Positions 1 through 64,000 of a DNA stretch of 64,000 nt are shown piece by piece. The DNA lies in contig CM060986.1 in the NCBI GenBank assembly GCA_030765065.1, positions 136,431,142 through 136,495,141 on the forward strand, in the 5' to 3' direction. Position numbers and translations under genes: made by a program. The notes below the pieces were generated by a model. It was not told the DNA's origin. It was given only the letters and a program-made list of their open reading frames with translations, and searched no databases. Within the stretch, counting starts at the first letter, position 1, and the number at the start of each line of letters is the position of its first letter. Source of the stretch: Deroplatys truncata (Eukaryota; Arthropoda; Insecta; Mantodea; Mantidae).

Positions 1-594
1 ACATTATTCTTGCATTGACCAATAATGCCCTACATTTTTACCATTGTGCCCTACATTTCCATAAAATAACCTGGTAACCGTAGACAAAACAGGTATCATA
101 CGTTATCGTGCAAACTGTATTTACATCAGGTACGGTAAGACTGAATGACTTTCGGCCTGTGAAGCGACTTGCTCAAATGTGTTTTTTAAGCTTCTCATCG
201 TATTTGTAAGAGGAACCACAAAGTTATAAAAACAGCTCAGAGATGTCACATGTGATGTGAGGCGATGTTTTCAACCTACAGAAAAATACTTTTGAGTATT
301 AGTATCAAATCATGCACTTCACTAACGCTTTTTTCTTCGAAGGGCTTTCTGAGATTTTATTTTTGCTTTAAGTCCAGAACAAACCTATTTTACAGAATTT
401 AGAAAATAGCAACTTGCCGTTGGCAGCAAACTTGTATCCACGTTCTAAAGATATTTGGTCTACCATGAAAGTTGTTTTTGTTTCGTCGTAAAGTAAATGT
501 AACTTAAGTCTAGACATCTGTCCAGGAGTCTAAATGCTTTTAAATTGCATCAATTGTATAGTCTCCTTTAATTTCTAGGTCAAACTGGGGGCTT
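1..594. other. Unassigned AT-rich sequence
   Basis: I see no open frame of note, no terminal repeats and no similarity to the repeats elsewhere in the window. It may be old degenerated repeat or plain intergenic DNA. Confidence 0.4.
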
Positions 595-816
595 TGGTCA
601 GAGTAACAATGGATCGTGTCATTATTTACACAACTGTAGGTTTCCTTAAGTTTTACGATTAAACACTGCACTTTCACAGTTCAAACGCTGCGAGGGATAG
701 GGAATCGTCATGGTTAAAGAGAAATTCCCGCCCTAAATGGGAATCGAACCCGAAACTGGCTTAGAAGCCAGAAAGCTGACCAATGAACCGCAGAGGAATT
801 CAAATGTTTTTGTGTA
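595..816 (-). mobile_element. SINE-D, tRNA-derived short interspersed element
   Basis: On the minus strand, 816 to 720 reads like a tRNA head: an A-box-like TGGTCAGCTTTCTGG followed by a B box GGTTCGATTCCC. A tRNA-unrelated body continues down to about 595. The same head and body recur at 47567-47860 on the minus strand, which makes it a dispersed family rather than a tRNA gene. The head would not fold as a full functional tRNA because the acceptor arm is not closed. The SINE assignment is from tRNA-like promoter boxes plus a repeated body; the partner LINE is unknown. Confidence 0.55.
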
Positions 817-897
817 TAGTATATTGTTGGATAGCTGCTGAACTAGACGCTCATGTTTACCTACCACATGGCGATATTGTTTATATGCTACTATATC

Positions 898-1849
898 TTT
901 TTACTTTCTCTACTACGTATAGTAAGTAGGGGAAGTATTGTATTCCACCCAAAAATTCGATACAGAGATTTCACCGGAAATACATGTTTTGAGACCCCCT
1001 GAATCCAAAAAAGCATTTTTGGAAACATGTCCGTGTGTGCGTCTGTGTGTGTCTGTCTGTGTGTCTGTGCACAGCATAACTCAGAAACGAACAGTCGGAT
1101 AAACACCAAATTTGGTATTTAGGTTCAGTATCTTCCAGAGATGCGATACGAAGGTTTTCAAGAAAATCCCCCCACCCCAGATTACACTTTACATGGAACA
1201 TTTTTGAAAAATTTTAATTTTCTCAAAAATGGCTTTAAGGATTTTGATTTAAATATCATATGTTTAAGATATTTTCATGACAAATGAAATGTATATCTCG
1301 AATTTTTGGGAATGTCTCCAAAAGTGTTCTTTATTTTGAACGACTTTTGCATAGCTGGTAAACCATAAGAGATAGACAAAATTTTACTACACAAAAAATG
1401 TAGATCGCGTTAAAATACACAATTTGTCATATACTTTTTGTTTGTTGAGTGAACCATTTTCGAGATATTGCTTGTTATTCCCTTAAATTTTTCAATACTT
1501 ATACTTTTTCTCAAATTCGTTATTCATTTTTTTTGTCCTGGTAATGCAAAGAGAATGGAATACTCCACATAGCAACCACCTCTTAAAATATTTGACTATC
1601 GCTTAAAGGCTAGCAATTCCCCTTGCATTATTATATAAACTTACATGAAAATATGGAAAATAGAATAAATCTCATCTTTATACCAAACAACTTTTTATTA
1701 AAAATATATAACTATCCTACTAACAAGAAAATTAGCAATAAGATTAACATCTTGATATCTCAATTAACATGAAGCATATGGAGAATAAGCGTTTGTAAAA
1801 ATAGTTTGTACAATAGTAGAGAAAGTCATAACGAGTGTAACACATCAGA
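898..1849 (-). mobile_element. DR1 dispersed element, near full length
   Basis: Minus-oriented copy of the dominant family. It opens at 903 with ACTTTCTCTACTACG and closes near 1815-1849 with AGTAGAGAAAGTC and the complement of the TCTGATG start. Both ends abut T-runs. The internal TG tract (1031-1068) is interrupted by CGT and CTG units, so this is an older microsatellite state. Two overlapping minus ORFs (891-1109 and 971-1201) are translations of this repeat and recur in other copies; no coding function is supported. Confidence 0.75.
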
Positions 1850-2777
1850 TTTTTCACTATAAGCTGAAAGGAGAAGTAAACAAAACTTAAATGTATCACT
1901 CCGCCGAGCACATTGCAGCACCACGTGGAGGATGACGGGAAGTAAGTACGCATGAGAGGAAATTGCTTCATACAGAATTCGAATACAGTATATTGCACAG
2001 CTTGGGAATCATTAGCTTTTAAACATTGTATGTCTTATTCCTATATTTTGCCTTACATCCTAACATTCTACACGTAATACTAAAAGTAGACAAATAAAAG
2101 TTGTACCTAAGCAGTTCTGCTTCTGTGATTAAAGTTACTGATTTAAAAGTGTTCTTAACTTCAAGCTTTAGAAATCATTCATTTAATGACTAATATCAGT
2201 ATACCAGCTTTGCTTTAACCTTTTATGAGTCAATAAGTTAAATAACGATTAGCGCTATAGGTTAAAACACAACAGATAACAAGCCCGATCCAAGCTATCC
2301 GAGTTAACGCATCACTAACAAAGGAGTTCAATTATTGCTAAACAATGCCCAACCATATTCATTGTCGATTAAAGGTGGGTACTTTTCACAGAATTTGTTA
2401 AAAGCATTTAACACAACTGTCTTCTTTCCATTACCCGCGTTTATGTTTTGCAGAAGTCAGAAGATTCTCAGCCAGAAACCGAAAACGAACTGTAGCGCCT
2501 GCGCATGGCCTCTTAAACCTTCTGCTGTAACGGTTCATTCAGTTATAGGCGAATCTGAACAAACACATTTAGTTTCATAAATTGAACTGTTACAATAATG
2601 AGTTTTTTAAATTTCTCTGCACGAGAATAAGCACAAAATGTTACGATCTGAACCGAACTGTTTTTTGTAGAGGAAGAGACGACATGCTAAGCGGGGAGGG
2701 TGTAGTTTGTCCACCAGCCAATGAGGTGCTGTCTTGTCACGTGGTTTTGTTTACTTCTTTCAGCTTATAGTGAAAAA
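1850..2777. mobile_element. Non-autonomous DNA element with ~30-bp terminal inverted repeats
   Basis: The left end CACTATAAGCTGAAAG (1855 on) continues as GAGAAGTAAACAAAAC. The right end at 2743-2772 is its reverse complement, with a 3-base length difference. Both ends are preceded by five T residues in their own orientation. CACGTG follows the repeat closely on the right and at about 1922 on the left. The 0.9-kb interior encodes nothing I recognise. A clear target duplication is not visible, partly because the left end abuts the T-run of the DR1 copy. The superfamily is unassigned. Confidence 0.55.
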
Positions 2778-3405
2778 GGTATAGTAAAGTTCGACAACAT
2801 TCAATATGACCACTGCAGTTAAAGACGAGTTATAAATGAAACAATAAAAAACAGCAATAAAAAACACTGCAATTCTAATTGTCACAGGGTCACCTGAACT
2901 TCGCTATGTCCTATTAGTTCCACCACTCCTTTGTCAATACGACTGGGTTTTAAAAACTCCAGTTTTCATTAAATTAAGAAATGCATCAATTTTGAACTAA
3001 ATCTGATTAATGGTTTCTACAATAAAAATTATTCACTGAAAAAAATATAGTTTAACACCAAAATGAAAATGTTCCTTACACACGGGTATCCTGTATAAAA
3101 AGTTACCCATTTGAGTATAGTCTGTGGGTAATTCAGTCACGATGAGATACTCAACTTATTTAATTTAGGCACAATAAAATATATATGCATATAAGTTGAA
3201 TTTTGAAATGTAATGAAACATTGTGGTATATAATTTGTTTATTTCCTTAGTTTTAATGGTCGCTCAAAATTGCATTGTTAATTCATGAAAAACTATAGTT
3301 TTAAGATGTGCGAATTTTTTCATTAAATTTAATAAATTTTGAATATCGGAAAATATAGTTTAGAGAAAAATGCATTTTTATGAAATGACAATGTTCTGTA
3401 TAGTA
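2778..3405. other. Unassigned AT-rich sequence
   Basis: Low-complexity AT-rich DNA with no repeat match that I can see and no ORF of interest. Confidence 0.4.
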
Positions 3406-3421
3406 AATCTCACCATAATTT

Positions 3422-3719
3422 GTCGTCCTCCGTGGACTAGGGTTACCATGCTAGCCTCCAGTTCCCGAGGTCACGGGTTCAAACCCGGCGGAGGGCGATG
3501 GATTTTTTTTCGGGCGCAAAAATCATTAGCATGGCTTTCTTCGGAAGGGAAGTAAAGCCGGTGTTCCCGTGTCGTAGATTTACGGCATGTAAAATAACCT
3601 CAAGCCTTATAATGAGACCTCTGAGCAAAATTCCGGTCTTTCATGCCCAAAATATAATGAATCGTTAAGAACCAGAGCAGTTAAAGAGTGTCCGTCCATA
3701 AATAAAATTAATTTAATTT
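3422..3719 (+). mobile_element. SINE-B, tRNA-derived
   Basis: It starts GTCGTCCTCCGTGGACTAG and carries an A-box-like GGGTTACCATGC and a B box GGGTTCAAACCC. A body of about 200 bases ends in a short AATTTAATTT tail. The imperfect duplication AATCTCACCATAATTT (3406-3421) resembles AATTTCACCTACATTT just after the tail. Other copies are at 28449-28745 (-) and 41780-42040 (+). The head resembles a tRNA-Val-type sequence, but a functional tRNA is not implied. Confidence 0.75.
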
Positions 3720-3779
3720 AATTTCACCTACATTTTTAAAAGGCACATGAATCATAACACTTCCCCTTTGCCTTTTACT

Positions 3780-5110
3780 TAGCAGCCTCCCGTTTAACTT
3801 TCTTGGTGCTGGATAAGCCTTTGGTATGACTGGAACTGGCTCGCTTGCTTTCATACACTCTAATGGCACTCCTATTCATTAACTTGCTTTGATTCCATGC
3901 TTCTAATTTCATCTCGACATTGGAATTTTAGTTCCTGAGTTGAAGAACATACCATACTGAACTCAGTAACTGTATCGTATACTCTAATGTTTCGGCTTCT
4001 TTTAGAAATAAAACCTTTTGGGGGGCACTTCCTCCATATAACAAAATGCACACTTTCATTGCTGTTCTGAGTTCCTTCATGGGCACACCTAGCTAATAGC
4101 TCATCATTTGCTATTCTTTAGTAAGCAGGTAAAATTCTCTTTACAGTATTGTCATTAAAATGGGGCAGACATTTTGGTGGCTTTAGACCAGAACTATACT
4201 TCTGTTATAGAAACACCAGGACTCCTTTCCTTGAGGACATTTATGATTCTCTGGCTTCTGATTTGTGGATCAGTAATGGTACAGAGTGGCATAAATTGCA
4301 TTCTTCATTGCAGAATAATCTGGAAGGTATTTTAATGTACTCGACATCTACCACTAAGGTTTATATCTTTGGTGTCCGGTTTTAGCTTCAGAAGGCCTAC
4401 AGTCATCCTTTGCTATATGATTTGCACATTCCTCTTCGACTATGTAAACATTTTCCCAATATACGTTTTCCTCATTTAGGCGTTGATGGGTCCTGACGTC
4501 TCCATCAAATGGCATGCTCACATACCTCATTTTGCAATCATTTACTGATCTCTTCCACATCACATGTCCTGCAGAAACTCCCATTGACCCTAAGCTACCG
4601 TCATGGATTTTGCCACATTCTCCACTTTTCTTGCAAAAATTAGGAATTTTGGGGTACCCGGTTATATTTCATTTGCAGTGCTCGCCCAGTAGTGGCAAAT
4701 TTTTGAGCGAATTGTACAATCGGTAATCACTCCTGTTAAAATATCCACATAAAAAGATGTGACCACGTTTGTGCCAGGTACCATCATAGGAAACTACAAT
4801 GTCAATAATAATTTCTTTGGTACTGTTTATTGGTTCTAACAATTAATGTGCTTTGCTCACAACACTCCTTTCCTGATTTAGCATTGCTTTTAAATTGTTT
4901 GTCTCTGCTGCCAGGTGATTCGTGTATCTTTGAAAGCTTTAGAATCCATGGAATGTATTATCAAGGAAATGAAAAAAAATCTAAATATCTACGTCTAAGA
5001 CCTATGCTCAGAGATGACTTTACTACTTTTCTATTTATATCAAAAGGAGGGTTTAATGGAATTACATGTAATTTGCGTACAGAACCATTTCTTTCTATAA
5101 TCTCAGCAGT
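3780..5110 (-). pseudogene. Decayed Mutator-like transposase
   Basis: Translating the minus strand in pieces gives blocks in the order I know from a large arthropod Mutator-like transposase family (the Pfam 'Mutator-like transposase' domain type). Near 4950-4860 there is a helical NNLKAMLNQERSVVSKAH block. Near 4830-4740 there is IDIVVSYDGTWHKRGH, with the conserved SxDGTWxKRGH core. At 4584-4390 there is MWKRSVNDCKMRY, then a DGD triad and an EECANHIAK block. C-terminal remnants reach about 3780. Frameshifts and stops separate the blocks, so it is dead. The family is recalled, not searched. Terminal repeats were not found. Confidence 0.65.
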
Positions 5111-6002
5111 CAGAGAGCTCTAATCACATGCAGGACATTTTAGGTTTTACAGCAAGTTACTAAATAGGCTTGTTTGTATCAACATATAACCTGATTTTTG
5201 TGTAGTACCATGTAATATGGGTGAGAAAGCAGATAATTTTTGTTCTACTCTAGTATTATTATGAATTATATTGCCCTCGTCTATTTCATTACAGAGATCT
5301 GCTGTATACTGTCACTAACTTGAGTATCATTTCCAAACACATGGTTACCATAATTCCTAACCTCATTGTTTCCAGCCCTGAGGTTTTTTCTGCTTTCTAC
5401 TGCTGCTAAAATTCTGTCTTCTTCTATTAGAACTTCCCTTTTGAGTAAGCCCACAAGAACTTATTTTATCCATTTTATACTCATAAGTATCACAAAATAA
5501 ATAAATATACTCAATCCCAATACCAACAAGCGCTATAATCACAAGCAACTGACTGCCTTCAGAATCAAATAAGCAACTGAATTTGAAATATAGAACAATT
5601 AATGGCTGTTTCATAAAAAACAACAAGCGATGAATATCAATACAAAATGAAATATAAATAAACTAAAGTTTACAATGAAAGCATTTTGACAATATAGTGA
5701 TAGAAATGATTACATAATTGCAAATATCCTTTACAGATGGCAGCACAAACTAAGACATCAATGATAAACTTCTTCAGCAACTAGAAATATCATAATAATT
5801 AGGGAAATAAAGAGCGCAACCTTGGTGGGTGTGGCAAGACAGTTTAAAAGATCAGACGTCAAGTGCATGACCTTTTAAAAATAGCTTCTGAAGCAAAAAA
5901 GAGGCCCAGAGCAGTAAAATAAGGTTCTTAAGAATATTATTAGGTAAAAAAGCAAACGTTTTGACTATTTTTAGCCAAAACCTCTACATGAGTTATCGCA
6001 TT
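5111..6002. other. Unassigned sequence
   Basis: AT-rich with scattered short ORFs and no family signature. It may include the 5' flank of the Mutator-like element on the left. Confidence 0.35.
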
Positions 6003-6180
6003 TAGAAAAATCTGATGTGTTGTATTCTGATGCCTTTTTCTACCCACTATCGTTTATTTTTCTCTCTCTTCTACAAGCCATTCTTACAAAAGCTTATTTT
6101 CCCATCTCCTTCATGTTAATCGAACTTCACTTTTGTAGAAATGGTTTCAATACAGGTTTCGTTGTATGCCTCCTGTGTTC
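6003..6180 (+). mobile_element. DR1 5'-end fragment, diverged
   Basis: It matches the first ~170 bases of DR1: AAAAATCTGATGTGTT, then a TTTCTAC block, the CTACAAGCCATTCTTACAAA block, and CTCCTTCATGTTAATCGAA. The rest of the element is missing. The plus ORFs at 6017-6371 come from this fragment and the adjoining TTTC repeat. Confidence 0.5.
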
Positions 6181-6311
6181 TCCTTGTTCACCTTTGCAGA
6201 GTATATCATGTTATTACAGGATACATAAATGCGAAATATGGAACCTGGGGGAGCCCAGTTGAAGATACCCCAAGGAATACATTTCAACGAAAGCTTAAAG
6301 AATGTGATTTC

Positions 6312-6313
6312 CT

Positions 6314-6343
<30 letters not shown>
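6312..6343 (+). repeat. (TTTC)n microsatellite
   Basis: About eight tetranucleotide units are visible. Confidence 0.85.
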
Positions 6344-6344
<1 letters not shown>

Positions 6345-6569
6345 GATTTAGCCGATACAGAGATTAATTAGTGGTTAAGCAGAGATGCCTAGATTTGGAT
6401 TTTAAATTACAAAACTTTTTGTTTTAAAGTTCAGCATTTACAGACTTTATTACCTGCTACAAGTTTAGAAAAGTTTCATGATTCAAGCTTTTTTTTAAAA
6501 CTGAACGATTATTAGAAACAGGTCAAACTTTTTCTGTGCATACGACTCATATATGTATAACTACAACAG

Positions 6570-6705
6570 AAAAAATCTGTGATACATTGATATATCTTTC
6601 TCTATCCCCTATCGTTTATTAGTGGGTATACAAGCCATCCTTACTAAAGCTTATTTTTCCATCTACTACATTTAATCCAAATAAACCTTTGCAGAAGTAG
6701 CTACA
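6570..6705 (+). mobile_element. DR1 5' piece of an interrupted copy
   Basis: It matches the DR1 start (AAAAAATCTGTGATACATTG, TTTCTCTATC) and the following CTACTACATTTAATCC block. The same-orientation middle (7283-7540) and 3' end (9826-10143) lie downstream, so these three pieces probably belong to one old insertion split by LINE sequence. Confidence 0.5.
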
Positions 6706-7049
6706 CTACACATTGCGCTATAGATACAAAGGGAACATCGATAGTCGAATGTTTTAGAACTGTACGCTATGCGCTAGCCTTAAAATTCCATATTAATTTG
6801 TTTATGATCGCTAAACAGTAAAGTCACAGCGCAGCCAGCATTTTACGATTAACGTAGCACATGCATTATAGTTTAGAGTAGATACAATGGTTAGTATTCA
6901 CATTCATATGTTAATCTCATCAATTAATTTTTTCTTAGACAAAAATGTAATTTAACTGCAATCAACAGTTCATACACGTTAACAGCTTACAGTGTTAATT
7001 ATTTAAATTAATATTTTAGATAAATCATAATAAAATCGTTGACAATTAA

Positions 7050-7262
7050 GAGCTAAAGCCAATGGTACAGTTGTATATCCTTAAGGAATTCAAGTATCTT
7101 TGGGCTCCTGAGCGCTGTAACCATATCTGTGGAGATGCCGTGAAGTTTTCTTTCTCTCTTAAACTTGGAGCATTCGTTGATGACATGTTTGATTGTGAGA
7201 GGAGCATTGTAGTTTATACAGATGGTGTTTCTATGCAATCGCGAGAAATAACTGAATGTTGA
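7050..7262 (-). pseudogene. LINE ORF2 C-terminal fragment
   Basis: The minus ORF 7238-7053 contains APLTIKHVINECSKFKRER, then ILEFLKDIQLY. This resembles the region after RNase H in I/jockey-type non-LTR retrotransposons: a Cys/His cluster, then an ECPKF-like helix, a short spacer and a FLKDIGLY-like tail. It ends in a stop and is followed on the minus strand by AT-rich sequence that could be the element's 3' UTR (to about 6706). The 5' end is truncated. It sits in the middle of a DR1 copy. Confidence 0.55.
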
Positions 7263-7282
7263 CAGGACTTAAAGAGAATGAC

Positions 7283-7540
7283 CAAGAAATGAACAATTTG
7301 AACCATTAATAACGGATATCTCAGAAATAGCGTATGCCACAAAAACTTATTTGAAATAAATTATTTTTTAAAGAGATTACAGTTTTGTGTAGTACGTTTT
7401 CGTCTATTGCTTAACGTTTACCAGATATACAAGATGACACAAAATTCCTTCCGAATGAAGAGGGCTTCAAAGGCTATTCCCAGAAAATTCAAGATATACT
7501 TTTATTTGTCATGTAAATATCTTTAATATATGGCGTTTTT
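7283..7540 (+). mobile_element. DR1 middle piece of the interrupted copy
   Basis: It carries the DR1 blocks AACGGATATCTCAGAAATAG, then TTTACCAGATATACAAGATG and CAGAAAATTCAAGATATAC. It breaks at ATGGCGTTTTT (7530-7540), where DR1 should continue as TTTTAATCAAAATCG; that continuation is found at 9826. Confidence 0.7.
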
Positions 7541-8198
7541 GCTACACTGGCTATATACTAGGGTAGTCAGACCATAATTACTATACGGTGCAATAGTATG
7601 TTAGATTAAGACATGAGAACTAAGCACCAAAACAAAATTAAGCAGAATCCAAAGGATGGCCTGTCTAGCAATAACTGGGGCAATGGGCACGACCCCTTTC
7701 GCCGCAATGTAAACATTCTTAGACCTGGCCCCTTTGGATATTTTGATAAAGGTGGAGGCCAGAATAGCTTTCCACAGACTGCACCAAACCAAAACAACTA
7801 AGATTCCAAGGTCTGCATCGGGAATCTTAGCCATAACGAAGAATATAGTAGATCCAATTTTCAAGATGGAAACAGACTATCTCAGAAAAGCTTTATATCA
7901 CCATAAGAAATTCAAGGTAATGATAATTAAAGAGGACTTATGGCAAGAATCTTATCAGAAACTACCTGAGTGTTCTTTGATCTGGTTCTCAGGTGGCTCA
8001 AAAACAGACTCCGGGACGGGCTGTGGAGTAGTTTATTTAAAACCCAGGTGTAGCTTTAGTATTCGCTGGGTCTGGTAACCACGGTATTTCAAGCCGAAGT
8101 ATTTGCCATTTTGCAATATGCAAAAGTAAATCTTAGATATGAGCATAAAAATAAACTGATCTTCATTTTTTCAGACAGCCAGTCAGCACTAAAGGCTA

Positions 8199-9133
8199 AA
8201 CTGTATTCACTCTTAGATTGATCCGCGCCAAAACAAAGCTCAAGTGACCAGTGCACAGTTATAAAGTATCCTTCCGCCATTCGCGTCAAAAAGACATACT
8301 TTAACGGTGACTCGCATACTCTGATAGGAGTTAAAGGAGATGAGAATGATAGTTACAACAAAACAGCTGTTACACATGTAACAGCTAGTTTTAATTCTAA
8401 CAGAAACGAGCGAACAGTAAAGTAATAGGTATGCCATAACCTACATTTATTTGCTCTCTGGATGCGGCATTTTACCAACTGTTGTTGGTTCATTTTGAAA
8501 TAGGAAATTATGCACTGTTGCGTGAATTGCATTCTTCACAAAATCGTCACATTTTTGCATCGCATATTTCACACGCTTTCTTTTTTTCCTTGGTGTAACC
8601 ACTTTTTCCTTTTCAGTTTTTCTTTAAGAGCACTGTTTATGCTTGCACTGAAACACCGGTGAACTCAGAAGTTAAGTTTCCCACTTCTTTCACGGGAAGT
8701 GTTGGATATTTCTCACATAACTTATAATAAACATTCAACACTGTTGTTTTTGCAGCACTAGTCAATGGTTTACCCGGCGTATGCTTTACGTAAGTCGACG
8801 AAGATGCAAAAGCAAATTTGCCGTCCGCCATGATAATAAATAGAAGGTGTTGATTTCCGGCTGTAGACAATATTCTGCGCATACCCAGATGCCAGGTGGT
8901 ATATGAATTGCATGTTGGGACTTGTAGATCTATTAAACGGTATAAATCAACGTTTATTAAGCTCTTAGGTGTTTGTATAGAATATTAGACCATTTAAGGA
9001 TGAATTCCTTTTAAAATTGAGATTATTAGCATGGCACTACTTTCCTGCGCGCATTACTACTTCGTTGTACCGCGGTAGACTGGTCACGTGGGTTTATTTT
9101 GGCGCGGATCAACCTAAGAGTGAATACAGAGTA
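8199..9133. mobile_element. Tc1/mariner-superfamily deletion derivative with ~45-bp TIRs
   Basis: The left end reads CTGTATTCACTCTTAGATTG, then ATCCGCGCCAAAA and GTGACCAGT. The right end (about 9090-9133) is its reverse complement with few changes. TA dinucleotides flank both ends (8197-8198 and about 9134-9135), as expected of this superfamily. It interrupts the LINE RNase H right after DSQSALKA. Length is about 0.93 kb. The interior keeps only the N-terminal part of a transposase on the minus strand. Confidence 0.8.
8464..8882 (-). pseudogene. Truncated transposase N-terminus (helix-turn-helix part)
   Basis: From the minus ATG at 8882, the frame runs through TSAAKTTVLNVYYKLCEKYP and a VSVQA stop. 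After a one-base frameshift it continues with VVTPRKKRKRVKYAMQKCDD and VKNAIHATVHNF, and ends at about 8465. This resembles the DNA-binding half of an arthropod Tc1/mariner-superfamily transposase. The DDE catalytic half is absent, so an internal deletion removed it. The region lies inside the TIR element at 8199-9133. Confidence 0.6.
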
Positions 9134-9825
9134 TATACAGTTCTTTAGTGTCATCTAGACTGGTAGGTGAATGAGTTACTGCCTTATCCAAGGCAGAACA
9201 TAACAAAAGTATGTTCGTCATGGGTCCCAGGGTATGAAGGAATTCAAGGCAACGAGAAAGCTGACGAACTTGCAAAGCAAGGATTGACACAACTGAAACC
9301 CAAACCAGAGCCACCTCTAGGCACATCTAAGTGATCCATTAGAGTGGCTATAACAAACTGGTGCAAAAAACAATTCTCTTTGATCTGGAAGAGGATTGTA
9401 GGAATTCAGCATGGGAAATTGTTTGTCAAAGAACCATACAAACCTTTAACTGACATACTGCTTAAATGTAATAAGTTTCAGTTAAAAATAACAGTAGCCT
9501 TTGCCACACTGGGCATGCACCAGTGAAAAAGCACCTACACATAATAGGAAGGTTCCAGGGCAACATAAGACTGTAGACTGTGCGGGTGTGAAACTGAAAC
9601 AGCCTATCATATATTATGCTCCTGTGAAGCGTTAGCATCAAGGAGATATGACATCTTTGGGAAACTTTATGGATCCAGAGAACTACTACCCCAACACACT
9701 ATTGAGCCTATGTAATCTGGTGAGGACTAGAGTGAAGGGAGAGCAATCATTACAGGGTTAGCACAATAAGCCTTTAGGCTGCAGCGCAACCGGAGTTCTT
9801 GCAGACAGGCCCTAGTCCGCAAAAA

Positions 9826-10143
9826 ATGGTGGTTTAATCAAAATCGTTGGAGTCATTTTTTAGAAAATAAAAATTTTCAAAAAAGTTCAATGTAGAGGGT
9901 AGTTGGTGTTGTGGAATTTTCTTGTCGTTTTGGTATTCATCAGAATTTTCGTTTTTGGGTTATGGTGTTTACAGACCACAACACACTGACACACAGACAG
10001 ACAGACACCCATACGGACATTTTTCTAAAAATGCTTTTTGGGGGATTCAGGGAGCCTCAAAATATGTATTTCCGTGAAATTTTGGTATCGAATTTTTGGG
10101 TGGAATACAATATTTCCTATTATATGGAGCAGAGAAAGTAAAA
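9826..10143 (+). mobile_element. DR1 3' piece of the interrupted copy
   Basis: It resumes at TTTAATCAAAATCGTTGG and includes ACACACTGACACACAGACAG and CGGACATTTTTCTAAAAATG. It then has TTTTTGGGTGGAATAC and closes with GCAGAGAAAGTAAAAATT. The plus ORF 9911-10141 is repeat translation. Confidence 0.7.
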
Positions 10144-11878
10144 ATTACCTAAGTTCTCAAATGAGAGTTAATTTACATGATAATTCAGATAAACTTTATC
10201 AACATTTTATAAAATAAAACTTAAATAACATCTTTTGCCATCCGTGCAGTGAAGATTTGACTACATCAACGGGAAAATTAAAAAAAGGAAAAAAACATAT
10301 AAAAGATGCTTTGTAGTCTATATAACCTATCGCATTTATCAAAATTAGCTCATTTATTAATTTAACATAGAATGACCCAAATCAAATAATAGTGAATAAT
10401 TGAAGTACAAGTACTGCATAGTTCTAATAACTATTATGAAAACTATCATTTCTCTGTGTGCCAGAACAGGTAGTTATTGCCATGCATGCTGCGACAGATG
10501 TTGCTAATATAAACAATCAAGTTTGACCGACTTATTGATCAGAAATTAGTGATGTGCAAGTGTAATGCACAAAAGCAAAACTGGGTGGCAGTGCTGTCGC
10601 TAACTGTGAAAGTGTGACCTTTCGAGGTCATCCACAGGTTTCACTTCTTGCCAACAACCAGTATCTCTGGTAAAGTGGAAAGATATTCAAATGCGTCAGT
10701 GCTTGTCGTGTTGCCAACCTGAATTCTGTAGCTGTTTTATGTTAAAACGGTAACAGCTTTTATGTTAGCAATGGTCGAGTTATGCAAATTATAACAGTAT
10801 TGATAGTAACAGTAGCATGACAGTATTACGAAATAGTGTAGGCAATCTTCCTATCAAGACGCTTATTAGCTCCCCTTTTCGTTAAGTTTTGCAGCGGGGA
10901 TTCCTCGTTCTGATTACTCGAATAACCGTCGCACTAAAAGCTGTATCAACTAAAACTAAATTTCGAATCTTCGTGTCTAGTTTGAAACTGTATGTTTTGG
11001 AAAGCGTTGGTATACAAACCATATTAGCAATATTGTACTTATATCAATTATTTAAAAAGCTATGAGAATTATTATTAAAAGTCAGAAACTCTTAGAAGGT
11101 GGAATTCCAGCAGGATGTTCGAGTTTCTATATATCATATCTAATACTACGAGTGATTTTCAGCTTACCAGTTAATCTTCGAATCGAAAAGTAACGAATTC
11201 ATTAAGTCAATTTTAAAATCATGATTTGAACTTGCTAGGACTAATTCGAACAAAATTAACTAATAAAACCCATAAAATAAGACAATCTTTCAAATGCTTA
11301 AATAAATAACTTCAACTCAAAACTGATCACAGCAGTTGTGACATGTATCTCAACATACTTACTAAACAAAAGTAATTTGCTGTTTTCAAAGCTTACATTT
11401 TATTTAAATTCAAACTTAAGAATTCGAAAATCTTCCAAATTATATGTTAAGGAACCTGGTTTTCTCTAAGTGTTGTTCTTAAAAGGACACACATCGATGT
11501 TTTAGCAATCTCCGTTGATATGCCGATTGTTTGAGTGTAGCATTGCTTCCACTACACAAATGATTCCTGATTATAAAGGAACGTGGGATAATTGCCCAGC
11601 GATAATAGAGTATGATCCTCAAACATCGATATAAAGAGTTACGATTGGTTGACATCCGACACTTTTTAGTGCATAAGTAGTTTATATCAGATGACTAACA
11701 CATGAGCGAAATAGTCACAAGTAATATCACAAGAAGGTCTGAGATTGCCGATAAATTCACGACTGTAGTGAGTGAACTTATTTGGAAAGCCCAGCACTTC
11801 AAATTAAGACTATTTAAGGAATAAAATAATAATTTAAATAATACTTCTGATACTGTGATTCCCCTAAACTCGGCTTAC
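10144..11878. other. Unassigned AT-rich sequence
   Basis: About 1.7 kb without repeats that I can match, no long ORF and no terminal repeats. It is the longest stretch of apparently unique DNA in the first third. Confidence 0.4.
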
Positions 11879-11886
11879 ATAATAAA

Positions 11887-11931
<45 letters not shown>
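11887..11931 (+). repeat. (AAT)n microsatellite
   Basis: About fifteen pure trinucleotide units. The overlapping minus ORF (poly-Ile) is an artefact of it. Confidence 0.95.
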
Positions 11932-11934
11932 TGT

Positions 11935-12530
11935 ATATTTGTATAATGAATGCTTAATCTTTTCTATTCCATTTGAATAATGTGAATTAAATTGAGACTG
12001 AATTAGAAGACAAATGCGTTGCAGCGGTAATCCAAAAGACAAATTTACATCGCCGTGGTCGGAATTAGGTAATTTCATTGCTATATCCGGCTGAGATTGG
12101 TCAAAATTCAATATTTTCTCTCATCTCATTGGTACATTTTCTGATGTCGCCACATAAGTTAAATAGTCACCATAATATTAACAATACGTATATAACAATG
12201 CATCACTTCTACCTACACGTGTGCAGTGAAGACCACGTTTTGTAAGTATTAAGGTTTTTAATCTTAAATTCAACATCGCATTACGACATTAGGGAAGAGC
12301 AAGAATATATTGAGTTTAAATTGAAATATTGAAAAAGATACCCTCTTTCTCTCTGATTCTTCTCTTGTTTTTGGCCAGCTGACAATTGCAAAGTCTCGCT
12401 GGATCTGCGTCACCTCTCTATATTGAAGGTGGGTGAACAGTTTCCTAACTTTTCGAGTCCGTAGCATCGAGTTTTTTTCAAATCAGAACCTCCCAACCTT
12501 AGTCCAGTTAATAGAGATAAACCAATCCTT
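11935..12530. other. Unassigned sequence
   Basis: No recognisable feature; it contains short minus ORFs only. Confidence 0.4.
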
Positions 12531-12532
12531 TA

Positions 12533-13877
12533 ATCTGGTTAATTTATGAAGAACTGTCACATTTATTTCTTTACTTATTATGTTCGAAATTAACTCAATG
12601 CCCCAATTTTAGCGCCAAATTAATCAAAATGTTCTGGAGTTTCGATTGCCTGTCACTAGATGCGCAGATGTTCATGTTGTATTCGTATTTGTTAGTTTTA
12701 TTGTTGGTAACTGTTTTTGAGATTTTGTTCTAGTCAACGTGAAAATGGAGTACATATTAAATGAACGACTCTTCCTAGTAAAGCAATATTGGATTACGAA
12801 TTCAATTACAGCTACTCAAAGGTATACCAGAGAGAATTTGGTGTTCGGAATCCTCCCCAAAGAAACATAATACTGATACTGATAAACAAATTGGAAACAA
12901 CTGGATCTCTGGTGAATGTAAAACGGCAAAACTCGTTCATTTAGGCTTCCCACGGTTGTTATTGACGTAAGAGCAGCCTGGATCAGCCACCCAAAAATCA
13001 TTAAGACGTTTGTTGCAGGAGACAGGGTACAGCTACTCAATGTGTCAGAGAGCTGTAAGTGCAGGCCTAAAGCCGTATAGGATTATGGTTGTCCATCAGT
13101 TGCAGGAACCAGATAAGGATAGACGACTGAATTATTGTTGTTGGTTTCAGGCATTCATTGTGCAAAGTCCTGTCATATTGTCCATCACATGGTTCACAGA
13201 TGAAGCATGGTTCCATTTATCCAGCTATGCGAACTCAAATAACTCACGCTATTGAGCCAGTGTTATTCATGAAACACCTATGCACCCGGTTAAAATCGGA
13301 GTTTGGTGCGCAATATTCGCACAGAGAATGATGGGACCAATTTTTTTTAAAACAATGCGAACACTGCAGAGTACCGACGGACTTTTATAGGGTTTGCTGA
13401 GCAACTAGACGATGTAGAGCTGAGTCAAGGATATTTTCAGCAGGACGGCGGTGCATGCCATACATCAAATGAATCCATGGCACTAATTGCAAGTTTCTTT
13501 GACGACCGGATAATTTCCAAGAACCTGTGCTACCGAGATCTCCGGATGTGACATTGTCGGACTTCTTTCTATGGGTTTACTTAAAAGGCAGGGTTTATGT
13601 CACACTTCCCCAGATATGGGACGATCTGGAGCTCAACATTACACAGGAGATTCAAGCTATTGACAACAGAGTCCTCCAACGGGTGGCCAGTAACATGGAA
13701 CGACGTGTTGAGTTGTGCCTTATGCAGGATGGAGGACATTTTAAACATTTGTTATAGAGGTAAATAATCTCCCAAAATTCCTCTGCATTTCAGGTATAAT
13801 AAGTTGTCGCTAGCAGAATTCGTTTTGAAACAATTAAAGAAATAAATGTATCAGTTCTTCATAAATCACCCTGAATG
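12533..13877 (+). mobile_element. Tc1/mariner-superfamily element with ~45-bp TIRs
   Basis: The left end has AATTTATGAAGAACTG, then CACATTTATTTCTTTA. The right end (13830-13877) is the reverse complement of the same with few mismatches. Flanking TA dinucleotides are at 12531-12532 and 13878-13879. At about 1.35 kb it is the usual length for a complete element with one transposase ORF. The ORF inside is broken, so the element is immobile unless helped in trans. Confidence 0.8.
12745..13757 (+). pseudogene. Broken Tc1/mariner-type transposase (DUF4817-like N-terminus)
   Basis: Translation from the ATG at 12745 starts with RLFLVKQYWITNSITATQR, the N-terminal helix-turn-helix pattern known as DUF4817 in insect transposon proteins. 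Later blocks are GYSYSMCQRAV (about 13023), RIMVVHQLQEPDKDRRLNY (about 13080) and WFTDEAWFHLS with the first catalytic Asp (about 13193). Then come FQQDGGACHT with the second (about 13436), RSPDVTLSDFFLWVYLKGR with the third (about 13530), and a C-terminal MQDGGHFKHLL stop at 13757. Several frameshifts and a stop after NSRY (13253-13255) disrupt it. The order and length match a whole transposase. Confidence 0.85.
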
Positions 13878-13889
13878 TAAACCTGAAAT

Positions 13890-14345
13890 CATTGCCTTTA
13901 ATTATGTCGGAGAAAGCAGCAGGCTGAAGACTGGGGAAGATTTCAGCTCTATCACCGAGATCTATGTGAGCTACGAGACGGAGGGAGTATGGAGGAACTT
14001 GTAGCGTAGTACCTAACGTTTCCAGCTCTAGCATCCCGACGGCGGCCCGCTTCAATACCCCCTATCTTCATGGACAGGTTCGGGCCAGGGGAATGTTTTG
14101 CTCAGAGCAGGTCTACCGCCATGTGCCTCACACCGCGTCTAGCTCTGCAACCTTGAAAATGAAGAAGGAAATGAAACGAAAGGTAACGATGGGATGGGGA
14201 AATTCTCGGAGTACGATAAGCCATTCAAGCATTTGCCTAGCGATCAAGAAAGACCACGATAGATAGCCAGTATACTTGGGATTTGAAGACGGGATGTCCG
14301 AAATACGAGCCTCAAACGCTGCTGCCTTAACCACCTGTGTTATAT
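13890..14345 (-). mobile_element. SINE-A, minus copy
   Basis: Reading down from 14345, a tRNA-like head (GGTTAAGGCAGCAGCG, GGCTCGTATTTCGG) is followed by the family body: GTGGTCTTTCTTGATCGCTAGG, in two parts CTTGATCGCTAGGCAAATGC and CGAGAATTTCCCCATCCC, then TTCAAGGTTGCAGAGC. Other SINE-A copies are at 35808, 49021, 56142 and 61270. The left end is approximate, just beyond the TIR of the transposon at 12533-13877. Confidence 0.6.
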
Positions 14346-14857
14346 CTGAGGATAAATGAAATCCTATTGGAGGTCTGGAGATTCATATGGATAAATGAAG
14401 TTCACTGACTTTAGGAAATCTCATCCCATTAACAAATCGGTAGTGCTTGGACCAAAGGTCCCTGGTATCGAATTCTTCAAATCCGATTCAATCGTCCAAC
14501 CAGCTTCACAAAATTAGGTGTAAAAAGAGAAAACCAGATGATCGTTTTTTCTGATCTTTGGTTTAAACTTAAATGAAAATATAAAAATAATCATGTGAAA
14601 TGTTGAACCTTTCCTTCATCATGTTGAAGTTTTCGAGAATTTTTTTTTCCAAAACGTTTTCTTTATCTCAAAGACGCACCCAAAGATGCTTGCTTTTTGC
14701 ATCTATAGAGAGTGGTTCCAAATAATATCAAAATGGCACCGCAAAAACCTCAATCAAATACACTACCTTGGACGGTAAATAAACTAAAGCTAGGATTACA
14801 AATTAAAATAAGGACCAAAACCCCATATGAGACTTTAGAAAAAAAAGCCAACACAAA
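14346..14857. other. Unassigned sequence
   Basis: No ORF or repeat match seen. Confidence 0.35.
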
Positions 14858-15138
14858 GCTTGGAAAGGTAGAACGAGACGACTGAAAAATTCAATGCTAC
14901 AGCCGGGATTTAAATCACGGATCTCCCAGTTTCCGTCCGATTGCTGTAACCACAGAGCTACCATGGCAACATGCCGATACGACATCAAACTCTCCAGATG
15001 ACTCGCATTTTTCCCTTTAAACAACAAGGAGATCTCAAATTGTTTTGAGATGACACACCCTAATGGCAACTTACAATGCTGTAAGTACTTTAATTCCCAG
15101 CTTCATAGTTTAATCTCTATTAGATTAATTAATGAATT
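14858..15138 (-). mobile_element. SINE-C, minus arm of a head-to-head pair
   Basis: Its complement carries GTGGTTACAGCAATCGGACG, the B-box region CGTGATTTAAATCCCGGCTG, then GCATTGAATTTTTCAGTCGT. It is related over its whole length to the plus copy at 15200-15510 in opposite orientation. The minus ORF 14803-15069 is its translation. Confidence 0.7.
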
Positions 15139-15199
15139 AATTGTGGTGTGTAGGACAAGGTTGGAAAGGTATAATCAGACGATTGAAAAACGGCTAGTG

Positions 15200-15510
15200 T
15201 GAAGAATAATTAATTCATTAATTGAGCTAATAGAGGTTAAACCATGAAGCCCGCTACTTAAAGTACTTACAGCATTGTAAGTCATCATTGGAGTATGTCA
15301 TTCTCAAAACAATGAGACCTCCTTGTGGTTTACCAGGAAAAATGCGAGTCAGCTGGAGAATTTAATACCCTACCGGCATGTTGCCATAGTAGCTCTGTGG
15401 TTAGAGCAACCGGACGGAAACGGGAGATCCGTGGTTTAAATCCCGGCTATGGCATTGAATTTTTCAGTCGTCTGATTCTATCTTTCCAATCTTGTCCTAC
15501 AATGTGGCTA
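15200..15510 (+). mobile_element. SINE-C, plus arm of a head-to-head pair
   Basis: A tRNA-like segment GTAGCTCTGTGGTTAGAGCA and GTGGTTTAAATCCCGGCTAT (15387-15450) is followed by GGCATTGAATTTTTCAGTCG and a TTGTCCTACA end. Unlike a simple SINE it has a long 5' leader that contains GCTACTTAAAGTACTTACAG. A third copy is at 45200-45520 (-). The tRNA part resembles a GTAGCTCTGTGGTTAGAGC-type tRNA head, but the B box is mutated. Confidence 0.7.
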
Positions 15511-16309
15511 GTATGGAAGAACAATTAACAACAAAGCTTTTCTCAAATGAGACATGGCCTTCATGCTCAGCACTTGTTCAGTGACAATCAAGAGTTTGTT
15601 GTGTACAACCTCAAAAAATTACTACTTGCCAGGTTTTGTTTACTGGCACTTGTTATGTTTTTTTCCAAAAAAGTTAATGTTGAAGGGTTCTATTATCAGT
15701 ACATATGAAGATTACCCTTTCTACCCATTTTAGGTACATGAATGCGTGTTACCAATGAGCCTCAAGGTTGTATTTGACACGTACATCAATGCACTTGATA
15801 TCTTACACTTTGTGGCGAACTGAAATGTGGATGTTTAAAAGATCCACACTTTTATGACTAGTTGTTGGTACATGAATATAAGAAACGTTCCTATTAAAAT
15901 ATCACATTTAAAGCAAGTAATTCAAAGTCGCCAATCTACGAAAAAATCTTAAAATAGAAACCAAACTGAAGCATAATGATATAAATTCAAAGCTTCATTC
16001 CTATATCATTTATCACCCTATCTTGGAATAAACAGCAGAGTTGCAATTTGCTTTCAAATTAATATAAAATTTCATTCAAAAAGGAAAATCGTACTATTAC
16101 TGGTACTTACTCCCGGACAACTCATTTGCTGAGAGCACCTAATTATGGTCGCGGATTCCAACTGGCGGAGGACGGTGTGTTTTCTTTCAGTGTAACAATT
16201 CTTAGTATGGCTCTCTTGGGAGCTTAAAAGAATCTCATACACTGAGCAAAAAAGTCCGTTTCATACTTAACAAGCGCCTAGTTCTCCCTAATGTTACCTA
16301 TGATGTAGG
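15511..16309. other. Unassigned sequence
   Basis: No ORF of interest. A weak tRNA/SINE-B-like stretch is visible at about 16105-16230 (CAACTGGCGGAGGACGGTG), possibly a very old SINE-B. Confidence 0.35.
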
Positions 16310-17345
16310 ATCTTTGAAGGAGAAGTTGTATTGTATTGCTGCAGTTGGAGAGCCAATTTGAAGAAGTCGGGTGTTGCTTCACGTATGGAAAGCCAATTTG
16401 AACTAGGTTGTATTGTTGTTCAACTTTGGGGAGCCGAACTTGAAGTAGTAACCACGTGCGATACAAAGTTTCCGGTAGCCTTCGCCCCAACGTTCACTTT
16501 CCGGTGGCCTTCGCCCCAATGTTTAAGAATCAACTTTGTATTTTTATGTTTTCTTTAAATATTATATATTTATGATTGCCTCGGCTGCGTCAGTATTAAT
16601 TTGTAGAAACATGTATCTCTGAACAAGGTGTGATGCGGCTAAAGAATGTAGGCTTACACAAATTATAACTTTTACTTCACTCCATTTATTAATCCTTCAC
16701 ACGATTAAATAACACTTCACTGATATAGAGAGCTGTGAGATTATTTATTAATTACCTGCACCTGTTAACACATAAACTCTTTGTAAGCTTTGTAATATTC
16801 GCCATAATTAATTTTCGTCTCATACTGAATACCTATGTATTAAACTTCTTGAGGACGCGTCTCGCGTCCAGTTAGGAACGCTGTCTACTAGCAACTGATT
16901 TCTACCGCCTGAATTTGCAAATATCATCTATTTCAAGTCTCTGATTGGCTAATCCTACTCTAATAGAATACTTTTTTTAACTTTCAGCTTTTCTGGTTGT
17001 TGATTGGCTATTTATAAACTATCTCAAAAATTGCATTGTTTCCAAGAATTACTAGTAGCATTATTAAACTTTCTAATTCATTATTGCCTCAAGGTTACCT
17101 CATTTTTACCTCATTGTTAGCAACTTTTGACCTATATTATCACAGCTCCAACATTATTAAATTACATAATACATTCACATAACATTATTAAACATGTACA
17201 AAATAATATAAACATTAATACAATGACTGTTACATACATTTTATATATTATATTATATACATATTGCTTTAAGGCGGGCTGTAATTGAATTTATATATTA
17301 TATAATTACACTGAAATCATTTAAGTGTTAAAAATGCTGTGTCAG
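16310..17345 (-). repeat. LTR-like dispersed repeat, minus copy
   Basis: It is homologous over about 1.0 kb, in opposite orientation, to 40206-41230. On the minus strand it has CCAAT boxes (AGCCAATCAACAACC at about 17014; AGCCAATCAGAG at about 16952), TATA-like TTATAAACT-type sequence between them, and a second TATA-like CTATATCAGTG downstream. An AATAAA-type signal lies near 16690. This is the U3-R-U5 order expected of a solo LTR. A target duplication and TG...CA ends could not be fixed, so LTR status is inferred. Confidence 0.5.
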
Positions 17346-17452
17346 CTAGGGGTATTTAATGAATCACTAGTCACTGCGAATCTAGTGACAAGACACCAAG
17401 TATTATTAGAAATTTGAATGGCTAAAGAAAATGTCGCTAGAAGTCATACATA

Positions 17453-18583
17453 TGAGAGCTGTCCCAGAAGTACCTGACCTAGCGTATATATAGCGGTTGT
17501 TGTTTCAAAAAAATGACTATGGTAGAAATTACCACCCTTATAATGCCTAAGTTTGAAGTTTGACGATGCTACATTGTTTAGGAATTGTTTGGCAGCCATT
17601 AATAGTGAACTCTCTCAGCGAATTTGTAAAAAACTGGACATCGTTATGTGATACAATACTTTCATTTGAAAGGTCTTAAACCAACTAATATTAATGCTGA
17701 GCTAGATTCTACTCTGGGGGGGGGGGTCTGCTCCTTCGTTTACAACAGTAAAATATTGGGTGGCAGAGTTTAAGCCTGGCCGTACGAGCTGCCAAGACAA
17801 ACATCGCATTGGTCGACCAAATGAGGTGACACGGCAGAAATTGTGAAGAAAGTCCACAAAAAGGTATTGCATGACCGTCGACTGAAAGTGTGCGAGTTAG
17901 CAGACATCGTAGGCATTTCAAAAAGTGCTGTACATCGCATACTAACTGAAAATTTAGACATGAGAAAGCTGTGCGCAAGATGGATGCCGCGTTCACTCCA
18001 ATAGAACAAAAGCAGCGTCGGAGAATGTTTCAGTCGAGTGTTTGGCGATGTTTCGCTGCAATAAAGCCGAGTTTTAGCAACGATTCATAACCATGGATGA
18101 AAAATGGGTCCATCATTTCACACCTGAGACGAAGGAATACTTAAAACAGTGGATTCAAAGGGGAGAATCGGCTCCAAAGAAGGGCGAAGACAGTTCCAGC
18201 TGCAGGCAAGATCATGGCGTCAGTTTTTTGGGATGCGCGTGGGATAATGTTCATTGATTATCTTCAAAAAGGAAAAGCAATAAATGGCTAGTATTATGCA
18301 AATGATGAAATCAAGCAAAAACGGTCACATTTAGCGAAAAAGAAGCTTCTGTTTCATCAAGACAGTTCACACATCCATTATTGCCAAGGCCAAAATCAAT
18401 GAGATTAAGTTCAAATTGCCTCCTCGTGTACCCTATTCGCCAGACTTAGGCCCCTCTGATTATTTTCTGTTTCCAAAGTTGAAGAAATGGCTTGGTGGTA
18501 AAAGATTTGCCAACAATGAAGATGTTTTTTCCAAAATTTTTGTGATTTCTTTGTTAGGCCGGGTACTTCTGGGACAGCCCTCG
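17453..18583 (+). mobile_element. mariner element with matching TIRs, internally deleted
   Basis: The left TIR TGAGAGCTGTCCCAGAAGTA, continuing CCTGACCTA, matches the reverse complement of the right end (18555-18583), CGAGGGCTGTCCCAGAAGTA then CCCGGCCTAA. TA flanks are at 17451-17452 and 18584-18585. The 1.13-kb length is short of the usual ~1.3 kb because the transposase C-terminus is missing just before the right TIR. Confidence 0.85.
17600..18545 (+). pseudogene. Broken mariner transposase
   Basis: Blocks in order: TTVKYWVAEFKPGRTSC (about 17740); RLKVCELADIVGISKSAVHR, the helix-turn-helix (about 17880); FITMDEKWVHHF, which carries the first catalytic Asp but has Lys where the family has Thr (about 18086); LFHQDSSHIH with the second Asp (about 18350); and PYSPDLGPSDYFLFPKLKKW with the third (about 18428), so the DD34D layout is recognisable. 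Frameshifts and stops separate the blocks. After KRFANNEDV the sequence jumps to the 3' TIR, so the last ~70 residues are deleted. A G-run at 17717-17728 sits at one frameshift. Confidence 0.85.
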
Positions 18584-18585
18584 TA

Positions 18586-19765
18586 CCTTGTTGACAGGTT
18601 TGATCATCATAACTTGAATGACTGGCTGCTGTGGGAAGAAAAGTATTGATTTTTATTCTCTCTACTGCTTACCTAACGTAGCGAAATTACTGCTTTCGAC
18701 CCCAAAGTAGTGCACAGAAATATCAGTGGAAATCACATTTTCAGGTGTTTTAAATCCCAAAAGCAAATCACTCAAGTAAATATTGCAGGAAGGCGACTAT
18801 ACAACTACGTCTACTTTTATTGTGTATCACGGAAGACACATAAACGACCTTGGCGACTTAAGCAGAATAAAAAAGAAACAATATAAACTGTCAAACCCTA
18901 GTTTGTCAACCGAGTTATCATAAACAATGAAATACAGAAAAGGAGTTTAGTCTTATACTAGCTACTGAATACAAATGTCTCCTAGAAAGCATACAATGAA
19001 AACGTTCACTGCTTCCATAATTACAATTAACCACGCTTACTCAAAGATGGGCATAAAACGTCAAAATGTAATCATTAGCTTGAATGACTGTGCAGTGCTG
19101 TCATTGTCTTTAACCAACTGCTTGTGATGCCGTTAGCCAGAAATGGCACAAAAAGTAACATAACGACCGCACTATTATTATGCTGACTGTGTGGGTTCGA
19201 AACTTGCCCGAGTTATGTTGACCAGCTGAGTTTCTTGCCGGAAGTTTTTCACTGCAGTCGCTTGTTATGGGTTTGGTCTGAGAGGCTTATCCCAAGAACT
19301 AAGCATTCGCAGAATTGAAAAACTAGAAACAAAACTTGTCCTATGCTTATCAATATTCTTGAGATATCCTCAGGTTACCAACATTTCTATTCGTTTTTCG
19401 TTTTCTATCATAAGTTGATCATATGATTTCTTCGTTACCAAGAAAGCTTAAAATTAGTTAAACCTGATGTTTAAATTTAGATCACGTGGATCATAAATAT
19501 CACAGCAGGTCTGTAGAGGTTAGCTTTGGCCAATATCCTGTACCATTTCAAAAATAAAACCGTATTTCAGATCATGTCTTTTCTTGTCCATGATTTTAAT
19601 AATGCATTTTACCTTTTCAATATATTCCTTTTCGAAAACGTGTTGTTAACAGGAGCCAAAGGAATTATTCCAAGTTTGTTTGTGTAATTCTGCAGAAAAT
19701 TTCATTCCAAAAATGCATTTATCAAAAAGTGAGTCATACGGTGATTAAAGGGTCAATTCTCTTAT
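18586..19765. other. Unassigned sequence
   Basis: No clear feature. GTGGGTTCGAAACTTGCC at about 19192 resembles a tRNA B box and may mark an eroded SINE, but no A box is convincing. Confidence 0.35.
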
Positions 19766-20384
19766 TAAAAAAATCTGATGTGTTACACTCACATGACTTT
19801 CTCTACTCTTGTACAAACTATTTTTACAAACCTTATTCTCCATCTACTACATGTAAATCGAGATAAACATTTGCAGACTCTATCTTATTGCTAATTTTCT
19901 TGTAGATGAAAGGGGAATGTATATTTACAAGGGCAATATAGAAATACAGTAGCCTTTAAGCACATACATATCTCTTAATAGCTGGTTGCTAGGTGCAGCA
20001 CCATTCCCTTTGCCACAGATTAATACTCTTTGCATATCCAAGACAAAAAAATCAATAACGAATTCCCATTTGAGAAAATAAGTTTTGAAAAATTTAACGG
20101 AATAACAAGCAATATCTCGAAAATGATTCACTCAACAAAAAAAATGTATATGACATAAATTGTGTATTTTAACGCAATCTACATTTTTTGTGTAGTAAAA
20201 TTTTGACTATCTCTTATGGTTTACCAGTTATGCTGTTCACAGACACACACGGACATGTTTCTAGAAATGCTTTTTTTGGATTCAGGGGGTCTCAAAACAT
20301 ATATTTCCGGTGAAATCTCGGTATCAAATTTTTGGGTGGAATAAATACTTCTACTTACTATACGTAGTGCAGAAAGTAATAAGA
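19766..20384 (+). mobile_element. DR1 copy with internal deletion
   Basis: It begins AAAAAAATCTGATGTGTTAC and ends TACGTAGTGCAGAAAGTAAT, so both ends are present. Between TTTACCAGTTATG and CTGTTCACAGACACACACGG about 330 bases of the family are missing. The junction lies in GTTATGC, which occurs at both places in intact copies. Confidence 0.75.
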
Positions 20385-20427
20385 ATAAGATCCTTTATGG
20401 ATACCACATAACAGTTCGACCTGGGAA

Positions 20428-21013
20428 AACAAAGATGTTACAACAAATATTTCGAAAACGGCTTATGATACAAAAAAGGTTATATAGCATAAATTGTATA
20501 CTTAAATTATATCTACATACTTGTTGCCGTAAGACTTTGTCTATCTCTTATGGTTCATCAGTTACACAAAATTAAAGATAATCTATTCACAATGAAGAGG
20601 AATTTTCAGGCTATTCAGAAAATTCAATAAATGCATCTTATTAGTTATCCCAATCTATTTAACATGCAGTATTTTAATAAAAATTATTATAAACACTTCT
20701 GAGAAGCTGAAAATAAAACGAACTTTCTTGCAGTCTAAATGGTAGTTTGTAGTGGGGAGATTTTATTGAAAATCTTTGCATTCAACCTTAAACAGTATCT
20801 GATTCAAATACGAAATTTGGTATTTATCTGATTTTTCGTATTTGAGTTGTGCTATTCTCTCTCTCATTCTCCTTCCCTCTCCCTTTTCTCTCTTTCTCTG
20901 CCTCCAAGCCTTTTTCTAAAAATTAGTTTTTTATTCAGTGGATTTCAAAATTTACGATGAAAGCTCGATATCGAATTTTGGTGGAATACTTCTACTCACT
21001 TTAGTAGAGAAAT
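20428..21013 (+). mobile_element. DR1 older copy with CT-rich tract
   Basis: Family blocks ATATTTCGAAAACGGCTTAT, CTATCTCTTATGGTTCATCA and AATTTGGTATTTATCTGATT are followed by a CT-rich tract (20853-20900) in place of the CA tract. It then has TTTTGGTGGAATAC and closes TTTAGTAGAGAAATTG. The 5' ~300 bases are absent. Confidence 0.65.
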
Positions 21014-21219
21014 TGTTGTTGTTGCATTAACTATTTTCGAAAACTTGTTCTTATTTAGTTTAAAATTTTCAATATTTGCAATATTTAAATATTAAGTGGC
21101 CGTTCTTTTGCTTCCTCTGAACTCCTGCAGAGAGTATGTAGTATCAGCCTTACAGAAAACAGTTGACTGTGGTCTCAAGCCTGCATTGCTCCTGTGTAGA
21201 ATAAAGTGTGTATTGAAAC

Positions 21220-22775
21220 TAGGGATGGGAACACAATACCGTTGATATCTCGATACTCGGCGGTATCGAACTATGTCTAATGCTTTGAGATAAACATTCA
21301 TACTTTTTCGATAGTTTTAAATTTTTAAGTTTTGCATTATTGAAAGTTGTTGCGTTTAAGTTTATGCTTGATAATGAATGAGAGATTTCACACTGCTCGC
21401 ATGTCGCCAAAACGTTTCTGGACTATAGTTCTTGATAGACCTTGACTGAGTTTCCTGTGAGTGAATCAATGTAACATTCCATAGACTCTTGTGTCTAAAT
21501 GAAAACATACAAAACAGTGAGGGAAGGAATAGAGGTACTCATATAACATGCAGCGTTAACTGAGTTGTGAATGAAGCTGATTTATCTGAAGCACTGAATC
21601 ACGTTTCTGCAATGGTCTGGCCTGGTGACTCGCTCAGTTTCTGGACTATAGTTCTTGATAGACCTTGACTGAGTTTTCAAAGACTCTTGTGTCTAAATGA
21701 AAATATACAAAACAGTGGAGGAAGGAATAGAGGTACTCGTATAACATGCGTTAACTGAGTTGTGAATGAAGCTGATTTAGCTGATGCAATGAGTCAAGTT
21801 TCTGCAATGGTCTGGCCTGGTGACTCGCTCAGTTTCTGGACTATAGTTCTTGATAGACCTTGACTGAGTTTTCAAAGACTCTTGTGTCTAAATGAAAATA
21901 TACAAAACAGTGGAGGAAGGAATAGAGGTACTCGTATAACATGCGTTAACTGAGTTGTGAATGAAGCTGATTTAGCTGATGCAATGAGTCAAGTTTCTGC
22001 AATGGTCTGGCCTGGTGACTCGCTCAGTTTCTGGACTATAGTTCTTGATAGACCTTGACTGAGTTTCCTGTAGGTGAATCAACGCAACCTTCCATAGAAT
22101 CTTGTGTCTAAATGAAAACATACAAAACAACGGGGAAGGGGTAGAGGTACTCGTATAACATGCAGAGTTAACTGAGTTGGGAATGAAGCTGATTTAGCTG
22201 ATGCACTGAATCAGGTTTCTGCAATGGCCTAGCCTGGTGACTCGCTCAGCATCACATTTCCGGCGACTAAAATATGTGAATCCAGCAGAAACAAATCAGA
22301 ACTTAAAGCGCATGGAAATATTTGTTCTTTCCTTCCAACTATTAGCTTGTGTTTACGCAAGTAAAACTCGGGTCACGAGCGTAGCTTAACCGTACGACTA
22401 GTTTCAATATTATGGATAGAAAATACCCCAAAAGAAAGTTTTCAGCACCAAATATAGTTACATAAAAAGTAAAGTAAAGAAATTATTATTACTATTATTA
22501 TTAGCCTTTACTTACAATAGGGGATATATAACCTGTGACATTATCAAGAAAAAAAATTGCTGCCAATTGGAGAATGTCAAACCGGAGCAATTTTGGAATT
22601 AGCGTACAATACGAAATTGATTACAGGCGTTTATACACAGAAAATTACTATAAGAACATAATCCAGTGAACAAGCTATCCCTTTACAGCGTTTATGAAGT
22701 GAGTAACGAGTATCGGTGCTCAAATATCAGTATCGATATCGAATATCGAGAAATAGTGGTATCGTCCCATCACTA
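21220..22775. mobile_element. hAT-like non-autonomous element with exact 8-bp target duplication
   Basis: The ends are inverted: TAGGGATGGGAACACAATAC on the left, and TAGTGATGGGACGATACCAC on the complement of the right. Both are exactly flanked by ATTGAAAC (21212-21219 and 22776-22783). An 8-bp duplication and TAGNGATGGG-type ends fit the hAT superfamily. The 1556-bp interior has no transposase but carries a tandem array (21415-22249), AT-rich DNA and a short ATT run. A second, interrupted copy lies at 41394-43681. Confidence 0.85.
21415..22249 (+). repeat. Tandem array, four units of 195-223 bp
   Basis: Units begin with TTTCTGGACTATAGTTCTTG at 21415, 21638, 21833 and 22028. Lengths are 223, 195, 195 and about 222 bases. 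The two middle units look essentially identical and share the same 28-base deletion relative to the outer ones, so they probably arose by a recent duplication. The other copy of the host element (41394-43681) has only one unit. Confidence 0.9.
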
Positions 22776-22783
22776 ATTGAAAC

Positions 22784-22975
22784 CATGCATCGAATAAGTC
22801 TTCGTCTGAGTAATTTGTAGAATGTTCTGAAAACAAATGATAAGGGATAAAGAAAGCCAAATGAAGACTACCATAAGATTTTTTCACTTCCTAACTACCT
22901 TCTTTGGATTATGATCCATTCTGATTCAAACTATTCTGAGTGAAATATGAAACGCGAAAATTTATCAGATATTAC

Positions 22976-23021
<46 letters not shown>

Positions 23022-23771
23022 TGATGCTATTATTCGCCACTATAAATACCTGCACGTAATCTAAATATGTGATAACAATTTGCACTAAAAATACAAATAT
23101 TCCCATAAATGAAGAATGAAGGCCACAAGTGCAATAAAATAAGTGTGTATATGAACAGCAATAAACATAACTATAAACAATCAGTTATTATCCTGGCAAT
23201 ACCAACTATTATAACTATATCCTGGCAATCATCAGTTATTCTCCTGAATAGCATGTAGTATGAGGAATAAACTTGATTTTCGATTTGAATCCTGCCTTGT
23301 TTTGCGACCATTTCCACCTTCTTATTTGGGGCACGATGTCCAAATAAATAAAATTATTCACCATAATCGCACTGATCTTTGACTAGATTGACATTTACTC
23401 TTCATTTATATTTTTCTTTGTCAGCGCTAAGGTCTTCATTTCTCTCTCCCAGCTTATTGACTTTTACTTTAGATACTCAAAACTTTCCTTAACGCACGCT
23501 GGAGATGTACTTTTTACGTTTAAATAACGGAATAACCAGTTACATAAATACAGTTATAGTCTACTATGCTTTTTATTTATTTGTTTATTCACAAGCGCAA
23601 TTTCCGATACTAAAATCTAAAAGAAATGTTTCATTCAACTTCAAGATGGTGATTTAGATTTTAGATCCACCTTGGAGGTGCCTGGGTTGAGGGACAGAAT
23701 TGAATGTCGTTTGGGGTGAGTTGTCTGCATGTTTTTTTCTGGGGGGGGGGTTTCAGTATCCTCAAGAGATA
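22784..23771. other. Unassigned sequence with an (ATT)n tract
   Basis: An ATT microsatellite of about sixteen units lies at 22972-23021 and a G10 run at 23741-23750. There is nothing else I can identify. Confidence 0.45.
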
Positions 23772-24135
23772 TACAGGATGGACCATTTAAGTTGAGATTG
23801 TACAATATCTCCAAAACTAAGCGCTGTAGAAAGAAATGCCTTTGATATAAGTTGCTTGATATTATGGGGAAAAGTAAATGCCATTAGTCGTGTTTTGTTT
23901 GGAGGACGTTGTGATAGTCATTTTAGAGTCAATTTAATTTTTTAAATGGGAACCAACAATTAGGGTCATATTAAATTGACCCTAAAATGAACATCACAAC
24001 TTCCTCCAAACAAAACACAATTAATGGCATTTACTTTCACTCATAACATCAAGCAACTTTTATTCAAGATATTTTTTTCAACAACCTTATTTTTGTAAAT
24101 ATTGTACAGTCTCAGCTTAAATGGTCCACCTTGTA
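23772..24135. mobile_element. Palindromic (fold-back) MITE
   Basis: The left arm TACAGGATGGACCATTTAAG, continuing TTGAGATTGTACAATAT, is mirrored at the right end as the complement of TACAAGGTGGACCATTTAAG and CTGAGACTGTACAATAT. The inner arms also pair (TTTGTTTGGAGGACGTTGTG with CACAACTTCCTCCAAACAAA), so about 150 bases on each side are complementary around a short loop near 23950. TA repeats flank both ends. It is non-coding. Confidence 0.85.
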
Positions 24136-25077
24136 TATTAGTACACCTACCTTCATTTACAGTCTTTGCACACGTGAATTATTCGGAGGAAAGTCAAACA
24201 CTTGCAAAAGAAGTATACACAAATAATGGCTTTATATCATTTTAATTCTCCATATTATGTTTTTCGTAATCTTTCTTTTGGAACCATAAAAGTTTGATGC
24301 GAATCTATAAAATTCTATGCACAAATAACTTCCTATCCATATTAATACTACTATAACTAAGCTGACATTGATTTAGCTCCCAAAATATAAATATTGCAAC
24401 ACTTTTTAGCAAAATCTTCATAACTGTTATTTTTTCAGGCTTTTGTAATTGTGAGTGCGTAATTTCTCGCTTGTCATAGAATAAAATGTGTAATATTCCT
24501 CTGGATCATATTTCACAATACACAAATCAAAGTTAAGCTTCGAAACTGGCATAGTCTGTAAACAAACGCTCGTGGTTTTGGTCACGTCTCAGATATCTGG
24601 GCAGTCCTCCAGGTAACATTACCAACACTTTCGTTTAATACATATTATTATTTGTATCCTTTAGTGCCTCTCCCTTCAGGCAAGTTCCTACTAACAGTTC
24701 TTTCCAGAAACAGTTTTACCCTCACAACCGTCACATCGGATCCCAGAAGCCAGACGTGATTTTTCATGATGTTTGCTTTGGAGAAGAAAAATACTCAAGT
24801 TTTCAAAGACTGCGGTTTAAGGAGGGTTTGCAAGAACGCCTTTATTGATTCATTAAACGCTAATTCATCTATAAACGCATCAAATGGCCTTGATAACACT
24901 TTTAACTTCGATGTGGTAATTCGAAATCTTGTGCTGAGAACGTTAAATACCTGCTGTGCTCACGCATTAACCATTGCCCTCGAAGCGCGGTCGTTAAAGA
25001 CTTTCATAAGCTTTCGAGGCTGCGGTTAAATTTTTTTCCGATTAAAAAGATTTCTTGATATGTTGAGAGTAGGAGTT
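24136..25077. other. Unassigned sequence
   Basis: A plus ORF at 24766-25029 (87 codons) has no motif I recognise and no neighbouring exon signals that I trust. Otherwise nothing is seen. Confidence 0.35.
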
Positions 25078-25855
25078 TGTTTATACTTTCCCTACTTCGT
25101 ACTTAAAGTAAATAGAGGAGGCATTGCACCCAAAATTTCAATGTCGAAATTTCACCGTAATACATGTTTTGAGGCCCCCTGAGCCCAAAAAAAACATTTT
25201 AGAAAAAGGTCCTCTGTGTATGTGCGTCTATGAACAGCATTACTCAAAAACTAAAAGTTGGTCAAATACAACACTTGGTATTTAAGTCTAGCATCTTCTA
25301 AAGATGTGATACGAACATTTTCAAGATAATCTCCTACCTCAAACTATCCTTTATGTGAATTTGTTTTTCAAAAACTGGTCTAAAATGGCTCTATTTGATT
25401 AAAACACCAATTTACATGACAAATAAGACGTAAATCTTGAATTTTCTGGGAATATCCTGTGAAGTTCTCTTCATTTGGAAGGAATTTTGTGCAATGTTTA
25501 ATAACTGGTAAAGGTTAAGCAAATGGCGAATATGTTTGCACACAAAAGGCTTTTTGTGGCATAAGCCATTTCTGAGATATTGTTATTAATGGCTCGAATT
25601 GCGTAATACTTTGTTATTCTTTTAGTCCTAACGATCGATATTCAGTTGTTTCTCGCGGTGTCATGGAAACAGTGTGAAACTTTAAGGCCAGTACATAACG
25701 TTCAGTTTTTAAACATCTGTATTGTAGCTACATATTTCTGCAAATACTTATCTGAATTAAAATTGAGTAAGTAGAAACATAAGCTTTCGAAAGAGTAGTT
25801 TGTACACTCATCAATAAACGATAGAGAAACTCATGTAAATATAACACAGAATTTT
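25078..25855 (-). mobile_element. DR1 copy, diverged
   Basis: It opens ACTTTCCCTACTTCGTACTT and has the complement of the TTTTGGGTG block. The short tract GTCCTCTGTGTATGTGCG stands where the CA tract should be. It closes with AACGATAGAGAAACTCATGT and AACACAGAATTTTTTTT. It is more diverged than most copies. Confidence 0.65.
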
Positions 25856-25899
25856 TTTTTATTTTTACCACCTCAAATACCCACTGCATGAATAATGTT

Positions 25900-26395
25900 T
25901 CATTATTTTTAATTTTCTCAAAAATGACTAACGATTTTGATTAAATACCATACGTTTAAGATAATTACATGAATAATAAAACGTATATTTTTAATTTTCT
26001 GTCTGTGGTGTCCTCTTTGCTAGTAATGAATTTTGTGTAACTATATAAATTCAAATATTTTTCGTAGCATCAGCTATTTCCAAAATATTCGTTGTTATTG
26101 CTTTAAATTTGTCAATGTTTTGTCATTTTTGAAGTGCTGCCATTCAATTATTTCTCATGGAAAGTGAATGAATTTGAAACGCCAGCACACAAAGATCTAT
26201 AACTTCAGCCTCCTTAATCCTCTCGTATCGACAACGAAATGTGTAATGTAACCTTCCTCAAAAGGTTATCTCAGTTAACATCAAGTAGAAAGAGAAATTA
26301 TATTTTATAAAAATAGCTTGCAGAAGAGATATAAAAATAAATAATGGCGAGAGAAAGTCATGTGAATCTAGGATATCAGAGTTTTGTATTTAGCA
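25900..26395 (-). mobile_element. DR1 partial copy, diverged
   Basis: It begins inside the family at TTTTAATTTTCTCAAAAATG and runs to GAGAGAAAGTCATGTGAATC. The 3' part (sense orientation) with the CA tract is missing; it lies directly behind the previous minus copy. Confidence 0.55.
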
Positions 26396-27689
26396 AACCA
26401 TCGTGATTTCGACACTGCATAATCTTTATTTTTATTTCTCAGTAATTATTTTCGGTGTTCATTGGACATTATATGTACTGTGCTGGCATATATACCATAA
26501 ATATATAGGGCAGCAATGATAAAATTATCTGCGCAATAGGCCTTTCCTTTCCTTATACACAGCTTGTGGTTATTTGGTTCACTGTTAGCAGACAAGCATT
26601 TATGCATCATTTGAATGCAAAAGCCACATGCTAACTTATATAACAAATTTAATTTACGCAAGCCATAAGCTTGGATAATCACAGACAGTAACTATAGAAA
26701 ATTAATAATAACCATTACTATAATTGAAACGTTAACCATCTTCTTCAAAAGCAACGAGTTACGCAAAGCAATAACTCAAACTGTGGCATTAGGACGACGT
26801 TCATACTAGGAATCGCTGTGCATGATTAAGTAGTTACTTTTTATTGCACAATTAAACACGTATTAACTGCACTAACAGTATATATCATAGCGTCTGTTTC
26901 CAGAATGGTGTTCTGGGATTTCCCACACGTTTCGCTACTATCCTTTATATTACCCACTGTAGTGCTGGCTTTATGATTCAAATGTGCACCCTATATGCAA
27001 AATTATTCTTAAAATATGTGCAATGCAATTCTCAATAGAAATAAAGGAAAAGTAAACAAAATACTCCTCATTATGAGTTCTGATGGCATTACGAAAGAAA
27101 ATATTCAGTAACTCTACGGATTGGGAGGCATATTGTTGCATGCTGGGTAGAGGCCTAAAGGTTCACATGAAAAATTAAATTAATTTTTAGTACCCAGCAC
27201 TTACATTGAGGTGACGTATACTCACTTGGCCGCGGAGGACCAAAACCTGATGTGGAGGTTACGAGGAAGGCGAGGGTTTTCACTGTACAAAATCCATAAC
27301 ACAAATTTACTTACACCTTCCTAGATTTATTTCACAACTGTTTGGGGTTCCTACATTATTAAATATGAAAGGTGAGGGGAGATGTCCACTTATCCAAAAG
27401 ACGGCTTGCACGCGCGATCCGCTTCTTTCGGAATACTCAGCAAGACTCGCGCTCTATCCCCACCATTCGTGGCTAACAAAAACTCCCAGCCAGGAGCGAC
27501 GTCATCCCAGTCAACATGAAAGGAAAACAACAATATGTCTAGTAATGGCAATGAAACCTCCCAAATTATTAATACGCCACAATATAAGTATAAATATTTA
27601 CACATTCACTGACTGAAAGTAAATGCAATATCCTATTTAAGTTTTTTTGTCACTAAAGTAAATAAGGGTCATCTTGGGAACGCTTAAAA
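26396..27689. other. Unassigned sequence
   Basis: AT-rich, except for a somewhat GC-richer island at about 27220-27520 (it contains GAGCGACGTCATCCC). The two overlapping ORFs at 27365-27616 are on opposite strands and have no recognisable motif. The island could be part of an unidentified transposon or a promoter region. Confidence 0.3.
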
Positions 27690-27866
27690 AGTAAATAACA
27701 GTGAATATTTCTAAAGCAACTAATTGTACAAATAATATTATTCGACATTAACTGCATATACCAATGAGCTTTATACCTTTATGCAGTAAAATGTTGACTA
27801 ACTTTTACGGTTTTCGAGTTTACAAAATTATAAAAAGTTAAATTAGAATGAAAAGGATTTTACTAA
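27690..27866 (+). mobile_element. DR1 piece, 5' of a SINE insertion
   Basis: It includes TGCAGTAAAATGTTGACTAA and the GAATGAAAAGGATTTTAC block, at which point SINE-E interrupts it. The family continues at 28134. Confidence 0.5.
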
Positions 27867-27867
27867 C

Positions 27868-28133
27868 ACGGTTAGCCGAAGTGTTAAGGCATGGACTCAT
27901 AAAGGGGAGGTACGCGGTTCAGATCCTGCCAAGACCATGCTCCCTGAATGAGGTGATTTTTTTCTTTTCAACATTTCCTCATTCCTTATAATTAACAAAT
28001 TAATAGCCTAAGGTACCATAAACGAGAACGTTAGCTTTCCAGATTTCTTTCCCATTATAATTTAATTTCATGTATCGTCAGTTCTCACCGCCTGTGGTGC
28101 CGTTGAAGGTACGGGTGTTAAACACTATTAAAA
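27868..28133 (+). mobile_element. SINE-E, tRNA-derived
   Basis: The head has ACGGTTAGCCGAAGTGTTAA, then GGCATGGACTC and a B-box-like GCGGTTCAGATCCTGCC. A body ends near AAACACTATTAAAAAT. It is distinct from SINE-A to SINE-D. It splits a plus DR1 copy; the duplication is unclear. Confidence 0.5.
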
Positions 28134-28425
28134 ATGAACTTCACATGCTATCCACAGAAAATTCAAGATATACCCTATATTCTTCATGCGAATATATTAA
28201 ACAAACGGTATTTTAATAAAAACCGTTATAGCTATTTTGAAAAATAAAAAAACAATCATGAGAAGGGTAGATTTTCTTGCAAATCTTCGCTTAGCACCCT
28301 TGAAGGTGCCTGACTCAAGTGCGAAATTTGGTATTTATCAGGTTTGTTTTTTTAATTAAACTATTCACAAATACACATGCGCGCGCTTATTCTGATTTTT
28401 TACTGTTGAACCTCAAAACGTTTAT
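28134..28425 (+). mobile_element. DR1 piece, 3' of the SINE-E insertion
   Basis: It resumes with GCTATCCACAGAAAATTCAA, passes GGTATTTTAATAAAAACCG and AATTTGGTATTTATCAGG, and ends after ACTATTCACAAATACACATG and CCTCAAAACG. The 3' end of the family is lost. Confidence 0.55.
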
Positions 28426-28448
28426 TTTCTTTCTCTTATTTACCATGA

Positions 28449-28745
28449 AAAAATTGACTTTTATTTATAGACGCTCTTTAACTGTTGTGGTTCTTAGCGT
28501 TCCATTCTATATTGGGCGTGAAATATCGGAAATTTTGCTCAGAGGCCCCTTTATCAGGCTTGAGGTTCTTTTACATGCCGTAAGTCTACGACATGGAACC
28601 ATCCATCGACTTTACTTCCCTTCCCTAGGAAGCCATGCTAAGGACTTTCACGCCCGAAAAAATCCATTGCCCTCCGCCGGGTTTGAACCCGCGACCTCGA
28701 GAACTTGTTGCTAGCATGGTAACCACTACACCACGGAGGACGACA
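28449..28745 (-). mobile_element. SINE-B, minus copy with perfect 13-bp duplication
   Basis: It is flanked by TTATTTACCATGA at 28436-28448 and 28746-28758. Its complement begins GTCGTCCTCCGTGGTGTAGT with GGTTACCATGCTAGC and GGGTTCAAACCC. The plus ORF 28319-28714, ending in PSAGFEPATSRTC, is translation of this SINE, a common source of false gene calls. Confidence 0.9.
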
Positions 28746-28758
28746 TTATTTACCATGA

Positions 28759-29789
28759 GTAAATGGTAATGAAAGTACAAATACTGGTGCTTACACCGCA
28801 TTTAAAATAAGCCCAACTTTTCCTCGAGTTATTTCTTCCATTCAGTTGCACAACCTTGCACTCGTATAGTGTACACCGTTGGTAGTCGAGATGTTTGTAA
28901 CACCCTGTAAATACACGGAACCTATACTTACCGCCCATGTAGAAGCATTAACATACTTGAACCACACCGCTTCCTTAATCCTTATTACAATCGGCCCCTT
29001 AGTGATAAAGCTCAATGGAAGTGATGTAACCAGTTGTTTTCAGTTCTAGGCCACCTTTAATTAGGTCGGATATGACGTAAAAAGCGGTTCCTGCCGTTTC
29101 AAAATTGATATGGGCTGCTATGCCATATACCTACTAGCCGTTAAGTTGATATCTTTGAGGGCGGTACATGCAGCTAAAGTTTCTTGCCCATCTTCGGAGC
29201 ATATTGCATAACAAGTAAGGACCGTTTTGCAACGGAACGCTTTATCAATAACAGCGAAGTTTCAGAAACAGTGATAGAGCCTTTATGATTACAGTCTGTG
29301 ATAAGCGTGGTATAAGGTTGTTCGTTGTTAAACCTACGAAGAGCGTGACTGTCAATGTTTCTGAATGTATATCAACTGCTGCTTTCCGACACGCATTCCT
29401 CGAGGATATAGAACATAGAGTTATACTTGTGAATAGCCGTACATAGATACTTTTAATTTACACAACCTCCAAAATAATAGATGGGCTATTATAGGGCCAT
29501 AAACAAATCATCTGCGTGTTTAAATATACTAATGCTCCGCATTCAATGAGACCTGCTTAAGGGACTGTAAGTATACAGAGTGAAGAATATTTCTAAAACA
29601 TGCCTATGCTGCAGGGGCAGCATATCTAGGGCTGCACCCATTTCCAGATGGTTTTATCTTTTACTATACCATTTAAAAAAAAATAGTGAAGCTGTGCATT
29701 TAGGGCAGCGATAGGTTATGACCAATTAGAGACAAGTCTACTTTCAAAATACGCACTTTACAGTCATATTACATTTAATATGTTATATA
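28759..29789. other. Unassigned sequence
   Basis: About 1 kb with balanced composition and no ORF or repeat match. It could hold non-coding host sequence or an unrecognised element. Confidence 0.35.
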
Positions 29790-29960
29790 AATTAATCCTA
29801 ACTTTTTCCCAAAACTTTTTCCCCTAGAAGAATTACTAATTCCTATCTTTCCAAAAAAAATTGTTCCTAATAATAAATTTGTAAAAACCAAATTTCCTAA
29901 AAAAATAATTTTCCTAAGGGAAATTTCCTAAAACAAAAATTCTAAACACAAATTTCTTAC
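29790..29960 (+). repeat. Array of TTTTCCTAA-like units, left
   Basis: Repeated degenerate TTCCTAA/TTTCCTAA units, for example GTTCCTAATAATAAATTTG and TTTTCCTAAGGGAAATTTCC. The complementary TTAGGAAA units occur at 34830-34985. The two arrays bracket the decayed MULE relic and may be its eroded long terminal inverted repeats. Confidence 0.5.
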
Positions 29961-30309
29961 AGGAAATAAAAATACAACAATTCCAGAAATAAATAAAAGC
30001 TGAATACTCTTTATTCTTATTACCAAGAATATAGGAAATTAAGTTGAACTTTTCTCAGTGACGTTGCAGGCAACAAACCACCCCATCCCTCATACAGATT
30101 GTTGACGTTTGCAAACAGCACTCACCAGACCGTTTGTCTGCCCGTTAGTGATTCGTGGTCGCTGTTGTTTACATTCTTTGTACTGATAATGGAGTGAGTA
30201 CAAATAGATTGAAGCCAACTGCTTAAGAATTCCAATGTCTTATTATACAGCTAGATTGTAACCTAAGGCCTATAAATAGTATATTATTTTATTTGCTACA
30301 CAATATTGT

Positions 30310-31260
30310 TCATATTCAAGTACCAATGACCTTAGCCTCTTCTGACATGAAATATTTCGTTTTAGATTGCACCTTGACACTTATTCCCATGGAAAGTTCA
30401 TTTATTGGGGTATCCGCATCTGCTTCTTCTTTTAGGAGCTCTGTTAGGAAGCTATATAAGTTAGGATGATATTTACCTATTACTTTTTGAAAGCGGTTAT
30501 GAAATTCTTCATATACATTTATTAGTTCTGTGCAATTTATGCCTCGTTGCCTCATAAAGGTTTCACAGTTCAATTGGGTAGCGTCATTGTGTTCCCCTCC
30601 TGTGACCTCTTGCTCTTCCGCAACTAACCTATGTTTCTTAAATAATAAAAAACAATAAGTAACTCTTCTTGTACATAGTCTCCCAAATATGGGACAAAGG
30701 CTAATGCTAACGTCATGTGTTGAAACTTTAATGTCTCTATCTCGTGGATTGATGTATACCTCAAAACATTGAAAGTCTTCAGCTTCGATCTTCCGATAAA
30801 TCGATTGTCCCAGACGAAAGAGGCAGTAGTTAAAATTTGCGTCGAACAGAACAGAACTTTTATTATAGCTACGTGCAGCACCACTCGAAACACATGTGAG
30901 TAGTGTTAGATATTTTGAAGATAGTAAGACAAATATCAAAGGCAGTGACAATTATTGTACTTCTCATCTTCTGGATTAGACCTGGTCTTGAAATTACACT
31001 CGTAATCGTCACAAGTTGTTTAAATGTATTTCGGATATAAAAGCTTCATCGCGAACTACATACAACTGCTCATTAAAATTTCTGAATTTCTTGGTTCCAA
31101 AAATATGCACACGATATTCAGTTTCGTCCAAATATGAATTATTAAGTAATAATGTTTCTCCTTGTAGAGTTTTTGGGTTATTGATACCGTAATTATTGAT
31201 AGGAATATATACATACCTAAATAAAGGAATAATAGTAAGATAGAGAAATAGTTGCAATAA
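30310..31260 (-). pseudogene. Decayed MULE (Mutator-like) transposase
   Basis: On the minus strand, 31257-31009 contains VHIFGTKKFRNFNEQLYVVR, which fits the region leading to the first catalytic Asp (DGTF) of FLYWCH-type MULEs, here mutated. 30951-30316 contains YCLFRLGQSIYRKI, matching the HC(x)FHLxQxxYRKI region. A second frame at 30730-30640 contains MTLALAFVPYLGDYVQEEL. A late block has NVYEEFHNRFQKVIGKYHPN then LYSFLTELLKEE, matching the C-terminal helical region. Frameshifts and internal losses make it non-functional. The 211-codon ORF here is the longest in the window. Confidence 0.65.
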
Positions 31261-32204
31261 ATAGTTTCCGTACGTTAAATCACTGCATAACGTAACAAGT
31301 TTGAGTTAAAAGATTTGTCCAAAAAGAACGTAATTAGAAAGTAAGTTAACTAAAGTCATTATTACCACATGAAGTAGCGAACACTAGCTTAAAGATTCTG
31401 GGAAATCAATTAGGTTATAAGCTCAGTACAATTACACAGTCATATAGGCAGAAATTATGAAAAAGAGAAGTGAAAGGCATTTCCGATATTCTGGCCCGAA
31501 CCCCTGTAACCAAAGTCAGAGACACGCATGAAGAGAGGTGAATATTGGCCCGGGCGTGAAATAAGTTTGGTGGGAGTAATTCTAATGTAGGCGTGGCTTA
31601 AGTAATGTAGAGGCAAGCATCTAAATCAGAGAGTTACTCTCTCACTGGTACCGTCAGCAGTGCTCACGTGTGTGATTTCAAGCGTCTAGTGACGCGCTTG
31701 TGAGAGTAAGATTTCGCGGCTATCGCGAGGGATCTTTCCGAGCAGCATTTTAGCGATTCACGGCAAGTTACGCCACTAGTTTCTTTTATTGCGGAAACAG
31801 TTATTTCCGACCGTAACTTTGATGCTGCAGAAGTTAGCAGATATAATAATTCAGCTGTCATAGTTTCGAGTGCTACAACTCAGAGTCACTATATTCTTCA
31901 TTTCAAACGGTCGGCAACTCAATTCAAGATCTCAGACATTAGTTCATAATAGATTTCTGTCAATTTAGGCCAGTATTGTTCTTTAACAATACGCCCAGCC
32001 ATACCCTGAGGGAAAGATCTCGTAGTTTACCACTAGAGCAGCTGGCGCACGAGATAACAGAACGGACTACGAGATCACGCTGCGAATCAACAACGAAGGT
32101 AAAGTAACCCGCTTCAAAATCCACAACCTTCGTGGATATAGGAATTTCGTCGACACTGCAAAAGATGTTGGATTTGTCGGTTGGTCACGGCGGCATTCTC
32201 TTCG
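31261..32204. other. Unassigned, partly GC-richer sequence
   Basis: 31480-32200 is richer in CG dinucleotides than its surroundings. The short stem GATCTCGTAGT/ACTACGAGATC (32016-32026 and 32066-32076) surrounds CTAGAGCAGCTGGCGCACG. An LTR or 5' leader with a TGGCGC primer-binding-like site is possible, but no second copy exists in the window to test it. Confidence 0.3.
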
Positions 32205-32362
32205 CAATGGCTTTTTACTTTCTCTATCACATACCTATAATAGACAGAGAAGATGTTATATTCCACCCAAATATTCGATATCAAAAGTTCACCGGAAATG
32301 TAGTTTTGAGGTCCCTGAGTCCAAAAAGAAATCATGTTTAGTAAAAGGTCTGAATGTATGTG

Positions 32363-32448
<86 letters not shown>

Positions 32449-33067
32449 CATCACTCAAGAACGAAAAGTTCGTTAAATGCCAAACTTGGTTTTTAAGTTT
32501 CGTCCTCCAAGGATGCGACCCGAAGATTTTCTAGAAAACCTTTCCCACCTCAAACCCTTATATGGAAGACTTTCGAAAATTTTTATTTCCTTAAAAATGG
32601 CTCTAAAGATTTTGATTAACATATATTCATGATAAATTAAGTAAATGTTTGACTTTTTTGAGAAGAGCTTTCAAAGTCTTTTTCATTCTAAATGAGTTTT
32701 GCACAATTGGTAAGCCCTAAATAGTCAAAGTCTTACTACACAAAAAATATATGTTGTTAAAGCACACAATTTATATGTTATATATGACATATATTACATA
32801 TATTTTTATTTTTTGAGTTACCATTTCGAGGTATTCGTTGTTATTCATTTCAGTTTTCAAATACTTACACTTTCTCAAATGGGAAGTGCCTTTTTTATTT
32901 CGTTTTTTTTTTCTCTTTATTTCTTTTCTACTTCTCGTGTTCATGCAAACAGCATGGCATTTCAAAACCATCACATTGCGTCACGCTCTTTCAGGCAGTA
33001 TTTTATATCACAACATTGTGAATGCCAGAGTGATTGTAGTGTAAATTAGCATTATTGTATGACAATG
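32205..33067 (-). mobile_element. DR1 copy with very long TG tract, split
   Basis: It opens TTTTTACTTTCTCTATCACA and carries the complement of the TTTTGGGTGGAAT block, then TG repeats (32369-32446) and GAACATCACTCAAGAACG. It runs to TACTTACACTTTCTCAAATG and beyond. The remaining 5' end in sense orientation is found at 33885-33995, so an insertion separates them. Confidence 0.7.
32369..32446 (+). repeat. (TG)n microsatellite inside DR1
   Basis: Almost forty TG units, the longest tract in the window. It lies at the position where every DR1 copy has its CA/TG tract. The minus poly-His/Thr ORF is an artefact. Confidence 0.95.
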
Positions 33068-33884
33068 ATTTGAGATGTTTGTTAATTATAAGCATTGTTA
33101 GGAAATAAGTTTACACGGCCTCACTGAAACTGACAATAGGAGCGGGTAACAATGTAGCGAGGGGGTGAGTTGTTTATTAATTAGAAGAGACAAGCAAATG
33201 ACGTCAGAGTAGCGCGCTATTCTTTAGAAATGGAGGGAATATCTTCCCTAGAGCATATGTGTTCGTAATTTTGATTGGATAAAAAAATAGACGCTAATGT
33301 TGGCGTGTTTTATTAACCAATAGCAGCTCTGTTATAATGTTTAGGCATATCGGGGTGAGGGAGTATAAATTATGAAGCCAGAGACAAGTATCGCACAGTT
33401 TAAGAGCATCATTCACGGGTTACACGTCGCGCAGTTCAACAGAATCATTCACGAAGTATACATTACGTAATTCTACAGAATCTCTCGCGCCGTAAAACTA
33501 GTTACAAAAATGTGAAATACTCGAATTAATAATGTGCGGCAAATAAGTGATTATAGTTACATTCGAAAATATAACAGTTTCAGTCGGGCGTGTATCAAGA
33601 GTAAATATGTGAAATTAATGAAGTGTGACGGCAATAAAAGTGTAAAAACAAATTCTTTTATCAGTGTTATCTTTAGAAACAACTACTTTCCGTTTACACA
33701 CCCTGTTCAAGAGTTTTGCTCGACTGAGTGATAATAGCTAGCCGGAGGACAAAGAACTCAAAATTCAACATAGTAAAACAATAACAGGCGCTCAGCAAAT
33801 AAGATAACACGAACGATACCGCGACATCTTTAAAAATCTGACTGTCGCCCTACCTACTGTATCGTACAATGAATTGTGTAAATG
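33068..33884 (+). repeat. LTR-like insertion in DR1 (possible solo LTR)
   Basis: It interrupts the minus DR1 copy. ACAATGA occurs at both edges (about 33061-33067 and 33878-33884) and could be a short target duplication. In order inside: a palindromic CRE TGACGTCA (33199), CCAAT motifs (GATTGGAT about 33278; AACCAATAGC about 33316), TATAAAT (33364), an ACAGT initiator-like site (33395) and AATAAA (33633). This is a compact polymerase II promoter followed 240 bases later by a polyadenylation signal, as in an LTR. TG...CA ends are not certain. Confidence 0.45.
33199..33399 (+). promoter_or_regulatory. CRE/CCAAT/TATA/initiator cluster
   Basis: TGACGTCA at 33199-33206, CCAAT-type sites on both strands, TATAAAT at 33364-33370, and ACAGT 31 bases after the TATA start. 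The spacing suits a TATA-dependent start near 33396. No host ORF follows, so it most likely belongs to the LTR-like repeat. Confidence 0.45.
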
Positions 33885-33995
33885 CAAATTGAAAGTTTAT
33901 CTGGATTGACAAGAAGTAAGTAGAATAATTATATTTTATAAGAATAGTTTGTAGAAGAGTGAATAGAGATAATCATGTGAATGCAACACAAAGAT
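33885..33995 (-). mobile_element. DR1 5' end of the split copy
   Basis: It matches the complement of the DR1 start: TTATCTGGATTGACA, AGAATAGTTTGTAGAAGAGT, then GAGATAATCATGTGAATGCA and ACACAAAGATT. A CT tract follows (33995-34026). Confidence 0.55.
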
Positions 33996-34829
33996 TCCTC
34001 TCTCTCTCCCTCTCTCTCTCTCTCTGGAAGGTTAATCATATGTAGAGAAGAAATGTCATTCCTCAATTTTTGCGCAGGTGGCATTTCCAGATGAAGTTTT
34101 GCAATTCGATTAATTCTCCACTGCAGCTTCTTAGGTTCAAATTATTCACGATTAAGAGGATGCATGTGAGGAGAGGCATCATCTCCTTTCTTTTATCTCC
34201 AATGAACCTGAGTTGTCACTGTTCTAGCTGTATCAAACTGTTCTTAGTCTTTGTCAGTCGACATTATCAATAAGTCTTACCTTAAATTCGAGATACAGAG
34301 CCATTTAAAGGGACTTTTGCCCCTCCTCTAGCAGAAAAAATAACTTACAGTGCATTCTGCATACTAAAAATTTAGTGACTTGACATAAGCAGTATACTAG
34401 TAACCGATTTCAATAGTGACGAATCCTCCACCCGCAGGATCGTATATTAAAACTATGTGCAGTACTGTCTATTTAAACGAAAAGTTGCATAAATCCACTA
34501 GAAAGCAGATAAATTATTATTTATAATGATTTTTAGGCATGTATTATTTGTGTGAAAGTCACAGATGTCAGAACTAAATATCTGTTTGAGTAATAGTTTC
34601 TACGTTTATAAGGTATGTGCATATACTCAAGAATTTATCTTTCAAGTGTAGTTTTCTAATTAATGTGACCTATAAAATGTGAAACGTACTTTCTTAGTAA
34701 TTACATCTAATTCTCAAAACATGTACAATCTTGTACGCGAAACTGAATATCCTTTGTAAAAGAATGAGAAGGTAATTTATGCAATCTTAGTATACGAATT
34801 TGGTTGAAAATTAGACATTTAGTAATAAA
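33996..34829. other. (CT)n tract and unassigned sequence
   Basis: A CT microsatellite at about 33998-34026, then AT-rich sequence. The ORF 34070-34273 has no recognisable motif. Confidence 0.4.
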
Positions 34830-34985
34830 TATTTAGTAAAAATGCATTAGGAGAAAAAATATTAGAGAACTTTTATTTTAGGAAAACTGAACTTTAGGGA
34901 AAAATGATTATGAAAAAATGCATTAGGAAGAAACCATTAGGAAGCTTAGTTTAGAAAACAAATTTAGGAGATATGTAAGGGAATC
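34830..34985 (+). repeat. Array of TTAGGAAA-like units, right
   Basis: Degenerate units such as GCATTAGGAGAAAAAATATT, TTTTAGGAAAACTGAACTTT and CATTAGGAAGAAACCATTAG. They are complementary in type to the TTTCCTAA units at 29790-29960. The two arrays therefore face each other over 5 kb. Confidence 0.5.
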
Positions 34986-35139
34986 AAATTAATATTTTAT
35001 TTCTGGCTTGAACTATTGTACTTACATTTAATATAAATTACATAACATCTTGTTCCATTTAATTGATAACGTTTAAAAGTAGTTTAAAGGCGTGTTAAAA
35101 GGCTTCAAACTTCAACAAATTTCATGGATTTATGACCTT

Positions 35140-35315
35140 TTTCTTTCTTTCTTTTACGTGTATTTCTGTTGTTTTAAATTTTACTAATACACATACATAC
35201 ACATTTTTAAACACTGAAACATCCATGCCCAAGGCGGGACTCGACCCTCTAGCTCCTTCCCCACCAAACACCAAAGCTAGATACTTCAGCATGCGCGGCA
35301 ATGGGGACCAACTTC
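35140..35315 (-). mobile_element. SINE-F, tRNA-derived, minus
   Basis: The complement has GCATGCTGAAGTATCTAGCT, GGAGCTAGAGGGTCGAGTCC (B box GGTCGAGTCC) and GCCTTGGGCATGGATGTTTC, and it ends in an AAAG-type tail (CTTTCTTTCTTTT on the plus strand at 35140). Head, body and simple tail fit a SINE. Only one copy is seen here. Confidence 0.55.
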
Positions 35316-35792
35316 GTTCAGTATTATGAAGTTCGAAGCTTGAATTTTTTTTTCTTCTCGTGTGATACGGCCTTGAACTTTATATTTGATACTTCTGAAC
35401 AAAATATGAAAGTTGCAAATAAATTACAACTAAGATTTTTTAGACCAAGCATTTAGAAACAAAATTATTGTAGCGCTTTCCTCGGTATAGACGAGGAAGA
35501 ATTAAGACTAAATAAATAGGCATTGTCTTATCGCATCAGATACAGTATAAAACAGCAAAGTACAGTGTTTTTCTTACACACTGTGGCCCCTGCACGGCCG
35601 TTTGCGCAACGGCACTACAGCTCGGTCTCCCGCCGAAACAGTTATAATATCCACGCAACTGCCCACATCCTCGTAATTAGTTACAATTACAATGATAATG
35701 GCATAGTTTATCATTAAGATATAGTGGAAACATTGTCCTTCTCTACCCACATCTTTCTGGCATCTTCTCAGAAAATTTTAATTTAGACTCGA
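35316..35792. other. Unassigned sequence
   Basis: No feature supported. The plus ORF at 35523-35717 has no motif. Confidence 0.35.
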
Positions 35793-35807
35793 GAGTTCAA
35801 TATCTGA

Positions 35808-36122
35808 CCGAGCGGGATGGCTCCGGCGGTAACGTCTGTGGCTCGCATTTGGAAGGTCACAGGTTCAAACCCAGGGGTCGACTAATTTGACGAAGATTTC
35901 TTCGCGGTTTTCCTTGGTCGCTAGGCGAATGCTGGGTTGGATAATTTGATCCGCGAATTTTACATCATCCCTTTTATCACTACATTGCATTTCCTCTTCC
36001 CCAACGCCATACTAGGCATTGGGCTGATCAAACATCCTGGATATGCTATGATCCAGAGTTTACTTGCTCCTCGACAGGCTATTGGCTTGTAAATCCTACA
36101 AAGAAGATCTGTTAAAGAAGAC
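35808..36122 (+). mobile_element. SINE-A with perfect 15-bp duplication
   Basis: It is flanked by GAGTTCAATATCTGA at 35793-35807 and 36123-36137. The head is CCGAGCGGGATGGCTCCGGC with B box GGTTCAAACCC. The body includes TTCGCGGTTTTCCTTGGTCG and CTAGGCGAATGCTGGG. This copy is shorter (315 bases) than those at 49021 and 61270 and has a different, AAG-rich 3' end. Confidence 0.9.
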
Positions 36123-36204
36123 GAGTTCAATATCTGAAATTCAGTAAATTTATCGCCTGGTGCTTTCTTTTCGTTCTTCAAATGTTTGGGGTTTAGAGTA
36201 ATTT

Positions 36205-36350
36205 TTATTTTCTCTACTACGTATAATAAGTAGGGGAAGTATGGTATTCCACCCAAAAATTCGATACCGAGATTTCACCGGAAATACATGTTTTGAGACC
36301 CCCTAAATACAAAAAAAGCTTTTTGGAAACATGTCCGTGTGTGTGTCCGT

Positions 36351-36402
<52 letters not shown>

Positions 36403-37093
36403 CTGTGAACAGCATAACTCAGAAACGAACAGTCGGATAAATACCAAACATGGTATTTAGGTTCAGTATCTTTCAGAGATACGACACAAAGGTTTTCAAG
36501 AAAATCCCCCACCCCAGATTACCCTTTATATGAAGCATTTTTTGAAAATTTTAATTTTTACAAAAATGGTTCTAACGATTTTGATTAAAATGTCGTATAT
36601 TTAAGATACTTTCTATGTATATCTTGAATTTTCTGGGAATGTCTCCAAAAGCATTCTTCATTGTGAACGACTTTTGCATAACTGGTAAATCATAAGAGAT
36701 AGACAAAATTTTACTACACAAAAAATGTAGATCGCGTTAAAATACACAATTTATGTCATATACATTGTTTTTGTTGAGTGAACCATTTTCGAGATATTGC
36801 TTGTTATTCTCTTAAATTTTCCAGTACTTATACTTTTTCTCAAATGGAAATTCGTTATTCATTTTTTTGCCCTGGTAATGCAAAGAGAATGGAATACTCC
36901 ACATAGCAACCAGCTCTTAAAATATTTGACTATAGCTTAAAGCTTACTATATTCCCCTTGCATCTACAAACAAATTAGCAATAAGATTAACATCTCGATT
37001 AACATGAAGTAGATGGAGAAGAAGCGTTTGCAAAAATAGTTTGTACAAGAGTAGAGAAAATCATATGAGTGTAACACATCAGATTTTTTTCTA
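36205..37093 (-). mobile_element. DR1 full-length copy
   Basis: It opens TTTTCTCTACTACGTATAAT and closes GAGTAGAGAAAATCATATGA then GTGTAACACATCAGATTT. A pure GT tract (about 36357-36400) occupies the family position. It is close to the copies at 898, 46629 and 50844. T-runs flank both ends. Confidence 0.85.
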
Positions 37094-37393
37094 TTTCCTA
37101 CGGTTTACTAAGTATACAAAAGCCATTCAGAATGAAAAGGACTTTATAGGCTATAGAAAATTCAAGATTATATTTTACTTGTTCTGCAACTACCTTAAAC
37201 ACACTGTATTTTAATCAAAATCGTTACGCCGTTTTTCAGGAAATAAAAAATAACGAAACATTTTCCAGAAAAAACGTAGTTTGGGTGCGGGGACTTTCTT
37301 AAAAATCTTTAGTGTCCATCCTTTGAAAATAGTGCACAACAAATACCGAGTTTGGTATCTAACCAACTTTTCGTGCTTAAGTCATGCTGTTCA

Positions 37394-37451
<58 letters not shown>

Positions 37452-37608
37452 CATACACACACACATAAACGGATGTTTTCTAAGCAAATAGTTTTTTGGA
37501 TTCAGGGATTCCAATAAGGTGCATTTCCGGTGAAATCTCGGCATAGAATATTTGGGTGAAATTCAATACTTCCCCTGTTTACTACAGGTTAGTAGTAGAG
37601 AAATAAAA
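37094..37608 (+). mobile_element. DR1 partial copy with long (CT)n
   Basis: It starts inside the family at CTATTTCCTACGGTTTACTA and continues to ATACTTCCCCTGTTTACTAC and AGTAGTAGAGAAATAAAAAG. The simple tract is TCTCTCTC (37398-37447) followed by only a short ACACAC. It lies back to back with the preceding minus copy. Confidence 0.7.
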
Positions 37609-38205
37609 AGTATTATTGTAAATTCAGACCAATAACAAAGAATATCTCGGAAACGACTAACGCCATAAAAGGTTTTATTTTACATAAATTGTGTCCTTTA
37701 GCGTGATCTACATTTTCGGTGCAGTATGATCTTGTCTATGTCTTATGGTTCACCAGTTATACAAGTCATTCAGAATGAAGAGGACTTAACAGGAAATTCC
37801 CAGAAAATTCAAGATATACCTTTTATTTGCAAATGCAAATATTTTAAACATATGGCAATTAATCAAAAGTGTTAGAGCCATTTTTGAAAGAATAAAAAAC
37901 AACAAAAATTTTTTCTAGTAAAGGTTAGCTTGGGCGGGAACATGTTCTTGGAAATTTTGTGTCTATCCTTTGAATATGTTGAACTTAAATACTAAGTTTA
38001 ATATTTAATCGACTCTTCGTTTTTGAGTTATGCTGTTCACAAATATACACACACATTCACATGCAAAAATCTTTTCTAAAACTGCTTTCTTTTTATTCGG
38101 GGAGCCCCAAAACGCGTATTTCAGGTGAAATCTTTATATCGAGATTTTGGGTGGAATAAAATACTTCCTCCATACTTACTAAAGGCAAGTAGTAGTAGAA
38201 AATAA
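37609..38205 (+). mobile_element. DR1 partial copy
   Basis: From ACCAATAACAAAGAATATCT through CTATGTCTTATGGTTCACCA and TATACACACACATTCACATG to TAGTAGTAGAAAATAATAAA. The 5' third is missing. Confidence 0.65.
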
Positions 38206-38475
38206 TAAAAATTGCCCATACAAAGGGTCGTTTGTAGTAGGAGGAATTTCAAGAAAATCTTCATTTTGAGTCCTTGAAAGATGTTGAAACCTAAATATGA
38301 ATTTTTCTACTCATACAGCCACAACCTGCCACACACAAGGACCTTTTTTTTTTAAAAAAAAAAGGTTATTTTTGGTTTCAGAGTCTCTTAAAGCATGCAT
38401 TTCTGACGAAAGCTTGCTATAAAATACTTATAATACAATACCTGGAATACAATACTTCCACTAAGCACCATTAAT
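38206..38475 (+). mobile_element. DR1 3'-region fragment, diverged
   Basis: It starts at GGGTCGTTTGTAGTAGGAGG, retains TCAAGAAAATCTTCATTTTG and the GCATGCATTTCTGACGAAAG block, and ends near ATACTTCCACTAAGCACC. It is the third plus copy in a row, each missing its 5' part. Confidence 0.5.
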
Positions 38476-40205
38476 AAACGATAGAGAAAAGTAAAACTTA
38501 ACTGTGTTCTAATTGGAATGAAGGAATAGAATCGACAAACAGCCAATTACGGTATACAAAAGAAGTAGCGATCCAATTTTGAAAGTTGCATTTTGATTAA
38601 GTCTATAAAGAGATTTAGCAACTTGCAAATTGGTTTTATTCATTTATTTTCTAGTAGTTTATCAGCAATGAACATTTTAATTTGGCTAGTACATCAAGCT
38701 ACACAAATGAGGGAAAAATCAAATGGTGCTGTGTATAGAATGTTAGTTACATTTAAAGTAATGCATCGATGAAATTTGACTAAAAATAATGAAAATTTAG
38801 ATTTTTAAGTTCTTTAGTTTTTGTGGTGTGTATACCTTGTACTTTAACAATGCACTGTTGTTTTCTTAATATCGCCATTTATATAGCTACAAACCTCCAT
38901 TTTATGTCCATTTTCCTCATCTTTTTTTTCAGCACATTTCAATTTTAAAAATGCTTTGGATATCACATTCTTAAAATTTTCAGCCGAGCTTCAGATAAAA
39001 TGCATTAAAAATTGTTGTACAATTTTATAAAGGTAACATGCAGTTCATTTGCAATTAAAAAACTCAAGTCGGAAAAATTGAAAAGCTGGATAACACTTAA
39101 AACAAAACAGTTTCTTTTCTAGTGTATTAATGAAAGTAAATCATCACCTGCCCATTAACTTCTTCTATTACCATAATTATTAAAGGCGATTAATTATAAT
39201 TAAAAAAATACATAAAATTTTGTTTGACATAACTGTTTAACACTTTGCATGTTCTATTAGCATTACGTTCTGCATATGTGATCCATATTTTAAATTAATC
39301 AAAAGAAAATTGTAGATTCTAGTTTTTAAAAAGTACATTGTACTTTAACAATTGGTAAAGTATTTAGACGACTTAATTCGTAATTTATTTTTATGTATTC
39401 GATATTATTTAGCAATGTTGCTATTACAATTTGTTCCATTTTTTTTCAAAATCAATTCACATCAGATTGATGGCTTTCGTAAACTATGTGTATTTTTGGA
39501 ACCGATATCTACTTGGTTTTACTAAAAATGAACCCAGAATAAACTTAGTGTTCACATTTAATGACAAGGGAAAACTTTAAGAGGCAGTGCAACTGCTTCC
39601 ATGAATTAAACCTACGCATGAAAGGCGGAAAAACTGGCTGCATGGCACAAGAGTAAAATGTTGCAATTCTCAACACGGTACAGCAAACTTTCTCGTCCGA
39701 TAGTTTCGTATCCCTGGCATACAGGAGATATACAGAGCGTAAAATAGTGTCCATCTGTCTCAGCTTCATGGCCAAGGTGTTTAAGGTACTGAACACCACT
39801 GATTTAGTCACAGCCAGCAGATGTCGACAAGTCCGTCATTTTCCTTCAACTCATTAGCGAGTGCTGTATTCTAATACGAGTATAAACTATGTGAGTATTA
39901 CCAAAATGCTATGCTCTAGCATGTAAATTGTATACATTGTTCAGAAAAATTAACAAAGGAAATTAACTCAAGACAGAATCAAACTATGTTCGAAATACTG
40001 ACAGAATAAATCTTCCATCAAATATGTTATGCTCATTCCAGTTAAAAGGATATTCAATGCTAGAAAAAACATACGATTCTCCATCCGATTTCTAGATCCT
40101 CGCCCGCACTTACAAATGTTTTGGGAACCATGAATTATAGCATAGGAAAGCGGAAAGGAAATAAACTTTGCAACGCTGAACCAGTTGTCCAAATAAGCTT
40201 TAGTA
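38476..40205. other. Unassigned AT-rich sequence
   Basis: About 1.7 kb. Minus ORFs at 39545-39811 and 39968-40228 have no motif I recognise. No terminal repeats or family matches seen. Confidence 0.35.
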
Positions 40206-41230
40206 AGCTGAGGCAGTATTTTTAACACTTAAATCATTTCAGTCAAATTATATAATAAAAAATATAATAAAAGCCCACCTTAACGCAATATGTGTATGTA
40301 ATAAGATATAGAAAGTGGATATTACAGTTATTGTATATGTTAATATTATTGTATACATGTTCAATAATGTTATGTGAACGTATTACGTAATTTAATAATA
40401 TAGGAGCTGTAAGAATAGGTTAAAAGTTGCTAACAATGAGGTAACAATGAGGTAACTTTGAAGCAATAATCAGTAAGAAAGTTTAATAATGGTACTAGTC
40501 ATTATTGGAGCAACAATAATGTAAATTTTGAGACAGTTTATAAAATAGCAAATAAATAACCAGAAAAAAATTAAGTTAAATAAAAGTATTCTATTGGATT
40601 AGAAATAGCCAATTAGAGACCTGAAATAGAGAAATTTACAAATTTAGGTGGTAGAAATCAAGTCAGTTGCTTATGGACAGTACTCATAACTGGACGTGTT
40701 GCTTGTAGAAAGTGTTCCTAACCGGACTCGAGAAGTGTCCTCGAGAAATTTAATACGTATTCGTGTGAGAAAAAATAGTTTACGTGTTAAAAAGTGCAAG
40801 TAATTAATGAAAGAATCTCACAGCTCTCTATATAATTGAAGTGTTATTTAAATCGTATCAAGCATTAATAAAAAGAGTGAAGTAAAAGTATAATCTGGGT
40901 AAGCCTACATTCTTCAGCCGCACCACGCCTTGTTAAGAAATCCATGTCTCTAACAATAATATTGACGCAGCCGAGGCAAACATAAATATATAATATTTAA
41001 AGAAACAGTCAAATTACAAAGTTAATATGTTTTAAATTTGGACGAAGGCTACTGGGTACCTTACGTGCGGTTGCAACTACTAAAAGTTCGGCTCCCCAAC
41101 AGCTGAACTACAATACAACTCCTACATCAAATTGGCTTTCCATACGTGAAGCAACAACCTACTTCAAATTGGCTCCCAAAGCGTGGGGCAAAAACAACGT
41201 AAAAATAACAATACAACAAAATAACTTCTT
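40206..41230 (+). repeat. LTR-like dispersed repeat, plus copy
   Basis: It is homologous to the minus repeat at 16310-17345 from GCTGAGGCAGTATTTTTAAC to the CTTCTTCAAAG end. Shared signals in order: GTTGCTAACAATGAGGTAAC, TTTATAAAATAGC (TATA-like, about 40541), AAATAGCCAATTAG (CCAAT, about 40602), a second TATA-like CTCTATATAATTG (about 40832) and AATAAA (about 40867), followed by GCAGCCGAGGCAAACATAAA. It appears to have inserted in a DR1 end, with AATAAGCTTTAGTAAG before it and AATAGTTTGTATAC after it. A duplication is not clear. Confidence 0.5.
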
Positions 41231-41292
41231 CAAAGAATAGTTTGTATACGCACTAATACACAATAAAGAGTAGAGAAAGTCATGTGAATGTA
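41231..41292 (-). mobile_element. DR1 end fragment
   Basis: The complement of a DR1 5' end: AATAGTTTGTATACGCACTA, then AGAGTAGAGAAAGTCATGTG and CACATCAGATTTTTAG. It abuts the next minus copy. Confidence 0.6.
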
Positions 41293-41317
41293 TCACATCA
41301 GATTTTTAGAAAATGGC

Positions 41318-41363
<46 letters not shown>

Positions 41364-41393
41364 CAGCATAACTCAAAAACGACAAGTCGGATA
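41293..41393 (-). mobile_element. DR1 piece split by a hAT-like element (left part)
   Basis: A (GT)n tract (about 41319-41361), then GAACAGCATAACTCAAAAAC and GACAAGTCGGATA. The family continues at 43682 with GTATTTAGGTTTAGTACC, so the intervening 2.3 kb are an insertion. About 20 family bases were lost at the junction. Confidence 0.75.
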
Positions 41394-41779
41394 AAGGGAT
41401 AGGACCTCGATACTAATAATTTAAAATAAACCTTCATACATTTAAATCTTTAAATTTTGCATTACTGAAAGTTGCTGTGTTTAACTTTATGCTAGATAAG
41501 GAGTCAAAAGAGTCGAGACTTCATGTTATTGCCTCGCACGTGTCCCCAGAGTTGCTGGACTATAGTTCTTGATAAACCCTGATTGCGTTTCCTGTGTGTG
41601 AATGAATGCAATATTCCATAAACTCTTGTGTCTAAATGGAAACATGCAAAACAATGGGGAAAGAAGTAGAAGTACTCGTGTAACATGCAGCGTTAACTGA
41701 GTTCTGAATTAAGCTAATTTAGCTGACGCACTAATTCACGTTTCTGAAATAGTCTAGCTTGGTGATTTACTCTAACATT

Positions 41780-42040
41780 GTCGTCCTCCGTGGTGTAGTG
41801 GTTACCATGCTAGTCTCTAGTTCCCGAGGTCGCGGGTTCAAACCCGGTGAAGGGTGATGGATTTTTTCGAGCGTAAAAATGCTTAGCATGGCTTCCTTCG
41901 AATAGGAACTAAAACCAGTGGTCTCGTGTCGTAGATTAACGGCACGTAAAAGAACCTCAAGCCTGATAAAGAGGCCTCTGAACAAAATGACCGGTCTTTC
42001 ATACCCAATATAGACCACAGTACTTAAAGAACGTCCACAA
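41780..42040 (+). mobile_element. SINE-B inside the hAT-like element
   Basis: GTCGTCCTCCGTGGTGTAGT, GGTTACCATGCTAGTCTCTA and GGGTTCAAACCC, then the family body to about TACCCAATATAGACC and ACGTCCACAAAT. It sits between two blocks that are contiguous in the hAT-like copy at 21220-22775. The minus ORF 41767-42051 is its translation. Confidence 0.8.
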
Positions 42041-42317
42041 ATAATATTCAATGTTTTTGTTTGTTTTTTTTAAACCCTCAGCCATTACATTTGTCTACTC
42101 CGGAAGCCAAACTCCGTGAATCTAGCAGAAACAAATCAGGTGAGATAATGCAGCGCATGAAAATATTTGTTTTTTCTTTCCATCTCTTTGTGTTTACGCT
42201 AGTCAAACCTTTGTATTAAACATGTATGTACTAATTTAAGGGTGGGTAGTAGAGAGGCTTAATCCACAAACCTACTTATTTACGAGTGTTATATGGCTAT
42301 TTAATTAATACCGGATA

Positions 42318-43146
42318 AAAAAATCTGATGCGTTACACTCACATGGCCTTTTCTACTCTTGTACAAACTATCTTTACAAACGCTTATTCTCCATATGCTT
42401 CATGTTAATCGAGGTGTTAATCTTATTGCTAATTTTCTTGTAGATGCAAGGGGAATTGGTAGGTTTTAAGCTATAGTCAAATATTTTAAGAGCTGGTTGC
42501 TATGTGGAGTATTCCATTCTCTTTGCATTACCAGGACAAAAAAAATTAATAACGAATTTCAGAAAAAGTATAAGTATTGGAAAATTTAAGGGAATAACAA
42601 GCAATATCTCGAAAATGGTTCACTCCACAAAAACAAATGTATATGACATAAATTGTGTATTTTAACGCGATCTACATTTTTTGTGTAGTAAATTGTGTTT
42701 ACCAGTTATGCAAAAGCCATTCACAATGAAGAATACTTTTGGAGAAAATTCGAGATATACATTTCATTTGTCATGAAAATATCTTAGACATATGATATTC
42801 TAATCAAAATCGTTAGAGCCATTTTTGAGAAAATTAAAATTTTTGAAAAATGTTCCAAGTAAAGGGTATCTGGGGTGGGGGATTTTCTTGAAAACCTTCG
42901 TGTCGCATCTCTGGAAGATACTGAACCTAAATACCAAGTTTGGTGTTTATCCGATTGTTCGTTTCTGAGTTATGCTGTTCACAGACACACACACAAACAC
43001 ACACACACGGATATGTTTCCAAAAATGCTTTTTTTGAATTCAGGGGGTCTCAAAACATATATTTCCGGTGAAATCTCGGTATAGAATTTTTGGGTGGAAT
43101 GCAATATTTCCCCTACTTACTATACGTAGTAGAGAAAGTAAAAATA
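42318..43146 (+). mobile_element. DR1 full-length copy inside the hAT-like element
   Basis: From AAAAATCTGATGCGTTACAC to TACGTAGTAGAGAAAGTAAA, about 830 bases, with a short CA tract (about 42983-43010). The flanks are GGATAAAAAAA on the left and GTAAAAATACAC on the right, an A-tract at each side. Confidence 0.85.
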
Positions 43147-43681
43147 CACATGTATTATGGTAGTTGTGAATATTGGTAGAATGGTGTAACACACACATCA
43201 TTTTTATCTGTTTAAGTTTCGTGTAATATACGAGTATGTATTAGTCTATATTTTCTCGAATACAAGATAAAGAGGAATTGCTAATATACTTCTACATATA
43301 TAGAATATTTTAAAAGAAACATTTCAGTGCAATGAATGCAACAATATAGTTAAATAAAAGTAGAAACAAAGGAATTATTATCATTATTATTATCATTATT
43401 ATTATTAGCCTTGACTAACAATAGGGGATATATAACCTGCTGCGTTATCAAGATAAAAATAATTGTTGCCGATTGGAGAATGTCAAACAGGAACAAATTC
43501 GGAATTAGTTCGTATACAATATAAAATTGGTTACATGCGTTTATATACAGAAAACTACGAATAAGAACATAATTGACAGAACAAGCAATCGTCTTTGCAG
43601 GTTTTTTATAAAGTGCTCAAAAGTCAGTATCAATATCGAGTATCGATAAATCGTATCGTATATCGTATCGTCTCATCACTA

Positions 43682-44357
43682 GTATTTAGGTTTAGTACCT
43701 TTCAAAGATGCAACACGAAGATTTTCAAGAAAATCCCCCCACCCAAATTACTCTTTACATGGAACATATTTGAAATGTTTGATTGTTCAAAAAATGGCTT
43801 TAACGATTTTGATTGAAATACCATATATTATGGATATTTACATGACAAATAAAATGTGTATCTTGAATTGTTTGGGAGTAGCCTGCAAAGTCATTTCAAT
43901 TCGGAAGAATTTTTGTATAATTCTGTTTAACTGGTTAACGTTATGCGATAGATGAAAACGTATTACCGTGCCGGTAAAAAAAATGTAGATCTCTTTAAAA
44001 CGCACAGTTTATTACAAATACGTTTTTTGTGGCTCAGTCATTTCCGAGATATCCGCTATTTGGTTCGAACTGTTCAACGGTGTCATTCTTTTAAAGTCTG
44101 TCGACATTCAGTTGTTTCTCGCGATTGCATGGGAAGGGTATGGGATTTTAAGGCCAGCGTATAGCGCTCTGTTCTAAACATTTCATTCTCGCTATTCTCT
44201 TTATATATAAAGAAATGTATAGTGTAGCTATTTCCGGAAAGGTTCTCGGATTAAAATGAAGTAGATAAGAAAATAAGCTTTTTTTAGCATAATTTGATAA
44301 CCACTAATAAGCGATAGAGGATAGATAAAGTAATGTGAATGTAACATCCGATTTTAA
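43682..44357 (-). mobile_element. DR1 piece split by a hAT-like element (right part)
   Basis: It resumes with GTATTTAGGTTTAGTACCTT and the complement of the family body (AAGATTTTCAAGAAAATCCC, GATTTTGATTGAAATACC). It ends GATAGATAAAGTAATGTGAA, then TGTAACATCCGATTTT. Confidence 0.75.
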
Positions 44358-45199
44358 AAAATAGAAATTCAGTTCATATACTATCATTCCTACCACATTT
44401 TCGTTTAGGCATGATCGCGATGATCTGTAAGCATGACCTTTGAATGATTAAGTTAAAGATCCTTAGTTCCTGTTTCTGCTACGAAGTGATACCAAAAGAA
44501 GAAATAAAATAACAACAGAGAACGTGTTAATCGCTGTTCTATTCCCTTTGTAAGCGATAATGGAGTGACGTTTCCAACCAGACCATTACGTGACATTCCG
44601 TGTTAAATGCAACGCTAAAGATGAGAATCAAGTTGCTCAAAATAATGTTTTCACTCCAATAAGCAAATGCGGGACATTTGGTGTACTTCCTTTCGGGATA
44701 CCCTGACTTCTTGCTGAATACCAGAATGAATGGGGAATTTTCAAAAACCTCATAATATTCGCAAATGAACAGAAAAGCCTCCTGGTATCAAGTAACTAAT
44801 AGTAATGGGAAGGAGATCGGGTGACGCCGTATTTTTTGTTTTTTAAACTCCGATTTTTAAAAATTTTGTAAATACCATATAGGAACAGCTAATTATAGAA
44901 AACATTGTGCATAACAGTAAGAGTTATATAAATCGGATGAGATGTTTGAGGTATGTGTGAGAATAAATTAATTTTAAGAAATTTAAGCCCCTCTCCTTTA
45001 TCTCTCTTAACATCGTAATTTCATAAAACTCTCTTAAAGCCACAAAAGAGAACCAAAGTTATCTCCGTATTAAAAAGCTGAAGGAAAACCAGAAAATATG
45101 AAGGTGAAAAATAGAAACAAAGAAAATGGACCACCTTGCAACCGGCTGCAGTTAAAACGTTTGTAGAATACCATGTAGACTGTAAAAACACTGGTAAGA
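44358..45199. other. Unassigned sequence
   Basis: No ORF or repeat match recognised. Confidence 0.35.
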
Positions 45200-45520
45200 A
45201 ATGGAAAGATAGATTCAGACGACTGAAAAATTTAATTCATAGCGGAATTTGAACCACGGATCTTCCGGTCTCCGTCCAGTTGCTCTAACCACTGCGCTAC
45301 CTTGGAACACGCCGGCACGACATTAAATTCTCCAACTGATTCGCATTTGTCCCGGTAAACCACAAGGAGATCTCAAATTGTATTGAGATGACATACCCCA
45401 ATGGCGACTTACAATGCTGTAAGTACTTTAAGTGCCGGGCTTCATAATTTCAACCACTGCTAGGTCAATCAATGGTAACAAATATCTACGCTATTTAGTG
45501 GTTGATCAATCATGGGAATT
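45200..45520 (-). mobile_element. SINE-C, minus copy
   Basis: The complement has GGTAGCGCAGTGGTTAGAGC, AGATCCGTGGTTCAAATTCC and TTTTTCAGTCGTCTGAATCT. The leader GCTGTAAGTACTTTAAGTGC matches the arms of the head-to-head pair at 14858-15510. Here the tRNA-like part is best preserved, with a canonical GGTTCAAATTCC B box. Confidence 0.7.
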
Positions 45521-45689
45521 GAGTAATTTCTGAGTTGAAAAGTGAATTTTTAAATTTCCCTCTTGCCTGGTTTTATCCATTAAGGTTTGATTACCGCAGC
45601 AACTATTACGATGTGTGCTTTTAATATGTTCCGGCCGCGGCGTTGTAGTCGAGATTTTGAGCATGCGCATGCAGTGATCGCACTGCACT

Positions 45690-46265
45690 CAAAAAATGAC
45701 AAAGTATTGAACAATTTGAACGGTTCATCCCGCAAATTGTTGATGCTAAAAAAAAGTTATTTGAAATAAATTGTGTGTTTTTATGATAACTACATATTTT
45801 GTGCAATATTTTTTCGTCTATAGCTTAACGTTTACCAGTTATACAAGATTCTACAAAATTCCTTCCGAATGAAGAGGGTTTTACAGGCTATTATTCCCAG
45901 AAAATTCAAGGTATACATTATATCTTTCATTTAAATATCTTAAATATGTGGTATTTTAATCAAAATCGTTAGAACCATTGTTTAGAAAATCAAAATGTTC
46001 CATGTAAACGGTAGTTTGGGGTGGGGGATTTTCTTGAAAATCTTCGTGTCACATCTTTTGGAAGGTACTAAATCCTAATACCAATTTTGGTATTGATCCG
46101 ACTTTTCGTTTTTAAGTTATGCTGTTCACAGATACAGACACACACGGACATTTTTCTAAAAATACTTTTACTCGGGGGAACCTCAAAACATGCATTTCCG
46201 GTGAAATCTCGATATATAAGTTTTGGGTGGAATGCAATACCTTGTCTATTTACTAGGTATGTGGC
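45690..46265 (+). mobile_element. DR1 partial copy
   Basis: From TTGAACAATTTGAACGGTTC through CTATAGCTTAACGTTTACCA, ACAGATACAGACACACACGG and TTTTGGGTGGAATGCAATAC to a decayed GGCGAAGAAAGTCAAATT end. The 5' third is absent. Confidence 0.65.
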
Positions 46266-46269
46266 GAAG

Positions 46270-46617
46270 AAAGTCAAATTCTGTTGTGTTACATTCCCAT
46301 GTCTTTCTCTAGTCACTATCGTTTATTTTCATATAGCTCCTGCAAACTATTCCTGTTAAAGCTTATTTTTCTATTTAGTTTTAATTGACATAAATGTTTG
46401 CGGATAAACAGGAGGGTTATAGGAGGCTGAAGTGGTGAAACTTTAAAAAGTGGCCTTGAAGTTCATACTCTTTCCATGACGTGATTAACAACTGTATATT
46501 GACCACACGTCAAAAAAATAACGAAGTATTGAACATTTCAAACCAATAAAAACGGATATCTCAGAAATGTACGATGCCGCAAAAAGTTTTTGAAATAAAC
46601 TGTATGTTTTAAAGAGA
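46270..46617 (+). mobile_element. DR1 left part of a split copy
   Basis: It starts TTGTGTTACATTCCCATGTC and has the family blocks to AACGGATATCTCAGAAATGT, GTTTTAAAGAGA. It breaks at TCTACATTTTT (46618-46628) and resumes at the identical 11 bases at 47861-47871. Confidence 0.75.
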
Positions 46618-46628
46618 TCTACATTTTT

Positions 46629-47566
46629 ACTTTCTCTACTACGTATAGTAAGTAGGGGAAGTATTGTATTCCACCCAAAAATTCGATACCGAGATTTCAC
46701 CGAAAATACATGTTTTGAGACCTCCTGAATCCAAAAAAAGCATTTTTGGAAACATGTCCGTGTGTGTGTCTGTGAACAGCATAACTCAGAAACGAACAGT
46801 CGCACAAACACCAAACTTGGTATTTAGGTTTAGTATCTTCCAGAGATGCGACACGAAGGTTTTCAAGAAAATCCCCCACCCCAGATTACCCTTTACATGG
46901 AACATTTTTCGAAAATTTAAATTTTCTCAAAAATGGCTCTAACGATTTTCATTAAAATATCATATGTTTAAGATATTTTCATGACAAATAAAATGTATAT
47001 CTTGAATTTCCTGGAAATGTCTCCAAAAGTATTCTTCATTGTGAACGACTTTTGCATAACTGGTAAACCATAAGAGATAGACAACATTTTACTACACAAA
47101 ATATGTAGATCACGTTAAAATACACAATTTATGTCATATACATTGTTTGTTGAGTGAACCATTTTCGAGATATTGCTTGTTATTCCCTTAAATTTTTCAA
47201 TACTTATTTTCTCATATTGGAATTCGTTATTCATGTTTTTGTGTTGGATATGCAAAGAGTATTAATCTGTGGCAAAGAGAATGGTGCTGCACCTAGAAAT
47301 CAGCTATTAACAGATATGTCTATGCTTAAAGGCTACTATATTTCTATATTGTCCTTGCAATTACAAAACAAGGGGAACATAGTACGCGTTAAGCGATAGT
47401 CAAATATTTTTAGAAATGTAATTTAGAAATGTGTAAAATGTAATTCTCTTTGCATGTCAAAAGATCGTTTCTGCAAATGTTTATCTCGATTAATATGAAA
47501 TAGATGGAGAATAAGAGTTTATACAAGAGTAGAGAAAGTCATGCGAGTGTAACACATCAGATTTTT
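46629..47566 (-). mobile_element. DR1 full-length copy inserted in another DR1
   Basis: From ACTTTCTCTACTACGTATAG to AGAGTAGAGAAAGTCATGCG, then GTGTAACACATCAGATTT. The TG tract is short. It lies in opposite orientation inside the plus copy 46270-48330. SINE-D sits between its end and the host's continuation, and the 11-bp duplication encloses both. Confidence 0.8.
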
Positions 47567-47860
47567 TACTGTTCCATTTATACCCCGACTTTAACTACAA
47601 TGATTATTGCGGCGACCTTTTATCTTTGGAACATATTGTCTATCGGCAATGGTGTTAACTCACACACAGTTGTCAATAGGTTTATGTTTTTTCTTTGGAT
47701 TTTATACATTAGATCACACACTCATCACAACCTCATTCATACTTCCAGACCCTGCGGAGGATAGAGAATAATCTTTGCTAGAGAAAAATTTCCACCCTAG
47801 CCGGGAATCGAACTCAGAATCCCTCGCATAGGAGGATTCCTCTATCGAACCCGAAATCCC
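47567..47860 (-). mobile_element. SINE-D, minus copy
   Basis: The complement has GAGGGATTCTGAGTTCGATT-type B-box sequence (GAGTTCGATTCCCGGCTAGG) and a body that resembles 595-816, including the CAATGG...CACAGTTG block. It is joined directly to the DR1 copy on its left; together they lie between TCTACATTTTT repeats. Confidence 0.55.
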
Positions 47861-48330
47861 TCTACATTTTTGTGCAATAAATTTTTTTCTATCTGTTATG
47901 GTTATAGAGTCATCGAGAAGTCCTTCAGAATGAAGAGTATTTCACAGGCTACCTTCTGGAAAATTCGAGATATACATTTTATTAGTCATGCAAGTATCTT
48001 AAATATATGGCATTTTCATCAAAAGCCATAGTGTCGTTTTTAAGAAAATAATAAAATAACGAAACATTTTCCACGTGAAGTGTAGTTTGGGATGGTGGGA
48101 TTTTGTAAAAAGTCCTTGGAAAGTGCAGAACTGAAATACGAAGTTTGTATTTACCCGGCTCTTTGTTTATACACACAGAGGCTTTATTTTGAAAATGTTG
48201 TTTTAGATTTAAGGACCTCCAAACATATGTTTACGATAAACTATCGATATCGACTTTATTGAATTTTTGGGTGGAATGTAATACTTCCTCTACCTACTAT
48301 TAGCAACTGGTAGAGGAAATAAAAAGGAAA
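47861..48330 (+). mobile_element. DR1 right part of the split copy
   Basis: It resumes at TCTACATTTTTGTGCAATAA and runs through CTTCAGAATGAAGAGTATTT and TTTTTGGGTGGAATGTAATA to CAACTGGTAGAGGAAATAAA. No long CA tract remains. Confidence 0.75.
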
Positions 48331-48751
48331 AACTGAACTTTTTTACTCTTTAATATCTATGAATCCCTGTAGGTGAACCTATAAGTGAGGCTCCGAAAGA
48401 AATCTGTTCCTCGTTAAGTTATAAATTATCGAAAGCTAGTAGATATAAAATATTGATTATAAAGTGGGAAGCCCCGATAAAGAGATCATAGGTTATCAAG
48501 GTAAAAGTCAATCACATTTAAGAAGTTAAAGCGAAACAGAGTTCTCAGAAATTCAATGGAATATAGCCAACAAATAGAAGAGACTTGGGACATCAAAGGA
48601 GCAAGTAGATTTGACTTTCATCCTTTGTAAAACTAAATCCAACTACAGGGAATAGTTCACTGAATATTATAACCATTTGGGAACGTACTCGTAAAATGAT
48701 CATAGGAAATGGGTATGCTCCATCTTTCACAGTTGCATTATGTTTACGCAG
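48331..48751. other. Unassigned sequence
   Basis: Nothing recognised. Confidence 0.35.
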
Positions 48752-49007
48752 TTTTACTTTCTCCTTCACTTATCCAGGTAGATAGAGGAGGTATTGCATT
48801 TCATCCAAACATTAGTTATAGACATTGGAAATACAAATTTTGAGACTGCCTGAACATCCTAAAAAACAAAAGTCGATATCTATAACTGTCTGTGAAGAGA
48901 AAACTCAAAGACAAAAAATCGGACGAATGCTAAACTAGGAATTTAAGCTTAGCATCCTTCAGGGATGGGGCGTGAACAATTTCATGAAATATCTTCATCC
49001 CTAACTA
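48752..49007 (-). mobile_element. DR1 3'-part fragment, diverged
   Basis: TTTTACTTTCTCCTTCACTT, then AGAGGAGGTATTGCATTTCA and GGAAATACAAATTTTGAGAC, with decayed family blocks to CCTTTACAAAAC. SINE-A follows. Confidence 0.6.
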
Positions 49008-49020
49008 TCCTTTACAAAAC

Positions 49021-49538
49021 CGAGCGAGATTTCTCCACGGTAACATGTGAGGCATTCAGGAGGTCCCGGGTTCGATTCCCGTCGGGTCGGCCACTCTAAG
49101 CGTGGATTTTTTTCGTGGCTTCCCCGTGTCAGTAGGCGAATGGTGGAGTTTTCCCTTTCATGTTTCAGGTGGTCTTCATGGCTGTGCAGTGTCATTCGGT
49201 ATTGGACAGATAGCACATGCTTGCTCATTGGAAAGTTCTTCTTGGTCCTGTCTGATAATAGCCTTCTTTGAGTTTTTAAGGTGGGTCGAATTCTCTACGA
49301 CTCCGCCAGAGGGAAACCTTCTCTGAGCACCCTGACAGTGTGATCGGGTCTTCAAGTTTTGAATCGTTAGGAACCTCTGCGTGTCTCTGTGACCTATTTG
49401 CCTGCGGTATTTAGCATCGTTTGGCTCCTTCTCTTCATTCGTTCTTCCTCGCGAGGTGGGGTAGTAGCCACAAAAGATCCGCCTTGGGTCGAGGTGAGCG
49501 AGGTGTCCCTCTCCGATACCTTGTCATAGTTGTAGTCC
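49021..49538 (+). mobile_element. SINE-A, long form, with 13-bp duplication
   Basis: TCCTTTACAAAAC (49008-49020) and TCCTTTATAAAAC (49539-49551) flank it with one mismatch. The head is CGAGCGAGATTTCTCCACGG with a canonical B box GGGTTCGATTCCCG. The body includes CAGTAGGCGAATGGTGGAG. ORFs on both strands here (49001-49326) are SINE translations. Confidence 0.9.
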
Positions 49539-49551
49539 TCCTTTATAAAAC

Positions 49552-49705
49552 AGCCAATAATACTTAGCTGTAAAATTGTCTAAATGATGTTTATGCTATT
49601 TACATCTTCTTCAGTTTGTAGTTGAGGCCAGGTGTCAGCCATACTTGTAAATAAAAATGAAAGTCGTTGTCCTTGTATAACTAAAATATGCAACTAAATC
49701 GTAAC

Positions 49706-49758
<53 letters not shown>

Positions 49759-50370
49759 TAGAGTAAATCTTAAAGCTGTTTATGAAATTATATTTTCGAA
49801 GCAATCTTACAAGACGCCCTCATGATATTACTTGTAATGATTTATGACAACCAGCCTCTCGAAACACCTCATCAAGGTAGATTCTTTGCATCCTCTGTGA
49901 TTTGTAGAATAATCAAAAGATATTCAGCATACCTTCTCGAGTGTACTCTATAGAATGGCTAGAAAGTCTAGAACCATAGTAATGAATACAAACAACAGCA
50001 CAACCCCAATAGAACATACTGAACATGACTGCCACTAAGAAATACCCTCTCAAATGCTTTACCATATTTATTTTAACACATTTCACATGTGTGAATTCAG
50101 AGCAACTGCTGCAACTACTTTTCTTTCCCGAAGATGAACCACATTCCAATATCCTACCAAAAGCATCAAGTTGTTGTACATTTCGTACCATTTCATTTCC
50201 CAGCATATTCAGGTACTTTTATACGATGACTAAGGAGTCAAAGAAGAACAAACTATAAACCATATCACATAATAATTGCTTTTGAAGATCCTTGAATTTT
50301 GCTGCCGATGATCAGTTGCTTTATATTGACCAATATACTATATTCTGTTTGTTGCCTGCCCAAAAATAAA
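49552..50370. other. Unassigned sequence with (AAT)n
   Basis: An AAT microsatellite of about sixteen units is at 49708-49756. The opposite-strand ORFs at 49913-50258 carry a Cys-rich stretch (minus) with no family I recognise. Confidence 0.4.
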
Positions 50371-50612
50371 ACATGACTTTCTCTACTCTTGTACAAACTA
50401 TTTTTACAAACGCTTATTCTCCATCAACTTCATGTTAATCGAGATAAACATTTGCAGACTCTATCTTATTGCTAATTTTCTTGTAGATGTAAGGGGAATA
50501 TATATTTACAAGGTCAATATAGAAATACAGTAGCCTTTAAGCATAGACATTACTCTTAGTAGCTGGTTGGTAGGTGCAGCACCATTCTCTTTGCATATCC
50601 AAGACAAAAAAA
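50371..50612 (+). mobile_element. DR1 outermost copy of a triple nest (5' part)
   Basis: Starts ACATGACTTTCTCTACTCTT. Its subfamily markers are AGCTGGTTGGTAGGTGCAGC and GCATATCCAAGACAAAAAAA, also seen at 19766-20060. It breaks in that A-tract; its remainder is 52359-52971. Confidence 0.85.
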
Positions 50613-50843
50613 TCTGATGTGTTACACTCACATGACTTTTTCTACTCTTGTACAATCTATTTTTACAAACGCCTATTCTCCATATGCTTCATATTAATCG
50701 AGATATCGAGATGTCAATCTTATTTGTAAATTTCTTGTAGATACAAGGGGAATATGGTAGCTTTTAAGCGATAGTCAAATATTTTATCGCTGGTTGCTAT
50801 GTGGCGCATTCCATTCTCTTTGCATGTCCAGGACATAAAAAAA
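50613..50843 (+). mobile_element. DR1 middle copy of a triple nest (5' part)
   Basis: From TCTGATGTGTTACACTCACA to GCATGTCCAGGACATAAAAA. It breaks in the A-tract at the same family position as the outer copy; its remainder is 51723-52358. Confidence 0.85.
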
Positions 50844-51722
50844 TCTGATGTGTTACACTCACATGACTTTCTCTACTCTTGTACAATCTATTTTTACAAA
50901 CGCCTATTCTCCATATGCTTCATGTTAATCAAGATATCGAGATGTCAATCTTATTGGTAATTTTCTTGTAGATGCAAGGGGAATATGGTAGGTTATAAGC
51001 GATAGTCAAATATTTTAACGCTGGTTGCTATGTGGCGCATTTCATTCTCTTTGCATGTCCAGGACATAAAAAAAATGAATAACGAATTTTAGAAAAAGTA
51101 TAAGTATTGAAATATTTAAGGAAATAACAAGCAATATCTCGAAAACGGTTCACTCAACAAAAGAAATGTATATGACATAAGTTGTGTATTTTAACGCGAT
51201 CTACATTTTTTGTGTAGTAAAATTCTGTCTATCTCTTACGGTTTACCAGTTATGCAAAAGTCGTTCACAGTGAAGAATACTTTTGGAGACATTCCCAGAA
51301 AATTCGAGATATACATTTCATTTCTCATGACATTATCTTAAACATATGATATTTTCATCAAAATCGTTAGAGCCATTAAAATTAAAATTTTCGAAAAATG
51401 TTCCATGTAAAGGGTAGTTTGCGGTGGGGGGATTTTCTTGAAAACCTTCGTGTCGCATCCCTGGAAGATACTGAACCTAAATACCAAGTTTGGTGTTTAT
51501 CCGACTGTTCGTTTTTGAGTTATGCTGTTCACAGACACACACACACACAGACACACAGACACACACACACACACAGACACACACACGGACATGTTTCCAA
51601 AAATGCTTTTTTTGGATTCAGGAGGTCTCAAAACATGTATTTCCGCTGAAATCTCGGTATCGAATTTTTGGGTGGAATGCAATACTTCCCCTACTTACTA
51701 TACGTAGTAGAGAAAGTAAAAA
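50844..51722 (+). mobile_element. DR1 innermost copy of a triple nest, complete
   Basis: 879 bases from TCTGATGTGTTACACTCACA to TAGTAGAGAAAGTAAAAA, a good reference copy of the family. The CA tract (about 51536-51595) is interrupted by CAGACACACAG units. Its own internal A-tract (51069-51076, followed by TGAATAACG) is intact, which shows the undisturbed target. Confidence 0.9.
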
Positions 51723-52188
51723 TGAATAACGAATTTGAGAAAAAGTATAAGTATTGGAAAATTTAAGGAAATAACAAGCAATATCTCGAAAACGGTTCAC
51801 TCAACAAAAAAAAATGTATATGATATAAGTTATGTATTTTAACGCGATCTACATTTTTTGTGTAATAAAATTTTGTCTATCTCTTATGGTTTACCAGTTA
51901 TGCAAAAGTCGCTCATAATGAAGAATACTTTTGGAGACATTCCCAGAAATTTCGAGATATACATTTCATTTCTCATGACATTATCTTAAACATATGATAT
52001 TTTCATCAAAATCGTTAGAGCCATTTTTGAGAAAATTAAAATTTTCGAAAAATGTTCCATGTAAAGGGTAGTCTGGGGTGGGGGGATTTTCTTGAAAATC
52101 TTCGTGTCGCATCTCTGGAAGATACTGAACGTAAATACCAAGTTTGGTGTTTATCCGACTGTTAAGTTTTTGAGTTATGCTGTTCACA

Positions 52189-52224
<36 letters not shown>

Positions 52225-52358
52225 CATGTTTGCAAAAATGCTTTTTTTTGGATTCAGGAGGTCTCAAAACATGTATTTCCGGTGAAATCTCGGTATCGAA
52301 TTTTTGGGTGGAATGCAATACTTCCCCTACTTACTATACGTAGTAGAGAAAGTAAAAA
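51723..52358 (+). mobile_element. DR1 middle copy of a triple nest (3' part)
   Basis: It resumes with TGAATAACGAATTTGAGAAA and ends GTAGTAGAGAAAGTAAAAA. Together with 50613-50843 it makes about 867 bases, one full-length element. CA tract at 52191-52220. Confidence 0.85.
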
Positions 52359-52971
52359 TGAATAAAGAATTCCCATTTGAGAAAATAAGTATTGAAAAAT
52401 TTAAGGGAATAACAAGCAATATCTCGAAAATGGTTCACTCAACAACAAACATGTATATGACATAAATTGTGTATTTTAACGCGATCTACATTTTTTGTAT
52501 AGTAAAATTTTGTCTATTTCTTATGGTTTACCAGTTATGCAAAAGTCGTTCACAATGAAGAATACTTTTGGAGACATTCCTATAAAATTCGAGATATACA
52601 TTTTATTTGTCATGAAAACATCTTAAACATATGCTATTTTAATCAAAATCGTTAGAGCCATTTTTGAGAAAATTAAAATTTTCGAAAAATCTTCCATGTA
52701 AAGGGTATCCTGGGGTGGGGGGATTTTCTTGAAAACCTTCGTGGCGCATCTCTGGAAGATACTGAACCTAAATACCAAGTTTGGTGTTTATCCGACTGTT
52801 CGTTTCTGAGTTATGCTGTTCACAGACACACACACGGACATGTTTCCAAAAATGCTTTTTTTTGGATTCAAGGATCTCAAAACATGTATTTCCGGTGAAA
52901 TCTCGATATCGAATTTTTGGGTGGAATACAATACCTCCCGTACTTACTATACGTAGTAGAGAAAGTAAAAA
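52359..52971 (+). mobile_element. DR1 outermost copy of a triple nest (3' part)
   Basis: It resumes with TGAATAAAGAATTCCCATTT and ends TAGTAGAGAAAGTAAAAA. Together with 50371-50612 it makes about 855 bases. The AATTCCCATTTGAGAAAATA variant matches the subfamily of its 5' part, which supports the pairing. Confidence 0.85.
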
Positions 52972-53150
52972 TTGCTTCATCGGAGAATATCATTCTCTCC
53001 AAGAAAGAAGAATTCAATGTACAGCAGAACCATTCACACATCCAAACTGCGGTAAAGCCGTCCTCCGCTGGATGTGCAGAACTTACTTGTACACTTTTAA
53101 CATTTTCTACACGTGCTCCGAGGAACGCCCACTTCAACGCTCAGGAGCCT
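52972..53150 (-). pseudogene. Transposase fragment cut at the first DDE motif
   Basis: The minus strand reads WMCEWFCCTLNSSFLERMIF, then SDEAIF, where the DR1 cluster begins. This resembles the xCxWFL...FLxxIxFSDEAxF block before and at the first catalytic Asp of insect Tc1/mariner-superfamily transposases. The upstream part is short and eroded. I did not find the downstream catalytic half on the far side of the cluster (before 50371). Confidence 0.45.
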
Positions 53151-53440
53151 GAATAATTATGTTGGACTAGCATGATAAATAGAAAAGCATTGTTTTCGTC
53201 CACCAACGGTAGGCCAGAATGCCGTTTATCCTGAATCCACAATATTTTTGCAGAATCTATGCTTCTTGCTTAGGTCTGCTGTCGCGTCTCTCTGTGATCA
53301 TCCTGCCGTACACGAAGAATCTCCAGCACTATAATTCATCAACACTAAACATTTAATGAAAGCAAAACAAATGGCAATGTTACAGCAATATAAAAACGGC
53401 CTGCTGAAATACGTACCCACAATTCTAAGCACATAAAGAA

Positions 53441-54270
53441 AAATCTTGTTACACTCATAAAACTTTCTATACTCTTTTACAAACTATTTTTATAAACGCA
53501 TATTCTCCATCTACTTCATGTTAATCGGGATAAAGATTTGCAGAAACTATCTTATTCCTAATTTTCTTGCAGCTGCAAGAGGAATATGGTAGGCTTTAAG
53601 CGATAGTCAAATATTTTAAGAACTTGTTGCTATGTGCAGCATTCCATTCTCTTTGCACGTCCAGGACATAAAAAAATGAATTACGAATTCCCATTTGAGA
53701 AAAAGTATAAGTATTGGAAAATTAAAAAATATCTTGGAAATGGTTCATTCCACAAAAAAAAAACTGTAAATGACATAAATTGTGTGTTTTAACGAGCTCT
53801 TACATTTTTGTGTAGGAAAATTGTGTCTATGTTTTACGGTTTACCAGCTATGTAAAAGCCATTCAGAAAGAAGAGAACTTTTGGAGACATACCCAGAAAA
53901 TTCAAGATATAAATTTTATTTTTCATGAAAATAGCTCAAATATATGATATTTTAATCAAAATCATAGCCATTTTTTAGAAAATCAAAATGTTCGAAAAAT
54001 CTTCCATGTAAAAGGTAGTCTGGGGTGGGAGATTTTCTTGAAAATCTTCGTGTCGTATCTTTGAAAGATATTGAACCTAAATATCAAGTTTGGTATTTAT
54101 CCGACTTTTCATATTGAGTTATGCTGTTCACAGACACACACACACGGACCTTTTTCTAAAAGTGCTTTTTTTATTCAGGGGACCTCAAAATATGTATTTC
54201 CGGGAAATCTCGGTATGCAAGTTTTTGGTAGAATACAATACTTTCCTTACTTAGTAGGGAAAGTAATAAC
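53441..54270 (+). mobile_element. DR1 full-length copy
   Basis: From AATCTTGTTACACTCATAAA to TTACTTAGTAGGGAAAGTAA, about 830 bases, with a short CA tract (54134-54145). The internal GACATAAAAAAATGAATTAC target region is uninterrupted. Confidence 0.8.
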
Positions 54271-55345
54271 AGAAGGACAAATAATAAAAATACTTTATAC
54301 TAGCCTTTAAATTTTTTGACACCTGACCATCACGTGTACCTACCTGGCCTAATTAAATAAGCACTGAAAGATCAGAAATTTTAATACGATGCCAGGTTAG
54401 AAGAATTGGTTGCATTAACAGGTTCACAAAACGCCCTAGACACAGTAAAAATGCACTTTAACTGCAGTGGGATATGTAAGAAATTAATTTATTTTAGTTT
54501 TGTTTGTAATTTTGTTCGATAAATTAAAAACTAAAAATAACTCTCATTTAAATGTGATTGTCTCTCGATAATTGTTTCATTAAGCTTACCCTCTTTTCTC
54601 ACTGAAAAATTACTGCCCCGTAAGAAGAGTTTCAAAAATTCTGTGTTACTAGAAATGGGGTAATATTATTCTTAATATGCTTCATAATCTTTGCTTAAAT
54701 ATCCTTTCGGGGCTACATTATACACAAGTAAAGACCAACAAGGCAAGTAAGGCCCAAACCCCACGCATCACATGGGTGTCCACTAGCCAAGTAAAGGGAA
54801 AAAATTCAGCACTGCGCTTCAACTTTGCGTGATGTAGGTCAAGGTTGTATTTTGGCCAAGGTAAGGAACTAAACAGTGTTCTGTCTGATGGCCTTGTCGG
54901 GCCCAAAACCACTTACATTAATAACTTGCTTGCAATATTCCTTACTTGTTTGACTTTCCCATCGCTGCGGAGGCAATGCGCTCTGTGTACCACCCAAATC
55001 CGTTGTATCAAGGATTCATAAAAGTTCTGGATGTAATCTTCCTCCGAGAAAAATCATTATCTTTGTGAAATTTGACATTGTTTCTCTCTCAATCGAAAAA
55101 GAGTTTCTGTTCCAAAATGCAGTCTTTCTAATGGCCTCTGATATCTCTGTTCGCATTCTAATCCACACCAGTTGGCTGATTGGTGGCTGATTTCGTGATG
55201 TTGGTGGATGATTTCAAGATGTGTTTTCAGTATGAATTTCATCGTACTGCATCGATATTCACTCTGATGTATATTTCATACTCCGTTAAGTCGTTGCTTA
55301 ATCTCCCCAAAGAATTTTGAAATGGAGAATCAAAGACGCAGGAAA
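54271..55345. other. Unassigned sequence
   Basis: No recognised feature. Minus ORFs at 54718-54912 and 55057-55242 have no motif that I can place. Confidence 0.35.
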
Positions 55346-55480
55346 CCAAACTCTGCTGTGTAACACTTACATCTGCTTTCTCTATCCATTATGTATCCTT
55401 AATGTATCATGCTATTTACACCTTGTTTTTTTATCGCCTTAACTAAATTATGATGAGTATTTGCCTGGAAATTGCTTCAG
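55346..55480 (+). mobile_element. DR1 5'-end fragment
   Basis: CTGCTGTGTAACACTTACAT, then GCTTTCTCTATCCATTATGT and the downstream AACTAAATTATGATGAGTAT block, diverged. Confidence 0.4.
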
Positions 55481-56141
55481 ACTCGGTATTACGTATTTGT
55501 TTACATATAAGAGCTTTTACACGAGAAGTCAATTTTTGTTAGCAAGGAAATAAGAAGCAGGTGACAGGAGAGGGCAGGTTCATTATTTGAAAACTTCTAC
55601 CTGAACTGTCTTTGTGACTATTATATTGATTTTGTTTTGTTTTTAAAAATATTCATAACTGACAACTACGCCAGCCCTTCAGTAGTTACTCATTTCCTTG
55701 AACAGATCTGCAGCAGCATTTTTGCTTCAGCAAAAGTTGTTTATCACTTATCATAGTGCGCTCGCCTGATCCTTTCAAAAGGCTCTATGTCTTAAGTACC
55801 TTTGCAAGGTTAAAAAAAGTAAATATGCACAATGATATCGGGTCATAATTTCGAAGCTGAAGAAAGCCTTCGTGGGAGTCATAAACGCCACTCGTGGTTT
55901 TATTTTTACACTCGTAGACTGTAGTTCACGGCTGGTGATATTAGAAGGAGGATGTTAGAAGGATTTGGTAGTAGTAGGATATGCTTTACGTTTTCAGCAT
56001 AATAATGGGGAATATAAACAACGAACGTTTATCATTTATCTTGTTTGTACCTTAACTTGCAATTGCACATATATTCATTCATACTGGTGTTAAAACTGTG
56101 CGAGTCCATTGCGTCAAAATATTTAAGTCATTCACTAATGT
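55481..56141. other. Unassigned sequence
   Basis: Nothing recognised. Confidence 0.35.
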
Positions 56142-56605
56142 GACGGAGCTAGATGTCTCTTCGGTAACGCGTGAGGCTCGTATTCAGAACGTTCCAGGTT
56201 CGAATCCCGTTGGGCCTGCCACCCTGACCATGGACTTTTTTTGTGGTTTTCCCAGGTCTGGGAGTGAAACCTGAGGTAGCTTCTCTTCTACCTTGAATTT
56301 CATGCCCATCATCTTCAACTTTATATGTTTCAGGATTCAGGACCAGGCGACGGCGATTGGTACGTGGAGGCGGGAGGTTGGAGTTTGCACTGCGTGAAGA
56401 ATTTCGCCCTTGAATTTTCACGGCCAGTTGGTGCCACTTTCTGGGAGGTTCTCGTTCCCGGGAACCACGAGTTGCAGATGGCGCCGGTAGGTGTCACTCT
56501 CCAATCGTTATGGACCCCATCATTGCCTTCCATCCCTTCCTCACAGAGGTCACGTAAGAGCTCCAGTGGCTGGGGGACCCCCTCCGTCTGATTATCCTAT
56601 CCTAA
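56142..56605 (+). mobile_element. SINE-A, long form
   Basis: The head is GACGGAGCTAGATGTCTCTT with B box GGTTCGAATCCCG. The body includes TTGTGGTTTTCCCAGG and GGGGGACCCCCTCCGTCTG, and it ends with an ATCCTATCCTAAAT tail like the copy at 61270. The several overlapping ORFs here are SINE translations. It lies just upstream of the promoter-like region at 56655. Confidence 0.8.
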
Positions 56606-56654
56606 ATAACTCATGTAATCACCACGGTCGTTTAGGGCTAACCACAGGGGTGAT

Positions 56655-56786
56655 TGTGGGATTGGCTAAGTGGAAACACAGGCACTAACTCCCCACATGG
56701 ACACGGTGTGTCACTAGTTGTACTTTTGCGGGAAATGCGAATTTTCTGATTGGCTGTTTCAAGTTTGGACGTTCGTAACGAACTAA
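56655..56786 (+). promoter_or_regulatory. TATA-less promoter candidate with two inverted CCAAT boxes
   Basis: GGGATTGGCTAAG (ATTGG at 56661-56665) and CTGATTGGCTGTTTC (ATTGG at 56749-56753) are both good NF-Y-type sites in the same orientation, 88 bases apart. No TATA box is seen. CG dinucleotides are locally denser. An ATG follows at 56787. It is judged from motif spacing only. Confidence 0.35.
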
Positions 56787-56877
56787 ATGGCAGAGGCACG
56801 ACGAAAGGGACCATCTTGGATTTTTATAGCTGGAAGTTTTCGCCCGAAGTTTTTTCATCAGGAACAAAGCCGAGACG
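56787..56877 (+). CDS. Candidate first coding exon of a small spliced gene
   Basis: The ATG at 56787 opens 30 codons (MAEARRKGPSWIFIAGSFRP, then ten more residues to QSRD) and one extra base before a GTAATC donor-like site at 56878. The start has G at +4. The basic N-terminus is followed by a short hydrophobic patch (WIFIAGSF); no family is recognised. Its phase (one base over) fits three AG acceptors downstream at 57028, 57225 and 59391, all opening the same kind of frame. Direct joining to 59392 gives 71 residues. It is weak evidence for a gene; conservation or RNA data would decide. Confidence 0.28.
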
Positions 56878-57028
56878 GTAATCATACATTTACGCTATTT
56901 CTGATTGAATGTATATTTGTTGTAATATTGGTATTTTCTATTAACTTCAGTGATATTCGTAGAATGAGGTAGAAAACTGATAGGTTACTGTATGTTGCAA
57001 CATTTTTATATAACGAATAAATTTTCAG

Positions 57029-57122
57029 ATACATTGAGCCGTCCAGACAGAGGGGATACGCCTACGATTTACATTCCTTCCAGTGTTGTGGTTCGAGTCC
57101 CGATTGGTGACAGAATCTGAAG
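57029..57122 (+). CDS. Candidate alternative exon A (stop-containing)
   Basis: It follows AATTTTCAG and precedes AG/GTATGT, a strong donor. In the phase left by the first exon it reads DTLSRPDRGDTPTIYIPSSV and ten more residues, then a stop at 57118-57120, three bases before the donor. Its first third resembles the segment at 57226, so the two look like a tandem exon duplication. Inclusion would end the protein early. The GGTTCGAGTCCCG inside resembles a tRNA B box, so an eroded SINE is the alternative. Confidence 0.22.
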
Positions 57123-57225
57123 GTATGTTATTAAGTTTCCAGCATGAGAGTGCTAGATGAAAGGTTAAGTTTTTAAGAGCTTCTTAGTGTTGCTGAATTT
57201 TATATTGTCCTGATTTAATTTTCAG

Positions 57226-57315
57226 ATATTGTGAGTCATCCAGACAGTGGAATATACGATTAATTTTCGTGTTTGCACTTCATAATTGATGGGTGGAGAT
57301 CACAGCCAAAAGTAG
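57226..57315 (+). CDS. Candidate alternative exon B (stop-containing)
   Basis: It follows TTAATTTTCAG and precedes TAG/GTAAGG, a consensus donor. In the same phase it reads DIVSHPDSGIYD then stop, parallel to DTLSRPDRGD in exon A. The shared TTTTCAGATA and GTCCAGACAG/ATCCAGACAG sequences extend across the acceptor, as expected for a local duplication. Confidence 0.22.
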
Positions 57316-58109
57316 GTAAGGTAAAATCAACCTTTAATGCAAATTAATTAGCATGTTACTGTGCTAATATTTAAACACATAGATGCAGATCATGCGAGTG
57401 ATACTCTTGTATAATTAAAAAATGTAGGATTATTGGTGGACTGACACACTAACTGTCAAAGATAGCATGCCAATGATACTATAATTCTTTTAAGACAGTG
57501 CCCAAATGAAATTTTCTAATACAGAAGGAAGAAAGATATTTGATATCATTCACATATATTTTAGTAATTCATCCTCTTTTGGGCATTTTTATCTAACTGC
57601 CACTATGTCCTTTTTTGAACTGGGCATGGTGTATGAAAATAGAAATTCTGGTAGCTTTTTTGACAATTAATGTCCTTGTAATCTGTTATTACAGATGCTC
57701 AAAAGCATTTGTTTCCAAGAATAACTGAAGTGTTTGTTTTGAGTGAAATTAGCGGCTTCAGTATGTGTTCTGAGGCTTTGAAATTCCAAAGTGGTTCCAA
57801 TCTTTCGTGTCTGTTTTCTACCATTTAAACTTTGTAGCAATTTTGATGATACAAAATCCTTCCCTTAAAGATACATTGTGCAGTAGTAATTAAGTTGCAG
57901 GATATTATAAGAAATGTATAGGCATTTAAATGATCGTGTTGTTTTTGTGCAAAAATCAAAGGTTTTGAAGTAATGGGCATTTAATATTTTTTAAATGTAT
58001 TGAAGCCTTTTAAGTTAACACACATGATAAACATGAAGTTGATCACGATATATGATGAATCATTTGTAGAATACTTATGAAAATAGCTTACTGTGAGTAG
58101 AGAAAGTCT
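57316..58109. other. Unassigned, possible intron
   Basis: AT-rich and almost free of the repeats that fill the rest of the window. It would be intronic if the gene model at 56787-59516 is right. Confidence 0.35.
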
Positions 58110-58195
58110 TAGATGGCAGAGCAGTGGTATGGCAAGTTAAAGATTGCTGGTTTGAATCCCAGGCATGGCATTGAACTTTTTGTCTGATTGTATAT
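58110..58195 (+). mobile_element. SINE-C-like tRNA fragment, eroded
   Basis: GATGGCAGAGCAGTGGTATG, TGGTTTGAATCCCAGGCATG and GCATTGAACTTTTTGTCTGA resemble the SINE-C head and start of body, but the leader and most of the body are absent. Confidence 0.45.
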
Positions 58196-58199
58196 ACTC

Positions 58200-58616
58200 A
58201 TCCACTATTGTGTATATGCAAACAACCCATGGCTCTTTTCAGTGAAGGTTTCATGAATCTCTTCAATGAATTGGATCTTCTGAATGGTCCTTTGATCTGT
58301 TATTTATAGTGAACATTTTAACATACTACGTATTTTAAACACTTTTCATATACAGCACATTGCATCCAAGTTACTATGGGAGGTTAGGTTTTTTTTATAT
58401 AAGCTTAGGTTTCTGAATTTATGGAAGGTTAGCATTAGGTTTGTTTATTTATATATATATATAAGCTTAGTTTTCTGAATTCACAGAAGGTTAGTAATTT
58501 TTTTAATGAAAAGTATTTAAAATTTCACTATAAATAACAGTTCGAAGGATCCTTCAAAAGATCTGATTCATTGAACCTTCAATGAAAAGATCCATGGATC
58601 CTTTGCATATACTGAA
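58200..58616. mobile_element. Fold-back element with ~130-bp imperfect arms
   Basis: The left arm has TATATGCAAACAACCCATGG, TTCAATGAATTGGATCTTCT and GATCTGTTATTTATAGTGAA. The right arm complement has TATATGCAAAGGATCCATGG, TTCAATGAATCAGATCTTTT and AACTGTTATTTATAGTGAAA. The loop contains a ~60-base tandem duplication (AAGCTTAGGTTTCTGAATTT / AAGCTTAGTTTTCTGAATTC). It is non-coding. Confidence 0.7.
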
Positions 58617-59391
58617 TTTTATTTTGTTCAAGTAACACAAAGTGGTGGTGGTTTTACAATAAAAAGTGTTGTTTCCTTCTCATTTAGCACTTTATCAACC
58701 AAACTTTTTTGCCACTTTTTAACGGTTTCCCAGTTTTGTGTTAAAACAGCTTATTCACACTATGCACTTCTTCCTTTGTCATGGCAACTCAAACACTAAC
58801 TGATAAAGTCGAAGATTTGACTTGAGCTGAGCATATGAGTGCTAGCGTATTATGAATGACTGTTTGCTTATCATATTTCCTGTGTTATGCAAAGAGTTTA
58901 TTTGGTACTCAGATAGCAATGCTGAGAATTCATTGCTGTATTTCTCATATAGGCAAGAGAATAGCAGTCATCCATACAGTTGATAATTAACAAAAAGATA
59001 CTCTTTGATTGTTAATGCAATAGCAGGTAGAATTAAGAAAATCATATTTTGTAATCTCTTAACAGTTACTATATATCCATAACCTTTCACAATGAGTTCT
59101 TACGATAATCACAATAAAATGTGTAGTTCTATACCTTTCCTACTCCAATGTTTCATGACACAATACGTTTAAGGAATTATTTACATTGGCATAAGCGTAG
59201 TGCTTAGTTTGAAGACAAGAGGAAGCATATGCTTTGTTTACATCAGAGAGAACTCTGGTTTACAGTGGATAGTGTGTAATAGAATCACAAGGTGTTTGTA
59301 ACCACAAATTTTTCCTTAATGTAAGTAATTTCTCTTTTCAGAAACCTACTTTTAAGGGTAGTTTAAACATGTGTGTTCTATTTAATTCTAG
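58617..59391. other. Unassigned, possible intron
   Basis: No repeat match. It ends in the pyrimidine-rich TTCTATTTAATTCTAG that precedes the candidate last exon. Confidence 0.35.
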
Positions 59392-59516
59392 GATATACAC
59401 AATGGAAAGTTGGAGTTAAGTTGTGGCTATTTGTGTCCAGTGATGGTGCTTCAAGTCAGAGCACAGAGAGTGACAATGACATTAATAGTGTTAAATGGTG
59501 TGGTGAAACTTGCTAA
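59392..59516 (+). CDS. Candidate last coding exon of a small spliced gene
   Basis: It begins after a good acceptor (TTCTATTTAATTCTAG). With the extra G from the first exon the frame is open for 41 codons, GYTQWKVGVKLWLFVSSDGA followed by SSQSTESDND and INSVKWCGETC, and stops at 59514-59516. A hydrophobic stretch is followed by a Ser/Asp/Glu-rich acidic tail and two Cys, a composition more protein-like than most shadow ORFs here. AATAAA lies 140 bases beyond. No family is recognised. It could also be a fortuitous ORF. Confidence 0.3.
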
Positions 59517-59657
59517 TGACATTTATTGCACTGCTAATAGCAATTTAGTGAATGACAAACAATAGCTACACTATTGCATATAATGTGTGCAGAAGTTTCT
59601 TTGTAGGAAATGGAATTAAGTTATTCATGTCAAATTGTATTGCGCTATCTAGAGTAG

Positions 59658-59663
59658 AATAAA
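59658..59663 (+). terminator. Candidate polyadenylation signal AATAAA
   Basis: AATAAA at 59658-59663, at a plausible distance after the stop at 59516. Such hexamers are common in AT-rich DNA, so on its own it means little. Confidence 0.25.
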
Positions 59664-60832
59664 ATAACAAGTGTCAAACCTGTGTTATTCTTCCAATTTT
59701 CCTGTCAAATTCCACATCCTACTGTTGGTTGGAAGTTCAAACAAACCATGGAGGCAGTTTAAGTGCAAAAGATTTTACTATGAAGGATGCAGAAGAAATT
59801 ATTGCAAGGTGCTGGATCTCATTCACTCTCAAAAATTTAAATGTGACCATTATGTATTATGACATAGAAACATTCAGCAACCACTATTAACCCCAATAAT
59901 ATTATATAAAAAGCAATGTATGTGCCGACTATTGGATAATTTAATAAGTTACACAGGAATAAACAGTTGTGTTTTTCATACTAGCCTAGCTGTGAGTGTT
60001 CAACTGATCATAATTGTGTTCTAATATTGTATTGCTACAGATGACAGTGACAAGTTATTTTATGTGAGCTTTAATCGACTCCTTTAAAAAGAAATATGAA
60101 TAACTCCAAGTGCAATCACGATTATTGAAGCTCACGTAATTAACTTTGTACGTCGTCAGTAGCGATACAATATTGGAACATATGATCAGCTGAGCAGACA
60201 GCTAGGCAGGTATGAAAAATACAGCTGTAGTAGCTACGAGTGACGTCATCATCCGAGAGCACGATTTTTCATAGTTTAGTTCAACCCCAGATCACTACTC
60301 ACGCTGCGATCGCCCTCGTGTTTCCAACATTTAACACGGGAGTTGCACTTCTAATAGTTTGCTGTTCTGTGGGGCTAACTTTGTTACCTCTAGGGACCAG
60401 GTGGTTGGGCCAAGCTTCCTCTCTATACAGGATGTAATTGGACACCACTTTAAAAACTCTAACAGTCAAGAGAAACTTCTCATTTTGAATACGTGCAATG
60501 ATCAAATGATACATCAATTTGCATGTTCTGGCGATTTTTTCATGTTTTTCATTGCATAAGAATTATGTTTTGGAAAATTGCATCTATTTTTCAACTCTTT
60601 TATATGCGACATTTCCCAAATTAACTTTAGTTACTTTTTAAAACTAGTATTTTTGTTATCTAAAAGTCTCAGCTTAATATACTTTAAACTGACTGAGAAA
60701 TAAACTCGTGAAGTTGCGAATAATCGACGTTTATGCCGAATTTCCTCAGTGATACCTTAATTTTCAATACTTCAAGAATTTATTTCTCCGTTAATTTAAA
60801 TAACATTTGATATCATTCTCAGGTATTACACA
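59664..60832. other. Unassigned sequence with a perfect CRE
   Basis: TGACGTCA at 60241-60248 in a locally GC-richer stretch (60160-60400). ORFs of 60-70 codons overlap on both strands without a motif. A TATACAGGATGTAATTGG at about 60433 resembles the end of a palindromic MITE, but no second arm was found. Confidence 0.35.
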
Positions 60833-61256
60833 AAAAAGGTTTGTGTTACATTCACAAGACTTTTTTACCCTTTATTTTTAGATCTCTTCTGCAAACTGTT
60901 CTTCACTACTTCTTGCTAGTCGAAATAAACGCTTGCAGAAATGGTTCCATTACATATTTCGCTATAATGGTACAAGGGGGGGGGGATACAGGAGGGTATT
61001 TGATAGCCAGATCTTTAAAAATCGGGTCGCTATATGTTATTTTGAAACTCGATATACTTTGAATGCTTCTTGAGAAGTCAGTGAATGGTGACCAAGCACA
61101 TCATAAAAGCACAGAGTATCTGAAAATTCAAATAAAAACGAATATCTCGGAAAAGGTTAACGACAACAAAAATTGTTATTTGACATAAATGTGTATTTTA
61201 ATGAATTTTACAGGTTTTATGTGGTAAGTTTTCATCTATTTTTCAATTTACCAGTT
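60833..61256 (+). mobile_element. DR1 left part of a copy split by SINE-A
   Basis: From AAAAAAGGTTTGTGTTACAT through AACGAATATCTCGGAAAAGG to TTTACCAGTTACACTAAA, where SINE-A interrupts. A G9 run at about 60977 lies where other copies have unrelated sequence. Confidence 0.7.
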
Positions 61257-61269
61257 ACACTAAAATATA

Positions 61270-61798
61270 CCGAGCGGGATGGCTCAGGCGGTAATGCTGT
61301 GGCCCGCTTCTGGAGGTCATGCGTTCGATTCCCGAGGCCGACTTCCTGACCCATGGGCTTTTTTCGAGGTTTTTCGTATTGCTAGGCGAATGCTGGGAAT
61401 GATCATTACATCCTCCGAATTTTCTTGCCCTCCACTTCACTCCATTCTCATTTCACGTTTCATCTGCTTGGTGTCCTTCAGGGTTGCAAGTGTCGGCGGG
61501 AGATCTCGATGTGTGCATGGCAGGGGAAAAGGAATGGGGGCGGTCTCGGGTCCCCCAGGGGATGTGTAAGCCTACAGGGAAGAGGGGAGCTGGGCGCACC
61601 ACTGCCATCCGAGAATTTAAGTCTGTAAACCATAGGGACCCTGCCCCTGTCTGTCGTGCTTCCTGGTCCGGCCGTCCTCTGTCTCCTCCCAACTCATCCC
61701 ACCCCCCCCCCCGGGGACGCTCTGTCAAGGGCTTAGATATAAAAACTCTGCGTAGGTCTAAGTACCCTTCCGTTCCTAGTCCTATCCTATTCTATCCT
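61270..61798 (+). mobile_element. SINE-A, longest form, with 13-bp duplication
   Basis: ACACTAAAATATA (61257-61269) and ACACTAAAACATA (61799-61811) flank it. The head is CCGAGCGGGATGGCTCAGGC with B box GCGTTCGATTCCCG. The 529-base body is GC-rich and ends in a CCTATCCTATTCTATCCT tail. The 139-codon ORF at 61484-61903 and the minus ORF 61453-61728 are translations of this body and have no independent support. Confidence 0.92.
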
Positions 61799-62125
61799 AC
61801 ACTAAAACATACAATATTCTTTCCGAGGACTTCACAGGTTGCGGAAAATTCTAAGTATACATATTATTTGTCATGTGAATATTTTAAACATATGGTATTT
61901 TAATCAAAATCATTAGAGCCGTTTTAGGTAAATAAAAAATAACGAAACATTTGTTATGTATAGGGTAGTGTGGGTTGGGGCGATTTTCTTGAAAATCTAC
62001 TTGTCGCATTCTGGGGAGACGTTGAATTTAAATATCAAGTTATCCCACTTTTCGTTTCAGAGCTATGCTGTTCAAACACCATACGCGTAAGCATTGGTGG
62101 GGACGTTTTTCTAATTTTTTCCCCT
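61799..62125 (+). mobile_element. DR1 right part of the copy split by SINE-A
   Basis: It resumes with TTTCCGAGGACTTCACAGGT, passes GGTATTTTAATCAAAATCAT and TTCGTTTCAGAGCTATGCTG, and ends at GGGGACGTTTTTCTAATTTT. The final ~100 family bases are missing where a Tc1-like TIR begins. Confidence 0.7.
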
Positions 62126-62134
62126 TTTTTTCTC

Positions 62135-62175
62135 CACTGCCGTTTGTGAAAATTGCAACACCAAAAAGGAATTTT
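62135..62175 (+). repeat. Tc1-like terminal inverted repeat remnant
   Basis: CACTGCCGTTTGTGAAAATT, then GCAACACCAAAAAGGAATT, resembles the 5' terminal repeat I know from arthropod Tc1 elements. The Tc1 transposase at 63344 is in matching orientation but more than 1 kb away, so this is either its end with an intervening insertion or a separate relic. Confidence 0.4.
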
Positions 62176-63300
62176 CCGAATAACTCCAAACTTGGTGGAT
62201 GTTGATACGGTTCAACTAGGCCCCGTATTTGATTTTATTGTATATAGCTTAAAAAAAATGTAAAATGTATTTAATATTATAACTCGATAGGAAAAACCTT
62301 CATATAAAAGACTGCAAATTGTTTGAGGAAGTAAGGTTCGAGTCACCAGCTCATCCCTTTTCTTGGGACAGGAAAGACTGTCGGTACGTACACAAAAGCA
62401 CTGAGCCATTAAAAAGGGTCTACGAGGTAAGTGCTATTTCTTTTCAAAGCGGAAGAAACATGATATTTGTGCCGAGAAAAGGCTTAAAGCCATAAACATA
62501 CGTACGTGCTACAGTATAAATTAAACTAATTGTAAGTAGTACCGTGGTAAGAGAAAGCTGAACAGAACTGAAATTTTAGCCAGTAAATGTAAAGTCAAGA
62601 ATACAAACTGACGAATCCGAAAACAGGAGATCGTCACATGGTTGAAAATCGCACAAAATAATCACGTAACATAGGCGGAGTAGGGATGAAATCAGACATG
62701 GCGAAATCCACAAAATACAATAGCCGAACTCTGCGCCCTGTAAGTTGAATAATGTCGGACATGGCGAAATTCACAGAATACAAGTAACACTTTTAGTTGG
62801 ACCCTGCGCCATGTAACTATACTCTTAGCTGAACTCTGGGCCGACAAGTATCTTGACTCTTAGCTGAACTCTGCACCGTAGAAGTAAGACCGCGGCTATG
62901 AACGCCTGGAAGGCATTACAATACGTCTTAATACTACCAACTAACAAATCATCTCTATGTCAGTCGCGGGTAATTGACGAAGTGGTGGCTCGCATTCCTA
63001 AATGTATAACATAACAGTATAATAAAGCCAATATTCACCAGAGCCGATGTTTTTATTATCGCAATAGATATATAATTTTACCACCCCCTGTAGACTTTAC
63101 AGAGTCGACACTGCTCAACGATAGCCGGAGAAAGAAGATACGTAATTGTTACGCATCGAGGAAGCGGCCAGCTTCAATGTGTAGAAGAGTGTGCAAGCTA
63201 TAAGTGATTAGATTTGTAGAGATATGGGGTACACGTAGACCGAGCAGAGCCCTCTCATGTCGGTCCGACAAAGTTAGTGTTGCGCCCAGTGTAGTCAGTG
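62176..63300. other. Unassigned sequence with a small degenerate tandem repeat
   Basis: At 62693-62890 the blocks ACATGGCGAAATCCACAAAA / ACATGGCGAAATTCACAGAA and CTTAGCTGAACTCTGGGCCG / CTTAGCTGAACTCTGCACCG recur. Otherwise nothing is recognised. It lies between the Tc1-like terminal repeat and the Tc1 ORF. Confidence 0.4.
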
Positions 63301-63343
63301 CAGAGCTGTCAAACAAGGTAGAAACAATAAAGTGTGTGCCAGT

Positions 63344-64000
63344 GTGCCTCGTCGACGTCAAAGGGAGCCATATTGGCATGTGAGCGAGTTCGAACGGGGC
63401 AGAATGGTCGGTCTCCGGGAAGCGGGTTTGTCATACCGTGACATTTCGGCTCGTACAGGGCAAGCTGCTACGACAGTGATGCGTGTGTGGAAGCATTGGA
63501 TAGATGAAGGAGCGGGTACTGGACCATGGAACATGATCACCGCACGGGATGACCGTTATCTTGTCCGCATAGCCATAACGGACCGTACAGCTTCATCCAC
63601 AGTGTTGGGTCGACGCTGGAGCACTGCAACAGGTGTGAACTTGTCTGTATCAACGGTTCGTCGCCGTCTGCTGCAGGTTGGATTGGTTGTATGCATGCCA
63701 TTAGGTCAGCTTCCATTGTCCAAAAACCACAAGCTCCTTCGACTGCAATGAGTACGTGAACACCGTCACTGAGGTGCTGAGTGGCAATATGTAGTCTTTT
63801 TAGACGAGTTCCGCTTCAACGTGTCCTACAGTGATGGCAGCATACATGTCCGGCGATACCGTGGTGAGAGTAACCTGGAGGGCTGCATTGTTGAGCGGCA
63901 TAGCGGACAAACACCAGGTGTGATAGTCTGGGGCGCCATTGGTTACAACAACCGATCCCGCCTCCTACGAATTGAGAGCACTTTGAACAACAACCGGTAC
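63344..64000 (+). pseudogene. Tc1 transposase, two nonsense mutations, cut by the window end
   Basis: The frame begins at 63344 with GTG where the family has ATG (VPRRRQREPYWHVSEFERGR), followed by the first helix-turn-helix (LREAGLSYRDISARTGQAAT, about 63410). It then has the linker and second DNA-binding block SVSTVRRRLLQVGLV (about 63650). TGA stops at 63749-63751 and 63770-63772 stand where relatives have Trp. After them the same frame continues with VVFLDEFRFN (first catalytic Asp at about 63803; relatives have FSDESRF) and VIVWGAIGYNNRSRLL to the window edge. The second and third carboxylates would lie beyond. One frame throughout apart from the stops, so it is fairly young. It acts, if intact, in cut-and-paste transposition at TA sites. 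Confidence 0.85.

Follow-up and report, generated by a model that had tools for sequence, protein, structure and literature searches.

DR1, a non-coding repeat of about 880 bases in the genome of the mantis Deroplatys truncata, is best explained overall as a HINE-like element that inserts serially into an A-tract in the middle of its own sequence, a reading that we hold to be very probable. Elements that insert into members of their own family are already known; the novelty lies in the scale of the process and in showing that members of a Helentron-like family nest serially at a single internal site. Target choice and termination are hard to study in Helentron-type elements because their insertions fall in anonymous T-runs. 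Tens of thousands of DR1 copies bear an identical target whose empty and filled states are known. With such a target, sequence alone suffices to measure preference, orientation, precision, event order and terminator bypass, and since each new copy brings the target along with it, the choice of landing site becomes testable. The system also suggests a way for an element to turn part of its own spread into self-nesting. The main doubts are how many of the events are independent and to what extent the mid site is explained by tract length alone.

DR1 and the triple nest in the window

DR1 starts with TCTGATGTGTTACACTCACATG-ACTTTCTCTACT, ends with CTACTTACTATACGTAGTAGAGAAAGT-AAAAA and contains an internal CA microsatellite; on the opposite strand it reads T5-ACTTTCTCTACT at one end and AGTAGAGAAAGT-hairpin-CAGA followed by a T-tract at the other. 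Its subterminal inverted repeats are unequally spaced, ACTTTCTCTACT lying 22 bases inside the left end and AGTAGAGAAAGT standing before the final A5. In 98 of 121 sampled left ends the 5-bp stem around TTACACT is fully paired; compared with shuffled sequences, the right end folds somewhat better (z -2.25) and the left end (z -0.90) and mid site (z -0.54) no better. The copies compared indicate that each DR1 carries the mid site, GACA(T)-A7-8-TGAATAACG, about 232 bases from its left end.

The window, a stretch of 64,000 bases from a genome assembly of 4.29 Gb in 818 contigs, holds three forward-strand copies nested within one another. Copy A, of subfamily 2, is split into a left half (50371-50612) that lacks about the first 17 element bases and closes with an A7 tract (50606-50612), and a right half (52359-52971) that opens with TGAATAAAG and closes with GTAAAAA. 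Copy B is split into a left half (50613-50843), which opens with TCTGATG and closes with an A7 tract (50837-50843), and a right half (51723-52358), which opens with TGAATAACG and likewise closes with GTAAAAA. Copy C (50844-51722) is innermost and complete: it begins with TCTG, the hairpin ATGTG-TTACACT-CACAT and the subterminal repeat ACTTTCTCTACT (50844-50877), carries the uninterrupted target GACAT-A8-TGAATAA at 51063-51082 (A-tract 51068-51075), and ends with the subterminal repeat AGTAGAGAAAGT and A5 (51706-51722). No open reading frame of at least 120 aa lies within copy C; one frame of 123 aa starts at the end of copy A and enters the flank.

This nest is confirmed: the six coordinates of the original prediction proved exact to the base, and its element lengths of 855, 867 and 879 bases were correct. 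Also as predicted, both split copies are broken at the same family position, C lying within B and B within A, each directly 3' of the same A7 tract. The left junctions read gacaaaaaaa followed by TCTGATG (A/B) and gacataaaaaaa followed by TCTGATG (B/C), TCTGATG being the start of both B and C, and both right junctions read GAGAAAGTAAAAA followed by TGAATAA. The predicted sharing of subfamily variants by the outer halves holds as well. When the window copies are aligned, A groups with the copies at 19769 and 46624, against B, C and the copies at 900, 42324 and 36202, at 29 diagnostic columns of the left half and at 7 right-half columns next to the break. Gaps, in three runs, make up 16 of the 29, which therefore represent fewer than 29 independent changes, and 11 further microsatellite columns were left out of the count. 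B and C are 4.7% divergent over their left halves and 3.5% over their right halves, and each has a closer sampled relative than the other (left-half distance 0.043 between them, 0.013 and 0.009 to the nearest other relatives in the sample). Because A is unlike B and C in subfamily in both halves, doubling of halves within one element cannot yield the nest, which instead records two successive insertions, the first of a subfamily-1 copy into an older subfamily-2 copy and the second of a related subfamily-1 copy into the first.

Beyond A, B and C the window contains six DR1 copies, some with deletions or inserts, plus fragments and diverged relatives. On the forward strand lie copies at 19774-20382 (subfamily 2, with an internal deletion), 42324-43144 (uninterrupted) and 53447-54256 (more diverged), and on the reverse strand copies at 898-1849 (with a 94-base insert), 36202-37083 (after the T7 tract of a diverged DR1 relative) and 46624-47561 (subfamily 2, with a rearranged left half). 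By eye, a diverged DR1 relative at 46289-48325 seems to contain a tRNA-like SINE flanked by TCTACATTTTT, in whose A-tail the copy at 46624-47561 appears to sit. Elsewhere in the window, a 195-base unit is repeated three times in tandem at 21483-22066 with 96% matches and no kinship to DR1 among its BLAST hits, and 15383-15454 is a tRNA gene or tRNA-derived repeat (RF00005, 42.1 bits), the sole Rfam match in the window. A Tc1-like transposase fragment lies at 63278-63748 (PF01498, E 2.6e-10); Pfam searches of five window ORFs returned nothing except this piece. One pattern scan of viral contigs and one search of phage gave no match.

Choice of the mid A-tract

Exact patterns searched on both strands of the genome recovered 12,239 nested left junctions (TTTGCATNNCCAGGACA-N5-16-TCTGATG), 14,377 nested right junctions (AGTAGAGAAAGT-N3-10-TGAATAACGAATT), 54,934 uninterrupted mid sites and 97,484 strict DR1 left ends, counts that leave out copies with mutations and sites of subfamily 2, among them that of A (CCAAGACA); the reversed-pattern control for each of the four gave 0. 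Left and right junctions are coupled: of the 96 left junctions in the first ~34.3 Mb of contig C1, 30 are followed at 0.3-3 kb downstream by a right junction on their own strand, compared with 0 when the right junction is looked for upstream and 2 when it is looked for on the opposite strand. In the same stretch, left junctions occur in 77 single, 8 double and 1 triple runs and right junctions in 75, 10 and 1, so that by exact matches about one nest in 8-10 is at least triple, like that in the window.

Outside DR1, an A-run of five or more, which is oligo-T when read from the opposite strand, precedes 44 of 54 sampled left ends. The runs used there, of lengths 5 to 9, number 11, 17, 8, 7 and 1, and the A-runs present, in a sample seeded with DR1, number 584, 168, 69, 26 and 8, so that use per tract rises about fivefold from A5 to A6 and less steeply beyond. 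The base after the insertion site is T in 24, G in 18 and C in 13 of 55 cases, with no selection seen; a requirement for T after the tract is unsupported. At filled sites inside DR1, A6-7 is kept on the left and A5-6 on the right and nothing is lost; any target duplication is at most A5-6, an A5 duplication being indistinguishable from an A5 owned by the element. These junctions indicate that DR1 enters A-tracts of about 5-9 bases at their 3' edge and duplicates A5 at most, and that later copies land at the mid tract in the same orientation, giving nests of the form A[B[C]].

Nested junctions, counted at five places within DR1 (mid, A7, A6, A5 and tail), are not spread evenly along the element. 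The mid site (A7-8) is filled in 12,239 cases and empty in 54,934 (18.2% raw), against 2,671 and 126,022 (2.1%) for an A7 tract and 1,072 and 117,719 (0.9%) for an A6 tract, both on the other strand of DR1; corrected for pattern length at an assumed divergence of 8%, the filled fractions become 11.9%, 1.4% and 0.8%. An A5 tract on the same strand yields 63 left junctions (reversed control, 4). In raw terms the mid site is filled about nine times more often than the A7 tract elsewhere in the same elements, an excess inflated by composites moving as units; when only the 25 of 46 doubled left pairs with a matched outer right half are counted as in-place insertions, the excess over A7 is about 4-5-fold. 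The mid-site preference is thus likely to be real. The original prediction that DR1 prefers its own A-tract is supported to this extent, but A-tracts are a general target and composites inflate the count, and its further claim that DR1 grows by self-insertion holds for clusters and fails for the single element.

The A5 tract of the tail is another hot site, with 9,635 exact head-to-tail junctions genome-wide (GAGAAAGTA...TCTGATGTG) by which DR1 stands in tandem at its own tail A-tract; these perhaps arise by tandem read-through. Near the beginning of contig C1 (C1:20510-119398), an array with a period of ~3,409 bases shows a strict left end of DR1 together with the A7 motif in successive units, so that DR1 here belongs to a satellite-like unit.

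Two further candidates for guiding insertion were rejected. A general same-strand bias inside DR1 is not strong, since sampled insertions apart from the mid and tail sites comprise 8 on the same strand (including two mid sites that the motif failed to pick up) and 7 on the opposite strand. The GT-type mid site has a palindrome, ATGTCCAGGACAT, that the TA-type lacks; as a general attractant, a palindrome beside the tract shows no excess at 45 outside sites against 822 control tracts (p 0.97). TA-type sites make up 22 of the first 100 listed filled sites versus 33 of the first 100 listed empty ones (by eye; Fisher p 0.11).

It is conceivable, though we think it the lesser possibility, that DR1 has no preference for self and simply uses A-tracts, of which the mid tract is the longest that it carries. 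The ends outside DR1, the rise in per-tract use with tract length in the sample and the rise in junctions within DR1 from A5 through A6 to A7 all agree with this, and since A-tracts of at least five bases serve as targets in general (44 of 54), the preference is in part one for the longest A-tract in the element. Against it stands the low filling of the A7 tract in the same elements, both raw and corrected; as the following base seems unimportant, this tract, which is followed by G, is a fair control, though on the other strand.

The excess might also come mostly from a few nested composites that were amplified by transposing as units, which we regard as rather unlikely. In the cluster sample, 90 of 94 three-kb loci (without L092-L095), seeded by junction or site patterns and hence not random, were merged into 67 stretches of C1 and parsed together with the window. 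Alignments below 82% identity and halves less than 60% complete were dropped before the pairing, age and nearest-relative tests, and 46 of 50 doubled left pairs were usable. The clusters at C1:20875504, 20929254 and 21829758 are multiplied composites with the same unusual order, 21 of the 46 usable pairs lack a matched outer right half, 5 of the 50 have nearest relatives in common with a pair from a different cluster, which hints at the copying of composites, and the neighbouring clusters at C1:17409358 and 17423865 have a common right flank; yet 25 of the 46 pairs do have the matched outer right half, in a sample of about 50 of more than 12,000 junctions that would miss small founder families.

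Element class and the origin of the clusters

DR1 looks like a HINE-like element, that is, a non-coding relative of the rolling-circle Helentrons, and combines the unequal subterminal inverted repeats, T-rich target and lack of coding capacity by which HINEs are recognised. Canonical Helitrons have a 5' TC and a 3' CTRR and insert between A and T; the TC start of DR1 after A fits this, but its GTAAAAA end and a following T in only 24 of 55 cases do not. MITEs, as TIR transposons, have inverted repeats at their very ends and a target duplication of fixed length, and DR1 was rejected as one because its left repeat lies 22 bases inside the terminus and no duplication extends beyond possible A's. 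SINEs are flanked by target duplications of about 7-20 bases and end in an A tail of variable length; in DR1, comparison of filled with empty internal sites permits a duplication of at most A5-6, and the right end is a nearly constant A5 (43 of 65 ends away from the mid site). Subterminal inverted repeats, which DR1 has, are not known to be a SINE feature. Hence a SINE-like retroposed element aimed at A-tracts, to which the A-tract target and the A5 right end would otherwise point and for which Alu insertion near A-rich parts of Alu is a known parallel, as described in PMC3783187, is an improbable identity for DR1.

With left halves written "(" and right halves ")", 47 of the 109 clusters parsed contain a doubled half (both kinds in 23, only "((" in 15, only "))" in 9), and 14 of the 47 form perfectly balanced words, including (()), ((())), (()()) and ()(()). 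The subfamilies may be mirrored about the centre, as in C1:15842910 (s2-s1-s1 on the left, s1-s1-s2 on the right) and C1:9328772 (s2-s1, s1-s2). Pairing the halves as brackets beats the alternative in 21 of 27 comparisons, the other pairing being favoured in 6, and, counted by cluster, fits better in 17 of 20 (sign-flip p 0.00135). The outer half has more private changes than its inner neighbour in 28 versus 11 of 46 left pairs (sign p 0.009) and 24 versus 9 of 35 right pairs (p 0.014); the subset with matched outer halves has the same trend more weakly (left 13 versus 5, sign p 0.096; right 16 versus 7, sign p 0.093). Single elements have changed about as much as outer halves (0.0072 versus 0.0062 for right halves) and are not clearly younger. 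Adjoining halves are mutual nearest relatives in only 1 of 46 left pairs and 2 of 35 right pairs. Together, the pairing, the age order and the nearest-relative results suggest that later copies landed inside earlier ones, and they point to DR1 clusters as the product of serial self-insertion and not of tandem duplication; duplication of halves, taken as the form of the duplication origin that would have weighed against the original prediction, does not fit the same three results.

That unequal crossing-over or template switching between A-tracts doubled left and right halves separately and so mimicked nesting is very improbable, for although the left halves form a 231-base tandem repeat, unbalanced clusters occur and one adjoining left-half pair (C1:17324147) is nearly identical (0.009), A mismatches B and C in subfamily while its own halves match, left and right junctions are coupled in place and direction, and the pairing, age and nearest-relative results all run the other way.

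Clusters of the unbalanced types (() and ()) are common, a count to which cut halves, interrupted halves and halves below 82% identity contribute. Some are truncated or disrupted, as at C1:9266322, where about 1 kb of other DNA follows the right junction before more DR1 sequence; some have normal element ends and flanks. The different DR1 clusters at C1:17409358-17413041 and 17423865-17427791, 14 kb apart with the common right flank TGAGTTTTATTTAT, are a local duplication followed by change within the nests.

Proposed mechanism and comparison with known systems

Under the HINE-like reading, an autonomous Rep/helicase would move DR1 as a strand copy joined at T-tracts. A nested rolling-circle element offers two starts and two stops, and a round on such a template may start at one copy's start and stop at another's terminator; mixed use would then give (() and ()) and, with them, mobile composites whose left and right halves differ in number, a scheme that holds in the orientation read here if the Helentron 5' end is the 3' end of the sequence as read.

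An autonomous Helentron partner is only a lead. Helitron_like_N (PF14214) has 152 matches in the window's genome, with open frames of at least 1,000 aa in 30 among the matches listed, and 0 of 14 control genomes gave a match. One match, at C1:33206011 on the forward strand, has a 2,343-aa frame and is flanked by one left and one right nested DR1 junction (C1:33200522-33211293), both on the minus strand, in the right order and 10.7 kb apart; within the stretch covered by both junction lists, 1 of 2 Helitron_like_N matches, among the matches listed, is so flanked. It may be an autonomous partner within a DR1 mid site or may lie between two unrelated clusters. More speculatively, the mid A-tract could be a landing pad for the transposition machinery of DR1, recognised well beyond its length, also by an autonomous Helentron (the candidate at C1:33200522-C1:33211293), such that a sizeable share of insertions is channelled into DR1 itself, other DNA is spared and mobile composites with multiple starts and terminators are bred; we consider this doubtful.

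Among known systems, DR1 most resembles HINE and DINE-1 elements, whose plan, as outlined in PMC4067079 and PMC7492417, comprises subterminal repeats, a palindrome before the 3' end (which would be the left end as read here), a T-rich target with no clear duplication and a microsatellite. DR1 is like them in being non-coding and of high copy number and in its unequal subterminal inverted repeats, microsatellite and T-rich target; a palindrome near one end and the lack of a clear target duplication may be further likenesses. The distances from repeat to end are 0-5 and 22 bases in DR1, compared with about 2-4 and 38-60 in the mite HINEs described in PMC4067079, and self-nesting at one site, present in DR1, is absent from the HINE descriptions compared (PMC4067079; PMC7492417). 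Among the titles and abstract openings returned by a literature search, no title concerned same-site self-nesting of a HINE.

Insertion into the same family is shared with MITEs, which often insert into members of their own family (Jiang and Wessler 2001, as cited in PMC3695323) and belong to a different transposon class. Alu is likewise a repeat with an A-rich target that itself carries A-rich stretches, as set out in PMC3783187, but it moves by retroposition; Table 5 of that source shows an enrichment of the tail region (+) under one of two expectations and none of the middle region (+). In plant LTR retrotransposons, some families favour older copies of their own and certain regions of them for autoinsertion (PMC6911290, in outline); there the preference is for regions and integrase-based, whereas in DR1 it is for one base position. 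Fusarium Helitrons, as portrayed in PMC5148889, insert into themselves and form composites with extra 5' ends in which the start and stop of different copies can be combined, and the mixed start and stop scheme suggested here for DR1 is in line with the one proposed for them. The account of the Fusarium elements gives one nested example and several elements with multiple termini (PMC5148889), whereas DR1 has thousands of nests at one site.
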